Source: Chitinophaga lutea
GTDB taxonomy: Bacteria; Bacteroidota; Bacteroidia; Chitinophagales; Chitinophagaceae
NCBI RefSeq assembly: GCF_003813775.1
Contig: NZ_RPDH01000001.1
Location: 62,001-126,000 of the forward strand
DNA: 64,000 nt
Reading direction: 5' to 3'
Every line of letters begins with the position of its first letter. Within the stretch, counting starts at the first letter, position 1. Below, in pieces: positions 1-64,000 of this stretch. The position numbers and the translations under genes were made by a program. The notes below the pieces were generated by a model. It worked only from the letters and a program-made list of their open reading frames with translations. It was not told the origin of the DNA and ran no database searches.

Positions 1-1746
1 CGCCGGGTATGCGCTGTTACTGTAGCTGATGTTATGCCCTGCCCCGGTGCTGGTCAGCGAAGTAATATAACGGTCCGTTGCGTGGGTGCCGCCGGATGCG
101 GTGCAATAGGACGCGGAACCTCCCGTGCCGCCCTTTTCGAGGGCGATGTCGTCGAGTTTAATGAGGCCGGTGCCGGTGTTGGTGAAAGTCACCTTCACCG
201 TTTTCACATGATCGCCGTATTCCGTGCCGGTTTTACAATCGAGTACGGATTGTGAAAAAGAGGCAGTCACCGCTGCCGCCGCCAGGTAAATGTTTTGCGT
301 GGTCCCTTTCACGGGAGTGATATTTTCCACTTTCGCTTCGAGGTTACCCGCCCCGGCTGCCCAATACTTCAGCTGGTAGTTCTGATTATTATCCAGGTAT
401 ACATACTGCGTGAGGGTTTGCCCCGCAGTCAGCGCAAAACCGTTGCTGCCCGATCTTTGCGCCGTAGCGGAAACGGTAGCGGTCCCTTCCCAGGGTAATA
501 ACTGCGTACCGTATTCGGCGCCGCCGTTCGGCAATTCGTTGCCGTTCACCACCGGCCACTGGTAACCGCGGATGAAATCCACTTCCATGCTGGCGCTGTC
601 GCCCGCGCCGTAAATACCCAGGAACACATTCATAAAATGGTTTGCAGATTTGATATCGGTTTTGCCCGACCATTCTTTTTTCAACGCCCCGTTGATGTAG
701 TATTTGATGCTCGTCGGCGTCCACAGCATGCCATGCGTGGCCCAGCTGGTCTGGTTGGTCAGCGTGGCGTTGTAGGTACCGAGGTTGCCCTGGAAGGTGC
801 CGTCGGCCGCCACGTTGCCGTGAATGGTGAAGGGGGTGATGGTAGACGTGGCGGCATTGTCGCCCTGCTCGAACACGTCGATCTCGAATACCTGCCCCCT
901 TGGCCGCACACCGGTTACAGGGCCGGTTTTGGAGGTGAAGGTATTGCCCAGTTCGGCATAATATTTCAGGTCGGGACCGGGTGAATCGAACCAGTAGGCG
1001 GCATTCAGGTTGGTCACCTGGGTGGTATTGCTGCGGCGCACCCTGATCTCGTAGTAACCGCCGCGTTTGTTGTCGAGGTAATTTTCGTTGCTCTGCCAGT
1101 CGTACGTCTGTATCGACGATACCTTCCTCCCGTTGGGCCAGAATGCCTGTGCCGGCGCGGCCGCCGATACCAGCAGCTGTATGCTGCTGCCGGTCATCCG
1201 GTATGCGGGCTGGGGCAACGTATTGGTCTGCATTTTGGTGAGGTTGGTCGTGTCGCGGTAGTCGATGGTGGAGTAATAGTTCGTGCTCCATTTGTTGCGG
1301 TTCAGCAGCGCGTCGTTAAACTCGTCGTGCCAGTACAACTGCATGCCGGCGGGCACCGCCGCGGAGCTTGGAATGGACAGCGATCCCGTTTCGGCGGGGT
1401 CCAGTACCCAGGCTTTGGTGGTGTTCACCATACCGGTGAGTGCGCTGCTGGCGCCGGACGCGTTGTAGGCTTCCACCCAAACGTAATAGTCCGTCAGTGC
1501 GTTCACGGTGGAGATGTAATACCGGCCGGTATTAGCGCCGATGGTGGCGTTGGGGGTGCCGGGTTTGACATTGGCGGTGGACCAGTAGATCCGGTACCCC
1601 TGTTCATTGGCCGCATTGTCCGTCCAGTTCAGGCGTATCCAGCTCCTGGTGCCTGTCAGTTTCAGCGCTGTAGGAGCAGCTGGCGTTTGTGCGATGCTGG
1701 TTACCGCCACCAGCAGGAATGATATAAAGAACAAAAGCTTTTTCAT
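1..1746 (-). CDS. GH16-type secreted glycosidase with FnIII domain (C-terminus beyond window)
   Basis: The open frame runs off the left edge of the window, so at least 581 residues are seen and the C-terminus is missing. It starts with a signal peptide (MKKLLFFISFLLVAVTSIAQ), followed by a fibronectin type III domain at about residues 22-105 and then a concanavalin-like glucanase fold. The family 16 catalytic signature ExDxxE is present as EIDVFE at residues 288-293, which would supply the nucleophile, the assisting Asp and the acid/base. A cysteine-containing Gly/Ser/Thr-rich stretch near the edge may begin a GEVED-like or sorting module. GH16 enzymes hydrolyse beta-1,3/1,4-glucans or galactans. 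It follows a SusCD pair and a haem lipoprotein on the same strand, so it is probably the hydrolase of that uptake locus. The family call is from the motif; the exact substrate is unknown. Confidence 0.85.
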   Translation of the reverse strand, partial: MKKLLFFISFLLVAVTSIAQTPAAPTALKLTGTRSWIRLNWTDNAANEQGYRIYWSTANVKPGTPNATIGANTGRYYISTVNALTDYYVWVEAYNASGASSALTGMVNTTKAWVLDPAETGSLSIPSSAAVPAGMQLYWHDEFNDALLNRNKWSTNYYSTIDYRDTTNLTKMQTNTLPQPAYRMTGSSIQLLVSAAAPAQAFWPNGRKVSSIQTYDWQSNENYLDNKRGGYYEIRVRRSNTTQVTNLNAAYWFDSPGPDLKYYAELGNTFTSKTGPVTGVRPRGQVFEIDVFEQGDNAATSTITPFTIHGNVAADGTFQGNLGTYNATLTNQTSWATHGMLWTPTSIKYYINGALKKEWSGKTDIKSANHFMNVFLGIYGAGDSASMEVDFIRGYQWPVVNGNELPNGGAEYGTQLLPWEGTATVSATAQRSGSNGFALTAGQTLTQYVYLDNNQNYQLKYWAAGAGNLEAKVENITPVKGTTQNIYLAAAAVTASFSQSVLDCKTGTEYGDHVKTVKVTFTNTGTGLIKLDDIALEKGGTGGSASYCTASGGTHATDRYITSLTSTGAGHNISYSNSAYPA

Positions 1747-1766
1747 TGGGTGATTTTAAGTGATGT

Positions 1767-3254
1767 TCAGAATCGGTTTTCCCAGATGATGAATTCGGGG
1801 CCTTGCAGCCACCGGTTCATTAACAATGTGTTGTTGCCCGGTTTGGCGGCCATATTGCCGGCGAGAATGTCCGGCCGGCCATCGCCGTTCACATCCTTGA
1901 CGTCCATGCAAACCCATCTCCCCATCGCGGCCACCTGCTCGTCCGCATATACATCGAACTGCCATGCCTGCCTTTGCAGGAGGTACACGAGCGCCTGTAC
2001 AGGCTTCCGTTCAAAGTCCGCGAAAAAACTGATCACCGCCAGGTCGGTTTGCCCGTCGCAGTTGAGGTCTGCCGGTATGGCCCGGTAGCATCCATCGAGA
2101 TGCCGGAAATACACCTGCCGGTAACCGGCGCCGGTGTTGCGGAAAACATATACGCCGTGATATGGCTTGAATACGGGCGACTGGTCCGCGTTATCGCCGC
2201 AGGTGTACACGATATCCTTTCTGCCGTCGGCATCCATGTCTGCCAGCTGGAAGTACGAGGAACCGTACGATGGCGGGAACGTGAGCAGATCCTGCTGCCG
2301 GAACCTGCCGTTTCCTTCGTTGATGAACGCGGTGATGCATTCTTTTCCCTGCGCGAACATCGCGACAATGTCCGTTCTTCCGTCGTGGTTCACATCTTCC
2401 GCATACATCCTGATGGCGCCGGGAATAGCCGCGATGGTCTTTTTGCCCGCCGCCGTGAAAACGGACAGCATTCCTTCCATAAACCCGAACTCACACACGA
2501 ACAGGCCCTCCGGCATTTTCAGCGCCTGCACCGGCCGGTAGAGGCTGTCGCACAGCAGGCGGCGGCTCACGATCTTCCGCTGCCGGATAACGATCTCTTC
2601 CACGCTGCCGTTCCTGTTCAATCCGCCGGGGTTGATCTGGCCGATGTTCGTGAGCAGGTAACGGCCTTCGCCGAGCGGGGCAACGTCTGCCACGGAAGTA
2701 TGCAACAGGCTGTCTGCCTGCTGCAGCTGCGGATCGAAAATGCGCAATACGCCGCTGTGTATGTCCGACTGGAAAAGGATTTGTGCTGCTTCGTCGAAAT
2801 AGATGCAGGCCGTGAACGACGTGGCTCTTTTGTCCGGGAGGCGCAACGCGAATCCGGCGGCGGGCCTCACTTTTTCCGGCGAAGGTTCCGGCAGCTGATC
2901 CGGCGCCTGGCGCAGGTACCAGGCCACGATCTTTTTCCATTCATCCAGCGGAATAGCGGTGCGTACACCCGCGATCACGGGGTCGCGCAGATGCGCCAGC
3001 TGTGGCGGGAGCATTTTGTATTCGCCGCTGCGGTCTGTATAAATATCCGCGAAAGCGCCCATGGCGGGCAATACGCTGTTTTTCCATACCGCTTTCGGCA
3101 GCAGCGCGGGGGCAGGGAACGCGTGGCAGGCGGCGCAGTATTTCCGGGCCGCAGCTTCGCCGTCGCTCCTCCTTTCCGCACATCCCGCGAGTGCCAGAAA
3201 AAAAATGAGCCTGACGATGGTCAGGCTCATGCGGGTATGTTTAGTAATCTTCAT
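1767..3254 (-). CDS. Lipoprotein with one c-type haem motif and FG-GAP/VCBS repeats
   Basis: This is a 495-residue lipoprotein: a basic N-region, a hydrophobic core and a lipobox ending at Cys25 (LAGC). One haem-binding motif, CAACH, lies at residues 40-44. The rest contains at least four FG-GAP/VCBS-like blades with calcium-loop signatures (DVNHDGRTD, DMDADGRKD, DLNCDGQTD, DVNGDGRPD), so a beta-propeller is expected. The chosen ATG overlaps the stop of the upstream SusD gene; a second ATG at 3230 would still leave a short lipoprotein signal. The gene lies between SusD and a GH16 enzyme and is probably part of that locus. A perfect 11-bp hairpin with a T-run sits inside its first codons. Similar haem-plus-FG-GAP proteins are known in Bacteroidota, but their role is not settled; electron transfer or ligand binding at the outer membrane is a guess. 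Confidence 0.8.
   Translation of the reverse strand: MKITKHTRMSLTIVRLIFFLALAGCAERRSDGEAAARKYCAACHAFPAPALLPKAVWKNSVLPAMGAFADIYTDRSGEYKMLPPQLAHLRDPVIAGVRTAIPLDEWKKIVAWYLRQAPDQLPEPSPEKVRPAAGFALRLPDKRATSFTACIYFDEAAQILFQSDIHSGVLRIFDPQLQQADSLLHTSVADVAPLGEGRYLLTNIGQINPGGLNRNGSVEEIVIRQRKIVSRRLLCDSLYRPVQALKMPEGLFVCEFGFMEGMLSVFTAAGKKTIAAIPGAIRMYAEDVNHDGRTDIVAMFAQGKECITAFINEGNGRFRQQDLLTFPPSYGSSYFQLADMDADGRKDIVYTCGDNADQSPVFKPYHGVYVFRNTGAGYRQVYFRHLDGCYRAIPADLNCDGQTDLAVISFFADFERKPVQALVYLLQRQAWQFDVYADEQVAAMGRWVCMDVKDVNGDGRPDILAGNMAAKPGNNTLLMNRWLQGPEFIIWENRF
3198..3230 (-). terminator. Intrinsic-terminator-like hairpin inside the start of the haem lipoprotein gene
   Basis: On the minus strand a perfect 11-bp inverted repeat (ATGAGCCTGAC and GTCAGGCTCAT) with a four-base CATC loop is followed directly by seven T residues. 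It lies just after the SusD stop codon, within codons 9-19 of the downstream lipoprotein. It fits a Rho-independent terminator or attenuator after susCD. Its effect in the cell is inferred. Confidence 0.6.
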
Positions 3255-4737
3255 TTTGTTTTACAACGCCTTTGGTTTCATTGATCACCTTCCTCGGCAG
3301 CGGGTGGAGTACGTAGCCCGGTTTGGTGAAAACGGAGCCTTCGTCTTTCGCACGCTGGATGAAGGTGCCCCACCGGATCATGTCTTCCCTGCGGGCGCCT
3401 TCGCACCATAATTCAAACAGCCGCTCGTCCATGAGTTTTTTCCTGAACGCATCTTTGTCGAACTGGCCCAGCGTGTACGTGGGCACGCCGGCGCGGGTAC
3501 GTACGGCGTTGAGCAGGTTGTAGGCTTCCTGTACGGGGCCCTGGTCTTCGTTGATGGCTTCAGCCGCCAGCAGCATGGCATCCGCGTAACGCCACACCAC
3601 AATGTCGGTGCCCTGCGTTTCGCTGATGGCGCCCGGGTCGGGGCCGTATTTCATGGGAATGGCGCCGATGTAGTTGTTCGCACGGGCGTCGAAGGTGGCG
3701 CCGCCGTTGGTCGGCCATTTGGCCAGCAGCACGCTCAGGCGTTTATCGTTCTGGTCAAAGCGGTCGTATGTTTTCCAGGGCATCTTGTAGCCACCCCACT
3801 GCGTAATGGAAAGGCCGCCGGGGTCAACGTAGTTGCCGGGCATGCACATGGCGAGCCAGAGGTTGCTATTGTCCGCGTCGAACCGGCAGGGAATCGCCAG
3901 CAGTACTTCCAGGGTATTCCCCTTGTTGGAATACTTGAAAATATCGGCGTAATTCTTCTGCAGGTCGTGGCCGTACGTTTTGAGAACGTTGAACTGGTTG
4001 ATGGTTTCCTTCCAGTTTTTTTCATGCATGTACAGCTTTATCAGGCCCATCAGGCAGGCGTCTTTCGTAAACCGGCCATAGTCTGCGGCCGCCAGTTCGC
4101 TGGCTTTGGGCAGCACGGCCAGGGCTTCTTTGTAATCCTTTTCGATCTGGGCTACCATCCATTGTTTGTCCGGGCGGGGAATCGGCGCCGCGGCGGGGTT
4201 GGAAGCCTCCTTCGCGTCTATGCGGATAGGCACGGGCCCATAAAAGTTATACAGTATCCAGGAGTAATGCGCGCGTAATGCTTTCAGTTCCGCGAGGTAA
4301 CGGTTTCTGAGCGTTTCGTCCATCTTGACCGTCGGGATTTTCTCCAGGTTGAGGGTGATCTCGGAAACCATGGGCATCAGGCCGTTGTAGTGGTTCAGCA
4401 GCTGGGAAAAGTCTTCGGAGAAATTCAGCTGGTTGAATTTCCGCCAGCCGTCCCAGCCCCAGGAACAGACGAGCTCGTCCGTCATAAAACTGCTTTGCGC
4501 CACCCAGCCTTCGTTGGCGCCTCCCCAGCCGCCGCCGTAGTGGCCCCGGTTCAGCATCCCGCCGTACATGCCGGTAACAGCCGCTTTTACGTCTTCCGCA
4601 TTGAGGTAAAACGTGGATGAAGAGAACTTGTCGTATGTTTTTTCCTCCAGTGCTTTTTCGCAGGAAGTATATCCCAGGATGCAGGCGAGCAGCACGGGTA
4701 TCAGTTTATTGTATGGTTGCTTGCGTCTCATTTTCAT
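3241..4737 (-). CDS. SusD/RagB-family outer-membrane lipoprotein (locus A)
   Basis: This 498-residue protein has a lipoprotein signal ending at Cys26 (GYTSC) and the usual SusD layout: an alpha-helical TPR scaffold in the N-terminal two thirds, including the DVKAAVTGMYGG-type segment near residue 50, and a RagB-like C-terminal part (DAMLLAAEAINE, RLFELWCEGARREDMIRW). SusD proteins cap a SusC barrel at the cell surface and capture oligosaccharide or peptide. It follows its SusC partner by 22 bp on the same strand, which supports co-translation as a pair. Its stop overlaps the next gene by 14 bp. Length and domain order are normal for the family. Confidence 0.95.
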   Translation of the reverse strand: MKMRRKQPYNKLIPVLLACILGYTSCEKALEEKTYDKFSSSTFYLNAEDVKAAVTGMYGGMLNRGHYGGGWGGANEGWVAQSSFMTDELVCSWGWDGWRKFNQLNFSEDFSQLLNHYNGLMPMVSEITLNLEKIPTVKMDETLRNRYLAELKALRAHYSWILYNFYGPVPIRIDAKEASNPAAAPIPRPDKQWMVAQIEKDYKEALAVLPKASELAAADYGRFTKDACLMGLIKLYMHEKNWKETINQFNVLKTYGHDLQKNYADIFKYSNKGNTLEVLLAIPCRFDADNSNLWLAMCMPGNYVDPGGLSITQWGGYKMPWKTYDRFDQNDKRLSVLLAKWPTNGGATFDARANNYIGAIPMKYGPDPGAISETQGTDIVVWRYADAMLLAAEAINEDQGPVQEAYNLLNAVRTRAGVPTYTLGQFDKDAFRKKLMDERLFELWCEGARREDMIRWGTFIQRAKDEGSVFTKPGYVLHPLPRKVINETKGVVKQNEDY

Positions 4738-4759
4738 GGATTTAAATTGAACAGATCGG

Positions 4760-7700
4760 CTAGAATTTAGCGTTCAGGCCAATGGTGAAGGAACGTGACA
4801 TCGGGTATGCGAGATAGTTCTGCAATTCCGGATCGATGCCCCTGTACTTTGTGATGATAAAGGGATTCTGCACATTCGCATACAGCCGCAGCCCGGTGAG
4901 CACGGATTGTTTGCTGATCAGCCCGTGGCCGACAGTATACCCCAGTGTGATATCGCGGCAGCGAAGGAAACTCCCGTTCTCCAGCCAGTAATCGGAATCG
5001 CTTGCGTAGCTGCCGTAAGGATCGTTCAGGCCGGTGGGATATTTTGCCGTCGTATTGTCGTACGACCAGCGTTCCTTCACAACGCTCAACACATTCCATC
5101 CGAACTGCCCGAGCTGGGCATAGGTGCTGAAGGAAGACGCAAGGTCGGAGTTGTATTTTTTCTGTATATACCCGTACATGAAGATGCCGAGGTCAAAATT
5201 CCTGTAGCTGAAAGTGTTGTTGAAACCAAAACTGTAACGGGGCCCGTTGATGCCCAGCAATATGCGGTCTGCGGATGAAATCCTGCCGTCCGGTTTGCCC
5301 GTGAGGTTCCCGTTGGTGTCGTACCCGTTCAGGTCTTTTACCATGATGCCGCCGGGTAATATGCCCGGCATGTGTGCAGGCGCCGCTTTTCCTCCCTGGA
5401 AAATACCGTCGCTGACATACCCGTAAATGGCATTGAACGGCCCGTCGGGCGCTTCATATTTCGGCAGGGTCTGCAACGCATTGGGGGAACGGGTCACCCA
5501 TGAATTGAAGTAATGCGATACGTTGATGGTGGTAGACCAGTTAAAACCTCCGGCCTTGTTGCTCACGATATTTTTGGTGTTCAGGTTCACGTCCCAGCCC
5601 CGGCTGCGTGTTTTACCGGCATTGCTCGCTACCTGCGATACGGGGAAGTCCGTCAGCAGGGGCACTTTGGTGAGCAGGTCAACGATCGTTCTGTTAAAAT
5701 AATCGAACGAACCGCTGATCCTGTTCTGGAGCACCTGGAAGTCCAGACCCACGTTGATATCCCGCTGCGTCTCCCAGCTGAGGTTTTCATTACTGAGCTG
5801 GTCGAGCGTAACGCCGGGCAGGCTGGTGTTGCCGAATACGTAAGGGCTGTTGGAGGTGTAATAGGAGAACGCGCTGCCGCCGATGTTGCTGTTGCCGGTG
5901 GTGCCATACCCTGCCCTGAGTTTCAGGAAGTTGATGGCTGGTATGTGATTTTTGATGAAGTTCTCTTCGGAAATAATCCACGCGGCGGATACGCCGGGGA
6001 AGGTGCCCCATTTTTTGTTGGCGGCGAAGTTGGACGCGCCGTCTCTCCGGAGGCTGGCGGTAAGGATGTATTTGTCCGCCAGTTCATAGATCACGCGGCC
6101 GAAGTATGATTTCCAGATACGGGTGGGGTTCTGGTAAGAGCTCACGCCCGGCCTGGGCGCGGTGCCATAGCCGATGTTGTAGAACAGGAAGTTGTCCGTC
6201 GGGAAACGGTCGTTATACAGGCCGAGGCCGTCCCAGTCGCTTACCTGGTAAGAATGCCCCACCAGGGCCTGGATGCTGTGGATGTCGCCGAACTGTTTGG
6301 TATAGTTGGCGGTTATTTCAGACAGCTTGGACACGGAGTTGCTCTCGTTGATGGAGGCCTGTCCGCCTGAACGGGCGCCATACAGGAAAGATTTGGGCAG
6401 ATAGGCGTACCGCTTGCTGGCAGACTGATCGTAGCTGTAGTTGTACTTCAGTTTCAGCGAGGGTATCACGTTCCATTCCGCATAACCGGAAGTGAGCAGG
6501 CGGCTGCTTTTCGTGTAATCCGTGATGTCGAGGAAAGAGAGCGGGTTCGGCGAATTCTGATAATCCGGGTTGATGGGATAATTGCCCTGCGCGTCTTTCA
6601 GCGGCATGGTAGCGGGATAATAGAATGCGGACAGCACCATGCCGGAGTATTCGTTCTGCTGTGTGCCCACGTTGGCGTTGTCCGCCTTGGAGCCGGACGC
6701 GATCACGTTCACGCCTACTTTCACGAACGGGGAGATCGCCTGGTCGAGACTGATGCGTCCGCCATAGCGGGTAAAATTGGAATGCTCCAGTACGCCCTGC
6801 TGGTTGAGGTAGTTGCCCGAAACATAATAGCGGGTTTTGTTAGCCATGCCGGAGAGCGATATATTATGCTGCTGCGTGAATCCCTTACGGGTAATGGCAT
6901 CCACGGCATTGGGCTGCATACGCGTGGTATCGATCTGCGTTTGCGTATACTTGGGCTTGAAGGGCGTAACGGTAGCCGGATCGGTGTTGCCGTACGGAGC
7001 GATCTTGTTATCGAACATCCACTTCTCATACCCGATCTTGTTCCTTTGCTCCATATATTCCTTCGTATTCAGGATGTCGTAGAACTTGAAGATGTCCTGG
7101 AAAGAATGGTTCACGTCGTATTCCAGCTTAGGTTTGTCGCCTTTCCCCTGTTTGGTGGTGATGAGCACAACGCCCGCGCCTGCCCGTGCGCCGTAAATGG
7201 CGGTGGCGGAGGCGTCTTTGAGGAAGTCGATGGACTCGATGTCGTTCGGGTTGATGAAGTTCAGCGGCGAACGGTCTACGCCCGAGCTGCCGTAACGGGT
7301 GCTCGAGGAAGGTTCTCCCGCGTTGTCGTTGATGATCACCCCGTCTACCACATAGAGCGCGCCGGGCGAAGCAAAGGAAGGATTGCTCCGTATCTGCAGG
7401 CTCACACCCGCGCCGGGCTGGCCGCTGCTCTGGATCGCCGAGATGCCGGACGCACGGCCCGCCAGTGCCTGCACGATGTTGGTGGATGCGGCCGTGTTCA
7501 GTTCAGCTGTTTTTACGGAAGAGATCGCACCGGTCACCGTCTTTTTCTTCACGGAACCATAGCCGATCACCACTATTTCCTGCTGTTGCGTTACCAGCTC
7601 TTTCAGCACCACGTCCACCGTCGTATTGCCGTCGATGGCCACTTCTTTCGTTTCCTTGCCGATGAAGGAAAAAACAAGCGCCTGGGCGGCATTCTCCGGT

Positions 7701-8236
7701 ACCTGGATGGTGTACTTGCCGTTTGCGTCGGTACTGGTGCCGAGGCGGGTGCCTTTTACCTGCACGGTCACCCCGGGCAGCGGCAGGCCGCTTTCATCCG
7801 TTACCCGGCCCGTTACCCCGATGCGCACGGGGGCAGTGGCCACCACTTCCTTCTGGTTGACCACCACCACTTTGTCGACGATGTTGTATACCAGCGGCTG
7901 GTCTTTGAAACAAAGCGCCAGCACGTCCTGCAGCGAAGCGTTGCTCACCTGGATGTCCAGCTTGCGGGCCTGCTTCAGGAGTTTTACATTATACCAGAAA
8001 GAGTAGCCGGTCTGTTTTTCGATTTTGGAGAACAGTTTCTCCAGCGGAATGTTCCGCTCGTGTATCGTAATGGTCTGCGAGCTGGCGATGGCGGGTAACT
8101 CGAGACCGATGATTAATAAAAGTGCCGCCAGTTTCATGAGTAGCAGTTTTGTTAGTCTGTTTCGGAACAGCGGGACTTGGACGTATCCCCCGCCTGCTCC
8201 CGGAAAGTTTTTTTCAGGGAAAGCATGTAATTGCAT
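4760..8236 (-). CDS. SusC-family TonB-dependent transporter with STN domain (locus A)
   Basis: This is an 1158-residue outer-membrane transporter. After a signal region come an STN secretin/TonB short N-terminal domain (about 50-125), a carboxypeptidase-like beta-sandwich (VTGRVTDESGLPLPGVTVQV, about 140-215), a plug domain starting at VVIGYGSVKKKTVTGAI, and a 22-strand barrel ending in aromatic Phe. The STN domain is the part that signals to a FecR anti-sigma factor, and a FecR/ECF pair lies just upstream. The long N-terminal extension before the hydrophobic core is common in Chitinophaga SusC proteins, so I kept the first ATG. With the adjacent SusD it should import breakdown products of a glycan, possibly beta-glucan given the GH16 gene; that substrate is an inference. 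Confidence 0.95.
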   Translation of the reverse strand: MQLHAFPEKNFPGAGGGYVQVPLFRNRLTKLLLMKLAALLLIIGLELPAIASSQTITIHERNIPLEKLFSKIEKQTGYSFWYNVKLLKQARKLDIQVSNASLQDVLALCFKDQPLVYNIVDKVVVVNQKEVVATAPVRIGVTGRVTDESGLPLPGVTVQVKGTRLGTSTDANGKYTIQVPENAAQALVFSFIGKETKEVAIDGNTTVDVVLKELVTQQQEIVVIGYGSVKKKTVTGAISSVKTAELNTAASTNIVQALAGRASGISAIQSSGQPGAGVSLQIRSNPSFASPGALYVVDGVIINDNAGEPSSSTRYGSSGVDRSPLNFINPNDIESIDFLKDASATAIYGARAGAGVVLITTKQGKGDKPKLEYDVNHSFQDIFKFYDILNTKEYMEQRNKIGYEKWMFDNKIAPYGNTDPATVTPFKPKYTQTQIDTTRMQPNAVDAITRKGFTQQHNISLSGMANKTRYYVSGNYLNQQGVLEHSNFTRYGGRISLDQAISPFVKVGVNVIASGSKADNANVGTQQNEYSGMVLSAFYYPATMPLKDAQGNYPINPDYQNSPNPLSFLDITDYTKSSRLLTSGYAEWNVIPSLKLKYNYSYDQSASKRYAYLPKSFLYGARSGGQASINESNSVSKLSEITANYTKQFGDIHSIQALVGHSYQVSDWDGLGLYNDRFPTDNFLFYNIGYGTAPRPGVSSYQNPTRIWKSYFGRVIYELADKYILTASLRRDGASNFAANKKWGTFPGVSAAWIISEENFIKNHIPAINFLKLRAGYGTTGNSNIGGSAFSYYTSNSPYVFGNTSLPGVTLDQLSNENLSWETQRDINVGLDFQVLQNRISGSFDYFNRTIVDLLTKVPLLTDFPVSQVASNAGKTRSRGWDVNLNTKNIVSNKAGGFNWSTTINVSHYFNSWVTRSPNALQTLPKYEAPDGPFNAIYGYVSDGIFQGGKAAPAHMPGILPGGIMVKDLNGYDTNGNLTGKPDGRISSADRILLGINGPRYSFGFNNTFSYRNFDLGIFMYGYIQKKYNSDLASSFSTYAQLGQFGWNVLSVVKERWSYDNTTAKYPTGLNDPYGSYASDSDYWLENGSFLRCRDITLGYTVGHGLISKQSVLTGLRLYANVQNPFIITKYRGIDPELQNYLAYPMSRSFTIGLNAKF

Positions 8237-8301
8237 AGCTTTGGTTGTTTGGATTTAAATGAACATTCTGAGAAAAGGAATACCGTTCGGTCCAAATGCT
8301 G

Positions 8302-8326
8302 CCGCTTCATCTCGTACATGAAGCGG
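8302..8326. repeat. 9-bp perfect inverted repeat between fecR and susC (locus A)
   Basis: CCGCTTCAT and ATGAAGCGG are separated by seven bases. The repeat lies in the 203-bp gap between the FecR and SusC genes. A T-rich stretch follows only on the plus strand, opposite to the genes, so it is not a clear terminator for this operon. It could be a leader hairpin of the susC transcript or a protein-binding site. Confidence 0.4.
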
Positions 8327-8439
8327 TTTTCATTTTGCAGGACCGGTGTGTGTGGAATACAGTAAAACGCAGGTGATAATTTACCCTGTAGGCATAATTA
8401 GATGTTTGGTTGAATGTGAATAAATCATTGTTGTTACGG

Positions 8440-9615
8440 CTACGATCTGATGATCAGTCTGGTGCCTTCTATTCTGAATTGTATACCGCTCAGTTCAAGT
8501 ACTTTCATCATTTGGGAAGCCGGCGTGTTCCTTGAAACGCGGCCGTTGAAACGGCCATCCGGCACGGGGCCTTCGTACACCACATCCAGGTTGTACCATT
8601 TTTCAACCTGCCGCATGATCTGGCGGATATCTGCTTCCTCGAAAACAAAAAATCCGTTTTTCCATCCCATTACCTCGTCCAGGTTCACCTGGCGGGCCAG
8701 CGTTATCTGGCCGTCTTTCCCCACGCGCGACTGCTGGCCGGGCGCAAGGAGCTGCGTGGCGGCGCCCTGCTTTACCTGAACGCTGCCTTCGAGCAGGGTG
8801 GTCCGTATTTCGGCTTCATCCGCATAAGCATTCACATTAAAATGAGTGCCGAGCACGGCGATCTCCATATCGTTGACCTTGCAGCGGAACGGTATGCGCT
8901 GGCCGTTCTTGTCCGCCCTGGCCACTTCAAAATAAGCTTCTCCCGTTACCTCCACGTACCGCTCGCTGCCGGTAAAGGCGACCGGGAAGCGGATAGACGA
9001 CGCACTGTTCAGCCACACCCTGGTGCCGTCCGACAACGTTAGCTGGTATTGCCCGCCACGCGGGGTGGCCACTTTATTAAAAACCGGCGCTTCATTGCCG
9101 CCTGTGCCGGCATTATAGGTAAGCTGACCCGGCAGTTTGATGATCTTCGTATTGCCCTGCTGGCCCACGGAGCCGCTGCCCGCACTGTCGAGGTTCACGC
9201 TTGTACCGTCTGCCAGCACCAGCACGGCCTTATTGGTGCCCGGAAGAGCATCCCCGGCCGGCATGGCTGTAGCCGTTGCAGGCGTCTTTTCCCGTTGGGC
9301 GGGTGCCCGCCACAACCAAAAGCCCGCAGCCACCAGTACCAGTACGGCCGCCGCAATTTTGGAAAAGAACACGATCCGCGACCGCACCGAAGGGCGTTCC
9401 TTCGCGGTAACGGTCTGATACATAAAGTCCCAGTCGATATCGCCCCCTTCCTTTTCAGACGGCAGCTCACTGTACTGCCCGCTGATCAGCTGGCTGAGCG
9501 CCTCCCTCCCCGCGGGTGCCCGCAGTTCACTGAACAGTTCTTCCAGCTCCTCGCGGGAGCAGTTTTTATTCGTGTATTGTGTTAACAGGTACCGAAGCCG
9601 GTCGTTGGATGGCAT
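8440..9615 (-). CDS. FecR-family anti-sigma factor (locus A)
   Basis: The protein has about 391 residues from the start chosen here (MPSNDRLRYLL); an ATG two codons upstream (9621) is also possible. It has a cytoplasmic helical N-terminal region that should bind the ECF sigma factor, a single membrane segment (IAAAVLVLVAAGFWLW), a periplasmic FecR beta-domain (TPRGGQYQLTLSDGTRVWLN, GEAYFEVA, TLLEGSVQV) and a C-terminal DUF4974/STN-like domain. FecR proteins pass the occupancy signal from the SusC STN domain to the sigma factor. It sits between the ECF sigma gene and SusC on the same strand, the standard arrangement. Confidence 0.95.
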   Translation of the reverse strand: MPSNDRLRYLLTQYTNKNCSREELEELFSELRAPAGREALSQLISGQYSELPSEKEGGDIDWDFMYQTVTAKERPSVRSRIVFFSKIAAAVLVLVAAGFWLWRAPAQREKTPATATAMPAGDALPGTNKAVLVLADGTSVNLDSAGSGSVGQQGNTKIIKLPGQLTYNAGTGGNEAPVFNKVATPRGGQYQLTLSDGTRVWLNSASSIRFPVAFTGSERYVEVTGEAYFEVARADKNGQRIPFRCKVNDMEIAVLGTHFNVNAYADEAEIRTTLLEGSVQVKQGAATQLLAPGQQSRVGKDGQITLARQVNLDEVMGWKNGFFVFEEADIRQIMRQVEKWYNLDVVYEGPVPDGRFNGRVSRNTPASQMMKVLELSGIQFRIEGTRLIIRS

Positions 9616-9699
9616 AGTCATAATTATCGGCGGGAAAGTGATCCCCCACATCATACAGACTGTTCTAAAAGAAAAGAGTACTGGTGAAACTCAAAAAAA

Positions 9700-10302
9700 T
9701 TAATAAAAAGCGGTAAAAACGGTAATCCCCAGCAGTACGGCGGGCTCGTACTGGGTGTGCAGGAAGGTCCGGATAAAGCGGAGAATCTCCACCATGGTGT
9801 TTTTGACGGTGGGTACGGATATACCCAGCCGCTGGGCGATCTCCTGGTGGCTGAGCCCATCCCGGCGGCTTAAGTGATAAATGGTCTGTTTGCGGGTAGA
9901 TAGCCTGGAGAGGGCTTTCCCGACGATGTTGGCGGTTTCGGCGGCCAGCACCGCCTGTTCGGTATACTCCACCTCTTCCTGGATATTGGCCCATACCTGC
10001 GTCCGCAGTTTTTTATCGCGCGCCAGCCGGGTGAGGTGATCCATTACCAGGTTATGCGCCATGGTATAGATGTATTTTTTAGGAAATGTTACCCCGGAGA
10101 GGGTGCCGCGGCGCCGCCACAGCTTCAGGAACAGCTCCTGCACGATCTCTTCCGAATCGGCGCGGGAATGGGTGAGCTCAAATGCAAAGCTGAACAGCCG
10201 CAGCCGGTACAGGTCAAATAACTGCCGAAATGCCGTTTCGTCCCCTCCGTCGATCTGCCGGAAGAGATACGCTTCGTTATGTACCACTGAGTCTTTGTCC
10301 AT
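9700..10302 (-). CDS. ECF RNA polymerase sigma factor (locus A)
   Basis: This 200-residue sigma-70 family protein has region 2 (FRQLFDLYRLRLFSFAFEL, ADSEEIVQELFLKLW) and a region 4 helix-turn-helix (LSHQEIAQRLGISVPTVKNTM). Like many Bacteroidota ECF factors it ends in a short hydrophobic tail (AVLLGITVFTAFY), which might touch the membrane or the FecR partner. It is the first gene of locus A and should drive the susCD operon after release by FecR. Confidence 0.95.
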   Translation of the reverse strand: MDKDSVVHNEAYLFRQIDGGDETAFRQLFDLYRLRLFSFAFELTHSRADSEEIVQELFLKLWRRRGTLSGVTFPKKYIYTMAHNLVMDHLTRLARDKKLRTQVWANIQEEVEYTEQAVLAAETANIVGKALSRLSTRKQTIYHLSRRDGLSHQEIAQRLGISVPTVKNTMVEILRFIRTFLHTQYEPAVLLGITVFTAFY

Positions 10303-10451
10303 ATGTTCACTGAAGGAGTAAATTTAATTTCTTTTTTAAATTCCGGGGGAAAATTGTTTAGAGGCCGTGTGACTTAGCCAGCGGGCATTGTCGCTTTGGG
10401 GGATAGCTGCGAGCTGGCGTTGCCGGGCAGCCGTTTTGTAACATACCCTAC

Positions 10452-10478
10452 AAAAAAAGCCCCGGAAAAATCCGGGGC
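10452..10478 (-). terminator. Intrinsic terminator of locus B
   Basis: On the minus strand an 8-bp perfect stem (GCCCCGGA with TCCGGGGC, loop TTTT) is followed by seven T residues. It lies 25 bp past the stop of the RbsD/FucU-like gene and separates locus B from the sigma factor of locus A. Confidence 0.9.
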
Positions 10479-10502
10479 ATCGCTTTTCATACAAACATGA
10501 GG

Positions 10503-11042
10503 TTATGGGTTCATTTTCCGACGTAAGGCGGTTTCTTTTTCATTGCTCCAATACGCGCAGTCCAGTTCAAAAAATACGGAGGTGTATGGATGCAGCGATT
10601 CCGTTTTCAGCACCAGTACCGAAAACGTTCCGGCGGCGGCGCTCATCTTCCCGAACACCGTATCGTGCAATATCACGTTCACTTTCTGCGGACCGAGCAC
10701 AGTGGCGATCTCCTTTTCTGCCGCGGTAATGCCGGGTGACAGCGAATCCGTCATATAGGCCAGTTCCGCGTCGCGGTACACGATGGGTTTTACATGTGGT
10801 GAGGCCACCAGTTGCCGCTGCACGAATTCCAGCACTTCCGGCATGGCCGCGCCGGTGTTCACCGTAAGGATGCCGGCGTTGGTCTGATCAGGGAAGGCTT
10901 TATCCACAATCAGCACCCAGTTGCGGTGGCCGAGCAATGGCAGTTGTTGTTCAACGGTGCGCTGCCAGGATTCCGCAGGCATCGTTGTTCTTTCACCGGC
11001 CGTACAACCGGCCAGTAACAGTAAAAAAAACATTTTCCTCAT
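10503..11042 (-). CDS. RbsD/FucU-like lipoprotein
   Basis: This 179-residue protein has a clear lipobox (LLLLAGC, Cys13) followed by an RbsD/FucU-type fold. The signature GHRNWVLIVDKAFPD matches the GHG(D/N)-x-IVxxDxxFP segment of sugar mutarotases, and HPYTSVFFEL resembles the C-terminal PYxNxxL motif. RbsD and FucU interconvert sugar anomers in the cytoplasm; here the lipoprotein signal puts the domain outside the inner membrane, which is unusual. The ATG overlaps the last bases of the GH116 gene in an ATGA arrangement, so the two are translationally coupled. A likely job is mutarotation or binding of the sugar released by the glycosidase, but this is inferred. A terminator follows. Confidence 0.75.
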   Translation of the reverse strand: MRKMFFLLLLAGCTAGERTTMPAESWQRTVEQQLPLLGHRNWVLIVDKAFPDQTNAGILTVNTGAAMPEVLEFVQRQLVASPHVKPIVYRDAELAYMTDSLSPGITAAEKEIATVLGPQKVNVILHDTVFGKMSAAAGTFSVLVLKTESLHPYTSVFFELDCAYWSNEKETALRRKMNP

Positions 11043-13765
11043 GCGATACCGATTTGAAGGGTACCGTTTTCTTCCACCATTACGGTGTTCTTCAGCCGGA
11101 TGAGTACGCGTTTCCCTTCCGTTTTAAATTGGGCGGGCACGGCGGCGCCGTTCACGCGTACAGTGACTTTGCCGGGCTTCCATTCCTGCACCAGCTCAAA
11201 CATCAGCCGACCAACCGGCAGGTTGCCGAAAACCACCTTCAGTTCGTGCTGCTGGCCCGCCGCGCCCGCCTGCTGGCTATAAGTGCCCCAGCCTTCCGCA
11301 GCAGTGAAGGCCGCTTTAAAGTTTTCCGGGCTGACGCGCGGCGCAAAGCCGATATACTTTTTCGGGCCGTGGTATTCAAAACCACAGGCGCTGATGAAAG
11401 TGCCGTAACTGGCCATCGCGCGAGCGTAGTGATCGCTGCATTCTATTTCGTTGTAGGGGTTTCTTTTGGCGCCATGATACCGGTCGTGGATCACGCGCGT
11501 CAGCACAAGGGCCTCGTCTGCCATACCTTCTGCCATCATGTGCGCGGCCACCTGGTGCTCGAATCCCGACATACATTCATGAAAGTATCCCAGCTGCCAG
11601 GTCACGTCCTCACCGTAAGGTTTGGGCTCGTTGCGCGGGTTGGTGTTCATGATCATGCCGCCTTCCCCTTCGAGCGCATACGGCCGCCCGCCGGTGTGGG
11701 TTTTGATGTAAGGTCCTACGTCCATCGTGAAGTTATATTTCCACAGCGCTTTTAACGCCGACAGCGACTTGTCTCTATCCAGCACCCGTGGCAGGCCCAC
11801 CTGGAAAGCCCAGCTTTGGCCGTATACCTGGTCGATGTGACAGGTGTTGTAAGAACCGAGTTTTTTTCTTCCCTGCACGGCATCCGGGCGGTGGATAAAA
11901 TATTCGCCGTTGAACAGCTCTTTTTCCATATTCGCCTTCCCTTTCTGCACATACGCCGCACAGGTTTTCGCAAAGGTGGTATCACCTGTTTCTTCCGCCA
12001 TGCTTTGCGCGGCGCGCGCGGCGGCGATGCACAGCCCCACTATCCAGGCGATCTCTCCTTCCCATACCGCATCGAGGGTGTTCTCCATGGGAGAATCCGT
12101 CATGCCGTCGCCGTTTTTGTCCTGCGCCAGCATGAACTGAACGGCCTTTTTGATTTTCGGCCAGTTGGCGCGCAGGAAAGCATCGTCTTTGCTCATCTGG
12201 TGCTCCCGGTAAATACGGAGGATGGTGCCTGCCTGCCCGTCGATGGCGGGGCGGTTTTCATTCTCGGCCCGGAAGATGATGGCGCCGGAATCTTCTTTGA
12301 AAGCCACCCCCAGGTCTACGCGCTGGCGCTGGTCTCTTTCGATAGAGGGGAATATGCGCGCAGCGGTGTGCCCGTATTGCCATACGTGCGTACAGGTGCC
12401 CGCGCAGGCGCCTACACCTTCCCAGCCCCAGAAGCGGCCGCTGGCAAAGCGGTACGTATTGGCGGTGGCCAATGTGCCGATGTTCACGAAAGTTCTTTCG
12501 AGGAACCAGTGCGGCAGCGTGGAATCGTTCCAGGTCTGCTGCCAGCGCTCCGTCAGGGTGGTGAGCCGTTTGAAATGCGCCGCAAGATACGCCGCCGTAG
12601 CTGCCGCATCTTTAAACCGGACGGCATACTCAAAACCGCCGTCCGCATCTTTCACCAGCTTTTTCAGGCCGGGATGCGGATTGTTAAAATGCCAGGTGAT
12701 GAAATAATCCGCCTCCATTGTATCGCCTGGCGCCATCTGCTGCGATACCGCCAGTGCGCCCACCAGCTTATCGTCGCCATCGGCTTCGGCAGCTGCAGCA
12801 GTGTTGTTACCGAACGACTCCGCCGTCACCGGCCAGGGGTTGAAGGACGCATGTGTCGTCGCCGCTTTGCCCATCAGGGAAATACTCATGCTTCCGGCAT
12901 CTTTGGCGGTAAGTAATTCGGCATCCGAAGTGTTGTAGCCAAAATGGATGGACGTAAAAGTATCAGCGGATATTACTTTGCTTTGTTTTTTGCCGCTACC
13001 GGCTTTGGCGGTGATCTTATTCACACCGTTCTCCATCCAGCCCACCAGGCTCGCCTGCATGGGTCTACCGGAAATATTTTTGATCTCCGCGCGCAGGATG
13101 GTGGCAGGCAACGATGAATCGTCCGCATTCAGCGGCACGAAAGGCGAATATACTTTCAGCCGCACCTCCACCGGCGCGTTTTTGCCGGTATAGGTAATCA
13201 CCGCCATGGGATAGGCAGCTTCGAAACGGATTTCGTCCCAGTGGTCTTCCCTGAGCTCTCGCACCCAGGTTTTCCCTTCCTGCTCCACCTTCACGGCAAA
13301 GCCCTGTTCCAGCACGCGTTTATTGTCCGCCATGGCGGGCTCCACGTATGCGGCGCCATCGCGGACGCGGATCTTACGCAGCTTTGTACCATCGTGCCAG
13401 TTCACGGTTTTGGGATCGATGCCTTCGTGGGTGCTTTCGATGGTTTCATTGTACACCTGCCACAGCCAGAGACGGCCGTCGCCACCCACATATACGGTGC
13501 CCGCATGCAGGCCGCCCACCGGCATACCGAGAAACTGCAATTCATTGCGGCTTTTGAGGTATGCTGTTGCCGTTCCCCGTTCGTAAAGGGATTTGAGCCA
13601 GGCGGTATCGATGCCTTTGTCTGCAGGAATATTATGCAGCGGATATTCTTCAAACGCCACGCCCCTCGCCCACACTGGGATACGGGCAACCGCGAGGCCT
13701 GCGGTAAACAGGCCCGCGATTTTCAGAAATTCTCTTCTCGGATGCTCTTGTTTTTTTTCCATCAT
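11039..13765 (-). CDS. GH116-family glycosidase (beta-glucosidase/glucosylceramidase type)
   Basis: This 908-residue protein has a twin-arginine-like signal (RREFLKIAGLFTAG) followed by the two GH116 regions: a beta-sandwich N-terminal domain (LQFLGMPVGGLHAG near residue 75) and an alpha/alpha-barrel catalytic domain (CAGTCTHVWQYGHTAARIFP, GGMIMNTNPRNEPKPYGED, NEIECSDHYARAMASYGTF). Family members include human GBA2 and bacterial beta-glucosidases or xylosidases. It follows the SusCD pair of locus B by 35 bp and overlaps the downstream RbsD/FucU-like gene, so it is probably the main hydrolase of that system. Export by Tat would put it in the periplasm. The family is fairly sure; the substrate is not. 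Confidence 0.85.
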   Translation of the reverse strand: MMEKKQEHPRREFLKIAGLFTAGLAVARIPVWARGVAFEEYPLHNIPADKGIDTAWLKSLYERGTATAYLKSRNELQFLGMPVGGLHAGTVYVGGDGRLWLWQVYNETIESTHEGIDPKTVNWHDGTKLRKIRVRDGAAYVEPAMADNKRVLEQGFAVKVEQEGKTWVRELREDHWDEIRFEAAYPMAVITYTGKNAPVEVRLKVYSPFVPLNADDSSLPATILRAEIKNISGRPMQASLVGWMENGVNKITAKAGSGKKQSKVISADTFTSIHFGYNTSDAELLTAKDAGSMSISLMGKAATTHASFNPWPVTAESFGNNTAAAAEADGDDKLVGALAVSQQMAPGDTMEADYFITWHFNNPHPGLKKLVKDADGGFEYAVRFKDAAATAAYLAAHFKRLTTLTERWQQTWNDSTLPHWFLERTFVNIGTLATANTYRFASGRFWGWEGVGACAGTCTHVWQYGHTAARIFPSIERDQRQRVDLGVAFKEDSGAIIFRAENENRPAIDGQAGTILRIYREHQMSKDDAFLRANWPKIKKAVQFMLAQDKNGDGMTDSPMENTLDAVWEGEIAWIVGLCIAAARAAQSMAEETGDTTFAKTCAAYVQKGKANMEKELFNGEYFIHRPDAVQGRKKLGSYNTCHIDQVYGQSWAFQVGLPRVLDRDKSLSALKALWKYNFTMDVGPYIKTHTGGRPYALEGEGGMIMNTNPRNEPKPYGEDVTWQLGYFHECMSGFEHQVAAHMMAEGMADEALVLTRVIHDRYHGAKRNPYNEIECSDHYARAMASYGTFISACGFEYHGPKKYIGFAPRVSPENFKAAFTAAEGWGTYSQQAGAAGQQHELKVVFGNLPVGRLMFELVQEWKPGKVTVRVNGAAVPAQFKTEGKRVLIRLKNTVMVEENGTLQIGIA

Positions 13766-13800
13766 CTTTGATTTTTCCAGTCTTGGTGCCCGTTGAACTT

Positions 13801-15438
13801 TTACCAGTTCGGGTTCTGCGGCAGCAGTTTTTTATTCTTGTCTGTTGCGGATTCAGGGATCGGCCAGAGGTAATGTTTTGTTTTATCGAACGTCCTGTTC
13901 TGGGCCAGAAAAGCGGGTTTGGTCCAGTCCCCAACAGCATCGGACACTTCGCTGTTGATGCCGTATGCGGGTTTGTTCAGCACGTTTTCCGCGATCTTCC
14001 AGCGGAGAATATCGAAATACCGTTTGTGCTCCGCCACGAACTCATGCCGGCGCTCTTCCCGTATCTTTTCGCGCATAGCGGCCTGGTTGCCCAGCAGCGC
14101 ATTTACCACCGGCAGCCCGGCGCGTTTGCGCACCTCGTTCATAGCCACCGCAATCTGCGGGTTGGCCGGCTCATATTCATTTAGTGCTTCGGCAAGCATC
14201 AGCCATGTCTCCGCGTACCGGTAAATCGGAAAATTCGTGTATGAACGCGTCGGATTGGGGTTTTCCGGTTCCGCAAACTTAAGGTACATATACCCGGTGA
14301 TACCGCCACCTTCGCTGTTCATTTTCTCGGGTTGTTTGTACGACGGATGAGGCTGGTACGGCCTGAATTTGCCGTCGGGCCGCAGGCAAGGCACACCGGG
14401 CAACAGGAATGTCTGTTTCATACGCGCATCCCGGTTTTCCCATGGATTGGCTTTGTCGTACAGCGGGGACACGCGGATATGCTGGCCATCAGTGCATTCG
14501 TAGGAATCGATCAGGTCGCGGGTAGGGCAAAAGCTCGCCCAGCCCTGCCCCGTGATGGAGCAACCATTGGGCAGGCACAACACGGGCAGCATGTGCACGA
14601 TCTCATTCGGCACATATTGGTACGCCAGAATCACTTCTTTGTTATTGTTGTTGCTTTCATGCCTGAAAAGATAACTGTAATCGGCCTCGAGCTGATAGCG
14701 CTGCATGTTCACTACTTCCTGCGCCGCCTGGGCGGCGGCCTTCCAGAGGGCCGGTTCGTCCTGCCCGGCATGAAATTTCCGGTAGCTGGCCATGTACAGG
14801 TACACATCGGCACGCAACATCAGCGCGCCGGCTTTGGTGACGCGGCCCATGTCTTTCGCGTCTGTGTATACCACCGGCAGGTTCGCCACGGCGGAATCGA
14901 CATTCTGCAACACGTAATTGAGCACTTCCTGTTTGGGACTGCGCGAAAGGGCGGCGTTTTCGAGGCTCACCGGCGTTTCCCTGATAAGCGGAATATCGCC
15001 GAAATGTTTCACCATCCTGAAGTACCGCATGGCCAGCGCAAACCGTACTTCTGCGCTCATGCGTTTTTTCAGGTTGGCATCGAGCTCCATCTCCCTGAGC
15101 TTGTCAAGCGCATTCAGCGCACGGTAAATAAAATCGTATTTCCATTCTTCCAGCAGATAGGCATCGGCGGCAGATTGGCTGCCCATACTGATATAACCCA
15201 ATCCGCCTTCGCCCCAGGCGTTAGTCATCACGGAGTTGTCGCTCTGGCAATCTTTCCAGAAATCCCGGCTCGATGGCAAAGTGGCATACACGGCATTCAC
15301 CCCGGCTTCAGCATCGGCCACGCTTTTCCAGAACGTTTCATTCGAGGGCTCGGACAGGGGGGCCCTGTCGAGGTACTTGGAGCAGCCCTGCATCAATGCC
15401 GCGGCCGCCAATAATATATAGACAAAAGATCTTTTCAT
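13801..15438 (-). CDS. SusD/RagB-family outer-membrane lipoprotein (locus B)
   Basis: This 545-residue protein has a lipobox ending at Cys19 (LMQGC) and the segment DRAPLSEPSNETFWKSVADA that is typical of the SusD N-terminus. Helical TPR-like regions and the C-terminal RETWLMLAEALNEY-type and RRHEFVAEHKRYFDILRW segments follow. It should form the lid of the SusC barrel encoded 15 bp upstream. GH116 and RbsD/FucU-like genes follow on the same strand. The length is normal for the family. Confidence 0.95.
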   Translation of the reverse strand: MKRSFVYILLAAAALMQGCSKYLDRAPLSEPSNETFWKSVADAEAGVNAVYATLPSSRDFWKDCQSDNSVMTNAWGEGGLGYISMGSQSAADAYLLEEWKYDFIYRALNALDKLREMELDANLKKRMSAEVRFALAMRYFRMVKHFGDIPLIRETPVSLENAALSRSPKQEVLNYVLQNVDSAVANLPVVYTDAKDMGRVTKAGALMLRADVYLYMASYRKFHAGQDEPALWKAAAQAAQEVVNMQRYQLEADYSYLFRHESNNNNKEVILAYQYVPNEIVHMLPVLCLPNGCSITGQGWASFCPTRDLIDSYECTDGQHIRVSPLYDKANPWENRDARMKQTFLLPGVPCLRPDGKFRPYQPHPSYKQPEKMNSEGGGITGYMYLKFAEPENPNPTRSYTNFPIYRYAETWLMLAEALNEYEPANPQIAVAMNEVRKRAGLPVVNALLGNQAAMREKIREERRHEFVAEHKRYFDILRWKIAENVLNKPAYGINSEVSDAVGDWTKPAFLAQNRTFDKTKHYLWPIPESATDKNKKLLPQNPNW

Positions 15439-15453
15439 AATCAGATGCTGTTT

Positions 15454-18400
15454 TTAGAATTTAAAGTTTGCGCCGAAGGCCATTGTTCTGGAAATGGGAT
15501 AATATCCTCCTTCCGGGTCGAACCCTTCGTACCTGGTAAAGGTCGCCAGGTTCTGCGCGGATACATATACCCGCAGATAGCTGATCTTCGCACGATCTAG
15601 CCAGCTTTTGGGCAGTGTATAACCCAGCTGCATGTTCTGCAGTTTCAGGTAATCCGATTTGCGCAGCCAGAAGCTGGAGTATTTCTGATCGTTGGACGTG
15701 TACTGCATCGAAAGGCGGGGATATTTGCCACCGGGATTCTGCGGCGTCCACGAATCCAGGTGCATCGGCCTGGCATTCTGCGACAGGTAAAACGCCCATC
15801 CTTCGTAACCGCTGATGTAGCGCATGGTGTTCATCGTACCATACACATTGACGGCAAAGTCAAATCCTTTCCACCCCGCATTCAGGTTGAGGCCGAAGCG
15901 CAAGGGCACTTTCCTGTTAAGTACCACCCGGTCTTTCCCGTCAATCACCCCGTCCGAATTCTGGTCTTTGTACTTGATATTGCCTGCAAAAACATTCGGC
16001 CCCTGGTTGGCGCTTTTGGCCACCTCGTCCGCGCTCTGGAACAGGCCTGTTGCTTCCAGCCCGTAGGGCAGCTGGTACTGGTCTCCCTGACTGGTGAGGG
16101 TACTGCCGTCTACCCATGGGCCGGTGCCTGCGAGGTCAGACACCCTGTTGCGGGAAAAACTGGCGTTCGCGTCCACGCCCCAGTTCAAGTCGCCTTTCCT
16201 GTCTTTGTACCAGGCGGATATTTCCAGCCCCCTGTTCTCCATTTTCAACAGGTTGCGTGTGGGCGGTTTCAGGCCGAATTCCAGCGGAACGGGCGGCGGG
16301 TAGAGGATGTTGCTCCTGTTGTTGATGAAATAATCCACCGTCAACCCGGTTTTACCATCAAGGAACGCAGCATTCAGGCCGATGTTGGCGAGTTGGGACT
16401 GCTCCCACTGAATGTCTTTATTCACTGCCGTTTCAACAAACGCACCAGGCACCATGGCCCCGTTAAAACCGTAGGTATTGGGAGCGTATTTCAGCAGCTC
16501 GTAAGTGGAATAATACCCTACCTTTTCTGCATCGCCCAGAATGCCCCACGACGCACGCAACTTCAGTTCGGAGAGCCAGTTAGCCTGCCCGCTCATGAAT
16601 TTTTCCCGGTTGATGTTCCATCCCGCCGAAAAAGAAGGGAAAGCGCCCCAGCGGTTGCCGCGCGCAAAACGGGAGGAGCCGTCGCCACGAATGTTGGCCT
16701 CAAAAAGATAACGCCCCTCGTAATCGTAGTTTAGCCGGGCGAATACCGACTGGATGGCTACATCATCCGCCCTGCCGCCACTTTGTTTGTTGAGCGTGCC
16801 CACATCCAGCACGTGAATACCGGGGAAAGGAAGCCCGTCGCGCGACGCGAAGAAATTACCAATGTTGTATAACTCCTGGGAATAGCCGCCCAGTATCTTG
16901 AAATGATGGTCGCGGAGGTGATGCGTATAATCCGTGACCAGCTGCAGCAGATTCCGCTGGCTGCTACTGGATGCATTCCGGAGGCTGCTCACCTTGTTTT
17001 GCGTGGAAACCACATTCCCCTGATCATCATACAGGAAATATGTGCTCACCCGGTTGGTGACCCATGAATCGTAGGCATAGCTGGAATAAGTGCCCTTGAT
17101 GTTCCAGTTTTTCAGGGGTGTCCAGCTCACGTCGAAGATGCTCATCAGCTCCTTTACTTTCGTTTTATTGAACCCGCCTTCGTATACGCCTGCAATGGGG
17201 TTGCCGGCCATGGAAGAACCGATCGCATACCGGCCCTGCTTCGTTTTTATAAAGGAAATGGGCGCCACGCGGGTGGCCTGCGATTGCCAGCCTTCCGTAC
17301 CGCCCTGCGGCTCGCCAATCTGTGTTTCGGTGTACTGGATATTGGCAGACAGCGAAAGGTCTTTGGTTAATTTGATGGTCACATCCGGGCGCACCATATA
17401 ACGGCGGTAGTCGTTATTGGGCAGCGTCCCGTCCTGGTAGTCGTACGACCCCGCAAGACGGTAGGTGATATCGCTTTTCTGGCCGGATACCGACATGTAG
17501 TTATTGCTGATAACGGTGTTCTTCTTATAGATTTCTTTATACCACCTGGTATCTGCGTATTTGCCTGCCTTCAGGTCTTCCTGCCCCTGCTGGCCGTACA
17601 CCTCGGGTTTTTTATCGTTCACCATGGCCTGGTCCCAAAGCCGCATATAATCCGCCGCCCCGATGAAATCCACCATGAATTGCGGTTTTTGCAGGCCGAT
17701 GCTGGAAACGATTTCCACTACCGGCTTGCCGTTGCCCTGCCCTTTTTTCGTCGTCACCAGTATCACGCCGTTGGCTGCGCGGGAGCCGTAGATGGCGGCG
17801 CTGGCGGCATCTTTCAGAACGGAGATGTTAGCGATATCGTTCGGGTTAAGGGTGTGCATATTACCCGGAATTCCGTCTATCAGCACCAGTACGCCCGAGC
17901 TCGAACCAAGCGTTGCCGTGCCACGGATATTGACCGTGGCCGCTGCACCTACCGCCCCGGTGGTCTTGCGGATATTCAGGCCAGGCACAGTACCTGCCAG
18001 CAATTCCTGTACATTGGTCACCGGCTTCGCATTCATGGCCTGCGCCACGTTAACGGTGCCGATGGCGCCGGTGAGATTGCTTTTCTTTTGTGTGCCGTAG
18101 CCCACTACCACCACCTGCTCCAGCAGGCTGGTACTGCGCTGCATGGTAATGTTAATGGCGCTGCGGTTATTCACCGGCACCTCCTGCGGGGAATATCCCA
18201 GCAGGTTGACGGATAGCACGGCATCCGCCGGCACGGTCAGCGTGAAAGCGCCCTCGTTGTTGGTAGTGGTACCTTTCGGAGAACCCTTCTGCACCACTGC
18301 CACACCCGGCAGCGGGGCGCCCGCTTCGTCTTTGATGATGCCCGACACCTGTATATCAGGCTGGTTGGCGCGCTCGATCAGCACCAGACCCGACGGACGG

Positions 18401-18735
18401 ATCTCATACAAAAAACCGGTACCGGCGAATGTGGCTTCCAGCACTTCCGCCAGTGTAGCATTATTCACGCGAAGCGTTACTTTTTTATCGTCCGGCAGGG
18501 CATTGTCGTTGTAAAAAAGCCTGTAATCCGTTTGCGCTTTGATGCGGCGCAACACTTCTTTTACCGAGGCGTTTTTCACTTTCATGTTAATCCGGTTCTG
18601 CGAAAACACGGCAGCGGCCTGCACCTGCAGGCCCGCAACCATCAGTAGCATTGCAGTTATTTTCATAATACGGATGCTCTTTAGGATTAAAGGGCGTGAA
18701 GGCAAGAGTATTTGCCTTCTGCATTCATTTTTCAT
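15454..18735 (-). CDS. SusC-family TonB-dependent transporter with STN domain (locus B)
   Basis: This outer-membrane transporter has about 1093 residues from the start chosen here (MKNECRRQIL). The frame is open further, to an ATG at 18828, but that N-terminus looks like leader sequence; MKITAML at 18666 is another candidate. The order is signal peptide, STN domain (INMKVKNASVKEVLRRI), carboxypeptidase-like domain (VSGIIKDEAGAPLPGVAVV), plug (VVVGYGTQKKSNLTGAIGTV, ISVLKDAASAAIYGSRAANG) and barrel with terminal Phe. The STN domain fits sensing through the FecR/ECF pair upstream. It is paired with SusD 15 bp downstream. Confidence 0.95.
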   Translation of the reverse strand: MKNECRRQILLPSRPLILKSIRIMKITAMLLMVAGLQVQAAAVFSQNRINMKVKNASVKEVLRRIKAQTDYRLFYNDNALPDDKKVTLRVNNATLAEVLEATFAGTGFLYEIRPSGLVLIERANQPDIQVSGIIKDEAGAPLPGVAVVQKGSPKGTTTNNEGAFTLTVPADAVLSVNLLGYSPQEVPVNNRSAINITMQRSTSLLEQVVVVGYGTQKKSNLTGAIGTVNVAQAMNAKPVTNVQELLAGTVPGLNIRKTTGAVGAAATVNIRGTATLGSSSGVLVLIDGIPGNMHTLNPNDIANISVLKDAASAAIYGSRAANGVILVTTKKGQGNGKPVVEIVSSIGLQKPQFMVDFIGAADYMRLWDQAMVNDKKPEVYGQQGQEDLKAGKYADTRWYKEIYKKNTVISNNYMSVSGQKSDITYRLAGSYDYQDGTLPNNDYRRYMVRPDVTIKLTKDLSLSANIQYTETQIGEPQGGTEGWQSQATRVAPISFIKTKQGRYAIGSSMAGNPIAGVYEGGFNKTKVKELMSIFDVSWTPLKNWNIKGTYSSYAYDSWVTNRVSTYFLYDDQGNVVSTQNKVSSLRNASSSSQRNLLQLVTDYTHHLRDHHFKILGGYSQELYNIGNFFASRDGLPFPGIHVLDVGTLNKQSGGRADDVAIQSVFARLNYDYEGRYLFEANIRGDGSSRFARGNRWGAFPSFSAGWNINREKFMSGQANWLSELKLRASWGILGDAEKVGYYSTYELLKYAPNTYGFNGAMVPGAFVETAVNKDIQWEQSQLANIGLNAAFLDGKTGLTVDYFINNRSNILYPPPVPLEFGLKPPTRNLLKMENRGLEISAWYKDRKGDLNWGVDANASFSRNRVSDLAGTGPWVDGSTLTSQGDQYQLPYGLEATGLFQSADEVAKSANQGPNVFAGNIKYKDQNSDGVIDGKDRVVLNRKVPLRFGLNLNAGWKGFDFAVNVYGTMNTMRYISGYEGWAFYLSQNARPMHLDSWTPQNPGGKYPRLSMQYTSNDQKYSSFWLRKSDYLKLQNMQLGYTLPKSWLDRAKISYLRVYVSAQNLATFTRYEGFDPEGGYYPISRTMAFGANFKF

Positions 18736-18907
18736 ACATTTGTTTTGGAGATTTTGGACAATAGACACCCCTTTCCTTACCAAGCAAGGATGTCTGTTTC
18801 TAAAACTTTGGGGGGATGCTGATACCATTCCCCTTTTCAGTTGGCTGCAAAAAGTCTAATGGAACGTAAAATTCATAACTGTCATTTTGGTTGTTGGTCA
18901 ATAAAAA

Positions 18908-19933
18908 CTAAGGCTTGCTGATTGTAAGCACCCTGCTAACGTGGTTGTAGGAGTATACAAACTCCCGGGATGAGCGGCTGAGCACATCCATTACATCTTT
19001 GATTCCCTCTCCTTGTATATTTCCGGTAAATGTCAAATGGCGAAGGCTGTCGTCGGTAAATACCACGCGGATATTGTACCAGCGTCCCAGGCGGACTGCA
19101 AGGTCAGAGAACGGCTCGTTGTCGAAACTCAGCCAGTTGTCTTTCCAGGCGATCTCTTTGATCGTTTCTTTTTCCGGCACGATGATCGGCGCGCGTTGCG
19201 GTGTGTAGGCGCCGGTAGACGCATCCGCTTTCAGCACCAGTTTTTCCATGGGCTTCAGCAGCGTGCTTTCATTGCTGCCCGTGCTTTTGTAGTGCAGCAT
19301 CACGCTGCCTGTCACCAGTGCGGTTTCAACGATATCGTCTTCTTTGTATGCTTTCAGATTGAAGGTGGTGCCCAGCACCTGTACTTTCACATTTTTGGCC
19401 GTTACTTCAAACGGGGTGCCCGCCTGCCCTACCACCTCAAAAAACGCCTCCCCGTCGAGCTGCACGGATCGTTCTCCGTGGCTGTAGGTGTCGTCGTAGG
19501 TCAGTTTACTGCCCGCGTTCAGCCACACCCGGGTACCATCGGGCAGTTTTACTTTTGTGCGGGAGCCACGGTCTGCCAGCACTTCGTGTTTACTGACTGA
19601 CCGATGTTGCAGGGTGTAAAAAACAACGGCGAAAATGCCCACGCAGACGGCGGCGATAAACGCCACGGATCCCGGCCGGAGCATTTTCCGGCGGCCCGGC
19701 GCCCTTTCCGAAAATTCAGGCAGGCGATTGCCGAGCAGCGCCAGCAGGCGGGCTTCTTCCGCCGCATCCACAGGCTGTGGGGTATGGCCATCCCATACTT
19801 TCTCCAGCATCTCGCCTGTGCGCGCCTCCTCATCCCGCAGGGCTGCGAGGGCGGCCAGCTCGGCCAGTTCTTCCGGAGTAGCTTCTCCGGCTGTTTTCCT
19901 GGCGGTTAAAACCCAATATCGATCTATCGGCAT
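18908..19933 (-). CDS. FecR-family anti-sigma factor (locus B)
   Basis: This 341-residue single-pass membrane protein has a cytoplasmic helical region, a membrane segment (VAFIAAVCVGIFAVVFYTL), a FecR domain (KVKLPDGTRVWLNAGSKL, GEAFFEV, VLGTTFNLKAY) and a C-terminal DUF4974 domain that ends in RVLTISKP. It should hold the upstream ECF sigma factor until the SusC receptor is occupied. The gene order sigma, FecR, SusC, SusD is the standard one. Confidence 0.95.
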   Translation of the reverse strand: MPIDRYWVLTARKTAGEATPEELAELAALAALRDEEARTGEMLEKVWDGHTPQPVDAAEEARLLALLGNRLPEFSERAPGRRKMLRPGSVAFIAAVCVGIFAVVFYTLQHRSVSKHEVLADRGSRTKVKLPDGTRVWLNAGSKLTYDDTYSHGERSVQLDGEAFFEVVGQAGTPFEVTAKNVKVQVLGTTFNLKAYKEDDIVETALVTGSVMLHYKSTGSNESTLLKPMEKLVLKADASTGAYTPQRAPIIVPEKETIKEIAWKDNWLSFDNEPFSDLAVRLGRWYNIRVVFTDDSLRHLTFTGNIQGEGIKDVMDVLSRSSREFVYSYNHVSRVLTISKP

Positions 19934-20048
19934 AATATTCCTTCTGCTGCTATGACCAGGCAGCGGGAAAAATCACCTAAAAGAATTGAAAAAAAATTTC
20001 GGGCAGGAGATCCCGGAGCGCGGCATTAAACTACCACTCCCCATCCGG

Positions 20049-20603
20049 TTATTGAATCAGGTGCTGCGCAATGCTTTGGTGGATGCGCTGAAAGGCGATC
20101 GCCATCTGGCTGTCGATGGTGCGGACGGAGATATTAAGAATGGCCGCGATCTCCTTGTACCGGAGCTTTTCTTCACGGGCGAGGCGGAAGATCATGCGGC
20201 ATTTGACCGGCAGCTTTTCCACGGCCGCCTGAACGGCCTCCGTCATTTCGCGGGTGATGAGCTGCTGTTCCGGGTGCTGATCCGGACGGATGAGTTGCTC
20301 CAGTTCAACGTCCATCTCGTCGAAGGCGTAAAAGGTAATGCGGTTGCGCTTTTGCAGATAACTCAGGCAGGCGTTCCGCACGCTGGCGTACAGGTATACT
20401 TTGAGGTTGTCTATTTTTCCGAGGCTGCTGCGGTTATTCCAGAGTGTGGCGAAAATATCGGCCACCACGTCTTCAGCGGCCTGGCGGTCTTTCAGAAACG
20501 AAGCGGCAAACCGGGAAAGTGAGGGCATCATGTGGAGGTACAACGCCTTAAAAGCGTTGGTATCACTGTATTTAGCAATATTTTCCTGCCAGGCCCCGAT
20601 CAT
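20049..20603 (-). CDS. ECF RNA polymerase sigma factor (locus B)
   Basis: From the start chosen here (MIGAWQENIAKYSD) the protein has about 184 residues; the frame is open to 20654 but the extra residues are hydrophobic and atypical. Region 2 (FKALYLHMMPSLSRFAASFL, AEDVVADIFATLWNNR) and region 4 (LRYKEIAAILNISVRTIDSQM) are both clear. It is the first gene of locus B and should direct transcription of its own FecR-SusC-SusD-GH116 cluster. Confidence 0.95.
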   Translation of the reverse strand: MIGAWQENIAKYSDTNAFKALYLHMMPSLSRFAASFLKDRQAAEDVVADIFATLWNNRSSLGKIDNLKVYLYASVRNACLSYLQKRNRITFYAFDEMDVELEQLIRPDQHPEQQLITREMTEAVQAAVEKLPVKCRMIFRLAREEKLRYKEIAAILNISVRTIDSQMAIAFQRIHQSIAQHLIQ

Positions 20604-20702
20604 GATAGAGAGTACTACACAAGATATGCAATACTGCTTATTTAAAACCCGCATGGCAATAAACGATCACCAAAGGATAAAAAAATACCAGCCCATCGCC
20701 CG

Positions 20703-22844
20703 TCAGTTCCCCATCCGGCTCCGCTCCTCCGAATTGTTCGTCTCTATTTTCTTTTTGGTGAACGCTTTGCCCGCGCTGAAATTCCAGACGAACGACAGCC
20801 CTATTTTGCGGGTGGGCCGTTTCTGGTAAAAATCGATCCGGGTGCCGGCGTATTCCGTGATGTCCCTTTCCCGGAAGGTGTTGAAGATGTCTGTCAGGCT
20901 CAGGCGCACCCGCCCGTTTTTCCAAACTTTCCTCGACATGCCCAGGTCCGTGAAAAATACATGCGCCTTCCGCGCATTCGCCACGATATACGGCGAGTTG
21001 TATTCGGCATACAGGTCTACGTCCATCACCTTCTTCCACTCGAACTGCTGGCTGGTTTTGAGGGAAATAGAGGTACGGGAGATCCGTACCTCATCTATAT
21101 CCGTGGTAGCAAAATATAGCAACAGACCGTTATTCGAGCGCCAGTTTTTAAGGATGGTGACAGGTGCGTTCAAAGACATCCCCACTTCAGTATGATAAGG
21201 ATAATTCTTCGACATGTGCTCTATCACCCGTTCCTGAATAGTACGGGCAGTTTGGGCTATATAGTCAGTGGTAGATTTGACATACAGCGCTGCCGAATAC
21301 TCCCGGCGCCAGGTATAACCTGCCTGGATGCTATGTGTGTATTGGGGTTGCAGATCGGGATTACCGGTCAGGATCGCGAAGTCGTTCACCTGCAACCGGT
21401 AAGGGTTCAGATCGTTATACGCCGGCCGCCTTACGCGGCGGGCGTAGTTGAACTGGATGGAATTACCCTGTTTTTCGTCGAGCGTATGATCTATGAACAG
21501 GGACGGGAACCAGCCGAAATACTTCCGGCTGATGGTTTCTCCCGTAATGAGGGAAATGCCTTCCGAATATGTCTGTTCGCCGCGGAGGCCGGCTTTGACA
21601 GCGGTTCGTTTGATCAGTTTTTCATAAGCGCCGTAGAACATCAGGAGGTGCTCGTTGTACCGGAAATCATCGCTGCGGGCGGGACTTTTAATCCACCCCC
21701 CATCACTGTCCTCTTCGGCGGCAATGGAGTTGTGGCGGTTGGTCTGCACGTATTTCAGCCCGGCCCTGATGGCTGCCTTTCCTTTCATGGCATGGCTGTA
21801 ATCCGCCTGTGCGCTGTACATGTCCGTGGTGCTGGGCGTGAAGGTGCGCAGGCCCCGGCTCATGGTGGTGTCTGTATATACCGACACGAGTGTGTTGGAT
21901 TCCTCGCGGCCGGCGTAGGAATAATCACCGATGATTTTTAACGATGAGCCCAGCGAGTCGATGGTCCAGGCGTAGCTCAGCGTAGTGCTGCTGAAGCGGG
22001 GCGTTCTCACCCAGTTGGTATTCGCTTCGCCGGTGGTGGTACTATCCGGCCGGCGGTACGTGAGGGCGGAATGAAAATGCTGATCGAGCCGGCCGCGGTT
22101 CATCATATACTGAACGTTCAGGCTGTGCGCCTTTGAAAAGTCGTACACGATGCCTGCCCGGGCCTGCTGCTGGGTATTGTCGTTGTCCCGCTCCGTCTGA
22201 TTACTGATATGAAGTTTGTCCGGGTAATCGGTAATGGTGTGGCCGGTATAAAAACTGTTGTCCAGCATGTAATTGTAGCTGCCGAACAGGTACCATTTTT
22301 TCAGTTTATAATCCACCGAGACGCCGCCGCCCGTATTGGGATCCCGCCCCTGCTGCATGTACCGTGCAAACACGCTGCCGCTCACGCCCTGTTCCCGCGC
22401 CTTTTTCAGGATGATGTGCACGATGCCGCCTGAGCTGGAAGCTTCATATTCCGCTGGCGGGTTGGCGATCACTTCTATTTTGCTGATGTTTTCGGAGCGG
22501 AGCGTCCGGAGAAATTCCGCGAGCTCAGCGGGCGACATGCGCTGCACTACGTTGTTGATCATCACGGTAACCGACTGGTTGCCGGTGATGCGGATATTCC
22601 CGTCCGGGCTTACCCAGAGGCCGGGGGATTTCTGGAGCACCTCGAGGCCGGAGTGGCCGTTGCCGAGGAAACTGTTTTCCACGTCGATGATATAACGGTC
22701 CGCCTTCCGGATCACCAGCGGCCGCCTGGCGGAGATGTTCACTTCAGACAGCGTTCTGACCGAATCTTTTTTCTGCTGCGCGGTCATTTCCTGCACCATC
22801 GTCAGCAGCAGGGATATCATCGTTATGAAAACGGCCTTTTTCAT
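20703..22844 (-). CDS. Outer-membrane beta-barrel protein of the TonB-receptor-like family (OMP_b-brl_3 type)
   Basis: This 713-residue protein has a signal peptide, a plug-like domain (LSEVNISARRPLVIRKADRY, LEVLQKSPGL, ISKIEVIANPPAEYEASSSGG) and a long barrel (PAYNDLNPYRLQVNDFAILT). There is no carboxypeptidase-like or STN domain at the N-terminus, which separates it from SusC. This family is common in Bacteroidota; its substrates are mostly unknown. It lies 78 bp downstream of a LytTR regulator and its upstream region carries the same direct-repeat element as the kinase gene, so it is probably the main target of that two-component system. Confidence 0.85.
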   Translation of the reverse strand: MKKAVFITMISLLLTMVQEMTAQQKKDSVRTLSEVNISARRPLVIRKADRYIIDVENSFLGNGHSGLEVLQKSPGLWVSPDGNIRITGNQSVTVMINNVVQRMSPAELAEFLRTLRSENISKIEVIANPPAEYEASSSGGIVHIILKKAREQGVSGSVFARYMQQGRDPNTGGGVSVDYKLKKWYLFGSYNYMLDNSFYTGHTITDYPDKLHISNQTERDNDNTQQQARAGIVYDFSKAHSLNVQYMMNRGRLDQHFHSALTYRRPDSTTTGEANTNWVRTPRFSSTTLSYAWTIDSLGSSLKIIGDYSYAGREESNTLVSVYTDTTMSRGLRTFTPSTTDMYSAQADYSHAMKGKAAIRAGLKYVQTNRHNSIAAEEDSDGGWIKSPARSDDFRYNEHLLMFYGAYEKLIKRTAVKAGLRGEQTYSEGISLITGETISRKYFGWFPSLFIDHTLDEKQGNSIQFNYARRVRRPAYNDLNPYRLQVNDFAILTGNPDLQPQYTHSIQAGYTWRREYSAALYVKSTTDYIAQTARTIQERVIEHMSKNYPYHTEVGMSLNAPVTILKNWRSNNGLLLYFATTDIDEVRISRTSISLKTSQQFEWKKVMDVDLYAEYNSPYIVANARKAHVFFTDLGMSRKVWKNGRVRLSLTDIFNTFRERDITEYAGTRIDFYQKRPTRKIGLSFVWNFSAGKAFTKKKIETNNSEERSRMGN

Positions 22845-22882
22845 GCCGTGAAGCTATTGCACAACACAACGGATCCCTAGCC

Positions 22883-22918
22883 CGATTGAGCAGTTGACGG
22901 TGATGAATGAGCAGTTGA
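22883..22918. promoter_or_regulatory. Direct-repeat operator upstream of the barrel gene (putative LytTR site)
   Basis: Two 14-bp direct repeats (GATTGAGCAGTTGA and GAATGAGCAGTTGA, 13 of 14 identical) begin at 22884 and 22905, a period of 21 bp, two helical turns. LytTR-domain regulators are known to bind pairs of direct repeats with about this period. A LytTR regulator is encoded immediately upstream, and a similar element stands before the kinase gene. The repeats are seen directly; the binding protein is inferred. Confidence 0.65.
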
Positions 22919-22922
22919 AGGA

Positions 22923-23672
22923 TTATTTACCCGGTTGCAGTTTGCGGAGCAGCTCTTCTTTTCTTGATCGCGATACGTCTATCGCGGCGCCGTCGCTCAT
23001 CAGCAGGCTGCCGCCCTCTCCCCTGTTGTATTTACGGACTTCGTGGAGATTCACCAGGTAAGAATGATGCACCCGCAGGAACTGGTGTTCTTCCAGCATT
23101 TCCGCCACTTCCTTGAGCGTACGGGAGATCGTCAGTTTCTGGTTGCCGGTCAGTGTGAAGATGGTGTAGTTACTTTGCGAAGTGCAGTAGAGGATCGAAT
23201 CTACCGGTACGATCTGCAGCCCTTCGAGGGTGGGCAGGGCGATGCGGTTCATCAGGGTTTGCGGCTGCTGGAAACGCGACAGGAGCAGTTCCATCTGCTG
23301 CTGGAGGGAGTTCGACTGTTTCCCCGTCACCCTGCCCACAGCCGATTTCAACTCTTCGGGGTCGACGGGCTTGAGCAGGTAATCCAGCGCACTGAAACGG
23401 ATGGCTTTGATGGCGTACTGGTCGTAGCTGGTGGTGAAAATGCAGTCGAACGAAACCGGCGCCAGCATTTCCAGCACTTCAAACCCGTTGAGGTAAGGCA
23501 TTTCGATGTCGAGGAACACCAGTTGCGGCCGTGTGTCGCGGATAAGGCGCACCGCTTCCCTGGCGTTGTTGCATACGGCGGTTACCGTCACATCCGGGCA
23601 ATGTTTCTGCAGCAACGTCACCAGTGCGCGGGAAGCATAATGTTCATCGTCGATCACAACCGCGTTAATCAT
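22923..23672 (-). CDS. LytTR-family response regulator
   Basis: This 249-residue protein has an N-terminal receiver domain (VVIDDEHYASRALVTLL, phospho-acceptor Asp in LVFLDIEMPYLNGFEVL, TSYDQYAIKAIRFSALDYLL) and a C-terminal LytTR DNA-binding domain (ILYCTSQSNYTIFTL, FLRVHHSYLVNLHEVRKYNR). It overlaps the end of the histidine-kinase gene by 8 bp, so both are translated from one message. It probably activates the downstream barrel gene and the kinase gene through the shared direct repeats. Confidence 0.95.
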   Translation of the reverse strand: MINAVVIDDEHYASRALVTLLQKHCPDVTVTAVCNNAREAVRLIRDTRPQLVFLDIEMPYLNGFEVLEMLAPVSFDCIFTTSYDQYAIKAIRFSALDYLLKPVDPEELKSAVGRVTGKQSNSLQQQMELLLSRFQQPQTLMNRIALPTLEGLQIVPVDSILYCTSQSNYTIFTLTGNQKLTISRTLKEVAEMLEEHQFLRVHHSYLVNLHEVRKYNRGEGGSLLMSDGAAIDVSRSRKEELLRKLQPGK

Positions 23673-25497
23673 GTACCTGTTTATTATTGATCCTCAAAAT
23701 TACTTTAGTTCCGGCGATGGCGCCCCTGTCGTCTCTCACATCTTCCGTCACGAATGAAGCGTCCTGCTGGTTGCCGTTGAACAGCGCCAGGCGTTCCGCG
23801 CTCAGCCGGTTGCCGAAAGAAGCGCCTTTTTCCACCGGCCCCGGCTTCACGCCCGCCGCCGCTTCCCGGCCGATGCCGTTATCGCGGATGGTGCAGATCA
23901 GCACATCGTCGTGCATCCGGAAATGGATGCTCAGGCGGCCTTTGCCTTCCTTGTGCAGCAAGCCGTGCCAGATGGCGTTTTCGCAGAAAGGCTGCAGGAT
24001 GAAGGAGGGCACGAATATCATGGATGGATGCAGGCCCGGTTCGAATTCCACCGCGTAATCGAATGCCTCCCTGAACCGCAGTTGCTCCATGTTCAGATAA
24101 AGGCGCAGCATCGCCAGCTCTTCCTCCAGCGAGATGGTGGTTTTACCCGCGTTGACGAGCACCGTGCGGATGAGTTTGGAAAAACGGGTGAGATATTCGG
24201 AGGCTTTGTCGCTTTCTTCGTTCAGGATAAAATGGTTGATGGAACTGAGACAGTTGAAAATAAAATGCGGGTTCATCTGCGCCCGCAGCGCCTTCATTTC
24301 CAGTTCCGCCGCCCGCTGGCGCAGGTTGAGCTTTTCGTTTTTATGCCGCAGGTGGAGGATCAGCACGACGAAGAGCCCGAGCAGCACCACGCCGGCCGTG
24401 CAGGCGATGAGGGTATTGCGTTGCGCTTTCAGGCGGCCCGCTTCCGCTTCCTGCCGGAAACCGAACAGCGTTCTTTTGAAATTGTCCGACACCACGGAAT
24501 CTTTCATCGCCTCGTATTGTTTATGATACTCCAGCGCTTTGCGATCGTTCCCTGCCGCTTCATAAATGGCGCTGAGCAGTCCATAGCCGTCCCGCGTATT
24601 CTGCCGTGCGTTGCCCCATTGGGCCGAGTGCACCAGGGAGCCTTCCGCCATGGCCAGCGCGTTTTGCAGATCGTTTCGCTGCAGGTAGATCCTTCCCAGG
24701 CCCAGCATGCTGCCGATGAGGATGTTCCGGTCCGTTACCCGGGACGATTCCTGGTACAGCGAGTCGTAGTATTTGAAGGCGATATCGTAATTCTTTTCCA
24801 GCAGGTACGTGTGGCCCATTTTCAGGCGCACGATCTTGCTTTTCCAGGTGCCCGCAAGTGCCAGCTGGTAGCATCGGCGGGCCTGCTGAATGGAGCCCAT
24901 CGCCGCGTACAGCTCCCCCATGCGGTTGTACATTTCGCGGTAGGGGTATTCGTTTTTAAAAGGACGAAGGGATTCCGCCTTTCTCATGTATTCGAGGGCC
25001 GACTGATAATCGCCCATGCTTTTGTACAATGCGCCCATCTGCGCCAACAGGAGCACGTAGGTATGGTTATCCTGACTACCTTCATAGATAGCCAGGCCTT
25101 CCGTTACGGTCTTGAATGCTTCTTCGTATTTCCCCTGGTCGTCGTAAATATTGCTGAGTATACGCAAAGCCCTGCCCTCGCCGCCTTTCGCGCCCACGCG
25201 GCGGTAGTACCGGAGGCTGAGACCGACAGTGTCCGCCGCCAGGCCGAACTGCCCGTTATACCACAGGGCCTGCCCCACGCCAAACAGCGACTCCGCGAAA
25301 AGATAGTCGTTGTGCATCGCCTGCGACATGGCCATGGCTTTGTGATATTCATCCCAGGCCTCCTTGGGCATAAAACGCCAGAGGTACCCGTTGCCCGCAC
25401 GGATAATACGCAGGCAGTCCTCTTCCGAATCCGCCCGGGAAGGCAGGCAGAAAAGCGAGCAGCAAAACAATAACAGGAGAATGCGGCGCATGAGCAT
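23665..25497 (-). CDS. TPR-containing LytS-type sensor histidine kinase
   Basis: This 610-residue protein has a signal-like N-terminus, several periplasmic TPR repeats (about residues 40-340), a membrane segment (LIACTAGVVLLGLFVVLILHL), a short coiled coil and a His_kinase domain with the acceptor His in MNPHFIFNCLSSINHFIL. The ATPase part shows PFCENAIWHGLL (N box) and IRDNGIGREAA (G box). It forms an overlapping pair with the LytTR regulator downstream. A direct-repeat element lies 33 bp before its start, suggesting autoregulation. The ligand sensed by the TPR region cannot be read from the sequence. Confidence 0.95.
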   Translation of the reverse strand: MLMRRILLLLFCCSLFCLPSRADSEEDCLRIIRAGNGYLWRFMPKEAWDEYHKAMAMSQAMHNDYLFAESLFGVGQALWYNGQFGLAADTVGLSLRYYRRVGAKGGEGRALRILSNIYDDQGKYEEAFKTVTEGLAIYEGSQDNHTYVLLLAQMGALYKSMGDYQSALEYMRKAESLRPFKNEYPYREMYNRMGELYAAMGSIQQARRCYQLALAGTWKSKIVRLKMGHTYLLEKNYDIAFKYYDSLYQESSRVTDRNILIGSMLGLGRIYLQRNDLQNALAMAEGSLVHSAQWGNARQNTRDGYGLLSAIYEAAGNDRKALEYHKQYEAMKDSVVSDNFKRTLFGFRQEAEAGRLKAQRNTLIACTAGVVLLGLFVVLILHLRHKNEKLNLRQRAAELEMKALRAQMNPHFIFNCLSSINHFILNEESDKASEYLTRFSKLIRTVLVNAGKTTISLEEELAMLRLYLNMEQLRFREAFDYAVEFEPGLHPSMIFVPSFILQPFCENAIWHGLLHKEGKGRLSIHFRMHDDVLICTIRDNGIGREAAAGVKPGPVEKGASFGNRLSAERLALFNGNQQDASFVTEDVRDDRGAIAGTKVILRINNKQVHD

Positions 25498-25529
25498 AAA
25501 ACTACCAAAATCCGCTCAATCCTGCATGC

Positions 25530-25565
25530 CGATTGATTCATTGGCGGGGACGAATGAGTAACCGG
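25530..25565. promoter_or_regulatory. Direct-repeat operator upstream of the kinase gene (putative LytTR site)
   Basis: GATTGATTCATTGG at 25531 and GAATGAGTAACCGG at 25552 are 21 bp apart. The element aligns without gaps to the one before the barrel gene (22883-22918): CGATTGA, four free bases, TTG, CGG and GAATGAG occupy the same relative positions. Distances to the start codons are also close (33 and 39 bp). Autoregulation by the LytTR regulator is inferred. Confidence 0.55.
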
Positions 25566-25635
25566 GGGAAATGGGCGGGCCGTCCTGAATGGGACCGATG
25601 CCAATGGCCAACCCGCGGGGTATGCGCTTTCAAAC

Positions 25636-25660
25636 AAAAACGGCCCCCTTCCGGGAGCCG
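25636..25660 (-). terminator. Hairpin with T-run upstream of the kinase gene
   Basis: On the minus strand CGGC-T-CCC and GGG-G-GCCG (one mismatch, loop GGAA) are followed by five T residues. No minus-strand gene lies just upstream, so it may insulate the kinase promoter or be a relic. Confidence 0.45.
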
Positions 25661-25853
25661 CTATTGCCTATTTAAAACACACTATTACTTTACACTTCAT
25701 AAAATTACCGCTTCGCTACAACACAAAACATGATAACTATCATTGAATGAACACTTTAACATTTCCTTTTATAATATTTTTTATTGTTATTGATTTTTCG
25801 CTAAATTAAATGGCGAAAACCCCTTCCGTTGTTTGTCCCGTTAACTAGTTTAT

Positions 25854-26192
25854 ATGCAATGTACCCAGGAAGATTACCAGCAAGCCCTGCGGCTTTCGCA
25901 GGCCATCCAGCAGTATTTCAGGCTCAATTACAACAAGTACACAGTGGGAACCGGGGAGATGTATGCGTACCTGGTCAAACATGATCTGGCAGAACCGCGA
26001 CCGGATGGGGCCACACCGTTGGTGCAGCTGCTCGGCCGGCTGAAGGCTGCCGGCGACCTGTCGTGGTTGCTGCCGCAGTGCCAGCCGGGCGTGGCCGGCA
26101 AAGACGAGTGGCGTTTCATCCGCATGGTAGACGACCGGGTGGAGCAAATCCGGCAGCAAGGCGATAAAGGTCCGGGAAAGGAACTGGAGTAA
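25854..26192 (+). CDS. Small hypothetical protein
   Basis: This 112-residue protein is probably soluble: no signal peptide and no membrane segment. It has an alpha-helical N-terminus (CTQEDYQQALRLSQAIQQYF), a central charged region and a Gln/Lys-rich end. It is the only plus-strand gene in this part of the window, and it converges with the heptahaem cytochrome gene. Base composition is like the GC-rich neighbours. I do not recognise the family, and no partner is evident from the context. Confidence 0.6.
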   Translation: MQCTQEDYQQALRLSQAIQQYFRLNYNKYTVGTGEMYAYLVKHDLAEPRPDGATPLVQLLGRLKAAGDLSWLLPQCQPGVAGKDEWRFIRMVDDRVEQIRQQGDKGPGKELE

Positions 26193-26247
26193 CCGGGACG
26201 AGCACGGATGGCTGCTGAAAAACAGTTTCCGCAGGCGGCCCGACGCT

Positions 26248-27462
26248 TTATTTCCCCCTGGGCAGTTTCGCCAGGATGCTTTGCGCCGCGTCTTCATACA
26301 CGGCGATCAGGTGCGTCCTGATCGAATCCGGGGTGGGATTGGTTTGCCCGTTGGCAAGCAGTGTGATGGCGCTAGAGGGCAGCGCCGGCATGTGGCAGTT
26401 GATGCAATCCTGTTGCCGCGCTTCGGCGGAGAGTTTCGTTTTTTTATGCGTGTCCTGCTCGTGGCAGCTGATACAGCGCTGCGCGAACATCTGCAGGTCG
26501 CGTTCCGTGGTGTGCGGGTTATGGCAGGAAGAGCAGTTCATGGTTTTGCTCTGGATGAAACACCGGCTGGCTACGAGCAGCTGGTGCTGGTTGCCGTGCA
26601 CGTCCATTTCAGCCGGTTTTCTCGGGAAAGGCACGGTGGGCAGCAGGTACTCCGCCAGTGCGTCGCCCGGCTGGAAGCGGAACGGGGATTTCTGAAAGGG
26701 TTTCAAACCGGAGTGGCACAGGGCGCACATGTCCAGTTTCCGGAGGTTGGGAATGGTATCGATGCGGGCGATATTTTTTGCGGCCTTTTCTTCCGGATGC
26801 GCGGTGTGAAAGTTCACATGCGCCGCGGCGGGGCCATGGCAGCGCTGGCAATCGATGCCTGCGATCATTTCCCTTTTTTCAAACACTTCTTTCAGGCCCA
26901 TGCCTTCCTGCACCTCCTTGACTTTCACTGCCGAGCTGTGGCAACCGAAACAGGTGCTGGGGATCACCCGGTCGAACTTGGGATGGTCTGCCGGAAACCC
27001 CGGGCTGTTCGCCCAGCTGGCGGCCGGTACGAAATATGAGATGGGCAGCTGGAAATACCGCCCGTTGCGCCACGACAGGAATGTCTGCGCCTTCCTGCCC
27101 GAGCCTACGGCAATGTCGAAAGGCTGCTTCTGTTGCAGCGTGCCGTTCTGGTAAGCCGCCTGATACAGGATGCTGTCTTCCCGCTCCATCTTTACTTCAT
27201 TCCCATTGGGAAAATGGAATACATTATCCGGCGATGTAAAACTGCCCTTCACCGTTGCCGCGGAAGCGGGTGCGGATGTGTGCGCATGCGCGGTGGCGGC
27301 GTAAGATGCAACGATTGCCTGATGACAGTTCGCGCAGGTATTGGCCGCGGCGAATGTTTCGCCTCGTGGGTCTGCGCCGCCGGCTTTCCTGTTGCCGCAG
27401 CGGGAAAGGGCGATCACACCGATGACCAGGCAGGCCAATACAAAAAACTGTCGTTTGTTCAT
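26248..27462 (-). CDS. Heptahaem c-type cytochrome lipoprotein
   Basis: This 404-residue protein contains seven CxxCH motifs (CANCH, CFGCH, CQRCH, CALCH, CSSCH, CISCH, CINCH), indicating seven covalently bound c-haems. The N-terminus looks like a lipoprotein signal (VIGVIALSRC, Cys22), although Arg before the Cys is atypical. The spacing and Pro/His-rich linkers resemble cytochrome c554-type and related multihaem proteins. It should be exported and loaded with haem in the periplasm. It is a single gene without obvious redox partners nearby, so the electron donor and acceptor are unknown. Confidence 0.85.
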   Translation of the reverse strand: MNKRQFFVLACLVIGVIALSRCGNRKAGGADPRGETFAAANTCANCHQAIVASYAATAHAHTSAPASAATVKGSFTSPDNVFHFPNGNEVKMEREDSILYQAAYQNGTLQQKQPFDIAVGSGRKAQTFLSWRNGRYFQLPISYFVPAASWANSPGFPADHPKFDRVIPSTCFGCHSSAVKVKEVQEGMGLKEVFEKREMIAGIDCQRCHGPAAAHVNFHTAHPEEKAAKNIARIDTIPNLRKLDMCALCHSGLKPFQKSPFRFQPGDALAEYLLPTVPFPRKPAEMDVHGNQHQLLVASRCFIQSKTMNCSSCHNPHTTERDLQMFAQRCISCHEQDTHKKTKLSAEARQQDCINCHMPALPSSAITLLANGQTNPTPDSIRTHLIAVYEDAAQSILAKLPRGK

Positions 27463-27501
27463 AACGTTTTTGAATCGTTTCTCAATATAAGGTTATCCTG
27501 T

Positions 27502-27534
27502 AAAAAAACAGCCTCCCTGCGGCAGGGAGGCTGT
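27502..27534 (-). terminator. Intrinsic terminator after the beta-helix gene
   Basis: A perfect 12-bp stem (ACAGCCTCCCTG with CAGGGAGGCTGT, three-base loop) is followed on the minus strand by seven T residues. It lies 120 bp past the stop of the beta-helix protein. Confidence 0.9.
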
Positions 27535-27654
27535 TATTAGCTGAAGCAGGCGCGGTTGCCAGCCGGGAAATCATCCGGGCGCAATGCACATAACACAGGG
27601 GAGCCGCCATGGCGTCATATCCAGACTGTATGACAGCAAAGATTACTTTACACC

Positions 27655-28848
27655 TCAGGGATAATACCCGATCGCCGCCGCTTCCGTAGTGGCCAGCCCG
27701 GTGGCATTCACCGCCGTGCCGATGCTGGCGATGCCCGTCCACGGTCCCGTAGAGCCGTAACCGTTCCAGCAGCGGTAAACTACATTGTATTGTACGTTGG
27801 TGTTCGTGTTGCCCCCGAAATGGATGGAATCTCCGTCGAGGCCCAGCTGAGTGGACATGATGTTTCGCTTCTGCGTCACGGTGCCGCTGTTGAGGGTGGT
27901 GGCGTCTGCGGCGCTGATGAGGTAATTCCTGTCAACGGGGTTGAAGCCCGTATGATGGAACACCAGTGCGTAACGCGTTGCCTGTGAACCGGCCGTGGCG
28001 TAGTTGAACGTGTTCTTCGTGATCATAAAACTGGTGCCCATCCTTTCGTTCCCCGGGTTCACGTCGTTAAACACCGGCACTTCGATGAATACCGGGTTGA
28101 TGCCCGTGAGATAGGTGCCGGTGGAGATGAAGTCGTTGTCATACACGACTCCCTTATCCGACAAATCGCCCCGGAAGCGGACAAACGAACCCGAGCAGTC
28201 TTTAAACGTGTTGGCCACCACGCTGAGCCGCTGGATGCCGTAGGCGCCGTAGATCATGTGGGCATGGGAGTCGTATCCCACGTTTTCGAACGTGTTGTAT
28301 TTGACTATTATGCGGTTGGATGCGGCGTAATGCACACCCAGTGCCCCGTACGACACGGCCGGCAAATTCACGAACTGGCATTTCTCCACGGTGATGTCCT
28401 GGCTGTTGACGATGGTCAGCGCATAACCCGTTACATCGCCCGTAAACTTCAGGCGGAGCAGTTTGATGTTTTTGCAGAGGTTGACGTTCATCAGTTTGGC
28501 GATGCTGCCGTTGAATACCGCCCCTCCTTCCGTTACCGCGGTTTTGAGCGTCAGCAGGTTCGTATCGTCGCCGATGTTGGACAAGCTGAGAGTGGCGGTG
28601 CGGGTGTAGGTGCCGTCCGCAAAGATGATATCCACCGGGCCCGTTGCCAGGGCCGCCTGCACGTTGGACCAGAAGGTAGAATTGAAACTGGTGGAAGGCG
28701 AGACATTAAAAGTGGTGGTTGACAAAAGTGCTGCGGGGCTCTCCGACCGTTGTCCCTGCGGCTGTTCCGATGGTTTTACCTCAGGTTTTTTGCAATACAC
28801 CAATCCCGTCACAGCAAACGTGAGAATAGTCTGTAATACGATTTTCAT
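27655..28848 (-). CDS. Right-handed parallel beta-helix protein, exported
   Basis: The 397 residues begin with a short hydrophobic signal that may be a lipobox (LVYC, Cys19) and a Pro/Ser/Gln-rich linker. The rest has the repetitive turns of a right-handed beta-helix (NIKLLRLKFTGD, SQDITVEKCQFVNL, NRIIVKYNTFENVGYDSHAH, QRLSVVANTFKDCSG). The start (FWSNVQAALATGPVDIIFAD) resembles the N-terminal cap of pectate-lyase-like and chondroitinase-B-like (PL6) proteins. Catalytic residues cannot be assigned by eye, so a polysaccharide lyase or a binding role are both possible. It is transcribed alone and has its own terminator. Confidence 0.7.
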   Translation of the reverse strand: MKIVLQTILTFAVTGLVYCKKPEVKPSEQPQGQRSESPAALLSTTTFNVSPSTSFNSTFWSNVQAALATGPVDIIFADGTYTRTATLSLSNIGDDTNLLTLKTAVTEGGAVFNGSIAKLMNVNLCKNIKLLRLKFTGDVTGYALTIVNSQDITVEKCQFVNLPAVSYGALGVHYAASNRIIVKYNTFENVGYDSHAHMIYGAYGIQRLSVVANTFKDCSGSFVRFRGDLSDKGVVYDNDFISTGTYLTGINPVFIEVPVFNDVNPGNERMGTSFMITKNTFNYATAGSQATRYALVFHHTGFNPVDRNYLISAADATTLNSGTVTQKRNIMSTQLGLDGDSIHFGGNTNTNVQYNVVYRCWNGYGSTGPWTGIASIGTAVNATGLATTEAAAIGYYP

Positions 28849-28983
28849 AATAACGGTTTTGTTGGTAAAAGAAGGGTCCGCCGGCGCTCTTTTCGAGTGC
28901 CGGCATGAGGATTTCAGTGTAAATCGCGCAATTTACGGTAACGTACCCGGTACAGATCTAATTTAGCGGATAAAGCCGGAATT

Positions 28984-30126
28984 TCAAAGCAATTTGCGAA
29001 GAAACGGCGGGGTGAAGTTCTGGATGAGGTAGTCCATCGGCCTGGAACCGTTTTTATATCGATGCGCCCGCTGCTTCCGGACATAGCTCCGGAAACGCGC
29101 GAGGGCCTGTTTCTTTTGTTTGTTAATGCTCAGCCTGCCGTTCGTTTCCGTTGCAATCTTATACAGCAGCATGCAATCTATCGCGTGGGACGGCCGCTCA
29201 TAGTCTTCGATGATCTCCTCCCCTTCTTCCGTATTTTTATATGCCTGTTTCAACGCCACGTAAATACCGTGCAGTATCAGATCGCTGGCTATCATCCTGT
29301 GCATATCCCTGAGAACTTTCGGACCGTTGATGATAAATGATCCAAACAAGCCATTCCCTAATAGTGCCGCATCTTTTCCGTTGCTACGTTTAAAACCGTT
29401 TACTATTCTTTTCCGTTTTACCTTCCACCAGATGCTGACCAGGATAAATACTATCCAAACCGCGAAAGTTATTGCAATAAAAAGGGCTACAATCCGTGCA
29501 GCCCAAATCAAAGGTTCTCCATCCAGTACTTCTTTCCAGAATACGGTAGCGTTTCCCGAGTCTGCAGCATACATGACCGGCACCTCTTTCTGCCCGGCTA
29601 CCTTTCCGAATGCCGTCAATTCCGGTTCATTGAAGATATTATACAGCACTAATACTTTCATTGTAAAGAATTCACCCGGGTCGAGGATTACGCTCGACAT
29701 GGTGATACTGTCTTCTCCCTGCTTTTTCAGTTTCACGCTTTGGAACAGATACCTGTTTCCTTCAAATATGATCCTGGGATCATCGACGATCTTTCCACTG
29801 AGCACTCTAAGTCCTATCGGGGCATCGGGGTCATAATCTTCCAGCCTGATATGCTCCGTTCCATTATTTGCGACCCTGATTGTATAAATACCGATATTCT
29901 GGTTGGTTGTTTTCAGATCAGTGTTGTCATAGCTTACATTAAGTTCTTTCAAGTCTCTGTTAAAATCGACTACATCTACCTTTCCTAATGTCAAAATTTC
30001 AAGTCCGTTCTTCTTTTCCGCTGCGTATACGTCTGCCATTTGCTTCGCTTTAATGGCTATCCCTGTCAAGGCTAGAATAACGGGGATGTAGACTTTAAAC
30101 AGTCGTTTCATCGTAAACAGTTTCAT
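28984..30126 (-). CDS. Hypothetical membrane protein
   Basis: This 380-residue protein has an N-terminal membrane segment (VYIPVILALTGIAIKA), a roughly 180-residue beta-rich external region (IGIYTIRVANNGTEHIRLED, VILDPGEFFTMKVLVLYNIF), a second membrane segment (ALFIAITFAVWIVFILVSIW) and a basic, helical cytoplasmic end. The outer part resembles an immunoglobulin-like beta-sandwich. I do not recognise the family. GC content is lower than in the loci to the left, and it lies at the start of the AT-rich accessory region. Confidence 0.65.
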   Translation of the reverse strand: MKLFTMKRLFKVYIPVILALTGIAIKAKQMADVYAAEKKNGLEILTLGKVDVVDFNRDLKELNVSYDNTDLKTTNQNIGIYTIRVANNGTEHIRLEDYDPDAPIGLRVLSGKIVDDPRIIFEGNRYLFQSVKLKKQGEDSITMSSVILDPGEFFTMKVLVLYNIFNEPELTAFGKVAGQKEVPVMYAADSGNATVFWKEVLDGEPLIWAARIVALFIAITFAVWIVFILVSIWWKVKRKRIVNGFKRSNGKDAALLGNGLFGSFIINGPKVLRDMHRMIASDLILHGIYVALKQAYKNTEEGEEIIEDYERPSHAIDCMLLYKIATETNGRLSINKQKKQALARFRSYVRKQRAHRYKNGSRPMDYLIQNFTPPFLRKLL

Positions 30127-30586
30127 TGAATAAAATTTTCAATTTTAATTAATGCAAGGACAAAGGGGATTAATGGGTACACGGCATGCGTCTACCGGCA
30201 CATAGTTCAATAGTTCAACACCCTGCAAAAGCAGGATATTATGGTTTGGTTTTTACTAGTAGTGATAATTTGAGAATTTCTGTTGCCTAGTGCTGCATAT
30301 TAGTTTGGCCCGTTTTCAATATATATAAGACTATCTCTCCCGAAAAAGTGGGTGAAGCCTTATGAAAATTTTCTCTTAAGCGATGGTTTGCCGGAGAAAT
30401 ATTAAACGTTTATGTTCATACTACTAAGACTATCAAACTGAAAAAATGGGTGAGCTTACTGAAATCTTTCTTTTGACTTTTTTATCATGTCTTCAACGTA
30501 AAACATACCGAATAATCCTACGCCCTAAAGCGATAGCGACCATACAGCTCCTGCGTGCTTAGTTTCCGTAGGGTATCTTCCAGGCG
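30127..30586. other. Intergenic region with a degenerate direct repeat
   Basis: This 460-bp AT-rich gap has no gene. Two copies of a degenerate unit of about 50 bp begin with TAAGACTATC at 30326 and 30425 and share GAAAAA and TGGGTGA in the middle and a T-rich end. Confidence 0.6.
30326..30476. repeat. Degenerate direct repeat, two units 99 bp apart
   Basis: Units at about 30326-30375 and 30425-30474 begin with the identical TAAGACTATC and share a central TGGGTGA. Roughly three quarters of the positions agree by eye. The nature of the element is not clear. Confidence 0.45.
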
Positions 30587-31189
30587 CTACCCTTCTCTGT
30601 CCCTGGGGAGCTCTTCCCTGTTGGCATCTTTTGATTTGGCCGGATGGGAGTATTTGTTCATTTCCGTGGTGAAGAACACCGTTTCCACGAGTACGGAGAG
30701 CCAGAAGAGGTACCGCACCTTTACTTCAAACTGCCGGCCGAACACCCGGAAGCTGATTCTATCGTCCGGCTGGAATCTGCGCCAGAAAATCACCGTATCC
30801 GTCATCATAAAGTACCCGAAGGTCATCCAGAATATCGGATTGGTGATCACCGGCTGGCGGAGGATGGAGTTTTCATCGGTGGAGATGAACTCCAGAATGA
30901 TCAGGGGGATAAAATATCTGGTGCCCAGGAAAATGAGATAATTGGGTATGGTATCGACCAGCAGATGGTGTTTCTGGTTAAAGAGTATCCTATAGCTCGC
31001 CCAGGCGCAGAACAGCATGACACAAAGAAGCATGCCATAGAGGAAAACAGCAGGTTGCCCGCTGACGGTATATGCCGGGCCGAGGAGAGGTAGGTGGAAA
31101 GTGGGGTTGGTCATTCCTTCGGTGACGACTTTGATGGTGGTGAGTAGTAAGCAAAGGTTCCAGGGGAGGAGGGCTGAAAGTTTTTTCAT
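30587..31189 (-). CDS. Hypothetical four-helix membrane protein
   Basis: This 200-residue protein has about four membrane segments (FLYGMLLCVMLFCAWASYRI, NYLIFLGTRYFIPLIILEFI, IFWMTFGYFMMTDTVIFW, YLFWLSVLVETVFF) and a short charged C-terminal tail. The first hydrophobic segment could be an uncleaved signal anchor. No conserved catalytic motif was recognised. It is on the same strand as the preceding unknown membrane protein, 460 bp upstream of it in transcription, so they are probably separate units. Its composition is more GC-rich than the genes to its right. Confidence 0.6.
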   Translation of the reverse strand: MKKLSALLPWNLCLLLTTIKVVTEGMTNPTFHLPLLGPAYTVSGQPAVFLYGMLLCVMLFCAWASYRILFNQKHHLLVDTIPNYLIFLGTRYFIPLIILEFISTDENSILRQPVITNPIFWMTFGYFMMTDTVIFWRRFQPDDRISFRVFGRQFEVKVRYLFWLSVLVETVFFTTEMNKYSHPAKSKDANREELPRDREG

Positions 31190-31551
31190 ATATGAGATGT
31201 ATTATTCTTTGTAATTATGTAATCATTCAGTACCTGTAGCCTAGCCAATCTTTGCATATAAACAATTTGAGCTGCCCGTTATCATTATAAGACAAATTTT
31301 AGGCTTTTTAGGGTGAAGCCGCCAAACAAAAATGTTCGCTTTACGTCTTACGGCCATTTAGGATTTTTTGACTCCACCAATGAAAAAACTATCTGCATAA
31401 GCGTTAAAAAAAGAAAAGTATCATTAAATTTAATCCACTAAAAACTCATTTTACCCCCTAAAAACAATGTAAAAAATCTGTATATAGCATAGGTTGAGTC
31501 AAACCGCTATCGTCAGCCCTCGAAACAACATACAAAAAATCCCGGAGCATA
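31190..31551. other. AT-rich intergenic region upstream of the RelA/SpoT-domain gene
   Basis: This 362-bp stretch separates two divergent genes. It is strongly AT-rich. No ORF, tRNA, strong hairpin or clear TAnnTTTG box was found, although it must hold the promoter of the plus-strand gene. Confidence 0.5.
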
Positions 31552-32832
31552 ATGAACAAATTGAAGCTTTCGAAAAATCTTATAGACACTGCCGGCAAAG
31601 CACTATCTCGCGAAAACGAAACGGATGTAGACAAATACATTCAATACATGGATGCGTTTGATGAATATAGAAAAAACCATTTGGAACCACTTTCCAAAAC
31701 GACAATTGAAGTCCAACAGTGGCTATCACTATATGGAAAGGAATATTTTATCGCTCAACGAATAAAGCGAAAGCCTCAAATTATACGAAAATTATTGCGT
31801 TTCAGCATACGGCTTTCCCAACTTCAAGATATTGGTGGCGCGAGAATAATAGTAGATCAAAATAGTGACGTGGATGAAGTTGCAAACTTCCTTATTACAA
31901 GGTTTCAAAGCAACAAGGAACTAAAAGTGATCAGACAAACGGACTATCGCGGTGAAGGAAGAGAAGATTCAGGTTACCGGGCCTATCATGTAATCTTGGA
32001 ACGAGAAGGCATCAAGATGGAGCTTCAAATACGAAGTAAAATTCAACACTATTGGGCAGAAGCAATAGAGCGAACTTCTATAGTTTATGGACATTACATA
32101 AAAGAGCTTGAAGGAGACCCTATGGTAATTCGCTACTTCAAAACCTTATCAGATTTGTTTTATGAGATTGAATCAGGAAGAAATCCGGATGCCGCATTAA
32201 GAACAAAAGTAGAAGAGCTTCGAATAAAATCAGAAGAGATCATTCAAAGTTCCGATGAAAAGAATGTTTTCAGCAGCTATGTGAATGAAGGTGTAATTAG
32301 GGACCTAGAAGAAAAAGAAAAGCGAATGACAGAACCGGGTCTCAACAACTGGATATTTGTGTTTAACTGGAATATTGGCTCGTTCGTCACTTGGGAACTA
32401 ATAACCAATGATCCTGAAGACGCCATAAAAAGATATGTAGATTTCGAAAACAGATACACCTCGGAAAACGGATTTGAAGTGGTATTAGTTGGTTCGTCTA
32501 AGGTAACGACTGTCCGACAAACCCACAGTCATTACTTTGGTTTGAATCATACAGACGGGCAAGTGCTTGAGGACATTAACTCATCAATTGTTGGGTTTTC
32601 AAACACTATGGATATTGATGTTGGAGCTAGGGAAATTTTACGTACGCTTGAAAGACGTCGATTTTGGGGCAGTAAATCCATATCGGTTGACACACTTAGA
32701 AATCATTTCTGCAAGGATGTTTTAACGTTCGACTCCTCATTCGAAGTTCTACTAGACAAAGAATTAGTAACAAACCATGGTGGTGTTGCGCTTAACTTGA
32801 AAAAGAAACACCTCATCAACAAATACGTCTGA
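31552..32832 (+). CDS. Stand-alone RelA/SpoT-domain protein (putative nucleotide pyrophosphotransferase)
   Basis: The N-terminal half of this 426-residue protein is a RelA/SpoT synthetase domain. Residues that line up with the catalytic set of (p)ppGpp synthetases are present: Arg and Lys in AQRIKRKPQ (69-75), Asp93 in LQDIGGARII, Tyr142 in SGYRAYHVIL and Glu157 in MELQIRS, followed by HYWAEAIE. There is no HD hydrolase, TGS or ACT domain. The C-terminal half, about 200 residues, is not recognised. Small alarmone synthetases of this type can make (p)ppGpp or, as toxSAS enzymes, pyrophosphorylate other targets and act in phage defence. The gene is AT-rich and solitary in an accessory region; no antitoxin ORF is obvious beside it. 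Function beyond the synthetase fold is inferred. Confidence 0.8.
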   Translation: MNKLKLSKNLIDTAGKALSRENETDVDKYIQYMDAFDEYRKNHLEPLSKTTIEVQQWLSLYGKEYFIAQRIKRKPQIIRKLLRFSIRLSQLQDIGGARIIVDQNSDVDEVANFLITRFQSNKELKVIRQTDYRGEGREDSGYRAYHVILEREGIKMELQIRSKIQHYWAEAIERTSIVYGHYIKELEGDPMVIRYFKTLSDLFYEIESGRNPDAALRTKVEELRIKSEEIIQSSDEKNVFSSYVNEGVIRDLEEKEKRMTEPGLNNWIFVFNWNIGSFVTWELITNDPEDAIKRYVDFENRYTSENGFEVVLVGSSKVTTVRQTHSHYFGLNHTDGQVLEDINSSIVGFSNTMDIDVGAREILRTLERRRFWGSKSISVDTLRNHFCKDVLTFDSSFEVLLDKELVTNHGGVALNLKKKHLINKYV

Positions 32833-32950
32833 GAAAACAATAGCCGTAGTCTGACGTAATCCGAGTTTGGAAAATATGCCACTTTAATGCGTAGGATTCG
32901 TCCTATAATAGAAATTACATTACCGAACACATCACCTTCCGACAGTATAA

Positions 32951-33154
32951 AAACCCTCGTATTTCAGACAGGTCTCAAAAATTCGAAATCAGAATCTACA
33001 GAATATTTTCGCTGCAGCAATCGGCGATCCAAATAGTCTTAACGAGACATTCCACAATAAGCGCATCACTAGAAATTATGTACGAATTAGAAAATACCTA
33101 ATAACCTTCGACCCTTCAGAAACCCATCCAATTATTCATATATTCACTGGTTGA
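32951..33154 (+). pseudogene. Possible C-terminal relic of an unknown gene
   Basis: A frame of 67 codons between two stops has no start codon but reads like coding sequence (FAAAIGDPNSL, RNYVRIRKYLITFD, HPIIHIFTG). It lacks any Met. It may be the end of a decayed gene; chance is also possible in AT-rich DNA. No family was recognised. Confidence 0.2.
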
Positions 33155-33429
33155 AATCCGAACAACAGGTTCAGGAAGCAAACATTGGTATCTGACGGAA
33201 AAATCAGCATCAACTTAATAATATCAAGTATCAAATAGAATTTACATGAAGGCTTAGAGTCTTATAAAATGGATTGAACTAGAATATTACTTAGAGTCAT
33301 GGAGACCTTTTTTAAACAACTCAAAAACGAACATGGCTAGCCCCTCCAACAAACGAAAAACCCCCAAACCAAAATAAGAAAATTTACTAATCTTATAAGC
33401 AAATCAGCTATTTACTCATACCGCAAAAA

Positions 33430-33437
33430 TAAATTTG
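33430..33437 (+). promoter_or_regulatory. Candidate -7 box (TAAATTTG) upstream of the MauE-like gene
   Basis: This matches the Bacteroidota TAnnTTTG consensus about 120 bp before the start codon. No convincing -33 TTTG stands at the usual distance, so the call is weak. Confidence 0.3.
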
Positions 33438-33560
33438 ATTTTTTTCTTTTGCTTGCATAACTATCGCAGTGAGATGATGGAAATTTACGAAACGATAGGG
33501 AATTAACTAACCCCCAAAGAGACCAAATAACTATCTCCGGGCTATTATAAAACTGTTTAA

Positions 33561-33998
33561 ATGAAAAAGGGATTTATTCTTGAAACGCTAATCTCCTTAC
33601 TAGTACTACTCCTAACGTACGCCAGTTTAAGTAAGATTTTAGAATTTGAAAAATTTGTATTTCAACTCGGATTGTCACCATTTCATCTACTCAGCAGCAA
33701 CGCATATCTTGTAGCATTGTTAGTTCCCTTGGTCGAAATATCAATAATCATACTTCTGATGATTAAAAGAACAAAGTTGATTGGTCTTTGGAGTAACCTC
33801 TTTTTAATGTCGATATTTACCGTATATATAGCCGCAATGCTTCTTTCTGGCAGCGAGCTCCCTTGTACGTGCGGTGGCATAATCTCCAAAATGTCGTGGG
33901 TCCAGCATTTATATTTCAATTTATTCTTTATCGCAGCATCAGTCATTGCAATTCTTCTTATTCATCGAAAAGACCGAGATATAAAGGTTTTAACATGA
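33561..33998 (+). CDS. MauE/DoxX-like redox-associated membrane protein
   Basis: This 145-residue protein has four membrane segments and the conserved extracytoplasmic loop PCTCGGIISKMSWVQHLYFN (residues 101-120), with Cys102 and Cys104. This loop is typical of MauE-like proteins, which were first described in methylamine dehydrogenase maturation and are related to four-helix disulfide-exchange proteins such as VKOR and DoxX types. It lies 19 bp upstream of two small exported cysteine-containing peptides on the same strand, and a thioredoxin-like protein is encoded convergently. A role in disulfide chemistry of exported products is likely but inferred. Confidence 0.8.
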   Translation: MKKGFILETLISLLVLLLTYASLSKILEFEKFVFQLGLSPFHLLSSNAYLVALLVPLVEISIIILLMIKRTKLIGLWSNLFLMSIFTVYIAAMLLSGSELPCTCGGIISKMSWVQHLYFNLFFIAASVIAILLIHRKDRDIKVLT

Positions 33999-34017
33999 AC
34001 CTGAAAATACTAGAAAA

Positions 34018-34302
34018 ATGAACCCGTATAGCATCTTATTATCAATAATTGTCTCTCTTTCACCAATTTACAATTTCTCAGGCAACCTTGAAAATGAGTG
34101 CAATGCAGAAGGAATGGAATTCTCATTTGTTTCCGCCGATCCATCTGATCCCACTTGGTTCATCGGAACAAGGGATTGTGCTAAAGTATACTATAATTGT
34201 TACGGAATTACCAATCTATGCGCAAAAGCATATGTTGTAGGTCATGAATATGATCCTATATACAGAGTACCGTCCTTAGATATTTACAAAGACATGTGGT
34301 AG
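34018..34302 (+). CDS. Small exported cysteine peptide, first copy
   Basis: The 94 residues begin with a hydrophobic signal (MNPYSILLSIIVSLSPIYNF). The mature part has Cys28, 54, 61 and 68. The C-terminal 27 residues (LCAKAYVVGH, then DP, YR, P, LD and IYK) closely match those of the next gene. It begins 19 bp after the MauE-like gene. It resembles the short DUF6520-like proteins found near MauE and TlpA genes in Bacteroidota; this assignment is from memory of the family and not certain. Function unknown. Codon use is AT-rich, unlike the second copy. Confidence 0.7.
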   Translation: MNPYSILLSIIVSLSPIYNFSGNLENECNAEGMEFSFVSADPSDPTWFIGTRDCAKVYYNCYGITNLCAKAYVVGHEYDPIYRVPSLDIYKDMW

Positions 34303-34408
34303 AATATCAAAAAGATAATAAAACATATTCGCGCGATAACAGGGCACGGCTCCCCTGTCCCAAGCAGCCATATATTAAAATTTCTCACCCTTTAAAAGAC
34401 AAAAGTCC

Positions 34409-34690
34409 ATGAAAACAGCAAAATGGAGCTTTTCCGCTCTTGCAATCGCAGTTGCTGCTTGTGCAGCCTTCGCTTTCCAACCTTCTCAGGCTAAAACAGC
34501 CGTTGAAGACGAAGCTATCTACATTCTGGAAGACAACCAGACAATTGAATTTACCGGCACCCGTGCTCAGGCATCTACTTTTTTTGGTTGTCCGGTTGTA
34601 CTGAACCCCATCTGCGCAAAAGCATATGTAGTTGGTCACGCTGGTGATCCTGCATACAGACTGCCCGCTCTGGATGTTTACAAACCCTAA
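34409..34690 (+). CDS. Small exported cysteine peptide, second copy
   Basis: The 93 residues have a standard signal peptide (MKTAKWSFSALAIAVAACAA). The mature part has only two cysteines, Cys61 and Cys69, then ICAKAYVVGH-x2-DP-x-YR-x-PALDVYK near the C-terminus. About 20 of the last 28 residues equal those of the upstream copy, and the DNA TGCGCAAAAGCATATGT is the same in both. Its codon use is more balanced than that of the first copy, which suggests stronger expression. A terminator hairpin follows at 34715-34746. Function unknown; see the paired copy and the MauE-like gene. Confidence 0.75.
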   Translation: MKTAKWSFSALAIAVAACAAFAFQPSQAKTAVEDEAIYILEDNQTIEFTGTRAQASTFFGCPVVLNPICAKAYVVGHAGDPAYRLPALDVYKP

Positions 34691-34714
34691 TTTACAGCAT
34701 TAGGAACTAAATCT

Positions 34715-34746
34715 AAAGGGGGAGGCTTTTATGAGCTTCCCCTTTT
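34715..34746. terminator. Terminator after the cysteine-peptide genes
   Basis: AAAGGGGGAGGCT pairs with AGCTTCCCCTTTT (13 bp with two G-U pairs on the plus strand) and ends in TTTT. It is 25 bp past the second peptide gene and could work in both directions. Confidence 0.75.
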
Positions 34747-34861
34747 ACATACAAAGAATAACACGAGCACAACGGCAACACCACCACAACAACAGAAGAT
34801 TCCTTACTGGAAATAATTTTTAAGCTAAAAATGGTTCAAAATAACAAATTACTGACCAAAA

Positions 34862-36226
34862 TTAGTGCTTCTCCTTTATGACAAGCACCTCAAAAGGTAT
34901 AATCTCTTCCTCTATCAACAACCCATATTTTGATAATTCAGATCTAATCTCGCCAATATCTGGTTTCATCATATTTAGACTAATCTCCAAATCGACAGGA
35001 TAGTCAATTCCAGTTTTGTCCACAATCGGCTTACCCAAATTATTTAAATTGAGCATTTCAACAAGTTCAGAAATTTTTTTGTTTTGTATTCCATCAAAAT
35101 AATCAAATTTTGTTTTTCGGGGCGTATGTATAAATCTGGATTCTCCTCCCGATGTCCTCATTAAAACCGTACTTCCTTGCCTGATTACATAACACGGGGT
35201 TGGGCGATATTCCATCTTCCCTGTTACAGAAAAGACTCTGTTCAAATCTGATAACATGTTCTCATAAAAGGCCAAATACAGAACACTTTCAGGTAAGATC
35301 AATTCATATGTATACATATTATCAGACATCCAGTCCTCCAATAGATCATACCCAAATTTTTTAAATTCTTCCTTATGTTGCATTGGATTAATGTACCTGG
35401 TTGAATCAGATAGTTCCATTGAATATATATAAGGATTAAAAATTGAATATTTCCTTTTAAATGCAGCAATCAAATACAGTTCCTTAATGCTAGCTTTATT
35501 AACAAGTATCCGCCTAACTTTCGGGTTCAAGACATGGGCAGGGAAAATCGGTTCAGCATAGATAGCTCCTGGAGTTGATAAATCTGACTTTTCCAATATA
35601 GATCGATAAATGAAGTTATTCTCATTTCCTCGATCTAATTCTTTTGCAACATCAAAATTCATACTATCGACTTTCCTTACAAATCGAAAAGATCTACCAC
35701 TTATCGCTGCTTCTATATTTTCAGCTGTAATGTAATTCCCTCCGGTAATTGCAAAAACAGTTCCCTTACTATCAATCCAGACAACGTGTGGTTTCCCTTG
35801 GTGAGGAAACATCTTAACCCCTAATAAACTATCTCCTATAATCATTGGAATTTGCAAACTCCTTAAATCCGGTCTTTTTTTAAAAAAGGAATCTACAGTA
35901 TGGCCACTTGATTCAGTAACCATAATAATCTCCAGATCCTCTTTGTATATCTTCCGAAGTGAATCCGTCCTTCGCATACTTGCCACGCAATAAGAACAAT
36001 ATGGCCCCCAAAAATCAATAATCAGCACCCTATTTTTATAAAAACTCGATAATTTGTTGGGCTCCTTTTCGGAATCCATAGGAGTTCCATAATTATAAAA
36101 ACTACCCATAACTATATTTGGCATTTTCTCCCCAATATCGATTGGCCGAGGAGTATCAGCCATTTGTCCTCGCGCAATCACGCAAAACAAAAAGCATTGG
36201 AAAAATGCTATACTGCGAATAATCAT
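34862..36226 (-). CDS. TlpA/redoxin-like exported protein
   Basis: This 454-residue protein has a signal peptide and a thioredoxin-like domain with the active-site motif WGPYCSYC (Cys77 and Cys80) after VLIIDFW, followed by KPHVVWIDSKG, which carries the position of the cis-Pro region. The C-terminal half, about 250 residues, is a domain often seen after TlpA modules in Bacteroidota and not assigned a function. It is downstream of SusD on the same strand with a 361-bp gap and converges with the cysteine-peptide genes. It probably reduces or isomerises disulfides in the periplasm; coupling to the peptides is an inference. Confidence 0.85.
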   Translation of the reverse strand: MIIRSIAFFQCFLFCVIARGQMADTPRPIDIGEKMPNIVMGSFYNYGTPMDSEKEPNKLSSFYKNRVLIIDFWGPYCSYCVASMRRTDSLRKIYKEDLEIIMVTESSGHTVDSFFKKRPDLRSLQIPMIIGDSLLGVKMFPHQGKPHVVWIDSKGTVFAITGGNYITAENIEAAISGRSFRFVRKVDSMNFDVAKELDRGNENNFIYRSILEKSDLSTPGAIYAEPIFPAHVLNPKVRRILVNKASIKELYLIAAFKRKYSIFNPYIYSMELSDSTRYINPMQHKEEFKKFGYDLLEDWMSDNMYTYELILPESVLYLAFYENMLSDLNRVFSVTGKMEYRPTPCYVIRQGSTVLMRTSGGESRFIHTPRKTKFDYFDGIQNKKISELVEMLNLNNLGKPIVDKTGIDYPVDLEISLNMMKPDIGEIRSELSKYGLLIEEEIIPFEVLVIKEKH

Positions 36227-36587
36227 ATTCTAAATTTTAACTCTCAATTAACGGTATTTTCGCCCCTACAATTTTGATAGACCTCTATGCTTTAGCCCGT
36301 TCCGATGCGCCGTCGCGCTATCTTCTGAACCAGCAACCACGATGTGTCAAAAAGACGCGAATCTTTCTTCATATATTAGATATCTTGACATTTTTTTTGG
36401 GTGAATTATTAGTTCATTCATTTGTCAAAAAAAGTCATTTCAACCAGTTTCTTTAATTGACAGAGTTCGCTACCAAAAAAATGGCTAATAGATATAGTAA
36501 TTCGCTTTGTGGGAGCCGCAATTAAGGAGTCAAAACCGTTTCAAATGTTTGCTTCATGCAACCATTAGATGAAATAGCCAATAAGTC
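36227..36587. other. Gap between SusD and the TlpA-like gene
   Basis: This 361-bp AT-rich stretch holds no supported gene and no strong hairpin. A 60-codon plus-strand frame at 36274-36456 has no support. Confidence 0.5.
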
Positions 36588-37931
36588 TTAATTATAGCCC
36601 CTATTCTGTACCAATGAAGGATTTCGACCGATTTCCTCTAGGGGAATCGGGAACAATTCAGCCTCAGTCGTCCAGGTAGGCTTAACCTTCTTCATAACGT
36701 GGTCAATTTGTCCTGTTCGTTTCAGGTCAAAGAATCTCAACCAACCTTCAACAAAAAATTCCTTTCTTCTTTCTTTGAATATTATAGCCAAGCAGTCTTC
36801 CTTTGAAAGAATAGAATCCATGGGCTTAACATTTGCTCTCGCTCGAACAACATTTATATCTCTCGCAGCATCACCCATTTTACCGAGCTGAGCCGTTGCC
36901 TCAGCCCTGACAAGGTACATCTCACTCGCTCGTTGAATTATCAAATACTCCCCATTTGTTCCAGATGTAACTGTGCGATTTCGATACTTATACGGATATC
37001 TATATGTCTTCGAGCCAATAGACACATCTTTGATCCAACTTCTCCTCCTTTCATCGGCAGTATCAAATGACATAATCAAAGAATCCGTTATTGAAAATGT
37101 AGGTACTGTATTTGCTGTGCTCGGAACAAGCGCTCCACCCAAACTTGTAAAACCGCCTTGATTCCAAATCTGGAGAATAGTTTCTTTACTTCCCTTAAAA
37201 AAGGCTGTCGAAGCCATGGGTAAAGGAGTAAAAAAGCCAGAATTAATAATCGAACTTGCCTCTAATTCTGCATTACTCCAATCACCCAATGTTAGGTAAA
37301 CTCTAGCAAGGAGAGCAATCGCCGCCCATTTTGTAGCCCGAGCTCTTTCCTCCCCTGGATATTGTTCTTTTAGCAGAATTTTAGCGATTTTTAAATCGGA
37401 AAGGATAAACTTATATACTTCCTTCGCTTCTGTTCTTGGAGCATTTAACCCAAAGCGAATGTCGCTCGAGTTGATCAATGGAACATCCCCCCAGATATTG
37501 ACTAGATGAAAATATTGAAAGGCGCGAACAAATCTAGCCTCTCCTTCTGCTCTCGCCCTAACAGTATCCGAAAGGAGCAGATTATCTGGTACATTTTCAA
37601 TAATCACGTTTGCTTGATAAATTCCTGCATATAGCTTTTTCCATAAAGAATACACAAAGGTGTTATTAGATGGAATAATGCTGCTTGAATACACAAGCGC
37701 CTCTGCAGCAGAAGTATTAGGTAAGATTTCGTCTACATACAGCCCTATATATGGCAAATAAACATCATTAAAATTAATAGTACTATAGAGGCCGGAGGAT
37801 GCGGAACTCACACTTGCGTCGCTAGAAAAAACGAGGTCCTTCGAAAGTCGATCTTGTGGTATATCAATATCCAATAACTTATTACAGCCGACGAAAAAAA
37901 ATATAGATACAGTAAAAAATAATCGCTTCAT
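36588..37931 (-). CDS. SusD/RagB-family outer-membrane lipoprotein (locus C)
   Basis: The start is taken at MKRLFF because it lies 11 bp after SusC and gives a good lipobox (FFVGC, Cys16); the frame is open 14 codons further but would overlap SusC. The protein has about 447 residues, with the SusD segments DKDLVFSSDASVSSASSGLY-like near the start and YLVRAEATAQLGKM and RRKEFFVEGWLRFFDLKR near the end. It should pair with the SusC protein encoded just upstream. GC content is far lower than in loci A and B. Confidence 0.92.
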   Translation of the reverse strand: MKRLFFTVSIFFFVGCNKLLDIDIPQDRLSKDLVFSSDASVSSASSGLYSTINFNDVYLPYIGLYVDEILPNTSAAEALVYSSSIIPSNNTFVYSLWKKLYAGIYQANVIIENVPDNLLLSDTVRARAEGEARFVRAFQYFHLVNIWGDVPLINSSDIRFGLNAPRTEAKEVYKFILSDLKIAKILLKEQYPGEERARATKWAAIALLARVYLTLGDWSNAELEASSIINSGFFTPLPMASTAFFKGSKETILQIWNQGGFTSLGGALVPSTANTVPTFSITDSLIMSFDTADERRRSWIKDVSIGSKTYRYPYKYRNRTVTSGTNGEYLIIQRASEMYLVRAEATAQLGKMGDAARDINVVRARANVKPMDSILSKEDCLAIIFKERRKEFFVEGWLRFFDLKRTGQIDHVMKKVKPTWTTEAELFPIPLEEIGRNPSLVQNRGYN

Positions 37932-37942
37932 TTTTCGCGAAT

Positions 37943-40900
37943 TTATAAAGTTATTTGAAATCCAGCGGCCCATGTTCTAAGAACCGGAACAGTTAAGTTG
38001 AGACCGTTTACTGTTTCCGGATCTACGTCTTTTGCAATAGAAAATGTTGCGACATTCTGCCCCTCAGCATATATCCGAAGCTTCTGAATTTTTATTTTAT
38101 TCGTTAAGCTAGAAGGAAACGAGTAACTCATCGAAATATTCTTCAATCGAACAAATGATGCATCGATTAACTGCATTGATGAATTTCTTAAGCTTTGAAT
38201 TGCATTGTAAGCCGTGGTTCCGCTTTTCACAGTTGCACGTTGAATATCGGTAATATCACCTGGACTTCTCCATCTGGACAAAACATTAGCGTATGAATTA
38301 GAACTTGAATTGGGTGGTGTTCCAGTAAGGAGTAAATTATCAAGAGCATCTTGTTTAACAAATTGGAAGAAAAGACTGAATTGAACCCCCTTATAAGCCA
38401 AGTTATTCTCTAGTCCCCCAAAATACTGTGGACTTATCTTCCCCACTGGTATATAGTCATCAGGAAAGGACAACTTTCCGTCCTTATTAACATCCTCAAA
38501 TGCTGCTACTCCAGTTTGAGAATTTATCCCCATGAATCGTAATCTTTTCACCACACTGAGATCCTCCCCAACTACGTATGTGTTGGCGTAACTTGAATAT
38601 TTAATATTCGGAAATGATCTTAGTACATTTTTTTGAAATGTTACATTAAAGGAAGTAGTCCACAGAAATCCATTTGAATTTATATTTGTCGACGAAACAT
38701 CGATCTCCCATCCTCGATTAACAATAACTGCTGGCAAATTTGCTTGATAGCTTCCAAAACCCGAGCTAAAAGGAACAGGGTAAGCAACCAATTGATTTGT
38801 ACTCCTATTAAAGTAACTTGCTATAGTTAAAAAGATGCGCTCCTTACAAAATCCCAATTCCAACGCCGTTTCAAACTTTTTATTTGCCTCCCAACCATAT
38901 TCCGCGTTTGCAAGAAGGCTCGGTTGCAAAGTCGCCGCTCCGAGATACTGCATCCCAGAACTGTAAGTAGCAAGATATTGATAGTTGCCGATTTGATCAT
39001 TCCCTGTAACTCCATAGCTAGCTCTTAGCTTTCCAAAAGAAAGAAGGCTTCTAAAATCTCTTACGAACTCTTCATTTGAAAAAACCCAACCGGCACCAAG
39101 TGCCCAAAAATTTCCATATCGATTATCCTTTCCGAATCTTGTAGATCCATCTCTTCTAAAATTAGCGCTGATTAAATATTTAGCATTATATATGTAGTTA
39201 ATACGTCCAAAACCAGACAAATATTTATACTCCGACCTTATATTTGTTGCATATTCTACATTTCCAGCATATCCAATATTCTCTAAAAGAGTTTCATTTG
39301 AATAATTAGTACCCTTGACTGCATTATTTCGAGATACATTGTGCTGCAATGTGCCACCAATCAGAACTTTGAAATTATTCCTCTTAATTTGAGTAGAATA
39401 TTCAGCTTGTGGTTCCAATAGGTAATTAGTATTTCTCCCATTACCAAAAGAAGCTGAACTAACGGGGCTTAACACAGGCCATTGCGAAGATTTTGGCAAA
39501 GTAGACATCAGATCCATATTTAAACGTGAATACCCTCCACTTAACTTCAAATTTAGACCAGGCACAACGGTATATCGAAGAGACAAATTAGCAATAAGAT
39601 TATCCGTCTCGGAATTTGATTTCTGCTTTAACCATGCGACAGGATTAAGTGGAATTTCCCAATTCAATGAACCATCCATATTATAAATGGGGTAATTTGG
39701 AGCGAGGGAGGCAATGCCAACTGCATCAATATTTCGTATCAATGTATTTTTATCAGCACTAAAGCTAACGGTTAGGCCAATTTGAAAGTTTGAATTGATA
39801 CTCGTGTGATTTAAATTTAAATGGCTTCCGAGCCTTTTGTATTTCTGTTCACCAGGTAAAATAGTTCCTTCTCTTCTGTAATTTAAGCCGATAGAAAAAT
39901 TGGTTTGCTTATTTCCTCCTGTAAGAGAAAGTTCGTACTGATTGATTGGAGCAGTTCCTCCGAGAATATAGTCAAACCAGTCAGTCTGGTGCGTAGTATC
40001 CCACAGAACAAGATCTGGAGCCAGGGCCCTAGTAGGCATTAAAGTATCGTTCCTAAACCCCTCCCGCCGAAGTTCAAGAAATTGATTCAAGTCCAAAAAT
40101 TTCGGTTTCCGGGCAATTTTACTAAATCCAATATAGGAATTGAAATTTAAAGTAGTCCTCCCAGGCTTGCCCTTTTTTGTTGTAATAAGAACAATTCCAT
40201 TTGCCCCTCGACTACCATAAATAGCCGTTGCATCAGCATCCTTAAGCACTTCAATACTCTCAATCTCCGATGGAGGAATGCTATTTAACGGGCTTACAGG
40301 TCCATTAATGGTTGTGAACTCCGGATTAAATGTATTTAGTGGAGTGGATGTAAACGGCACACCATCAACAATGTATAAAGGCTCCGTCCCAGCAGCGATC
40401 GAGCCTTTACCTCGAATTACCACTTTAACATTCCCACCCGGTAACCCATTTTGAGTTGTAATAAACGCACCCGACACACGGCCCTGAAGGGTAGATATGG
40501 GGTTTGAAACCGGCTGCCTCGAGATTTCTTCGCTACTAACTTTAGAAACCGAACCGGTATTAAAACGACGCGAGGTATTACCATATCCAATTACAATTGT
40601 TTCATCAAGGGAACCTATTTCCCTATTCAAACGTACGGAAAACACCTCACGCGGTCTCACTTTTAACTCCTGACTTGCATATCCCGTATAGCTAACAATC
40701 ACAATGGCTCCCGCATCTCCATCCTTTAGGACAAATTGGCCATTTGAGTTTGTTACAGTTCCAATATTCGTCCCCTTAATCAATACTGTTGCGCCAACCA
40801 TAGGTAATCCTTCATCAGATATTACAGTACCCTTTATCAACGGCTTGGAAATCGTATCATAAATTGGCGACTCTATCATATTTTTTTGAGGCGTCTGTAT

Positions 40901-41233
40901 CCTTTGAGGAAATAAGACTATTCCCCCGTCCGTATTCTTCCAAGATAGCCTTCTCCCTTTAAGGATAACAGATAAGGCCTCATCAATTGATGCTTTCTTA
41001 AGAGAGACATTTGGTAGAATATCGTGTCCGTCAAGATCCTTTATTGCATAATAGAATGCAACACCTGCTTGTGCTTCGATTTTTCTTAATACAGCTTCAA
41101 TAGAAATATTACTTTCATTAATTGTAATGCGAGCGCTATCCTGACTGGCCGTTGCATTAATAGATAGTGAAATAAAAAAAGACAAACCCAGCATAAGCCT
41201 GCGCCTAAATTGAATTGATAAAATAGCCTTCAT
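37943..41233 (-). CDS. SusC-family TonB-dependent transporter with STN domain (locus C)
   Basis: The start is the ATG at 41233; its bases overlap the stop of a 103-codon ORF as ATGA. The protein has about 1096 residues: signal peptide, STN domain (INESNISIEAVLRKIEAQAG), carboxypeptidase-like domain (IKGTVISDEGLPMVGATVLI), plug (ETIVIGYGNTSRRF, IEVLKDADATAIYGSRGANG) and barrel. The STN domain predicts signalling through a FecR, but no FecR gene lies in the usual place; the nearest is at 42749-43876. It is AT-rich, so probably acquired with its SusD. The substrate is unknown; the thioredoxin-like and peptide genes nearby suggest something other than a sugar. Confidence 0.93.
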   Translation of the reverse strand: MKAILSIQFRRRLMLGLSFFISLSINATASQDSARITINESNISIEAVLRKIEAQAGVAFYYAIKDLDGHDILPNVSLKKASIDEALSVILKGRRLSWKNTDGGIVLFPQRIQTPQKNMIESPIYDTISKPLIKGTVISDEGLPMVGATVLIKGTNIGTVTNSNGQFVLKDGDAGAIVIVSYTGYASQELKVRPREVFSVRLNREIGSLDETIVIGYGNTSRRFNTGSVSKVSSEEISRQPVSNPISTLQGRVSGAFITTQNGLPGGNVKVVIRGKGSIAAGTEPLYIVDGVPFTSTPLNTFNPEFTTINGPVSPLNSIPPSEIESIEVLKDADATAIYGSRGANGIVLITTKKGKPGRTTLNFNSYIGFSKIARKPKFLDLNQFLELRREGFRNDTLMPTRALAPDLVLWDTTHQTDWFDYILGGTAPINQYELSLTGGNKQTNFSIGLNYRREGTILPGEQKYKRLGSHLNLNHTSINSNFQIGLTVSFSADKNTLIRNIDAVGIASLAPNYPIYNMDGSLNWEIPLNPVAWLKQKSNSETDNLIANLSLRYTVVPGLNLKLSGGYSRLNMDLMSTLPKSSQWPVLSPVSSASFGNGRNTNYLLEPQAEYSTQIKRNNFKVLIGGTLQHNVSRNNAVKGTNYSNETLLENIGYAGNVEYATNIRSEYKYLSGFGRINYIYNAKYLISANFRRDGSTRFGKDNRYGNFWALGAGWVFSNEEFVRDFRSLLSFGKLRASYGVTGNDQIGNYQYLATYSSGMQYLGAATLQPSLLANAEYGWEANKKFETALELGFCKERIFLTIASYFNRSTNQLVAYPVPFSSGFGSYQANLPAVIVNRGWEIDVSSTNINSNGFLWTTSFNVTFQKNVLRSFPNIKYSSYANTYVVGEDLSVVKRLRFMGINSQTGVAAFEDVNKDGKLSFPDDYIPVGKISPQYFGGLENNLAYKGVQFSLFFQFVKQDALDNLLLTGTPPNSSSNSYANVLSRWRSPGDITDIQRATVKSGTTAYNAIQSLRNSSMQLIDASFVRLKNISMSYSFPSSLTNKIKIQKLRIYAEGQNVATFSIAKDVDPETVNGLNLTVPVLRTWAAGFQITL

Positions 41234-41541
41234 AAACAATTCATTTGATTATTAGAACGAATAATCATACAACGAGGCAACAACGCCAAATGCATCGAAC
41301 AATCATTTTCCAATATAACATGGTTTTCTTCCTTAGATTCGGATTCATAAACGAATACGGAGCCATCCAGAACAATTCCGTTTATCGACTTATCCCCTTC
41401 CACATTTGGATTGCCCAAGAAAAGTTTTTTTCTTACTCCTGGATCCTGCTGGAGTATAAACGCAACCTGACATATAAGTACAGTAACGAAAATGAGAAGC
41501 CGTTTCCCTTTCAAGGAACTAATACTGTAAGGAGATTCCAT
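41230..41541 (-). CDS. 103-residue ORF overlapping the susC start (locus C)
   Basis: The protein has one membrane segment (RLLIFVTVLICQVAFIL) and a polar C-terminal part. The stop overlaps the SusC ATG in an ATGA arrangement, which is typical of translational coupling, and the start is an ATG 158 bp after the sigma gene. It occupies the place where FecR is expected, but it has no FecR motifs and I recognise no family. It could be a short anti-sigma-like membrane protein or a chance frame. Confidence 0.45.
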   Translation of the reverse strand: MESPYSISSLKGKRLLIFVTVLICQVAFILQQDPGVRKKLFLGNPNVEGDKSINGIVLDGSVFVYESESKEENHVILENDCSMHLALLPRCMIIRSNNQMNCL

Positions 41542-41699
41542 TCTAAAAATGTTTAGTAGCTAGTCTGAGTTCGATTTATCATTAGATTAAGCTCCTTGGT
41601 ATTTGGGGTGAATGTTTTCTAACAAATTTTTAAAATACTGAAAAAACAGCAAGAAAACACCACTCATTAACAAGATTTAGCTAACAATTTAGCACATTC

Positions 41700-42302
41700 C
41701 TATAAATCGAAACTTCCTGTAAATACAATCACTAAAGCCACTTGGAGAATCGTCTGGAGGTACGCCTGGTACTTTTCAATGTTCTTCCGCGCCAGCCGCA
41801 AATGCGTTTTGACGGTATTTCTGCTGACTTTCATAATGGAAGCAATTTCTTTGTAACAACACTTTTCGATGTGGGCCAACCGCATGGCGGTCTGCTGCTG
41901 GTCGCTCAGAGAGGAAAGGATCTTATCGAGCAGGCTTTTCTCGTACTCCTCGATCGCAGGCTGATAGGTAACCGGCTCCCCGGAGTTGGGGAACGCAGCA
42001 TGCTCTTCTCTGAAAAATTGCAATTGGTTTCTTTTGATGCGCTTCTGCTTGTCCAGGTAAATAATGCATAGGTTATGAATACCCTTTTGCAGATAGTATT
42101 TCAGATTGACCACCTGGCCCCACTTCGAAAACCGGAGCACGTGGTTCACAAAAAAGTCCTGCACAAGCTCTTCCGCCTCCTGCCTGTTCTGCAGTATCTG
42201 GTATGCCTTCGCATATAATAATTTTGCGTACTTTCGGTACACTTCGCTGTAGGCCTCCTGTCTTTTTTTTATTAGCCCTTCCAATAATAATACATCTTCC
42301 AT
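41700..42302 (-). CDS. ECF RNA polymerase sigma factor (locus C)
   Basis: This 200-residue protein has region 2 (YSEVYRKYAKLLYAKAYQIL, AEELVQDFFVNHVLRFSKW) and a region 4 helix-turn-helix (CCYKEIASIMKVSRNTVKTHL). The end is hydrophobic (ILQVALVIVFTGSFDL), like the tail of the sigma factor in locus A. It should control the SusCD pair downstream. No FecR gene follows it; the FecR upstream is separated by a terminator. Confidence 0.92.
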   Translation of the reverse strand: MEDVLLLEGLIKKRQEAYSEVYRKYAKLLYAKAYQILQNRQEAEELVQDFFVNHVLRFSKWGQVVNLKYYLQKGIHNLCIIYLDKQKRIKRNQLQFFREEHAAFPNSGEPVTYQPAIEEYEKSLLDKILSSLSDQQQTAMRLAHIEKCCYKEIASIMKVSRNTVKTHLRLARKNIEKYQAYLQTILQVALVIVFTGSFDL

Positions 42303-42510
42303 ACCCTGAATACGAGGTTAGATTTTAGTTAATTGAGGGCCGCCATAACCGGATGAAAAATCCGATAAATGAACTCATAGATTGTTTTTGGCGCGCATTT
42401 TTGTCTGAAGGGCTATTTTGAAAGAGAAACGAGTCGATGCTGGTCCGTTTTTCTACAACAATGAATATTGTAAAATGTACCTGCAATATGTTAATTTGAT
42501 CCGGAAGATG

Positions 42511-42531
42511 TTGTTAAGCGAACGTTAACAA
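42511..42531. repeat. Inverted repeat upstream of the sigma gene of locus C
   Basis: TTGTTAA and TTAACAA are separated by GCGAACG. It lies about 210 bp before the sigma start and could be an operator. Confidence 0.3.
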
Positions 42532-42656
42532 TTCATTCGCAAACTTGATTGTATTTATTAGAAAGTCCGCTACAGCAGGGCGTTTCATCCGGTTGTGGAA
42601 AAGTATTTTAAAAATAAAGTGGGTTCGTTTCACCCCGTTTTGGGGCCGTTTTTAAC

Positions 42657-42684
42657 AAAAATACCGGGCCTGGAAAGGCCCGGT
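42657..42684 (-). terminator. Intrinsic terminator after the isolated FecR gene
   Basis: On the minus strand ACCGGGCCT pairs with AGGCCCGGT (9 bp, loop TTCC) and is followed by ATTTTTG. It separates FecR from the downstream sigma factor. Confidence 0.85.
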
Positions 42685-42748
42685 TTCTATTTATGTGCTA
42701 AATGTACTTAAAGAGCGATCAGGGATAGACTCCCTGCTCAAGCGTTAT

Positions 42749-43876
42749 TTATTTGCAATGTAATACACCATTGTTCCAATATAATTGTACCTCGCCCGTC
42801 TCGTTCACGTTGTCAATGAACGTCTGCAATGGCCGCCCGCGGAACAGCTTCACACGGAAACGCTGTTCCCCCGCAGCGGCATTGTCCATCACCACCTTCA
42901 CATCATGCCAGCGCTCCACCATGGCGGCAATCTCCCGCATAGGCCGGTCAGCAAAATAATAGGTGCCGCTCCGCCAGGCAATCATGTCAGCATTCAAAGG
43001 CTGCACCCTGATCTCCTCCATCCCATGCACCACCGCCTCGGTCCCGGGCCTCAGTTCCACCCGGCGCTCGTCTGCCGACACAGCCACTTTCCCGCTCACC
43101 AGCGACGTGGTGATGATCCCCTGGTTATAGGCATTCACATTAAACTCCGTACCCAGCACCGTAATACTGGTACTGCTGGTATGCACGACAAAAGGTTTCC
43201 CTGCATCCTGCGCCACCTTGAAGTAAGCTTCACCCTTTATATACACTTCCCGCTTTGCATCCGTAAAATGGAACGGGAATTTTATCTCTGATAAACTGTT
43301 GAGCCAAACAATCGTCCCGTCTGCCAGCTTCACCTGGAAGTCCAGTTTAGGCGGCACCGTGAGGGTGTTCCAGCCACCGGCCGCTTCCCCCTCGCCGCTG
43401 TACTCCAGTACCCGGTTATTGGCGGTCAGCGTAGCGGCGTCGAGGTTAATGGTCTGACGGCCGCTGTCGCTCAGCGCGATCTTCTTGCCATCGGCCAGCT
43501 TCAGCGTAACACCATTGGCCGGCCCGTCTCCGTTCGCGGCCAGGACGGCTTCTTCGCTGCCTCCGGGTTTCAGCAGCAACCAGGCAACGCCCAGCAACAC
43601 CAGTACCACCGCTGCCGCACTGCTCCACACCTGCCGGCGCCTGCGGCTACGCTGAACAGCTACCTCATGTTCGATATACGCAAGGTTGCGGTTCACGTCG
43701 AAAGCTTCCATCGCTTCCATCGCTTCCCCCTTGGGCACATCCCGCTGCAGCTCTTCGCGCATCTCCCGCACCTCCTCACTCGTGGCAAGCAAAGCATTCA
43801 GCTCCTCCTGCTCTTCCGGTGAAAGAAGGCCGTAGTGTTCCTTGAGAAGTAGTTCCTGAATATATTCTTTATCCAT
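42749..43876 (-). CDS. FecR-family anti-sigma factor, isolated
   Basis: This 375-residue protein has a cytoplasmic helical region (HYGLLSPEEQEELNALL), a membrane segment (VWSSAAAVVLVLLGVAWLLL), a FecR domain (LDFQVKLADGTIVWLNSLSE, GEAYFKVA, VLGTEFNVNAY) and a C-terminal DUF4974 domain. Its DNA is GC-rich like loci A and B. It stands alone: no sigma gene directly upstream, and a terminator before the AT-rich sigma factor of locus C. It may be the remainder of a locus that was interrupted by the accessory DNA, or it may control the locus C sigma factor from a separate transcript. Confidence 0.9.
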   Translation of the reverse strand: MDKEYIQELLLKEHYGLLSPEEQEELNALLATSEEVREMREELQRDVPKGEAMEAMEAFDVNRNLAYIEHEVAVQRSRRRRQVWSSAAAVVLVLLGVAWLLLKPGGSEEAVLAANGDGPANGVTLKLADGKKIALSDSGRQTINLDAATLTANNRVLEYSGEGEAAGGWNTLTVPPKLDFQVKLADGTIVWLNSLSEIKFPFHFTDAKREVYIKGEAYFKVAQDAGKPFVVHTSSTSITVLGTEFNVNAYNQGIITTSLVSGKVAVSADERRVELRPGTEAVVHGMEEIRVQPLNADMIAWRSGTYYFADRPMREIAAMVERWHDVKVVMDNAAAGEQRFRVKLFRGRPLQTFIDNVNETGEVQLYWNNGVLHCK

Positions 43877-44205
43877 AATCTAAAGCTGCTCTGTACTATG
43901 ACGCTATTTTGAAGTGTACAGGGTGAACGACAAAGGAAAGTCTTTTTTTAAATTTACAGTCATCCAACGTAAAAATTCACACAAACAGCTTTGTGTTGTT
44001 GCAGCAATGAATTGACAGTGAAATCATTAACAGATGAGGTACAAACTTGTTAGTTGACAAAAAAATGTAGACGTGGGATAATTTTCTTTTGTTAAGGCAA
44101 TTTAACCGATTCACCGCTTTCAACTATCCTGCTCCCTCCTGCCCGTTCCTTTTGGCCGTAAATTTGTGCCAACACCGCTATTATTCACCGTCAAACAGCG
44201 AAGTA
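43877..44205. other. Divergent intergenic region
   Basis: This 329-bp gap between FecR and the VOC gene holds the VOC promoter box at 44159-44166. No gene is seen. Confidence 0.6.
44159..44166 (+). promoter_or_regulatory. -7 promoter box (TAAATTTG) of the VOC gene
   Basis: This is a full match to the Bacteroidota TAnnTTTG element, 39 bp before the start codon. The -33 element is weak. Confidence 0.55.
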
Positions 44206-44601
44206 ATGTTTACACACACCAAAGCATTCACCAGCTTTTCGGCTGATGATATCGAAAAAGCAAAACAATTCTACGGGGAAACACTGGGGCTCCGGGCCAA
44301 ATCGCTCGACGAAATGGGCATGCCGCTGCTGGAACTGCAGCTGGAAGACGGCCACCGCATCATGATCTACCATAAACCGGATCACAAGCCGGCCACCTAT
44401 ACGGTGCTGAACTTCCCGGTAGACGATATCGACAAAACAGCCGATGAGCTCATCGGCAAAGGCGTACGTTTCCTCCAATACGAAGGCGAGCTGAAAACGG
44501 ATGAGAAAGGCATCTTCCGGGGCGGCGGCCCGCTCATCGCCTGGTTTGAAGATCCGGCAGGGAATATCCTTTCCATCCTGGAAGAAAAAGAACGGAAATA
44601 A
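44206..44601 (+). CDS. VOC-family (glyoxalase-fold) protein
   Basis: The start chosen (MFTHTKAFTSF) gives 131 residues; the frame is open further upstream but passes through the promoter box. Two beta-alpha-beta-beta-beta modules are visible: FSADDIEKAKQFYGETLGL at the start and FPVDDIDKTADELIGKGVRF later, ending in AWFEDPAGNILSILEE. Members bind metal and act as glyoxalases, dioxygenases or antibiotic-binding proteins. It looks like the common single-domain, glyoxalase/bleomycin-resistance type with unknown substrate. It converges with the SMR exporter gene. Confidence 0.85.
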   Translation: MFTHTKAFTSFSADDIEKAKQFYGETLGLRAKSLDEMGMPLLELQLEDGHRIMIYHKPDHKPATYTVLNFPVDDIDKTADELIGKGVRFLQYEGELKTDEKGIFRGGGPLIAWFEDPAGNILSILEEKERK

Positions 44602-44620
44602 TGACCCCAAAACGGGGCAC

Positions 44621-44649
44621 GTCCGCAACAGCCAGCAGCCGTTGCGGAC
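44621..44649. repeat. Hairpin between convergent genes
   Basis: GTCCGCAAC and GTTGCGGAC form a perfect 9-bp stem with an 11-base loop between the VOC and SMR genes. There is no T-run on either side, so a terminator role is possible but not clear. Confidence 0.4.
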
Positions 44650-44675
44650 GCGCGCATCCATCCGTTCTGAAAAAT

Positions 44676-45005
44676 TTAGTGGGAAGCCACCACCTTCAGC
44701 CCTACAATGGATCCGATAAGGGTGGTAATGAAGAATAAACGCCAGAAAGTCGCGGGCTCCTTGAACACCAGGATGCCCATCAGCACGGTACCCACTGCGC
44801 CGATACCGGTCCACACGGCATAGGCGGTGCCGATGGGCAGCGTCTGCTGCGCCTTGTACAGCAGCAGCATACTCACGGTGATGCAGATAAAAAAGCCCGC
44901 ACCCCAAAGGATGGTTTCATTACCCGTGGTTGCTTTCATTTTACCGAGGCAGGTGGCGAACGCTACTTCGAACAGCCCTGCAATAATCAAAATAATCCAG
45001 TTCAT
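44676..45005 (-). CDS. sugE: SMR-family small multidrug/guanidinium exporter (SugE/Gdx type)
   Basis: This 109-residue protein has four membrane helices and the Glu of the first helix (IAGLFEVAFATCLG) that is essential in this family. The segment LPIGTAYAVWTGIGAVGT is nearly the same as in E. coli SugE/Gdx, which exports guanidinium and some quaternary ammonium compounds by proton exchange. It lies 71 bp after a Crp-like regulator on the same strand, so the regulator may control it. The 71-bp gap is too short for a guanidine riboswitch of the long class, and no such motif was seen. Confidence 0.88.
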   Translation of the reverse strand: MNWIILIIAGLFEVAFATCLGKMKATTGNETILWGAGFFICITVSMLLLYKAQQTLPIGTAYAVWTGIGAVGTVLMGILVFKEPATFWRLFFITTLIGSIVGLKVVASH

Positions 45006-45076
45006 TGTTCGTGCTTTTAATTGCCCTGCAAAGGTCTGCCTTCACGGCCGGTAAATATTTTACAAATGATAAAAAG

Positions 45077-45643
45077 TTATTTCAGGTCGGCCCGGATGCG
45101 GCTGAGGGTAACCTGTGTAATGCCGAGGTAAGAGGCGATATACCCGAGCTGCACGCGCTGCAACAGTTCAGGCGTTTCTTCGAGCAACGATTTGTAACGC
45201 TCCGTGGCGGTTTTGGACTGGCGGCCGATGAAACGCTCTTCGGTCTGGATAAGTTCCTTCTCCGTCAGCTTACGCCCCCAGTTGGCAAATTGTATATCGG
45301 TCTGGAAAAGATGTTCGAGCTCGGCGATGGGCACTTTGTACAACAGGGCGTCTTCGAGCAGCTCGATGGTCTCGTAACCGGCCGTTTTATTGATGTAGCC
45401 GTTGAACGACATGAGGAGATCGCCTTCCATCCCGAACCAGAACGTGAGATCGCTGAGCCCGCTGCTGCAATACGCACGGGCAATGCCTTTTTCAATAAAA
45501 TACAGGTCGCCGCAGGTTTTGCCTTCCCTGAAGAGCAGGTGCCCTTTTTTCAGCTCAACAGCCTCGAGCAGGCCGGAAAGGTGCTGCAGCCGGTCGTCCG
45601 ACAGCGGGTAAACAGATTTGATTCTCGCAAGGGTATGATGCAT
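45077..45643 (-). CDS. Crp/Fnr-family transcriptional regulator
   Basis: This 188-residue protein has an N-terminal cyclic-nucleotide-binding-like beta-barrel (AVELKKGHLLFREGKTCGDL, FIEKGIARAYCSS) and a C-terminal helix-turn-helix (VQLGYIASYLGITQVTLSRI). The PRSSxA-type ligand loop of true Crp is not evident, so it may sense something other than cAMP. Regulators of this type are very common in Bacteroidota. A TAnnTTTG box lies 27 bp before the start, and the SMR exporter gene follows. Confidence 0.9.
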   Translation of the reverse strand: MHHTLARIKSVYPLSDDRLQHLSGLLEAVELKKGHLLFREGKTCGDLYFIEKGIARAYCSSGLSDLTFWFGMEGDLLMSFNGYINKTAGYETIELLEDALLYKVPIAELEHLFQTDIQFANWGRKLTEKELIQTEERFIGRQSKTATERYKSLLEETPELLQRVQLGYIASYLGITQVTLSRIRADLK

Positions 45644-45669
45644 CCGGAGTGTGTTAATGATAGCCCCTG

Positions 45670-45677
45670 CAAAATTA
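45670..45677 (-). promoter_or_regulatory. -7 promoter box (TAATTTTG) of the Crp-like regulator gene
   Basis: This is a full TAnnTTTG match on the minus strand, 26 bp before the start codon, between the signal peptidase and the regulator. Confidence 0.5.
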
Positions 45678-45746
45678 TATAAAAATGATCGCGCTTTTTC
45701 TACCGGGGGATAAGCCTCTCTTTACTGTAAAACAGGTTTGAGCGCC

Positions 45747-46919
45747 TTAGTGAATCCCCCGCATCAGCCGGTTCCAGCGGATACCGCCCTCCCCGTGGCT
45801 GAACCAGGTTATCCAGGCTTTGCCCACCACATGGTCTTCCGGCACAAATCCCCAGTACCGCGAGTCAATGGAATTATGACGGTTATCACCCATCATCCAG
45901 TAATAATCCATCTTGAAGGTATAATGGTCCGCGGGTTGTCCGTTGACGTAATACCGGCCGTTTTTCTCCTCCAGCCGGTTGTTTTCGTATACACGTATGA
46001 TACGGTCGTACATCGCGATATTCTCCCGATGCAGCGCCACGGTCTGCCCCTTTTCAGGCACCACCAGCGGGCCGTAATTGTCCACCGTCCAGCGGTAATG
46101 CGCGGTGTCGTGCGGGAACACTTCCGGGTCTGCGAATCCCTTGCTGACATCGGGCACGGTGCTTTCAATAATGGGGAAAGCGGATAACGCGGCGGCCTGC
46201 TGCGGGGTGAGGGTATAGAGATACAATCCCTCGCGCGGACCGGTCTGCGGGGGATCGGTAACGCCCATTTCCTCCAGCCGCGCAGGGTTCAGCCGGTCGC
46301 CGGTGGTCTGCACCCAATAACCGGTTTTACCGTCGGGCGGGATGGCGGCAACGGCGCCGTTCACATATGCCACACCGTCTTTTATTTCGATTTTATCCCC
46401 GGCCACAGCCAGGCAGCGTTTGATGATGTTCTCCCTTTTATCCACGGGGCGGGCCAGGATATGATACCGCTTCCACACCTCCTCGCGGCCGAAACGCCGC
46501 ACCAGGTCGTAGTAGTTACTGTTCTCCTCGATCTCCAGCGCCACCGTATCGCCCTCGGGCAGGTTGAACACCACGATGTCGTTACGGCGTATTTCCGTGA
46601 ACCCGGGCAGGCGCCTGTAAGGCCATTGCACGGCCGTGCTGTACGATGGGCTGTACCGGGTGAGCGGCATCCTGTTATGCACGAACGGCATGGCCAGCGG
46701 CGTGTTGGGCAGCCTCGGCCCGTAATCCACCTTGGTCACGAACAGGTAATCGTTCACCAGCAGCGTTTTTTCCATGGAACCGCTGGGGATGCAATACGCC
46801 TCGAAAATGAATAGGCGGATGATGGTGGCGGCGATAATGGCGAAAACGCCGGCATCGAGCCACTCGCGCAGGGCCGATTTCTTCTTTCCCGGCTGGGGTT
46901 TGCTCCTGAAGAATCGCAT
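45747..46919 (-). CDS. lepB: Signal peptidase I
   Basis: This 390-residue membrane protein cleaves signal peptides from exported proteins. It has one N-terminal membrane segment ([20 protein letters not shown]) and the catalytic pair of the S26 family: Ser48 in [11 protein letters not shown] and Lys167 in [14 protein letters not shown]. The C-terminal box [19 protein letters not shown] is also clear. It is longer than E. coli LepB because of an insertion of about 90 residues between the lysine box and the GDN box, which is common in Bacteroidota. It is divergent from an SF1 helicase gene. Confidence 0.95.
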
Positions 46920-46986
46920 GGGATTATTTTTACTTTTAATTTACCCAATCTAATGTTAAAATAAACCTAAATCAGCCCCGCGCACG

Positions 46987-46994
46987 TACCTTTG
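46987..46994 (+). promoter_or_regulatory. -7 promoter box (TACCTTTG) four bases before the helicase ATG
   Basis: This is a full TAnnTTTG match. Only CGGG separates it from the ATG at 46999, so transcription would begin at or within about two bases of the start codon and give a leaderless mRNA. The DEAD-box gene has the same layout. Confidence 0.55.
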
Positions 46995-46998
46995 CGGG

Positions 46999-48903
46999 AT
47001 GAATTATTTTTCAGCACTCCTTGATTTACTGAAGACAGAGCGGGAAGAAGACCGGAAATCGTATCAGCAGCTGGTTACCACCAGCTCGGTGGGCGACCGG
47101 CGGGCGGCAGGCCTCAGCTGGTACCCGGTAGCGATCAGGGATACTGAAATGGGGCGCGGCGACTATCTCACCGTGGAACTGGAACGCACCACCCACCACG
47201 ACGTGCCCCATCAGCTGCGTTTCGGTGTGTCCGCCATGCTGTTCTCCAATCACGATCCGGAAACGGATACGGTGGAAGGGGTCGTAACCTGGCAAAGCGG
47301 CAACCGCCTCAAACTCACCCTCAAAACGGACGAACTGCCGGAATGGAGCCGCAACGGCAAACTGGGCATCGACCTGCTGTTCGACGACAACAGTTACGAC
47401 GAAATGCAGAACGCCCTCAAACAGGCGGCTGCCATCTACGATAAAAAAGAAGGGCACCTGGCCCGCATCCTCACCGGCGAAAAAACACCCACGTTCAACG
47501 AAACGCTGGCGCCCGCCGCTTTTCCCAATCTCAACGGGTCGCAGCAGGCAGCCGTGAACCGCATCCTGGCTGCCAACGAACTGGCCATTGTGCACGGCCC
47601 TCCGGGCACGGGCAAAACCACCACGCTGGTGCAGGCCATCAAAGCCATCATCCGGCAGGAAAAACAGCAGGTGCTGGTAGTGGCGCCAAGCAACGCGGCG
47701 GTGGATCTGCTCAGCGAAAAACTCTCGGACGAAGGCCTCAACGTATTACGGGTAGGCAACCCGGCCAGGGTGTCTGACCGGCTGATGTCGCTCACCCTCG
47801 ACGCGAAAATGAGCACCCACCCGGGCACCAAAGAAATCAAACGTCTCAAGAAACAGGCCGCCGAGTTCCGCGACATGGCGCACAAATACAAACGCAACTT
47901 CGGGAAGGCGGAACGCGACCAGCGGAAAGCGCTCTTCGACGAAGCGCGCAACATCATGAAATCCGTCGAAAACACGGAACAATACATCATCGACGACCTC
48001 GTCGCCAAAGCGCAGGTGATCACCGCCACGCTGGTGGGCACCAATCATTACACGGTGCGCAACCTGCGGTATAAAACCCTGGTGATCGACGAAGCGGGCC
48101 AGGCCCTCGAACCGGCCTGCTGGATACCGCTGCTGAAAGCGGAGAAGGTTGTGCTGGCCGGCGACCATTGCCAGCTCTCGCCCACCATCAAATCCGCCGA
48201 AGCGGCCCGCAACGGCCTCGCCAATACCCTGCTGGAAAAAACGGCGGCCCTGCACCCGCAGTCCGTTGTTTTGCTGGAGGAACAGTACCGCATGCACGAA
48301 ATGATCATGGGTTATTCTTCCTCCGTATTTTACCAGAGCCGGCTCACGGCGCACGCATCGGTGGCCGGCCACCTGCTCCACCCGGAAGATACGCCCCTGG
48401 CATTCGTGGATACGGCCGGCTGCGGGTTCGATGAAACTACGGAAGGCACCAGCACCACCAACCCGGAAGAAGCGGCGTTCCTCTTCAAACACCTCACACA
48501 GCTGGTGAGCGAACTGGCGCCGCACTACACCGCAGACCGCTTTCCGGATATCGGCATCATCTCGCCCTACCGCCAGCAGATCGCGCTGCTGAAGGAACAG
48601 CTCAGCCATAGCCCGGCCCTCCAGCCGTACCTGCACAAAATTTCGGTCAATACGATCGACAGCTTCCAGGGGCAGGAACGCGACGTGGTGTACATCAGCA
48701 TGACGCGCAGCAACCCGGATAACAAAATCGGCTTCCTGGCAGACATACGCCGCATGAACGTGGCCATGACCCGCGCCCGTAAAAAGCTCGTGGTGATCGG
48801 GGACAGCGCCACCCTGTCGCAATTGCCCTTCTACGCCAACTTTATAGCCTATGCCGAGCAGCGGGAGGCATACCGCAGCGCATGGGAATACGCCGACAAC
48901 TAA
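46999..48903 (+). CDS. SF1 DNA/RNA helicase (SMUBP2/Upf1-like)
   Basis: The 634 residues show all main superfamily 1 motifs: Walker A HGPPGTGKTTTLVQAI with Lys206, motif II VIDEAGQALEPACWIPLL, motif III VLAGDHCQLSPTI, EQYRMHEMIMG, and SFQGQERDVVYISM with RRMNVAMTRARKKLVVIGD at the end. The N-terminal part with about 100 residues of beta structure resembles the OB-like domain of IGHMBP2/SMUBP2 proteins. A 5'-3' helicase on DNA or RNA is expected. A -7 box ends four bases before the ATG, so the mRNA is probably leaderless. Confidence 0.92.
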   Translation: MNYFSALLDLLKTEREEDRKSYQQLVTTSSVGDRRAAGLSWYPVAIRDTEMGRGDYLTVELERTTHHDVPHQLRFGVSAMLFSNHDPETDTVEGVVTWQSGNRLKLTLKTDELPEWSRNGKLGIDLLFDDNSYDEMQNALKQAAAIYDKKEGHLARILTGEKTPTFNETLAPAAFPNLNGSQQAAVNRILAANELAIVHGPPGTGKTTTLVQAIKAIIRQEKQQVLVVAPSNAAVDLLSEKLSDEGLNVLRVGNPARVSDRLMSLTLDAKMSTHPGTKEIKRLKKQAAEFRDMAHKYKRNFGKAERDQRKALFDEARNIMKSVENTEQYIIDDLVAKAQVITATLVGTNHYTVRNLRYKTLVIDEAGQALEPACWIPLLKAEKVVLAGDHCQLSPTIKSAEAARNGLANTLLEKTAALHPQSVVLLEEQYRMHEMIMGYSSSVFYQSRLTAHASVAGHLLHPEDTPLAFVDTAGCGFDETTEGTSTTNPEEAAFLFKHLTQLVSELAPHYTADRFPDIGIISPYRQQIALLKEQLSHSPALQPYLHKISVNTIDSFQGQERDVVYISMTRSNPDNKIGFLADIRRMNVAMTRARKKLVVIGDSATLSQLPFYANFIAYAEQREAYRSAWEYADN

Positions 48904-48972
48904 AAAATTTTAACAGCGTTTTATGGATTCGCGGGATTCCGGGCATCCTGCTCCTGAATCAAAGCGCGTCCC

Positions 48973-51471
48973 TTGAAATATTTATTACCCTTCCTCCTGC
49001 TGCCTTCCCTGGCGCACGGCCAATGGGAAAAACCTGTGGAACCGGTGCTGTCGGCCGATTACCTCGAGCTTATCCGCAAGCCCCGCGCCGCGCTTGAACC
49101 GGTCGCGGATTCGTCGATGCGTATCTTCCGCCTGGCTCGCCGCGGTTATTTCCATTCGAACGTGGGCAGCCTGAAAGTGCGCGGCAATGCGGTCAGCTTA
49201 GCGCCGGCCAACACCCTGAACGGATGGCTCACCGGCAGCCTGAATACGGCGCTGGAATTGCGGCAGGCCAACCGCGGGCCCTCCCTTCAAAATACATACG
49301 CCCAGGGCCGTGCCCTTACCTGGCGCGGCGCGGAAACGGGTGAAATGTTCAGCTTCGGCCCGGCCATGACGGCGCTGGAATTCGACGGTAGTATTTATCC
49401 CTTCGATGCGGGCGGCAAACTGGTACCGGCAGGCGCCGGCAACGGCCAGCCCGCCAAACCTTACGACAACGGTATTTTCAGAACTGCGTCCTATTTATCC
49501 CAATCCCTTTCCCTCAATGGCGGCATACGGTCTACCCGGCAGGGTCGCTGGGCATTTAACACCAAACTGGGCTACAGCCGCGAAAACACCTTCATCCGCC
49601 ACAACGAAAACAGCTCCCGGAATCTCTCTGCCTCCGTTACCAAAACCATCCCGCACTTTACGTTCACCGGCAGTTATCAGTACCTGCGCGATGAGTTATC
49701 CAACAGCAACCGCAACGGTTTCCTGAACCGCGCATATATGAACGCCCTGCTGACGCCGGCAAGCTTCGACAATAGCTACAAAAGCGGGGCCTATGGCAAC
49801 GGGGCAGACAATCCATTGAGCCTGCTCGGCAACAGCGGGAACGATTACCGGCAAACGCAGCGGAACGCGGGGCTGATGGTTAAATACGACTGGAACGATG
49901 TGGAAGTGATCGTGACGCAGGCGTATGAGAACATAGCGCAAAAAAGCGGGGAGACCTATCAGCCGGGGGCCGCATTTTTCCCCGCTGGCATAAACACCCA
50001 ACGGGATAAAACCGACCGCAGCTATTATCTGAAAGCGGAAGCCGACGCGCGGATCCCCAACTACTGGGACCACGGCAGCATGAGAGTGGAAGGGATATTC
50101 CTGTTCACGGACGACCGCTCTTCCACCGGTTACCAGCCACAACAACTGCGCTATCAATACCAGCGCAGCAATGGTCATTTGCAGCTCCGGTACAAGGTCA
50201 GTCGTCACCTGCAAAACACGCTGCTGGAAGCTACCGCAGGCAATGCGTTTTATTTCTCCAACACGGCCGTTCGTCCACAACAGTTCGCCCCGCTCGTGAA
50301 TGTGTACGCGTCGTTCCATTTCGGCGGATACAACCGTTATCAGCTGGAAGTGACCGGTTCCATGCAGGCGCTCAACAGCGAACTGCCGGTCGATAACTCC
50401 ATGGCCTACACGAACCTGCTGCAATACTCCACCGGCCATTTCATGCAATATTTTCCTTTACTGGAAACCGGTAGCTACGACCGGCTGCGGGCAGCCTACA
50501 ACCGCACCTATACCGGCAGAGCGGTATTCCGGTATAAGTATAAATTCGCGTTGAGCGCGGAATGGTTCCGGAAAGACGTGCGCGACGATGCATTCCCCAT
50601 CTATGATAACGGCCGCCTCCAACTGCAGAACATCGCCGGGCACCGGCGGCAGGGCGTTGAACTGCAGCTGAACCAGTATGCGCCTATCCAGAAAAAAACG
50701 TTGCGCACCAGCAATACGCTCTCCTTTCTGCGGTACCGCCATCGTGTAACACAGGTGGCTGACGGCTACAACGGCACACCCATTGCCGGTTTCTCCAATG
50801 TGCACAAAGCCGTGATCGCAGGTGAAACGCTGGGCGCCATCGTGGGCAACCGCTACCGGCGCGATGCGGCAAACAATGTGATCATCGGCGCAGACGGGTT
50901 TCCGCTGGTGGATGGAACACCATCCGTGATCGGCAATCCCCTCCCCGATTTTGTGATGAAGCTCAGCAACAGCCTCTTCTGGAAAGAATTCACGCTCGCC
51001 ACTGACCTGGAATGGAAAAAAGGCGGCCAGATATGGGACGGCACACAGGCGACGCTGGATTACTACGGGCGTTCGGCGGAAAGTGCGGCGCAACGCAACA
51101 CCTCCGGGCACGTTTTTAAAGGCGTGCTCGAAAACGGCCATCCCAACACCATCCCGGTCAGCTTTTACGATCCGGCCAACCCCCTGGACGAAAACCGCTG
51201 GGTGCGTTATGGGCTGAGCGGCGTGGCGGAAGACTACATCCGTGATGCGGGCAGCCTCCGTCTCAATATGGTAGAGTTGCGATATAGCTGGAATATCGGC
51301 AAAGTGCTGCGCCGCATCGACCTGGCGGCGTACGCCACGAATATCGTCCTCTGGACGGCCAGTGAAGGTACGGATCCCAACCAGCTGCTGCTCGACCATA
51401 CCAGCGGCCTCGATTTTTTCAACTTGCCATCCACACGCACCTATGGCATCAATGTTTCACTTCAATTCTGA
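48973..51471 (+). CDS. SusC-type outer-membrane barrel lacking its plug domain
   Basis: The start is a TTG that gives a good signal peptide (MKYLLPFLLLPSLAHG); no ATG fits. The 832 residues align with the barrel half of SusC-like receptors: TWRGAETGEMFSFGPAMTAL and LEFDGSIYPF are followed by barrel strands, including GFLNRAYMNALLTPASFD, and the end is TYGINVSLQF with the C-terminal Phe of outer-membrane proteins. What is missing is everything that usually comes before the barrel: no STN, no carboxypeptidase-like domain, no TonB box and no plug (no VVVGYG, no VLKDA, no IYG). The next gene begins 4 bp later and contains a SusC-type plug inside a macroglobulin. The barrel probably uses that plug in trans; this is an inference. 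Confidence 0.85.
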   Translation: MKYLLPFLLLPSLAHGQWEKPVEPVLSADYLELIRKPRAALEPVADSSMRIFRLARRGYFHSNVGSLKVRGNAVSLAPANTLNGWLTGSLNTALELRQANRGPSLQNTYAQGRALTWRGAETGEMFSFGPAMTALEFDGSIYPFDAGGKLVPAGAGNGQPAKPYDNGIFRTASYLSQSLSLNGGIRSTRQGRWAFNTKLGYSRENTFIRHNENSSRNLSASVTKTIPHFTFTGSYQYLRDELSNSNRNGFLNRAYMNALLTPASFDNSYKSGAYGNGADNPLSLLGNSGNDYRQTQRNAGLMVKYDWNDVEVIVTQAYENIAQKSGETYQPGAAFFPAGINTQRDKTDRSYYLKAEADARIPNYWDHGSMRVEGIFLFTDDRSSTGYQPQQLRYQYQRSNGHLQLRYKVSRHLQNTLLEATAGNAFYFSNTAVRPQQFAPLVNVYASFHFGGYNRYQLEVTGSMQALNSELPVDNSMAYTNLLQYSTGHFMQYFPLLETGSYDRLRAAYNRTYTGRAVFRYKYKFALSAEWFRKDVRDDAFPIYDNGRLQLQNIAGHRRQGVELQLNQYAPIQKKTLRTSNTLSFLRYRHRVTQVADGYNGTPIAGFSNVHKAVIAGETLGAIVGNRYRRDAANNVIIGADGFPLVDGTPSVIGNPLPDFVMKLSNSLFWKEFTLATDLEWKKGGQIWDGTQATLDYYGRSAESAAQRNTSGHVFKGVLENGHPNTIPVSFYDPANPLDENRWVRYGLSGVAEDYIRDAGSLRLNMVELRYSWNIGKVLRRIDLAAYATNIVLWTASEGTDPNQLLLDHTSGLDFFNLPSTRTYGINVSLQF

Positions 51472-51475
51472 TCTT

Positions 51476-54400
51476 ATGAAATACTGCGGCTTGCTGCTGC
51501 TCTGCATCGGCGCTTTTATCGGTCAAAGTTTCGGACAGGTGCTGGATTATGCGTCCAACAAGGAAAAAATATACCTGCACACGAGCCATGTATTCCTGAA
51601 ACCGGGGGATGATGTGTTCTTCAAGTTATACCTCGTCAGCGCGCGCGATAACACACCGTCCTCCGTGAGCACCATCGCTTATGTGGACGTGATCGGCCCT
51701 TCAGGCAACGTAGTGCAGCAATGCACTTATCCCGTGCAAAACGGGTATGCCGAAGGCTCTTATTCCTTTTCGCCCCAGGCGGCAGGCGGCGTGTACAAAC
51801 TGCGGGCGTACACCTCGTGGATGAAAAACGAAAAAGACAGCACCTTCTTCGTAAAAGAACTGACGCTACAGCGCGTGATCTCACCCCGGATACTGATGAA
51901 GCTCGATTTTCCGCAGAAAGGTTATGGGCCCGGCGCGGACGTCAGCGCCGATTTTTCCGCCCGCGATCTGTCAGACAAACCGATCCGGCACCATACCGTC
52001 AAATACACGATATCCATCGCAGGGCGCGAACTGCACTCAGGGAATCTGCAAACGGATGCAGCGGGCAAAACAAAAATACAGTTCCGTTTGCCGGCCGATT
52101 TATCCGTCACCGACGGCCTGCTGAACATTACCATACAATACGCTTCCTATACCGAAGCCATCTCCCGCAGCATTCCCATCACCCTCAACAAAGTGGGCCT
52201 CGGGCTGATGCCTGAAGGCGGCGCCCTGGTGGCAGGCCTGCCGGCCAACGTGGCTTTCAGGGCCCTGAACGAGTTCGGCAAACCGGTGGATATCAAAGGT
52301 GAACTGCGCGATGGTCACGGCAACGTGGTGACCACGCTGGAGAGTTTTCACGGCGGGATGGGAAAGTTTGCCTTCACCCCACAGGCAGGCAACCGGTACG
52401 AAGTGGTGCTCAACAGCCCGGCGGGTATCACACAACGGTACGAACTGCCCAAGGCAGCACCGAAAGGCCTGTCTCTCCAAATGTCGATGGCCGGCAACGA
52501 ACTGCGGATGGAAATCCACTCCACACAGAATGCCGATATCAATATCACCGGCTCCACCAAAGAGCAATTATACTTCACCAAAAAGATGCGCCTCCGGAAA
52601 GGCACACAGTCCATCACCATCGATCCGCAGCTCTTCCCCGCCGGCATCGCCCGGTTTACGGTATCGCAGGCCAACGGGCTGCCGCTGGCGGAAAGGGTGA
52701 TATTCCTCAACAGCCGCCAGATGCTGTATGTGTCGCTGACGCCGGACAAAAACACGTACACGCCCCGGGAAAAGGTAACAATGACGCTGAAAACCACAGA
52801 CGATAAAGGGAACCCCGTTCCGGCCAACCTGTCGCTGACCGTGATGGACGACAAACTCTGGACGTTTGCAGACGATAAACAGGACCATATTATTTCCTGG
52901 TTGATGATGAGCTCCGAACTGCGGGGAAAGATCGACGAGCCCCAGTTTTATTTCAAAAAAGACGAACAGAAAGCCACTGCGGCGTTAGACCTTGTGATGC
53001 TCACGCACGGCTACCGTTATTTCGATTACCTCCCGCAGATCGAGCGGGAAAACAAACTGAAATTTTTCCCTGATGTGCAGAACGTACTGACGGGAAGTGT
53101 GGTGAATGACAAAGACCAGCCCGTCAGCGCCACGGTATGGCTGGTGGAATCGCGGACCAGCAAGGTGATGCAGCTGGTCACCGGGCCCGACGGCACCTTT
53201 TATTACCCCAACCTGTTACCCGGCCAATATTATTACATCGTGGCCCAGTCATTGAAAAAGAAAGAAAGGATCAAAATCACCATCAGCGGCAACGGCATCG
53301 GTGGCGACCAGGGTAACCGCGACCGGTACACAGTGATGCGCTTCGGTCAGGCGGATTTTTTTGCCGCGCAGCCCGTAAAAGAAGAAGTGGTGGCGCCCTT
53401 TGCGGCAAACGATGTGAAAGCACTGCAGGATGTAGTGGTGGTCGGTTTCGGCACACAGAAAAAAACAGCCCTGACCGGTTCGGTAACCACCATCGCACCA
53501 CAGGAATACAATTTCTCTTCTGTCAGGAATATGCTGGCTGGCCGTGTGCCGGGCATTGCTGTAGCGCAGACGGCCAATCCCGCGCAGGGAGGCCAGTTGA
53601 ACATACGTGGCACCAATACCCTGGTCAATAACGAGGGGCCGCTTTTTGTGGTGGACGGCATCCCCATGAAAAAACTCGACCTCGGGAACCTCAACCCGAA
53701 CGACATCCAATCACTCCACATTCTGAAAGATGCCGCAGCCACCTCCATTTATGGCAGTATGGCGAACCGTGGCGTCATTATCATTGAAACCAAAAAGAAC
53801 AGCCAGGCGAGGATAAAATGGAAACACACGCCCACCCTCTATTACGGCTTTCACCCGCTGCAGATGAACCAACCCACATTCACGCCCGTTCGCCGCTTCC
53901 AGGCGATCCAGTACGAAACGGCCTATTACGTGGCGGAACGGACGGATTTCAGGGAAACCATCTACTGGAACCCCACCGTGCAAACCGGTAAAAACGGGGA
54001 AGCGAGCGTATCGTTCTACAATTCGGACGCCACCACCACCTTCCGCGCCATCGCGGAAGGCATCGGGTTCAACGGGAAAGTGGGCCGGGAAGAAAGCACC
54101 TATGCCGTGCAGAACATGCTGGGCGTAGACGCAAAGATCCCTCCTTATCTCACGGTAGGCGACAACGCGCTCATCCCGCTCCATATCAAAAACAATTACA
54201 CGCAAGCCCTGGAAGCGGTCATCAAGGTATCGTTCGTGGAAAGCGTCAAAGCAGGTATTTTCAACAGCACCATCCAGCTGCCCGCCGGTGGTTCCCGCGT
54301 GGTATACGTGCCCGTGACCGCCACCTCGCCGGTAGATGGCAACCTGCGCTTTACCGTTACCACCAAGGTACATGCGGAAACCGTGTCGCTGCCGGTCAGC

Positions 54401-55948
54401 GTGGTGCAGAAAGGATTTCCGGTGCTCCATACCTTCGCCGGCATCCGCTCGGCGCGACATACTTTCCCCGTGCAGAAGATGATCCCCGGCACCTTCCAGT
54501 ACGAACTGAAGCTGTTCAAAAACCCCGAAGGCCAGCTGCTCGACGGTATTGCGGGCATGCTGCGCGAACCGTACGGATGTTTCGAACAAACCTCCTCCGC
54601 CACCTACCCCAACATCTTTATCCTCAAATACCTGCGCGAAGCGGGCCGCTCAGACCCGAAGACCGAGCAGCGCGCCCTTGAACTGATCGCCAAAGGTTAC
54701 CAGCGGTTGACCGGTTTTGAAACGGCGGAAGGCGGTTTCGAATGGTTCGGAAAAACGCCGCCGCATGAGGCGCTGACGGCATACGGCCTGATGGAGTTCA
54801 CGGATATGAACCAGTTTATTGCGGTAGACCAGCAAATGCTCAAACGCACCAGGAACTTCTTACTGGGCCGGCGGAACGGCAAAGGCGGCTTCCATCTTTC
54901 CACCACGGGATACGACCGCTTCGCCAGCGTCCCCAACAAGATCGCCGACCTCTACATCGTGTACGCGTTCAGCCATGCCGGTTTCGGCGCGGAAGTGATG
55001 CGTGAATACGAAGCCGTGCTGGCACAGGTTCTACAAAGCGGCGACGCCTACCGCCTCTCGATGATGGCGCTCACCGCGGCCAACATGAAACGGCAGCAGG
55101 ACTTCGACCAGCTCATGGCATTGCTGCGCAAACACTACCGGCAAAAAACCTTCAAATCCGAAACCAGCGTAGTGAACTCCCGCGCCGCTTCACTCCAGGT
55201 GGAAACAAAATCCCTCTACCTGATGGCGCTGGCACGGGAAAAATCGCCCGACCTGGTGCTGATGGCGGAACTGCTGTCGGACATCATGGCCGGAAAATCT
55301 TACTTCGGTTATTCCTCCACGCAGGCCACCGTACTCGCGCTGAACGCTGTGGTCGACTATGCCCGCGCCGTGGGGAAAGCTGCTGCAGACACCGATATCC
55401 GCTTTTCACTGAACAACCGTACCGTGGAACCGGGCAAACCGGCAACCACAGAGGCGCCGGCGGCGGAAAACGTATTCAGCGCCGACTACGTCCGCCCGGG
55501 CAACCTGCCCTACAACATGGAAGTGTCGTATTACACCTTCACCCCGCCCAACAGTTCCGCTGCCGAGCTGCAACTGCACACGGCCCTGGCGGCACGGCAG
55601 GTGAAAACCGGCGAAACCCTGCGGCTGCAGGTAGCGGTAAAAAATGAAAAGCCGGTATTGCAGGCCATGTCCATCGCCAAAATCGGTATTCCGGCCGGCC
55701 TTTCCACGCAGCCATGGCAGCTGAAAGAACTGATGGACAAAAACCAGGTGGCGTATTATGAGATCTTCGACAACTACCTGGTATTGTATTGGATGGGGTT
55801 TGCGCCCAACGAAACCAAAACCCTGCATCTCGACCTGAAAGCGGAGATACCCGGCACCTATAAAGCCAAAGCCAGCAATGCCGGCCTGTACTACAATCCG
55901 GAGCACAAACACTGGAACGACGGGCTCGAGGCTACCGTAATGCCATAA
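51476..55948 (+). CDS. Alpha-2-macroglobulin with thioester motif and an inserted SusC-type plug domain
   Basis: The start (MKYCGLLLLCIGAF) is 4 bp past the barrel gene; the frame continues upstream only by overlap. The 1490 residues have a signal peptide, an MG2 domain (about 30-115, YLHTSHVFLKPGDDVFFKLY), further MG-like domains, a carboxypeptidase-like domain (about 565-640), a SusC plug (about 650-775: VVVVGFGTQKKTALTGSV, LNIRGTNTLVNNEGPLFVVD, SLHILKDAAATSIYGSMANR), the A2M domain (RTDFRETIYWNPTVQTGKNG), and a thioester domain with PYGCFEQ, Cys1035 and Gln1038. Bacterial macroglobulins trap proteases by this thioester. The plug in the middle is what the upstream barrel lacks, and DVVVVG could serve as a TonB-box-like start. 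No lipobox is seen. Confidence 0.88.
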   Translation: MKYCGLLLLCIGAFIGQSFGQVLDYASNKEKIYLHTSHVFLKPGDDVFFKLYLVSARDNTPSSVSTIAYVDVIGPSGNVVQQCTYPVQNGYAEGSYSFSPQAAGGVYKLRAYTSWMKNEKDSTFFVKELTLQRVISPRILMKLDFPQKGYGPGADVSADFSARDLSDKPIRHHTVKYTISIAGRELHSGNLQTDAAGKTKIQFRLPADLSVTDGLLNITIQYASYTEAISRSIPITLNKVGLGLMPEGGALVAGLPANVAFRALNEFGKPVDIKGELRDGHGNVVTTLESFHGGMGKFAFTPQAGNRYEVVLNSPAGITQRYELPKAAPKGLSLQMSMAGNELRMEIHSTQNADINITGSTKEQLYFTKKMRLRKGTQSITIDPQLFPAGIARFTVSQANGLPLAERVIFLNSRQMLYVSLTPDKNTYTPREKVTMTLKTTDDKGNPVPANLSLTVMDDKLWTFADDKQDHIISWLMMSSELRGKIDEPQFYFKKDEQKATAALDLVMLTHGYRYFDYLPQIERENKLKFFPDVQNVLTGSVVNDKDQPVSATVWLVESRTSKVMQLVTGPDGTFYYPNLLPGQYYYIVAQSLKKKERIKITISGNGIGGDQGNRDRYTVMRFGQADFFAAQPVKEEVVAPFAANDVKALQDVVVVGFGTQKKTALTGSVTTIAPQEYNFSSVRNMLAGRVPGIAVAQTANPAQGGQLNIRGTNTLVNNEGPLFVVDGIPMKKLDLGNLNPNDIQSLHILKDAAATSIYGSMANRGVIIIETKKNSQARIKWKHTPTLYYGFHPLQMNQPTFTPVRRFQAIQYETAYYVAERTDFRETIYWNPTVQTGKNGEASVSFYNSDATTTFRAIAEGIGFNGKVGREESTYAVQNMLGVDAKIPPYLTVGDNALIPLHIKNNYTQALEAVIKVSFVESVKAGIFNSTIQLPAGGSRVVYVPVTATSPVDGNLRFTVTTKVHAETVSLPVSVVQKGFPVLHTFAGIRSARHTFPVQKMIPGTFQYELKLFKNPEGQLLDGIAGMLREPYGCFEQTSSATYPNIFILKYLREAGRSDPKTEQRALELIAKGYQRLTGFETAEGGFEWFGKTPPHEALTAYGLMEFTDMNQFIAVDQQMLKRTRNFLLGRRNGKGGFHLSTTGYDRFASVPNKIADLYIVYAFSHAGFGAEVMREYEAVLAQVLQSGDAYRLSMMALTAANMKRQQDFDQLMALLRKHYRQKTFKSETSVVNSRAASLQVETKSLYLMALAREKSPDLVLMAELLSDIMAGKSYFGYSSTQATVLALNAVVDYARAVGKAAADTDIRFSLNNRTVEPGKPATTEAPAAENVFSADYVRPGNLPYNMEVSYYTFTPPNSSAAELQLHTALAARQVKTGETLRLQVAVKNEKPVLQAMSIAKIGIPAGLSTQPWQLKELMDKNQVAYYEIFDNYLVLYWMGFAPNETKTLHLDLKAEIPGTYKAKASNAGLYYNPEHKHWNDGLEATVMP

Positions 55949-55955
55949 AAAAGGT

Positions 55956-55963
55956 TATATTTG
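55956..55963 (+). promoter_or_regulatory. -7 promoter box (TATATTTG) of the small basic gene
   Basis: This is a full TAnnTTTG match 22 bp before the ATG and just past the stop of the macroglobulin gene. Confidence 0.55.
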
Positions 55964-55985
55964 TAAACACCAAATTGTTACAGCT

Positions 55986-56141
55986 ATGTCATTGTTATCG
56001 AACAGTAATAAAAAAGACGGCAAGAAAGGTAAAAAAGCCAACAACTTGCCTGGTGTCAATAATTCATTTGGCAAAGCGCCCGTAAAGGCTCAGTCATTCT
56101 CCAAGAAGCCGCTGAAAACCGGCGGCACGCGGGGTAGCTGA
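55986..56141 (+). CDS. 51-residue basic protein
   Basis: The protein is MSLLSNSNKK, then a Lys/Gly-rich and Asn-rich stretch, and ends in PLKTGGTRGS. It has about 13 Lys or Arg and almost no acidic residues, so it is very basic and probably unstructured. It has its own -7 box and its own terminator, which supports a real gene. Small basic proteins like this can bind nucleic acids or ribosomes, but nothing here shows a function. The DEAD-box helicase gene follows on the same strand. Confidence 0.65.
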   Translation: MSLLSNSNKKDGKKGKKANNLPGVNNSFGKAPVKAQSFSKKPLKTGGTRGS

Positions 56142-56156
56142 TACGTCTTTTGCAAC

Positions 56157-56190
56157 AAAAAAAGCCTTCCGTTCCGGGAGGCTTTTTTTG
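56157..56190 (+). terminator. Terminator between the small basic gene and the DEAD-box gene
   Basis: AAGCCTTCC and GGGAGGCTT (9 bp with one G-U pair, loop GTTCC) are followed by a run of T residues. The A-run before it also makes it usable on the opposite strand. Confidence 0.85.
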
Positions 56191-56203
56191 TTGGCATAAA
56201 GCC

Positions 56204-56211
56204 TACCTTTG
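56204..56211 (+). promoter_or_regulatory. -7 promoter box (TACCTTTG) four bases before the DEAD-box ATG
   Basis: The box is identical to that of the SF1 helicase gene and has the same four-base spacing (CCGG) to the start codon, so the transcript should be leaderless. Confidence 0.55.
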
Positions 56212-56215
56212 CCGG

Positions 56216-57517
56216 ATGCAGGAAATTTTAGCTTCGCTCGGCATCAAAGCGTTGAACGAGATGCAGGTGGCCGCCATTGCCGCCGGCAAAACACAGCAGG
56301 ACGTGATATTATTGTCGGATACCGGCTCGGGTAAAACCCTGGCCTTTCTGCTGCCGCTCCTGGAGCGCCTGCAAACGGGCGTCGGCACCACGCAGGCGCT
56401 GGTGATCACCCCCACCCGCGAGCTGGCCCAGCAGATCGAAAAAGTGTTCCGCTCGCTGAAAACGGGCTTTAAAGTGACCAGCTGTTACGGTGGCCACCTT
56501 CGCGAAACGGAAGAAAATGCCCTCAAGGAAGCGCCGGCACTGATCATCGGCACTCCCGGCCGCCTGGGCGACCACATCCGCAGGGGCAATATCAATACCG
56601 CCGGCATCTCCACCCTGGTGATGGACGAATTCGACAAATCGTTCGAGCTCGGTTTCCGGGAAGAAATCGCTTTTGTGGTGGAATCGCTCCCCGCCGTACA
56701 GAAAAGAATGCTCACCTCCGCCACCGAAGCGGCGGAAATCCCGGATTTTATCCGGTTGCAGGAGCCCGTTACCTTAAATTTCCTCTCCGGTGAAGCGCCT
56801 GCGGCCCTCACGCTGAAAACGCTGGAAAGCCCGGAAAAAGATAAAGCCGATACCCTCTTCCGCCTCATCTGCATGCTGGGCAACCGCCCCACCATCGTGT
56901 TCTGCAACCACCGCGAATCCGTGGAGCGCACCAGCCAGCTGCTGGCCGATAAAGGCATCGTCAACGTATTTTACCACGGCGCGCTGGAGCAGGCAGACCG
57001 TGATGTGGCGCTCTGCAAGTTCAGGAACGGCACGTCGAATGTACTGGTCACCACCGACCTGGCCGCCCGCGGCCTCGACATCCCCCACATCCGCTACATC
57101 ATCCACTATCACCTGCCGCAGAACGAAGACACCTTCATTCACCGCAACGGCCGCACCGCCCGCATGGACGCCAGCGGCACCGCCATCCTCATCACCGGGC
57201 CGGAAGAAACCCTTCCACCCTACATCCCCGAAGGCACCGAAACCATCACCCTGCCCGAAACCGCCACGCTGCCCGACAGGCCGCAATGGAGCACGCTGTA
57301 CATTTCAGCCGGTAAAAAAGATAAAGTGAACAAGGTCGACATCGTGGGTTTCTTCACCAACAAAGGCAAACTGAAAAAAGAAGACCTCGGCCTCATCGAA
57401 GTGAAGGATTTCATCGCCTTCGCAGCTGTCCGCAAATCGAAAGTGAGCCAGGTGCTGCAGCTGATCAAAAACGAAAAGATGAAGAACAAGAAAGTGCGGA
57501 TCGAGGTAGCGAAATAA
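56216..57517 (+). CDS. DEAD-box RNA helicase
   Basis: The 433 residues show Walker A in SDTGSGKTLAFLLPLL (Lys40), PTRELAQQ (Ia), a variant motif II DEFD at residues 137-140, SAT (III), FCNHRESVERT, and the helicase C motifs TDLAARGLDIPHI and HRNGRTARM. DEFD instead of DEAD is unusual but keeps the two acidic metal ligands. It unwinds RNA; a role in ribosome assembly or mRNA turnover is likely. The start is the ATG at 56216; the frame is open to 56150 but that part contains the terminator and promoter. Confidence 0.93.
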   Translation: MQEILASLGIKALNEMQVAAIAAGKTQQDVILLSDTGSGKTLAFLLPLLERLQTGVGTTQALVITPTRELAQQIEKVFRSLKTGFKVTSCYGGHLRETEENALKEAPALIIGTPGRLGDHIRRGNINTAGISTLVMDEFDKSFELGFREEIAFVVESLPAVQKRMLTSATEAAEIPDFIRLQEPVTLNFLSGEAPAALTLKTLESPEKDKADTLFRLICMLGNRPTIVFCNHRESVERTSQLLADKGIVNVFYHGALEQADRDVALCKFRNGTSNVLVTTDLAARGLDIPHIRYIIHYHLPQNEDTFIHRNGRTARMDASGTAILITGPEETLPPYIPEGTETITLPETATLPDRPQWSTLYISAGKKDKVNKVDIVGFFTNKGKLKKEDLGLIEVKDFIAFAAVRKSKVSQVLQLIKNEKMKNKKVRIEVAK

Positions 57518-57531
57518 GTATCTTTATTCAT

Positions 57532-58221
57532 ATGAAAAGATCCGCCGCAGACCTCCTCAACAACATGCACCCCCTGCAGCGCGTACTGGTGAGCCTTTTC
57601 CTGGCCGCCGTTACTTTTTTCGCCATCCTGCAGGCAGACATGAACCCCTGGGTGAAATACATGCTGGTGTGGAACGCGTTCGCGCTGTCGTACATCGCCA
57701 CCAGCTGGACCGTCTTCCTCAAACGCACCATCCCGGAAATACGCCGCTATGCCCGCATCGACGACGGCAGCCGCACCTTCGTGACGCTGCTGGTGCTCTT
57801 CACCTCCTGTTCCAGCATGTTCGCCGTGCTGCTGGTGGTGCTCACCAAAGACGAGGTGGCGCGCAGCCTCTACCTGCCCGTGGCCATCTCCGGAATGATG
57901 ACTTCCTGGGTCATGGTGCATACGATCTACACCGCCCACTATGCCCATCTTTTTTACGACGATGCGGAAGACAATAAAAACATGCACGCCGGCGGCCTGC
58001 AATTCCCGAAAGATTCCTCGCCGGATTACCTCGACTTCGCCTATTTCGCATTCGTGATCGGCATGACCTTCCAGGTGTCAGACGTGCAGATCACCTCCCG
58101 GAAACTCCGGCGGGTGGCGCTGTTGCACGGCCTCCTGTCTTTTCTCCTGAACACATTCGTGGTGGCCCTCACCATCAACCTCGTGAGCGGACTGGTACAA
58201 CAAGGAAAAGGCGCACCGTAA
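57532..58221 (+). CDS. DUF1345-like membrane protein
   Basis: This 229-residue protein has about five membrane segments (VLVSLFLAAVTFFAILQA, YMLVWNAFALSYIATSW, VTLLVLFTSCSSMFAVLLVV, GMMTSWVMVHTIYTAHYAHL, GLLSFLLNTFVVALTINLV) and the conserved loop SDVQITSRKLRRVALLHGLL near the end. The family is widespread and without known function. It begins 14 bp after the DEAD-box gene, so both are probably on one transcript. Its stop codon lies inside the loop of a bidirectional terminator. Confidence 0.85.
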   Translation: MKRSAADLLNNMHPLQRVLVSLFLAAVTFFAILQADMNPWVKYMLVWNAFALSYIATSWTVFLKRTIPEIRRYARIDDGSRTFVTLLVLFTSCSSMFAVLLVVLTKDEVARSLYLPVAISGMMTSWVMVHTIYTAHYAHLFYDDAEDNKNMHAGGLQFPKDSSPDYLDFAYFAFVIGMTFQVSDVQITSRKLRRVALLHGLLSFLLNTFVVALTINLVSGLVQQGKGAP

Positions 58222-58233
58222 CGATGCGCCTTT
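58207..58233. terminator. Bidirectional terminator between convergent genes
   Basis: AAAGGCGCA and TGCGCCTTT form a 9-bp stem. The stop codon of the plus-strand gene is in the loop. The minus-strand peptidase gene ends 26 bp to the right. Confidence 0.75.
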
Positions 58234-58258
58234 GCGTTTATCGGTGAGGGGACGAAAA

Positions 58259-60388
58259 TCAATTCGTGTCCAGCCCCCTGTTTTTCAGTAAATACTTCAC
58301 CTCCGGGGCCCGTGTGCGGAACGCCTTGTAGAGATCCATCGGTTCGGCGGTGCCGCCTTTTTCCAGCACGTTTTTGCGGAACGACTGCGCGGTAGCCGGG
58401 TCGAAGATGTCGCCGGTTTCCTTGAAGGCCGCAAACGCATCGCTGTCGAGCACTTCAGACCAGATGTAGCTGTAATACCCCGCGGAGTAGCCACCGGAGA
58501 AAATGTGCTGGAAGTACGTGCTGCGGTAACGCGGCGCAATCTGGCTGATGAGGCCGAGTTTGCTCATCTGTTCCTTTTCAAACGTCAGCGGGTCGATTTT
58601 TTGTCCGGCCGCCAGCGTATGATAGTTCATATCGAGCAGCGAAGCCGCCAGGTATTCCACCGTGGCAAAGCCCTGGTTGAATTTGGAAGCCGCTTTCATT
58701 TTCTCCACCATATCGGCCGGGATGAGCTGGCCTGTTTTGTAGTGTTTGGCGTACAGCTGCAGCACCTGCGGCTCAAATGCCCAGTGCTCCATGATCTGCG
58801 AAGGCAGCTCCACAAAATCGCGGGGCACGGACGTACCGCTGAGGGTTTCGTATTTGACATTGCTCAGCAAACCGTGCAGCGCATGCCCGAATTCGTGGAA
58901 GAACGTTTCCACTTCGTCGGGCGTAAGCAGGGCCGGTTCGGTAGCGGTCGGTTTGGTGAAGTTGCAAACGATGGATACTACCGGTGCAATGCGGCCGCTT
59001 TTATCGATGGCCTGTTTCCGGTAGGACGTCATCCACGCGCCGCCGCGTTTGGAGCTGCGGGGGAAGAAATCCATGTAAATCACCCCGATGTGCTGGCCGT
59101 TCGCTTCTTTCACTTCATAGGCCACTACATCCTCCTGGTATACGGGAATGTCTTTCAGCTGGGTGAAGGTGATGCCGTATAATTTTTTCGCTACGGCAAA
59201 GATGCCCTCGCGCACGTTCTCCAGCTGGAAATACGGGCGCATCGCTTCCGCATCGTAGTTATACTTTTCTTTCCGCACTTTATCCGCATAGTAGAACCAG
59301 TCCCAGGCTTCGAGTTTTTCCCCTTTGCCTTCGCGGTCCATCACCTGCTGCATTTCGGCGGCTTCCTGTTTGGCGACGGGCAGCGCGGCCGTCCACAGCC
59401 TGTTCAGCAACTCATTGGCCTGTGCGGGCGTTTTGGCCATGTTTTCTTCCAGCACAAAATCCGCATGCGTGGCATACCCCAGCAACGCGGCTTTTTTTGC
59501 ACGCAGAGTGGCCAGGCCGGCCACGATCTCTTTATTATCGCGTTCGTCGCCGTTGTTGCAGCGGTTGGTATAGGCGGTGTAGATCTGCTGGCGCAGCTTT
59601 CTGTTCTGCGCGTATTGCAGGAAAGGCATCACGCTGGCGTTGTGCAGGGTGAAGCGCCATTTGCCCGGTTTGCCCGCTTCTTTGGCGGATGCCGCAGCCG
59701 CGGTTACGAGCGAAGGCGGCAGCCCGGCCAGGTCCGCTTCATTGTCGACGATCAGTTCGTAGCTGTTCGTTTCCGCCAGCAGGTTCTGGCCGAAGCGTAC
59801 GGTCAGCAAAGACAGTTCCTTGTTGATGGCGCGCATCTCCGATTGTTTGGCGGCATCGAGGTTGGCGCCGCTTCTGATGAACGCCTTGTATGTTTTTTCG
59901 AGCAGGCGTTGCTGCTCCGCGGTGAGCGGGGCGGCGGCACGCTGGTCGTACACCTTTTTCACCTTGGCGAACAGCCCGGCGTTGAGGTAAATGTCGTCGC
60001 TGTGCTGCGCCAGCACCGGGGCTATTTCCCGGGATATCTTTTCCAGTTCCGGGCTGGTATTGGCCGAAGTGAGATTAAAAAACACGGTGCTCACATTGCG
60101 CAGCTGTTCCCCGCTGGCTTCCAGTGCAACAACGGAGTTCTGGAAAGTGGGCACGGAACGCTGGTTCACGATGGCGGCGATGCGCTGTTGCTGCGCCTTC
60201 ATGCCGGCTTCGAACGCGGGCATGAAATGTGCCGGTTCGATGGCCGCGAAAGGCGGTACCTTAAAACTGGTTTCGTATTGCTGTAAAAGCGGATTTTTCT
60301 CCGCAGGCGCCTGCTGCGCCATGGTGGTGGTCCCTGCTGTCATACTGATGGCTACTATCAAATTCCGGGAAATACTTTTTATCTGCAT
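58259..60388 (-). CDS. dcp: M3-family zinc metallopeptidase (peptidyl-dipeptidase Dcp type)
   Basis: The 709 residues start with a signal peptide (LIVAISMTAGTTTMAQQ). The zinc motif HEFGH is at 498-502 in EVETFFHEFGHALHGLLS; the following YETLSGTSVPRDFVELPSQI and EHWAFEPQVLQLYAKHY match E. coli Dcp closely. Dcp removes dipeptides from peptide C-termini. The signal peptide suggests export to the periplasm. A TAnnTTTG box stands 25 bp before the start. It is on the same strand as, and downstream of, a TonB-dependent receptor. Confidence 0.95.
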   Translation of the reverse strand: MQIKSISRNLIVAISMTAGTTTMAQQAPAEKNPLLQQYETSFKVPPFAAIEPAHFMPAFEAGMKAQQQRIAAIVNQRSVPTFQNSVVALEASGEQLRNVSTVFFNLTSANTSPELEKISREIAPVLAQHSDDIYLNAGLFAKVKKVYDQRAAAPLTAEQQRLLEKTYKAFIRSGANLDAAKQSEMRAINKELSLLTVRFGQNLLAETNSYELIVDNEADLAGLPPSLVTAAAASAKEAGKPGKWRFTLHNASVMPFLQYAQNRKLRQQIYTAYTNRCNNGDERDNKEIVAGLATLRAKKAALLGYATHADFVLEENMAKTPAQANELLNRLWTAALPVAKQEAAEMQQVMDREGKGEKLEAWDWFYYADKVRKEKYNYDAEAMRPYFQLENVREGIFAVAKKLYGITFTQLKDIPVYQEDVVAYEVKEANGQHIGVIYMDFFPRSSKRGGAWMTSYRKQAIDKSGRIAPVVSIVCNFTKPTATEPALLTPDEVETFFHEFGHALHGLLSNVKYETLSGTSVPRDFVELPSQIMEHWAFEPQVLQLYAKHYKTGQLIPADMVEKMKAASKFNQGFATVEYLAASLLDMNYHTLAAGQKIDPLTFEKEQMSKLGLISQIAPRYRSTYFQHIFSGGYSAGYYSYIWSEVLDSDAFAAFKETGDIFDPATAQSFRKNVLEKGGTAEPMDLYKAFRTRAPEVKYLLKNRGLDTN

Positions 60389-60413
60389 GGTTCGTGCTCA
60401 AAGTTGATCCGCC

Positions 60414-60421
60414 CAAAAATA
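60414..60421 (-). promoter_or_regulatory. -7 promoter box (TATTTTTG) of the peptidase gene
   Basis: This is a full TAnnTTTG match on the minus strand in the 39-bp gap before the M3 peptidase. Confidence 0.5.
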
Positions 60422-60427
60422 AGGGAT

Positions 60428-62425
60428 TTATTCCTTACGGCTGAAAGGGCCCTGTACCGTGAGCCCGGCGTACCAGCTGCGGCAGGCGGCGGCGTTGAAA
60501 TACCGGCGCCCGGCGGCATTGATATCGTTTCCGAGGCTGTACTTCGCATCGAGCAGGTTCTCGGCGCCGGCGTGGAACGCTACGCTGATGCCCCTGAAAT
60601 CGTGCGTGTACTGCGCTTTACAGCCGAGCAGGTGGAAAGCGGCGGCTTTGTCGGTATTGGCGTCGTTGAGGAACAGATCGTCGTTATACGTGTAAGTGGC
60701 GAAAAACAGCAGCCGTTTGGCGATGGTAACGTCCACACCCGCCGCCACCGCATGTTTCGGCGTACCGGGCAGGGTCTTGCCATCGTAGTTCTTATCCACC
60801 TGCACGAAGTCTTTATACCGGAAATGATGAAACGTATACGCGCCGCGCAGTTTCACGCGGCTGAGGGTGTAGGCGAAAAACGTTTCAATCCCCTGCTGCA
60901 CCGTCGCCCCGGCATTCTCGAAATAGTCCGCGCCGCCCGCATCACGCCTTTGCACGATGGCGTTGTTCAACCCGAAACAGAACAGGCTCACGTCGTACCA
61001 GAACGGCCCGGCGCCGCCGCGTGCCCCCAGTTCGTAGTTCCAGCCCTTTTCCGCCTGCAGCGTGGTGTTGATGATGCTGGTGGAAGGCAGCACCTCCGCT
61101 ACCGTGGGCGGTGAAAATCCTTTCGACACCACGGCGTATACATTGGCCGCGGGGTGGAATTTTTTCATGACAGCGAAACGGGGCGCCCATTCGTTGTTGT
61201 AACGGCTGGTGAAGTGGAACACGGGGCGCACCGACTGCCGCGCAAAATGCATGCGGGTATTATTGAGGCTCAGGCCGGCGGAGATGATCCAGCCGCCCGG
61301 CAAAGTCAGTTCCGGTTGCAGGAAGAGGGAAATATTACGGTTGTTGATGTCGTCGTCGGTCTGGAGGGTGTCTTTCACGCCGGCTTTGTTGCCATGCACC
61401 GCCGTGTTGAAATAACCCTGCTGGAATTCGCCGCCGGCCAGCACTTTCAGCCACTGGCGGTGATAGGTGAACACCGTTCTGCCGCCGAAATGCGGTTCGC
61501 TGCGTTGTTCGTAATTGCGGATAGTGGGGTTCTTCACATTACTGTAAGCGCCGTATACCGACGTGGCGTTGCGCCACTGATCGTTCCACACATGCCGGTA
61601 TTGCAGGCCGCCCCAGATGGTTTGCTGGTAAATGGCGGCTTTGCTGCTTTCCGCGGAGGGGAAAGCGCCGGCCGCCGGCCTCGCCTGGCGGGGATTGGCA
61701 GCATACTGCTCCGGGGTGAGCCCGCCGGGCGTCTGGTATTGCAGGTTGCCGTAGAGCACGTGCGCTTCCAGTTCGCCCTTTGCGGAAGGCCGCCAATGCC
61801 CGCTCCAGCCTGCTACGGTGCGCTGCATGTAAGTATGCTGGCGGTACCCGTTGTGTTCCTGCCATGAATAATAGACCCGCTGCCCTGCCGCAGCGGCGGA
61901 GGCCTGCACGAGGTGACTGCCGAAGCTGCCGCTGGTGTACCCGGCGCTGAAACCATCGTCCGCCTGTCCTCCACCGGCCAACACCACACCGCCGGTACCC
62001 GCGCCATAAAGGCTGCTGCCGGGGCCTTTCAGCACTTCCAGGCCGGAAAAACTGCCGGCACCGAACTGGTTCAGGTAGGTATTGCCGCCGGGGTCCGTAA
62101 AGGGGATGCCGTTGTAATACATCTTCACATTCCGCACCCCGAAAGGCGAGCGCAGGGAACTGCCGCGGATGTTCAGCCGGTAACTGCCGGGAGAACGCTC
62201 TTCCATTCTAACGCCGGGCATACTGTTGACCGCCGGTAAAATGGAAGTAGGGGCAAAACGCAGCATATCGCGCCGGCCGGTGTAATTGATGGCGGCGGGC
62301 ACCTCGGTCAGCACCCGTTGCTGGCCGTACCCCTGTACCGTCACCTCGCTCAGGCGGGTGGTGTCGTCCTGCGCATAGGCCGCCACAGGGGCGGACAGCA
62401 GCAGCATCAGTATCGTTGTTCTCAT
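60428..62425 (-). CDS. TonB-dependent receptor
   Basis: This 665-residue protein has a signal peptide (MRTTILMLLLSAPVAAYA), a TonB-box-like start (LSEVTVQGYG), a plug (PAVNSMPGVRMEERSPGSYR, LNIRGSSLRSPFGVRNVKMY, LEVLKGPGSSLYGAGTGGVV) and a barrel. There is no carboxypeptidase-like or STN domain, and the length fits classical receptors for siderophores, vitamin B12 or metals rather than SusC. The leader at 62463-62601 can fold into a branched RNA, so control by a riboswitch is possible. The ligand is not known. Confidence 0.92.
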   Translation of the reverse strand: MRTTILMLLLSAPVAAYAQDDTTRLSEVTVQGYGQQRVLTEVPAAINYTGRRDMLRFAPTSILPAVNSMPGVRMEERSPGSYRLNIRGSSLRSPFGVRNVKMYYNGIPFTDPGGNTYLNQFGAGSFSGLEVLKGPGSSLYGAGTGGVVLAGGGQADDGFSAGYTSGSFGSHLVQASAAAAGQRVYYSWQEHNGYRQHTYMQRTVAGWSGHWRPSAKGELEAHVLYGNLQYQTPGGLTPEQYAANPRQARPAAGAFPSAESSKAAIYQQTIWGGLQYRHVWNDQWRNATSVYGAYSNVKNPTIRNYEQRSEPHFGGRTVFTYHRQWLKVLAGGEFQQGYFNTAVHGNKAGVKDTLQTDDDINNRNISLFLQPELTLPGGWIISAGLSLNNTRMHFARQSVRPVFHFTSRYNNEWAPRFAVMKKFHPAANVYAVVSKGFSPPTVAEVLPSTSIINTTLQAEKGWNYELGARGGAGPFWYDVSLFCFGLNNAIVQRRDAGGADYFENAGATVQQGIETFFAYTLSRVKLRGAYTFHHFRYKDFVQVDKNYDGKTLPGTPKHAVAAGVDVTIAKRLLFFATYTYNDDLFLNDANTDKAAAFHLLGCKAQYTHDFRGISVAFHAGAENLLDAKYSLGNDINAAGRRYFNAAACRSWYAGLTVQGPFSRKE

Positions 62426-62462
62426 CGTATGGCAAAATGTTCTTCAAAGGCGATCATTCATC

Positions 62463-62601
62463 GGTTGAGGCTCAAACCCCGTTCGCCAGATAAAACTCCT
62501 CAGTCGCGGATTGGCCTCCGCCCGTCATCGTTGTACGAAGGCCCGGAACCCGGTTGACGGCCGTTACAGGTCTCCGGAGACCATCCCGTAGACGCTCAAC
62601 C
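62463..62601 (-). ncRNA. Folded RNA element in the leader of the TonB receptor gene (class unknown)
   Basis: The strand is not proven, but transcription of the minus-strand receptor passes through it. A closing stem pairs GGTTGAG with CTCAACC (62463-62469, 62595-62601). Inside are GCGGA/TCCGC (62506-62521), CCGTCA/TGACGG (62522-62560), which abuts it exactly, and the palindrome GGTCTCCGGAGACC (62569-62582). No cobalamin, TPP or other class signature was matched. Confidence 0.4.
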
Positions 62602-62654
62602 TCCCCTTAAAGATTCAAAATATTTGCCATTCCCCCCATTTAATTATTTAATGA

Positions 62655-62662
62655 TAATTTTG
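62655..62662 (+). promoter_or_regulatory. -7 promoter box (TAATTTTG) of the radical SAM gene
   Basis: This is a full TAnnTTTG match 20 bp before the TTG start. A TTTG at 62623-62626 may be the -33 element, though the spacing of 28 bp is long. Confidence 0.45.
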
Positions 62663-62682
62663 CCTTTTAAACATTCCGGATT

Positions 62683-64000
62683 TTGAGCGCTGCCGTTTTT
62701 CTGATCACTCCGCCTTTTACCCAGCTAAATACGCCGTACCCGGCCACTGCTTACCTGAAAGGATTCCTGAACACCAGGAACATCACCGCATTTCAGGCCG
62801 ACCTGGGCATTGAGGTGACCCTGGCTTTATTCTGCAAAGAAGGGCTGCAGGCGCTCTTTAACCGGATCAGCGGGCCATTGTCCGACAATGCCGCCCGCAT
62901 CGTTGCCTTACAGGACGATTATATCCACACCATCAACGATGTGGTGCACTTCCTGCAGGGCCACAACCCCACCCTGGCGCATCGCATCTGCAAACGCGAC
63001 TTCCTCCCTGAAGCCTCGCGCTTCGCGCAGCTGGAAGACCTGGGCTGGGCATTCGGATCCATGGGGGTGCAGGACAAGGCCAAACACCTCGCCACCATGT
63101 ACCTCGAAGACCTGTCCGACCTCGTGACGGAGTGCGTCGACGAACACTTCGGTTTCAGCCGCTACGCGGAAAAACTGGCCCGCTCCGCCAACAGCTTCGA
63201 CGAACTGTATGAAGCCCTGCACCAGGAATATACTTTTATCGACGAACTGCTGATCAGGCTGCTCAAGGCCCGCATGGCCGAAGTGCAGCCCAAACTGGTC
63301 GCCATTTCCGTACCGTTCCCCGGCAACCTCTACGCATCCCTGCGATGCGGGCAGTGGATCAAAAAAAATTACCCTCACGTAAAAGTGGCCATGGGCGGCG
63401 GTTTCGCCAATACCGAACTGCGCTCGCTGACGGATGCCCGTGTGTTTGAATTTTACGACTTTATCACGCTCGACGACGGCGAAGCGCCCATTGAAGCACT
63501 GGTGGCGCATGTGGAAGGACAAAAAACCGTGGAGGAACTGAAACGAACCTTCACGCTCGTGAACAACGAAGTCGTGTATTTCAACAACAAAGCCTGCACC
63601 GATTATAAACAGGGCGAAGTAGGCACGCCGGATTACAGCGATTTCCTGCTCGACGGCTACATCTCGGCCATCGAAGTGGTGAACCCCATGCACCGCATGT
63701 GGAGCGACGGGCGCTGGAACAAACTCACCATGGCGCATGGCTGTTATTGGGGCAAATGCACCTTCTGCGATATTTCACTCGATTATATCCGGCTCTATGA
63801 ACCGGTGGCCGCGCAGCTGCTGGCAGACCGCATGGAAGAAATGATCGCGCAAACTGGCCAAACAGGTTTCCACTTCGTGGACGAAGCGGCGCCGCCCGCA
63901 CTGATGCGTGCCCTGGCGCTGGAAATCATCCGCAGGAAACTCACCGTCAGCTGGTGGACCAATATCCGTTTCGAAAAAAGTTTCACCCGCGACCTCTGCC
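62683..64000 (+). CDS. B12-binding-type radical SAM protein (C-terminus beyond window)
   Basis: At least 439 residues are seen and the frame runs off the right edge. The start is taken as TTG because an in-frame stop lies 15 bp upstream and the N-terminus FLITPPFTQLNTPYPATAYL is typical for these proteins. The region before the cluster site (about 1-330) resembles a B12-binding domain and includes GGGFANTELR. The iron-sulfur motif is HGCYWGKCTFC, Cys354, Cys359 and Cys362, that is Cx4Cx2C instead of the classic Cx3Cx2C. Such enzymes do methylation or rearrangement chemistry on unknown substrates; no partner genes are in the window. Confidence 0.8.
   Translation, partial: MSAAVFLITPPFTQLNTPYPATAYLKGFLNTRNITAFQADLGIEVTLALFCKEGLQALFNRISGPLSDNAARIVALQDDYIHTINDVVHFLQGHNPTLAHRICKRDFLPEASRFAQLEDLGWAFGSMGVQDKAKHLATMYLEDLSDLVTECVDEHFGFSRYAEKLARSANSFDELYEALHQEYTFIDELLIRLLKARMAEVQPKLVAISVPFPGNLYASLRCGQWIKKNYPHVKVAMGGGFANTELRSLTDARVFEFYDFITLDDGEAPIEALVAHVEGQKTVEELKRTFTLVNNEVVYFNNKACTDYKQGEVGTPDYSDFLLDGYISAIEVVNPMHRMWSDGRWNKLTMAHGCYWGKCTFCDISLDYIRLYEPVAAQLLADRMEEMIAQTGQTGFHFVDEAAPPALMRALALEIIRRKLTVSWWTNIRFEKSFTRDLC

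What the first reader, a model, noticed from the sequence alone, without database searches (positions are those of the whole stretch)
51476..55948. Alpha-2-macroglobulin carrying a SusC-type TonB plug in its middle
Seen: one open frame contains MG2, a carboxypeptidase-like domain, a complete SusC-type plug (about residues 650-775), the A2M domain and a thioester domain with Cys1035 and Gln1038 (PYGCFEQ). Known: bacterial macroglobulins trap proteases in the periplasm, and plugs close outer-membrane barrels. Inference: the plug tethers the trap to a barrel, or the trap gates a pore. Fusion of these two modules could link protease sensing to outer-membrane transport. I know of no description of such a mechanism, though related proteins may be annotated as plug-domain proteins.
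Basis: partly seen in the sequence, partly recalled or inferred. Interest (0 to 1): 0.9.

Follow-up and report, generated by a model that had tools for sequence, protein, structure and literature searches.

The report
Protease trap plugging a separate barrel
A bacterial macroglobulin, a protein of the kind that traps proteases, carries the stopper of an outer-membrane channel, and the gene next to it encodes the matching channel without a stopper, so the two probably form a two-part gate docking the trap under the outer membrane.

Summary
Confirmed and extended. The 1490-residue protein is a thioester alpha-2-macroglobulin with a SusC-type plug and TonB box inside it. Its model has 22 long strands and matches BT1763 from residue 210 on. 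The two genes hold complementary parts of one SusC. Of 42 macroglobulin loci compared, 19 have a plug and 18 of these the plug-less barrel directly upstream; 0 of 23 without detected plug have it (3 of them cut off at the contig end). In 79 genomes of the genus, 43 match both genes, 34 neither; the other two hold remnants. On an rpoB tree the pair changes at least 5-6 times, though one deletion can remove both genes. The thioester motif is kept in 120 of 120 listed relatives. Best reading: a split TonB-dependent outer-membrane complex whose plug comes in trans from a macroglobulin, docking the trap under the barrel. Docking is inferred; TonB gating and protease triggering are untested, and the plug's predicted fold had low confidence. 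The literature listings seen showed no description.

The parts
48973..51471 (+). Plug-less SusC-type outer-membrane barrel, 832 aa, TTG start, signal peptide (by eye), C-terminal Phe; no Pfam match; TIGR04056 match only at profile 673-981
51476..55948 (+). Alpha-2-macroglobulin with internal SusC-type plug, 1490 aa, 4 bases behind the barrel's stop codon
51476..51535 (+). Signal peptide (residues 1-20, ..QSFG|Q), no lipobox; reading of the sequence, no predictor run
51572..51847 (+). MG2 domain, residues 33-124
53087..53284 (+). Carboxypeptidase-regulatory-like (SusC NTE-like) domain, residues 538-603
   Evidence: below Pfam cut-off
53285..53422 (+). Linker, residues 604-649; conserved at 605-612, poorly conserved at 613-649
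53423..53440 (+). TonB box, residues 650-655 LQDVVV; Leu650 and Val653 in 52 of 52 rows
   Evidence: aligned with the TonB box of BT1763
53408..53809 (+). SusC-type plug, residues 645-778 (Pfam Plug 666-767)
53957..54226 (+). A2M domain (MG7), residues 828-917
54542..55360 (+). Thioester domain, residues 1023-1295; CxEQ with Cys1035 and Gln1038
55598..55903 (+). MG10/receptor-binding-like C-terminal domain, residues 1375-1476 (weak match, below cut-off)

Best explanation
The two genes encode the two halves of one TonB-dependent outer-membrane complex. The barrel is inserted in the outer membrane without a plug. The macroglobulin is exported to the periplasm and puts its internal plug into the barrel from below; as in an ordinary SusC (established knowledge, not tested here), both ends of the plug point to the periplasm, so the macroglobulin domains on either side hang under the barrel. 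This docks a thioester protease trap at the inner face of the outer membrane. The plug keeps a TonB box, so TonB can probably pull it and open the barrel, as in SusC. Shown by computation: the split of the SusC sequence at the plug/barrel junction, the adjacent gene pair, the near-perfect co-occurrence, the kept TonB box and thioester motif. Inferred: physical docking, TonB-driven movement, and use as a guard that catches proteases coming through or arriving at this pore. The plug lies between the MG5/6 part and MG7, the place of the bait region in other macroglobulins, so a protease cutting the linkers beside the plug could fire the trap and cut it loose; this last step is conjecture.
For: The barrel matches SusC only after the plug: the first barrel-side position on my SusC HMM is 248-265 in 96 of the 97 plug-less relatives, while the window's macroglobulin holds positions 97-248. 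Of the 105 proteins, 97 show no plug by HMM; the other 8 are SusC-type proteins with plug. Model: 22 long strands, best matched by SusC structures, beginning where their barrels begin. Gene pair: 18 of 18 loci of the plugged clade, barrel directly upstream on the same strand; gap 3-5 bases in 8 and 4 in the window from its own start, 7 overlap because the script took the longest frame, 28 in L038 and 165 in L025. 23 contig lengths recur in both protein lists (counted by eye, the window's contig included). Genus census: 43 both, 34 neither, 2 remnants of 79. rpoB tree of 29 genomes: 6 changes of the pair, 5 forced by supported branches, both genes having the same state in all 28 counted. Plug-less barrels lie on one side of one branch (SH-aLRT 100), macroglobulins with plug and barrel likewise (96). 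TonB box: Leu650 and Val653 in 52 of 52 rows, Val654 90%, Val655 92%, behind residues 613-649 where the commonest residue reaches only 12-38% in every column but Pro633 (77%). N-termini (heuristic): spacer of 10-16 residues behind the hydrophobic core in the 12 of 17 plugged proteins that the script placed (L025 not given to it), 23-36 in 16 of 20 plug-less ones, which fits an exchange of N-terminal anchor for plug. Precedent: separately synthesised FhuA cork and barrel and their incorporation in the E. coli outer membrane were studied (Braun et al. 2003, as told in a passage of PMC2615193); the BT1763 plug can leave its barrel in vitro (passages of PMC7782687).
Against: No complex could be modelled with the tools, and the plug itself folded with low confidence in the macroglobulin model. 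Adjacent genes can be lost in one deletion, so co-loss is weaker proof of partnership than it looks. The trait appears once on the macroglobulin tree, so the 18 loci are not 18 independent cases. L060 has a plug (77 residues, above the Pfam cut-off) but no plug-less barrel in the 17 kb read, and its genome G616 gave no barrel match at 1e-30. L057 and L058, which my plug HMM missed, match only about 64% of the Pfam plug. L030 and L038 lack the typical signal-peptide end. The plug tree does not show whether the macroglobulin plugs derive from the SusC that lost its plug; the A2M label needs 3 changes there. Plugs were looked for only in fetched loci and listed proteins, not in every genome of the census.
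Confidence: 0.72

Rival explanations
1. Anchor only: the plug is a passive tether that holds the trap at the outer membrane; it is never moved by TonB and the barrel is never open.
For: N-terminal spacer difference suggests an exchange of anchors; L057 and L058 have only partial plugs yet keep the barrel beside them; no SusD-type match among 12 neighbouring proteins scanned at 10 loci (9, 1, 2).
Against: The TonB box is kept (Leu650 and Val653 in 52 of 52) behind a drifting stretch; a mere anchor need not keep it.
Confidence: 0.35
2. Protease-sensing gate: the plug takes the place of the bait region; cutting its linkers fires the thioester trap and unblocks or permanently blocks the pore.
For: The slot lies between the part matching A2M_BRD in plug-less relatives and the A2M (MG7) domain; residues 613-649 are variable; CxEQ is kept in 120 of 120.
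Against: No bait sequence or cleavage was tested; in plug-less relatives the same slot holds low-complexity sequence that could be the real bait, and its counterpart in plugged ones may lie elsewhere. Residues 781-827 are not especially variable (mean top-residue frequency 0.58).
Confidence: 0.15
3. The plug is a reused periplasmic domain with no link to this barrel, as perhaps in the short MG2 proteins with a decayed plug.
For: L060 carries a plug and the roughly 825-aa MG2 proteins a plug-like piece (my reading; Pfam finds no plug there) without a plug-less barrel beside them.
Against: All 18 loci of the plugged clade keep the plug-less barrel directly upstream; in the genus the pair is present or absent together in 77 of 79 genomes, the other two being remnants; the barrel lacks just the part that the neighbour supplies.
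Confidence: 0.06
4. Ordinary SusC transporter broken by a frameshift, mutation or misassembly.
For: Barrel and plug parts come from one protein family.
Against: The plug lies 640 residues inside the downstream gene, not at its start; the same split is found in many species and several families.
Confidence: 0.01

Closest known systems
SusC/RagA TonB-dependent transporters (BT1763, BT2264, RagA)
   Same: 22-strand barrel, plug with TonB box, NTE-like domain before the plug; barrel model matches their structures
   Different: Here plug and barrel are separate proteins, the plug is part of a macroglobulin, and no SusD-type match was found among the 12 neighbours scanned
Bacterial thioester alpha-2-macroglobulin (E. 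coli ECAM/YfhM, Salmonella Sa-A2M)
   Same: MG domains, MG7, thioester domain with CxEQ, weak MG10-like end; periplasmic location likely
   Different: ECAM is anchored in the inner membrane and goes with PBP1C (PMC4498604, passages); this one has a plug in the bait-region slot and goes with a barrel. The same genome holds a separate ECAM-like A2M beside a PBP1C-type gene
Type II A2M MagD of P. aeruginosa
   Same: A macroglobulin kept in place by a partner from its own operon, MagB (PMC5764988, passages)
   Different: MagB has a transmembrane helix and holds MagD at the inner membrane; MagD has no thioester; the paper's text does not hold the word plug
FhuA made as separate cork and barrel
   Same: Plug and barrel as two chains (PMC2615193, passage; the original paper is not held)
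   Different: A laboratory construct; here the split is natural and the plug belongs to a large second protein

Membership tests
SusC/RagA TonB-dependent transporter | Plug and barrel in one chain | tested here: not met
   Barrel gene has no plug, macroglobulin has no barrel
SusC/RagA TonB-dependent transporter | 22-strand barrel of SusC type | tested here: met
   Predicted model:
SusC/RagA TonB-dependent transporter | TonB box before the plug | tested here: met
   In the macroglobulin, residues 650-655
SusC/RagA TonB-dependent transporter | SusD-type lid encoded beside it | tested here: inconclusive
   No SusD-type Pfam match among 12 neighbouring proteins at 10 loci (9, 1, 2); one of them had no match at all; other neighbours were not scanned
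SusC/RagA TonB-dependent transporter | TonB-driven import of a substrate | not testable with these tools
   -
Thioester alpha-2-macroglobulin | MG2, MG7 (A2M) and TED domains in order | tested here: met
   all three above Pfam cut-offs
Thioester alpha-2-macroglobulin | CxEQ thioester motif | tested here: met
   Cys1035, Gln1038; 120 of 120 listed relatives, the query included
Thioester alpha-2-macroglobulin | Bait region before MG7 | tested here: inconclusive
   The slot is filled by NTE-like domain, linker and plug; no bait identified
Thioester alpha-2-macroglobulin | Traps proteases | not testable with these tools
   -

The most novel reading that the evidence does not exclude
A natural two-component TonB-dependent channel in which the plug is a movable subunit that is at the same time a thioester protease trap: TonB pulling and protease cutting both act on the same plug, so that energised pore opening and covalent capture of incoming proteases are coupled at the outer membrane.
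Probability: 0.3. Interest if true: 0.95.

Novelty: new variant of a known kind. Interest (0 to 1): 0.82.

Why it matters
TonB-dependent transporters are described as single chains with a built-in plug, and how the plug moves during transport is not settled (recalled, and the tone of PMC11658791 passages). A natural system with the plug on another protein would make plug movement directly testable and would give Bacteroidota a way to dock large periplasmic machines under a pore. It would also link a complement-like protease trap with an outer-membrane channel, which none of the literature listings seen here describes. Most plug-less barrels listed carry no Pfam match and are named hypothetical protein, some TonB-dependent receptor, and many of the macroglobulins are named plug-domain or SusC/RagA proteins, which may be why the pair was overlooked.

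Tried and rejected
Frameshift or misassembly: rejected. Search of genome contigs with the single protein found nothing; whole-genome searches replaced it. AlphaFold2 for macroglobulin residues 21-1020: MG domains confident, plug not; the 50 Foldseek rows shown for it are macroglobulins and complement proteins and say nothing on the plug. Plug tree: poorly resolved, with a long A2M row (L038); does not show that plug and barrel came from the same SusC. LepB as species marker: dropped, up to three copies in many genomes; rpoB used instead (29 of 30 genomes had it, G006 missing; G668 left out of the change count because it holds a barrel fragment). The independent-pairs test on the macroglobulin tree is uninformative (one origin). 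On the rpoB tree I gave the same presence vector for both genes, because searches show the same state in all 28; the 5 agreeing pairs and p 0.0625 therefore restate that and are no separate test. Literature: the searches gave 0, 183, 0, 36, 34, 23, 37185, 70, 1 and 57 papers; I saw only the listed titles and abstract starts (at most 10-25 each) and passages of eight papers. None of these describes a macroglobulin with a TonB plug or a natural split of plug and barrel; subscription journals and preprints are mostly not held. Rows dropped: of the 31 macroglobulin matches, the fragment in G572 was not fetched; L039, L052 and L059 are cut off by contig ends, so that their upstream side (and, in L059, most of the central slot) could not be tested; L053 and L056 have only about 2.6 kb upstream. 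L025 (G011) has a stop near the start of the macroglobulin frame; described only. G666 holds a macroglobulin remnant with 8 stops; described only.
Full report
What is there. The frame 51476-55948 encodes 1490 residues with MG2, a carboxypeptidase-regulatory-like domain (just below its cut-off), a SusC-type plug, the A2M (MG7) domain and a thioester domain with Cys1035 and Gln1038. The plug part gives E 2e-27 to BT1763 and 34-48% identity to SusC-length frames in the listed rows.

Is the pair real? I compared 42 macroglobulin loci: the window and 8 others of the genus, 4 from a sample of 395 genomes of the phylum, and 29 from a sample of 248 of the order; one further match, a fragment in G572, was not fetched. 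Of 19 with a plug, 18 have the plug-less barrel directly upstream on the same strand; the exception is L060, with a partial plug and an N-terminal membrane segment. Of 23 without detected plug none has it; for three of these (L039, L052, L059) the contig ends at the gene, leaving 20 that could be tested, two of them with only about 2.6 kb upstream. Pfam on these 23 together with L060 finds Plug in one member only, L060 (L059 was not in that alignment). Two of the 18 (L057, L058) were missed by my plug HMM but have Pfam Plug above its cut-off. In the phylum sample 5 of 395 genomes have such a macroglobulin and 4 a barrel at E below 1e-60, the same 4, side by side; the fifth macroglobulin (G162, L031) has no plug. 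The three further barrel matches lie in full SusCs (L032-L034). In the order sample 30 of 248 genomes have a macroglobulin match and 21 a barrel match at 1e-30; 7 have the pair, and the other 14 barrel matches lie in frames of 1050-1181 residues, the length of a full SusC (8 of them fetched: L033, L062, L074, L076-L080).

Census in the genus. Among 79 genomes each search found 44. 43 have both. G666 has only a macroglobulin remnant with 8 stops; G668 has only a barrel fragment (query 1-321); G674 and G689, counted among the 43, are fragmentary in incomplete genomes. 34 have neither. The plug was checked only in the fetched loci, not in all 43. Fisher's test gives p 5e-20 but ignores relatedness. 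On an rpoB tree of 29 of these genomes the pair changes at least 6 times, 5 forced by supported branches, with both genes in the same state in all 28 counted. Since the genes are adjacent, one deletion can remove both, so this shows linkage and joint fate, not by itself binding.

History. Plug-less barrels lie on one side of one branch (SH-aLRT 100), nested among SusC barrels if the midpoint root is right. Macroglobulins with plug and barrel do so too (96). Thus the split probably arose once and was kept through several families. The plug tree is too short to say where the macroglobulin plugs came from.

How it probably works. In a SusC both ends of the plug face the periplasm (established knowledge), so a plug inserted from below leaves the macroglobulin domains in the periplasm. 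Plugged macroglobulins mostly start with an ordinary cleavable-looking signal peptide and a spacer of 10-16 residues before the first MG domain (12 of 17 placed by the script); plug-less ones have 23-36 (16 of 20 placed) and L060 has 99; many of these look membrane-anchored at the N-terminus (a heuristic, no predictor was run; L030 and L038 lack the typical cleavage site; L025 was not given to the script). This suggests that the plug replaced the anchor. The TonB box of BT1763 is 81-VDEVVV-86, and its loss hampers growth on levan about as much as loss of SusD (PMC7782687, passages). In the macroglobulins Leu650 and Val653 stand in 52 of 52 rows and Val654 and Val655 in 90 and 92%, behind residues 613-649, where the commonest residue reaches only 12-38% in every column but Pro633. 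I take this as a sign that TonB acts on the plug. The thioester motif is kept in 120 of 120, so trapping is probably still selected. The plug stands between the A2M_BRD/MG6 part and MG7, where other macroglobulins have the bait region (BRD inserted in MG6 per a passage of PMC12939704); hence the idea of a protease-sensing plug, which remains conjecture.

Known things. E. coli alpha-2-macroglobulin is anchored in the inner membrane and paired with PBP1C (PMC4498604, passages). This genome has such a pair elsewhere (L084), so the plugged protein is an additional system. Separately synthesised FhuA cork and barrel have been studied in E. coli (PMC2615193, passage). No natural split of this kind, and no macroglobulin with a plug, turned up in the listings of ten literature searches, which cover open-licence papers only and of which I saw the top rows.

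Verdict. A conserved gene pair, apparently unremarked, that most likely forms a split TonB-dependent outer-membrane complex with a protease trap as its plug subunit. Docking is likely (0.72), TonB gating plausible, protease-triggered gating open.

Noticed in passing
L039:2611-5751 (G513), residues 230-307: A plug-less relative carries a TonB C-terminal domain (PF03544, E 2e-16) in the same slot before MG7, another link between these macroglobulins and the Ton system.
   Followed up: partly
P0215 (metagenome, 1175 aa): SusC-type plug and barrel behind an N-terminal part that looks to me like a VIT/VWA protein; nearest to the plug-less barrels on the barrel tree. Pfam names only the Plug.
   Followed up: partly
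L028:2891-5206 (G239): A protein with Plug, VWA and T9SS sorting domain directly upstream of the barrel/macroglobulin pair.
   Followed up: no
L030:3623-4093 (G255): A 156-residue protein with two half plugs just upstream of the pair.
   Followed up: no
L015:8692-11166, L011:7325-9895 and similar: Short MG2 proteins (about 790-860 aa) with an N-terminal membrane segment and a C-terminal MG7-like end; between them lies what I read as a decayed plug (Pfam finds none). No plug-less barrel beside the five read; similar frames in most same-genus genomes.
   Followed up: partly
L049 (G586), central slot: What I read as a remnant of a SusC plug (TonB-box-like VVVAG and ALQGRVAGVQIQ) in a macroglobulin without a Pfam plug.
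   Followed up: no
L084:4652-12706 (same genome as the window): A separate canonical bacterial macroglobulin (1858 aa) next to a PBP1C-type gene.
   Followed up: partly
window 48973 and L018, L020, L021, L037: The barrel frame starts with a TTG at the signal peptide in several species, possibly tuning the ratio of the two proteins.
   Followed up: no
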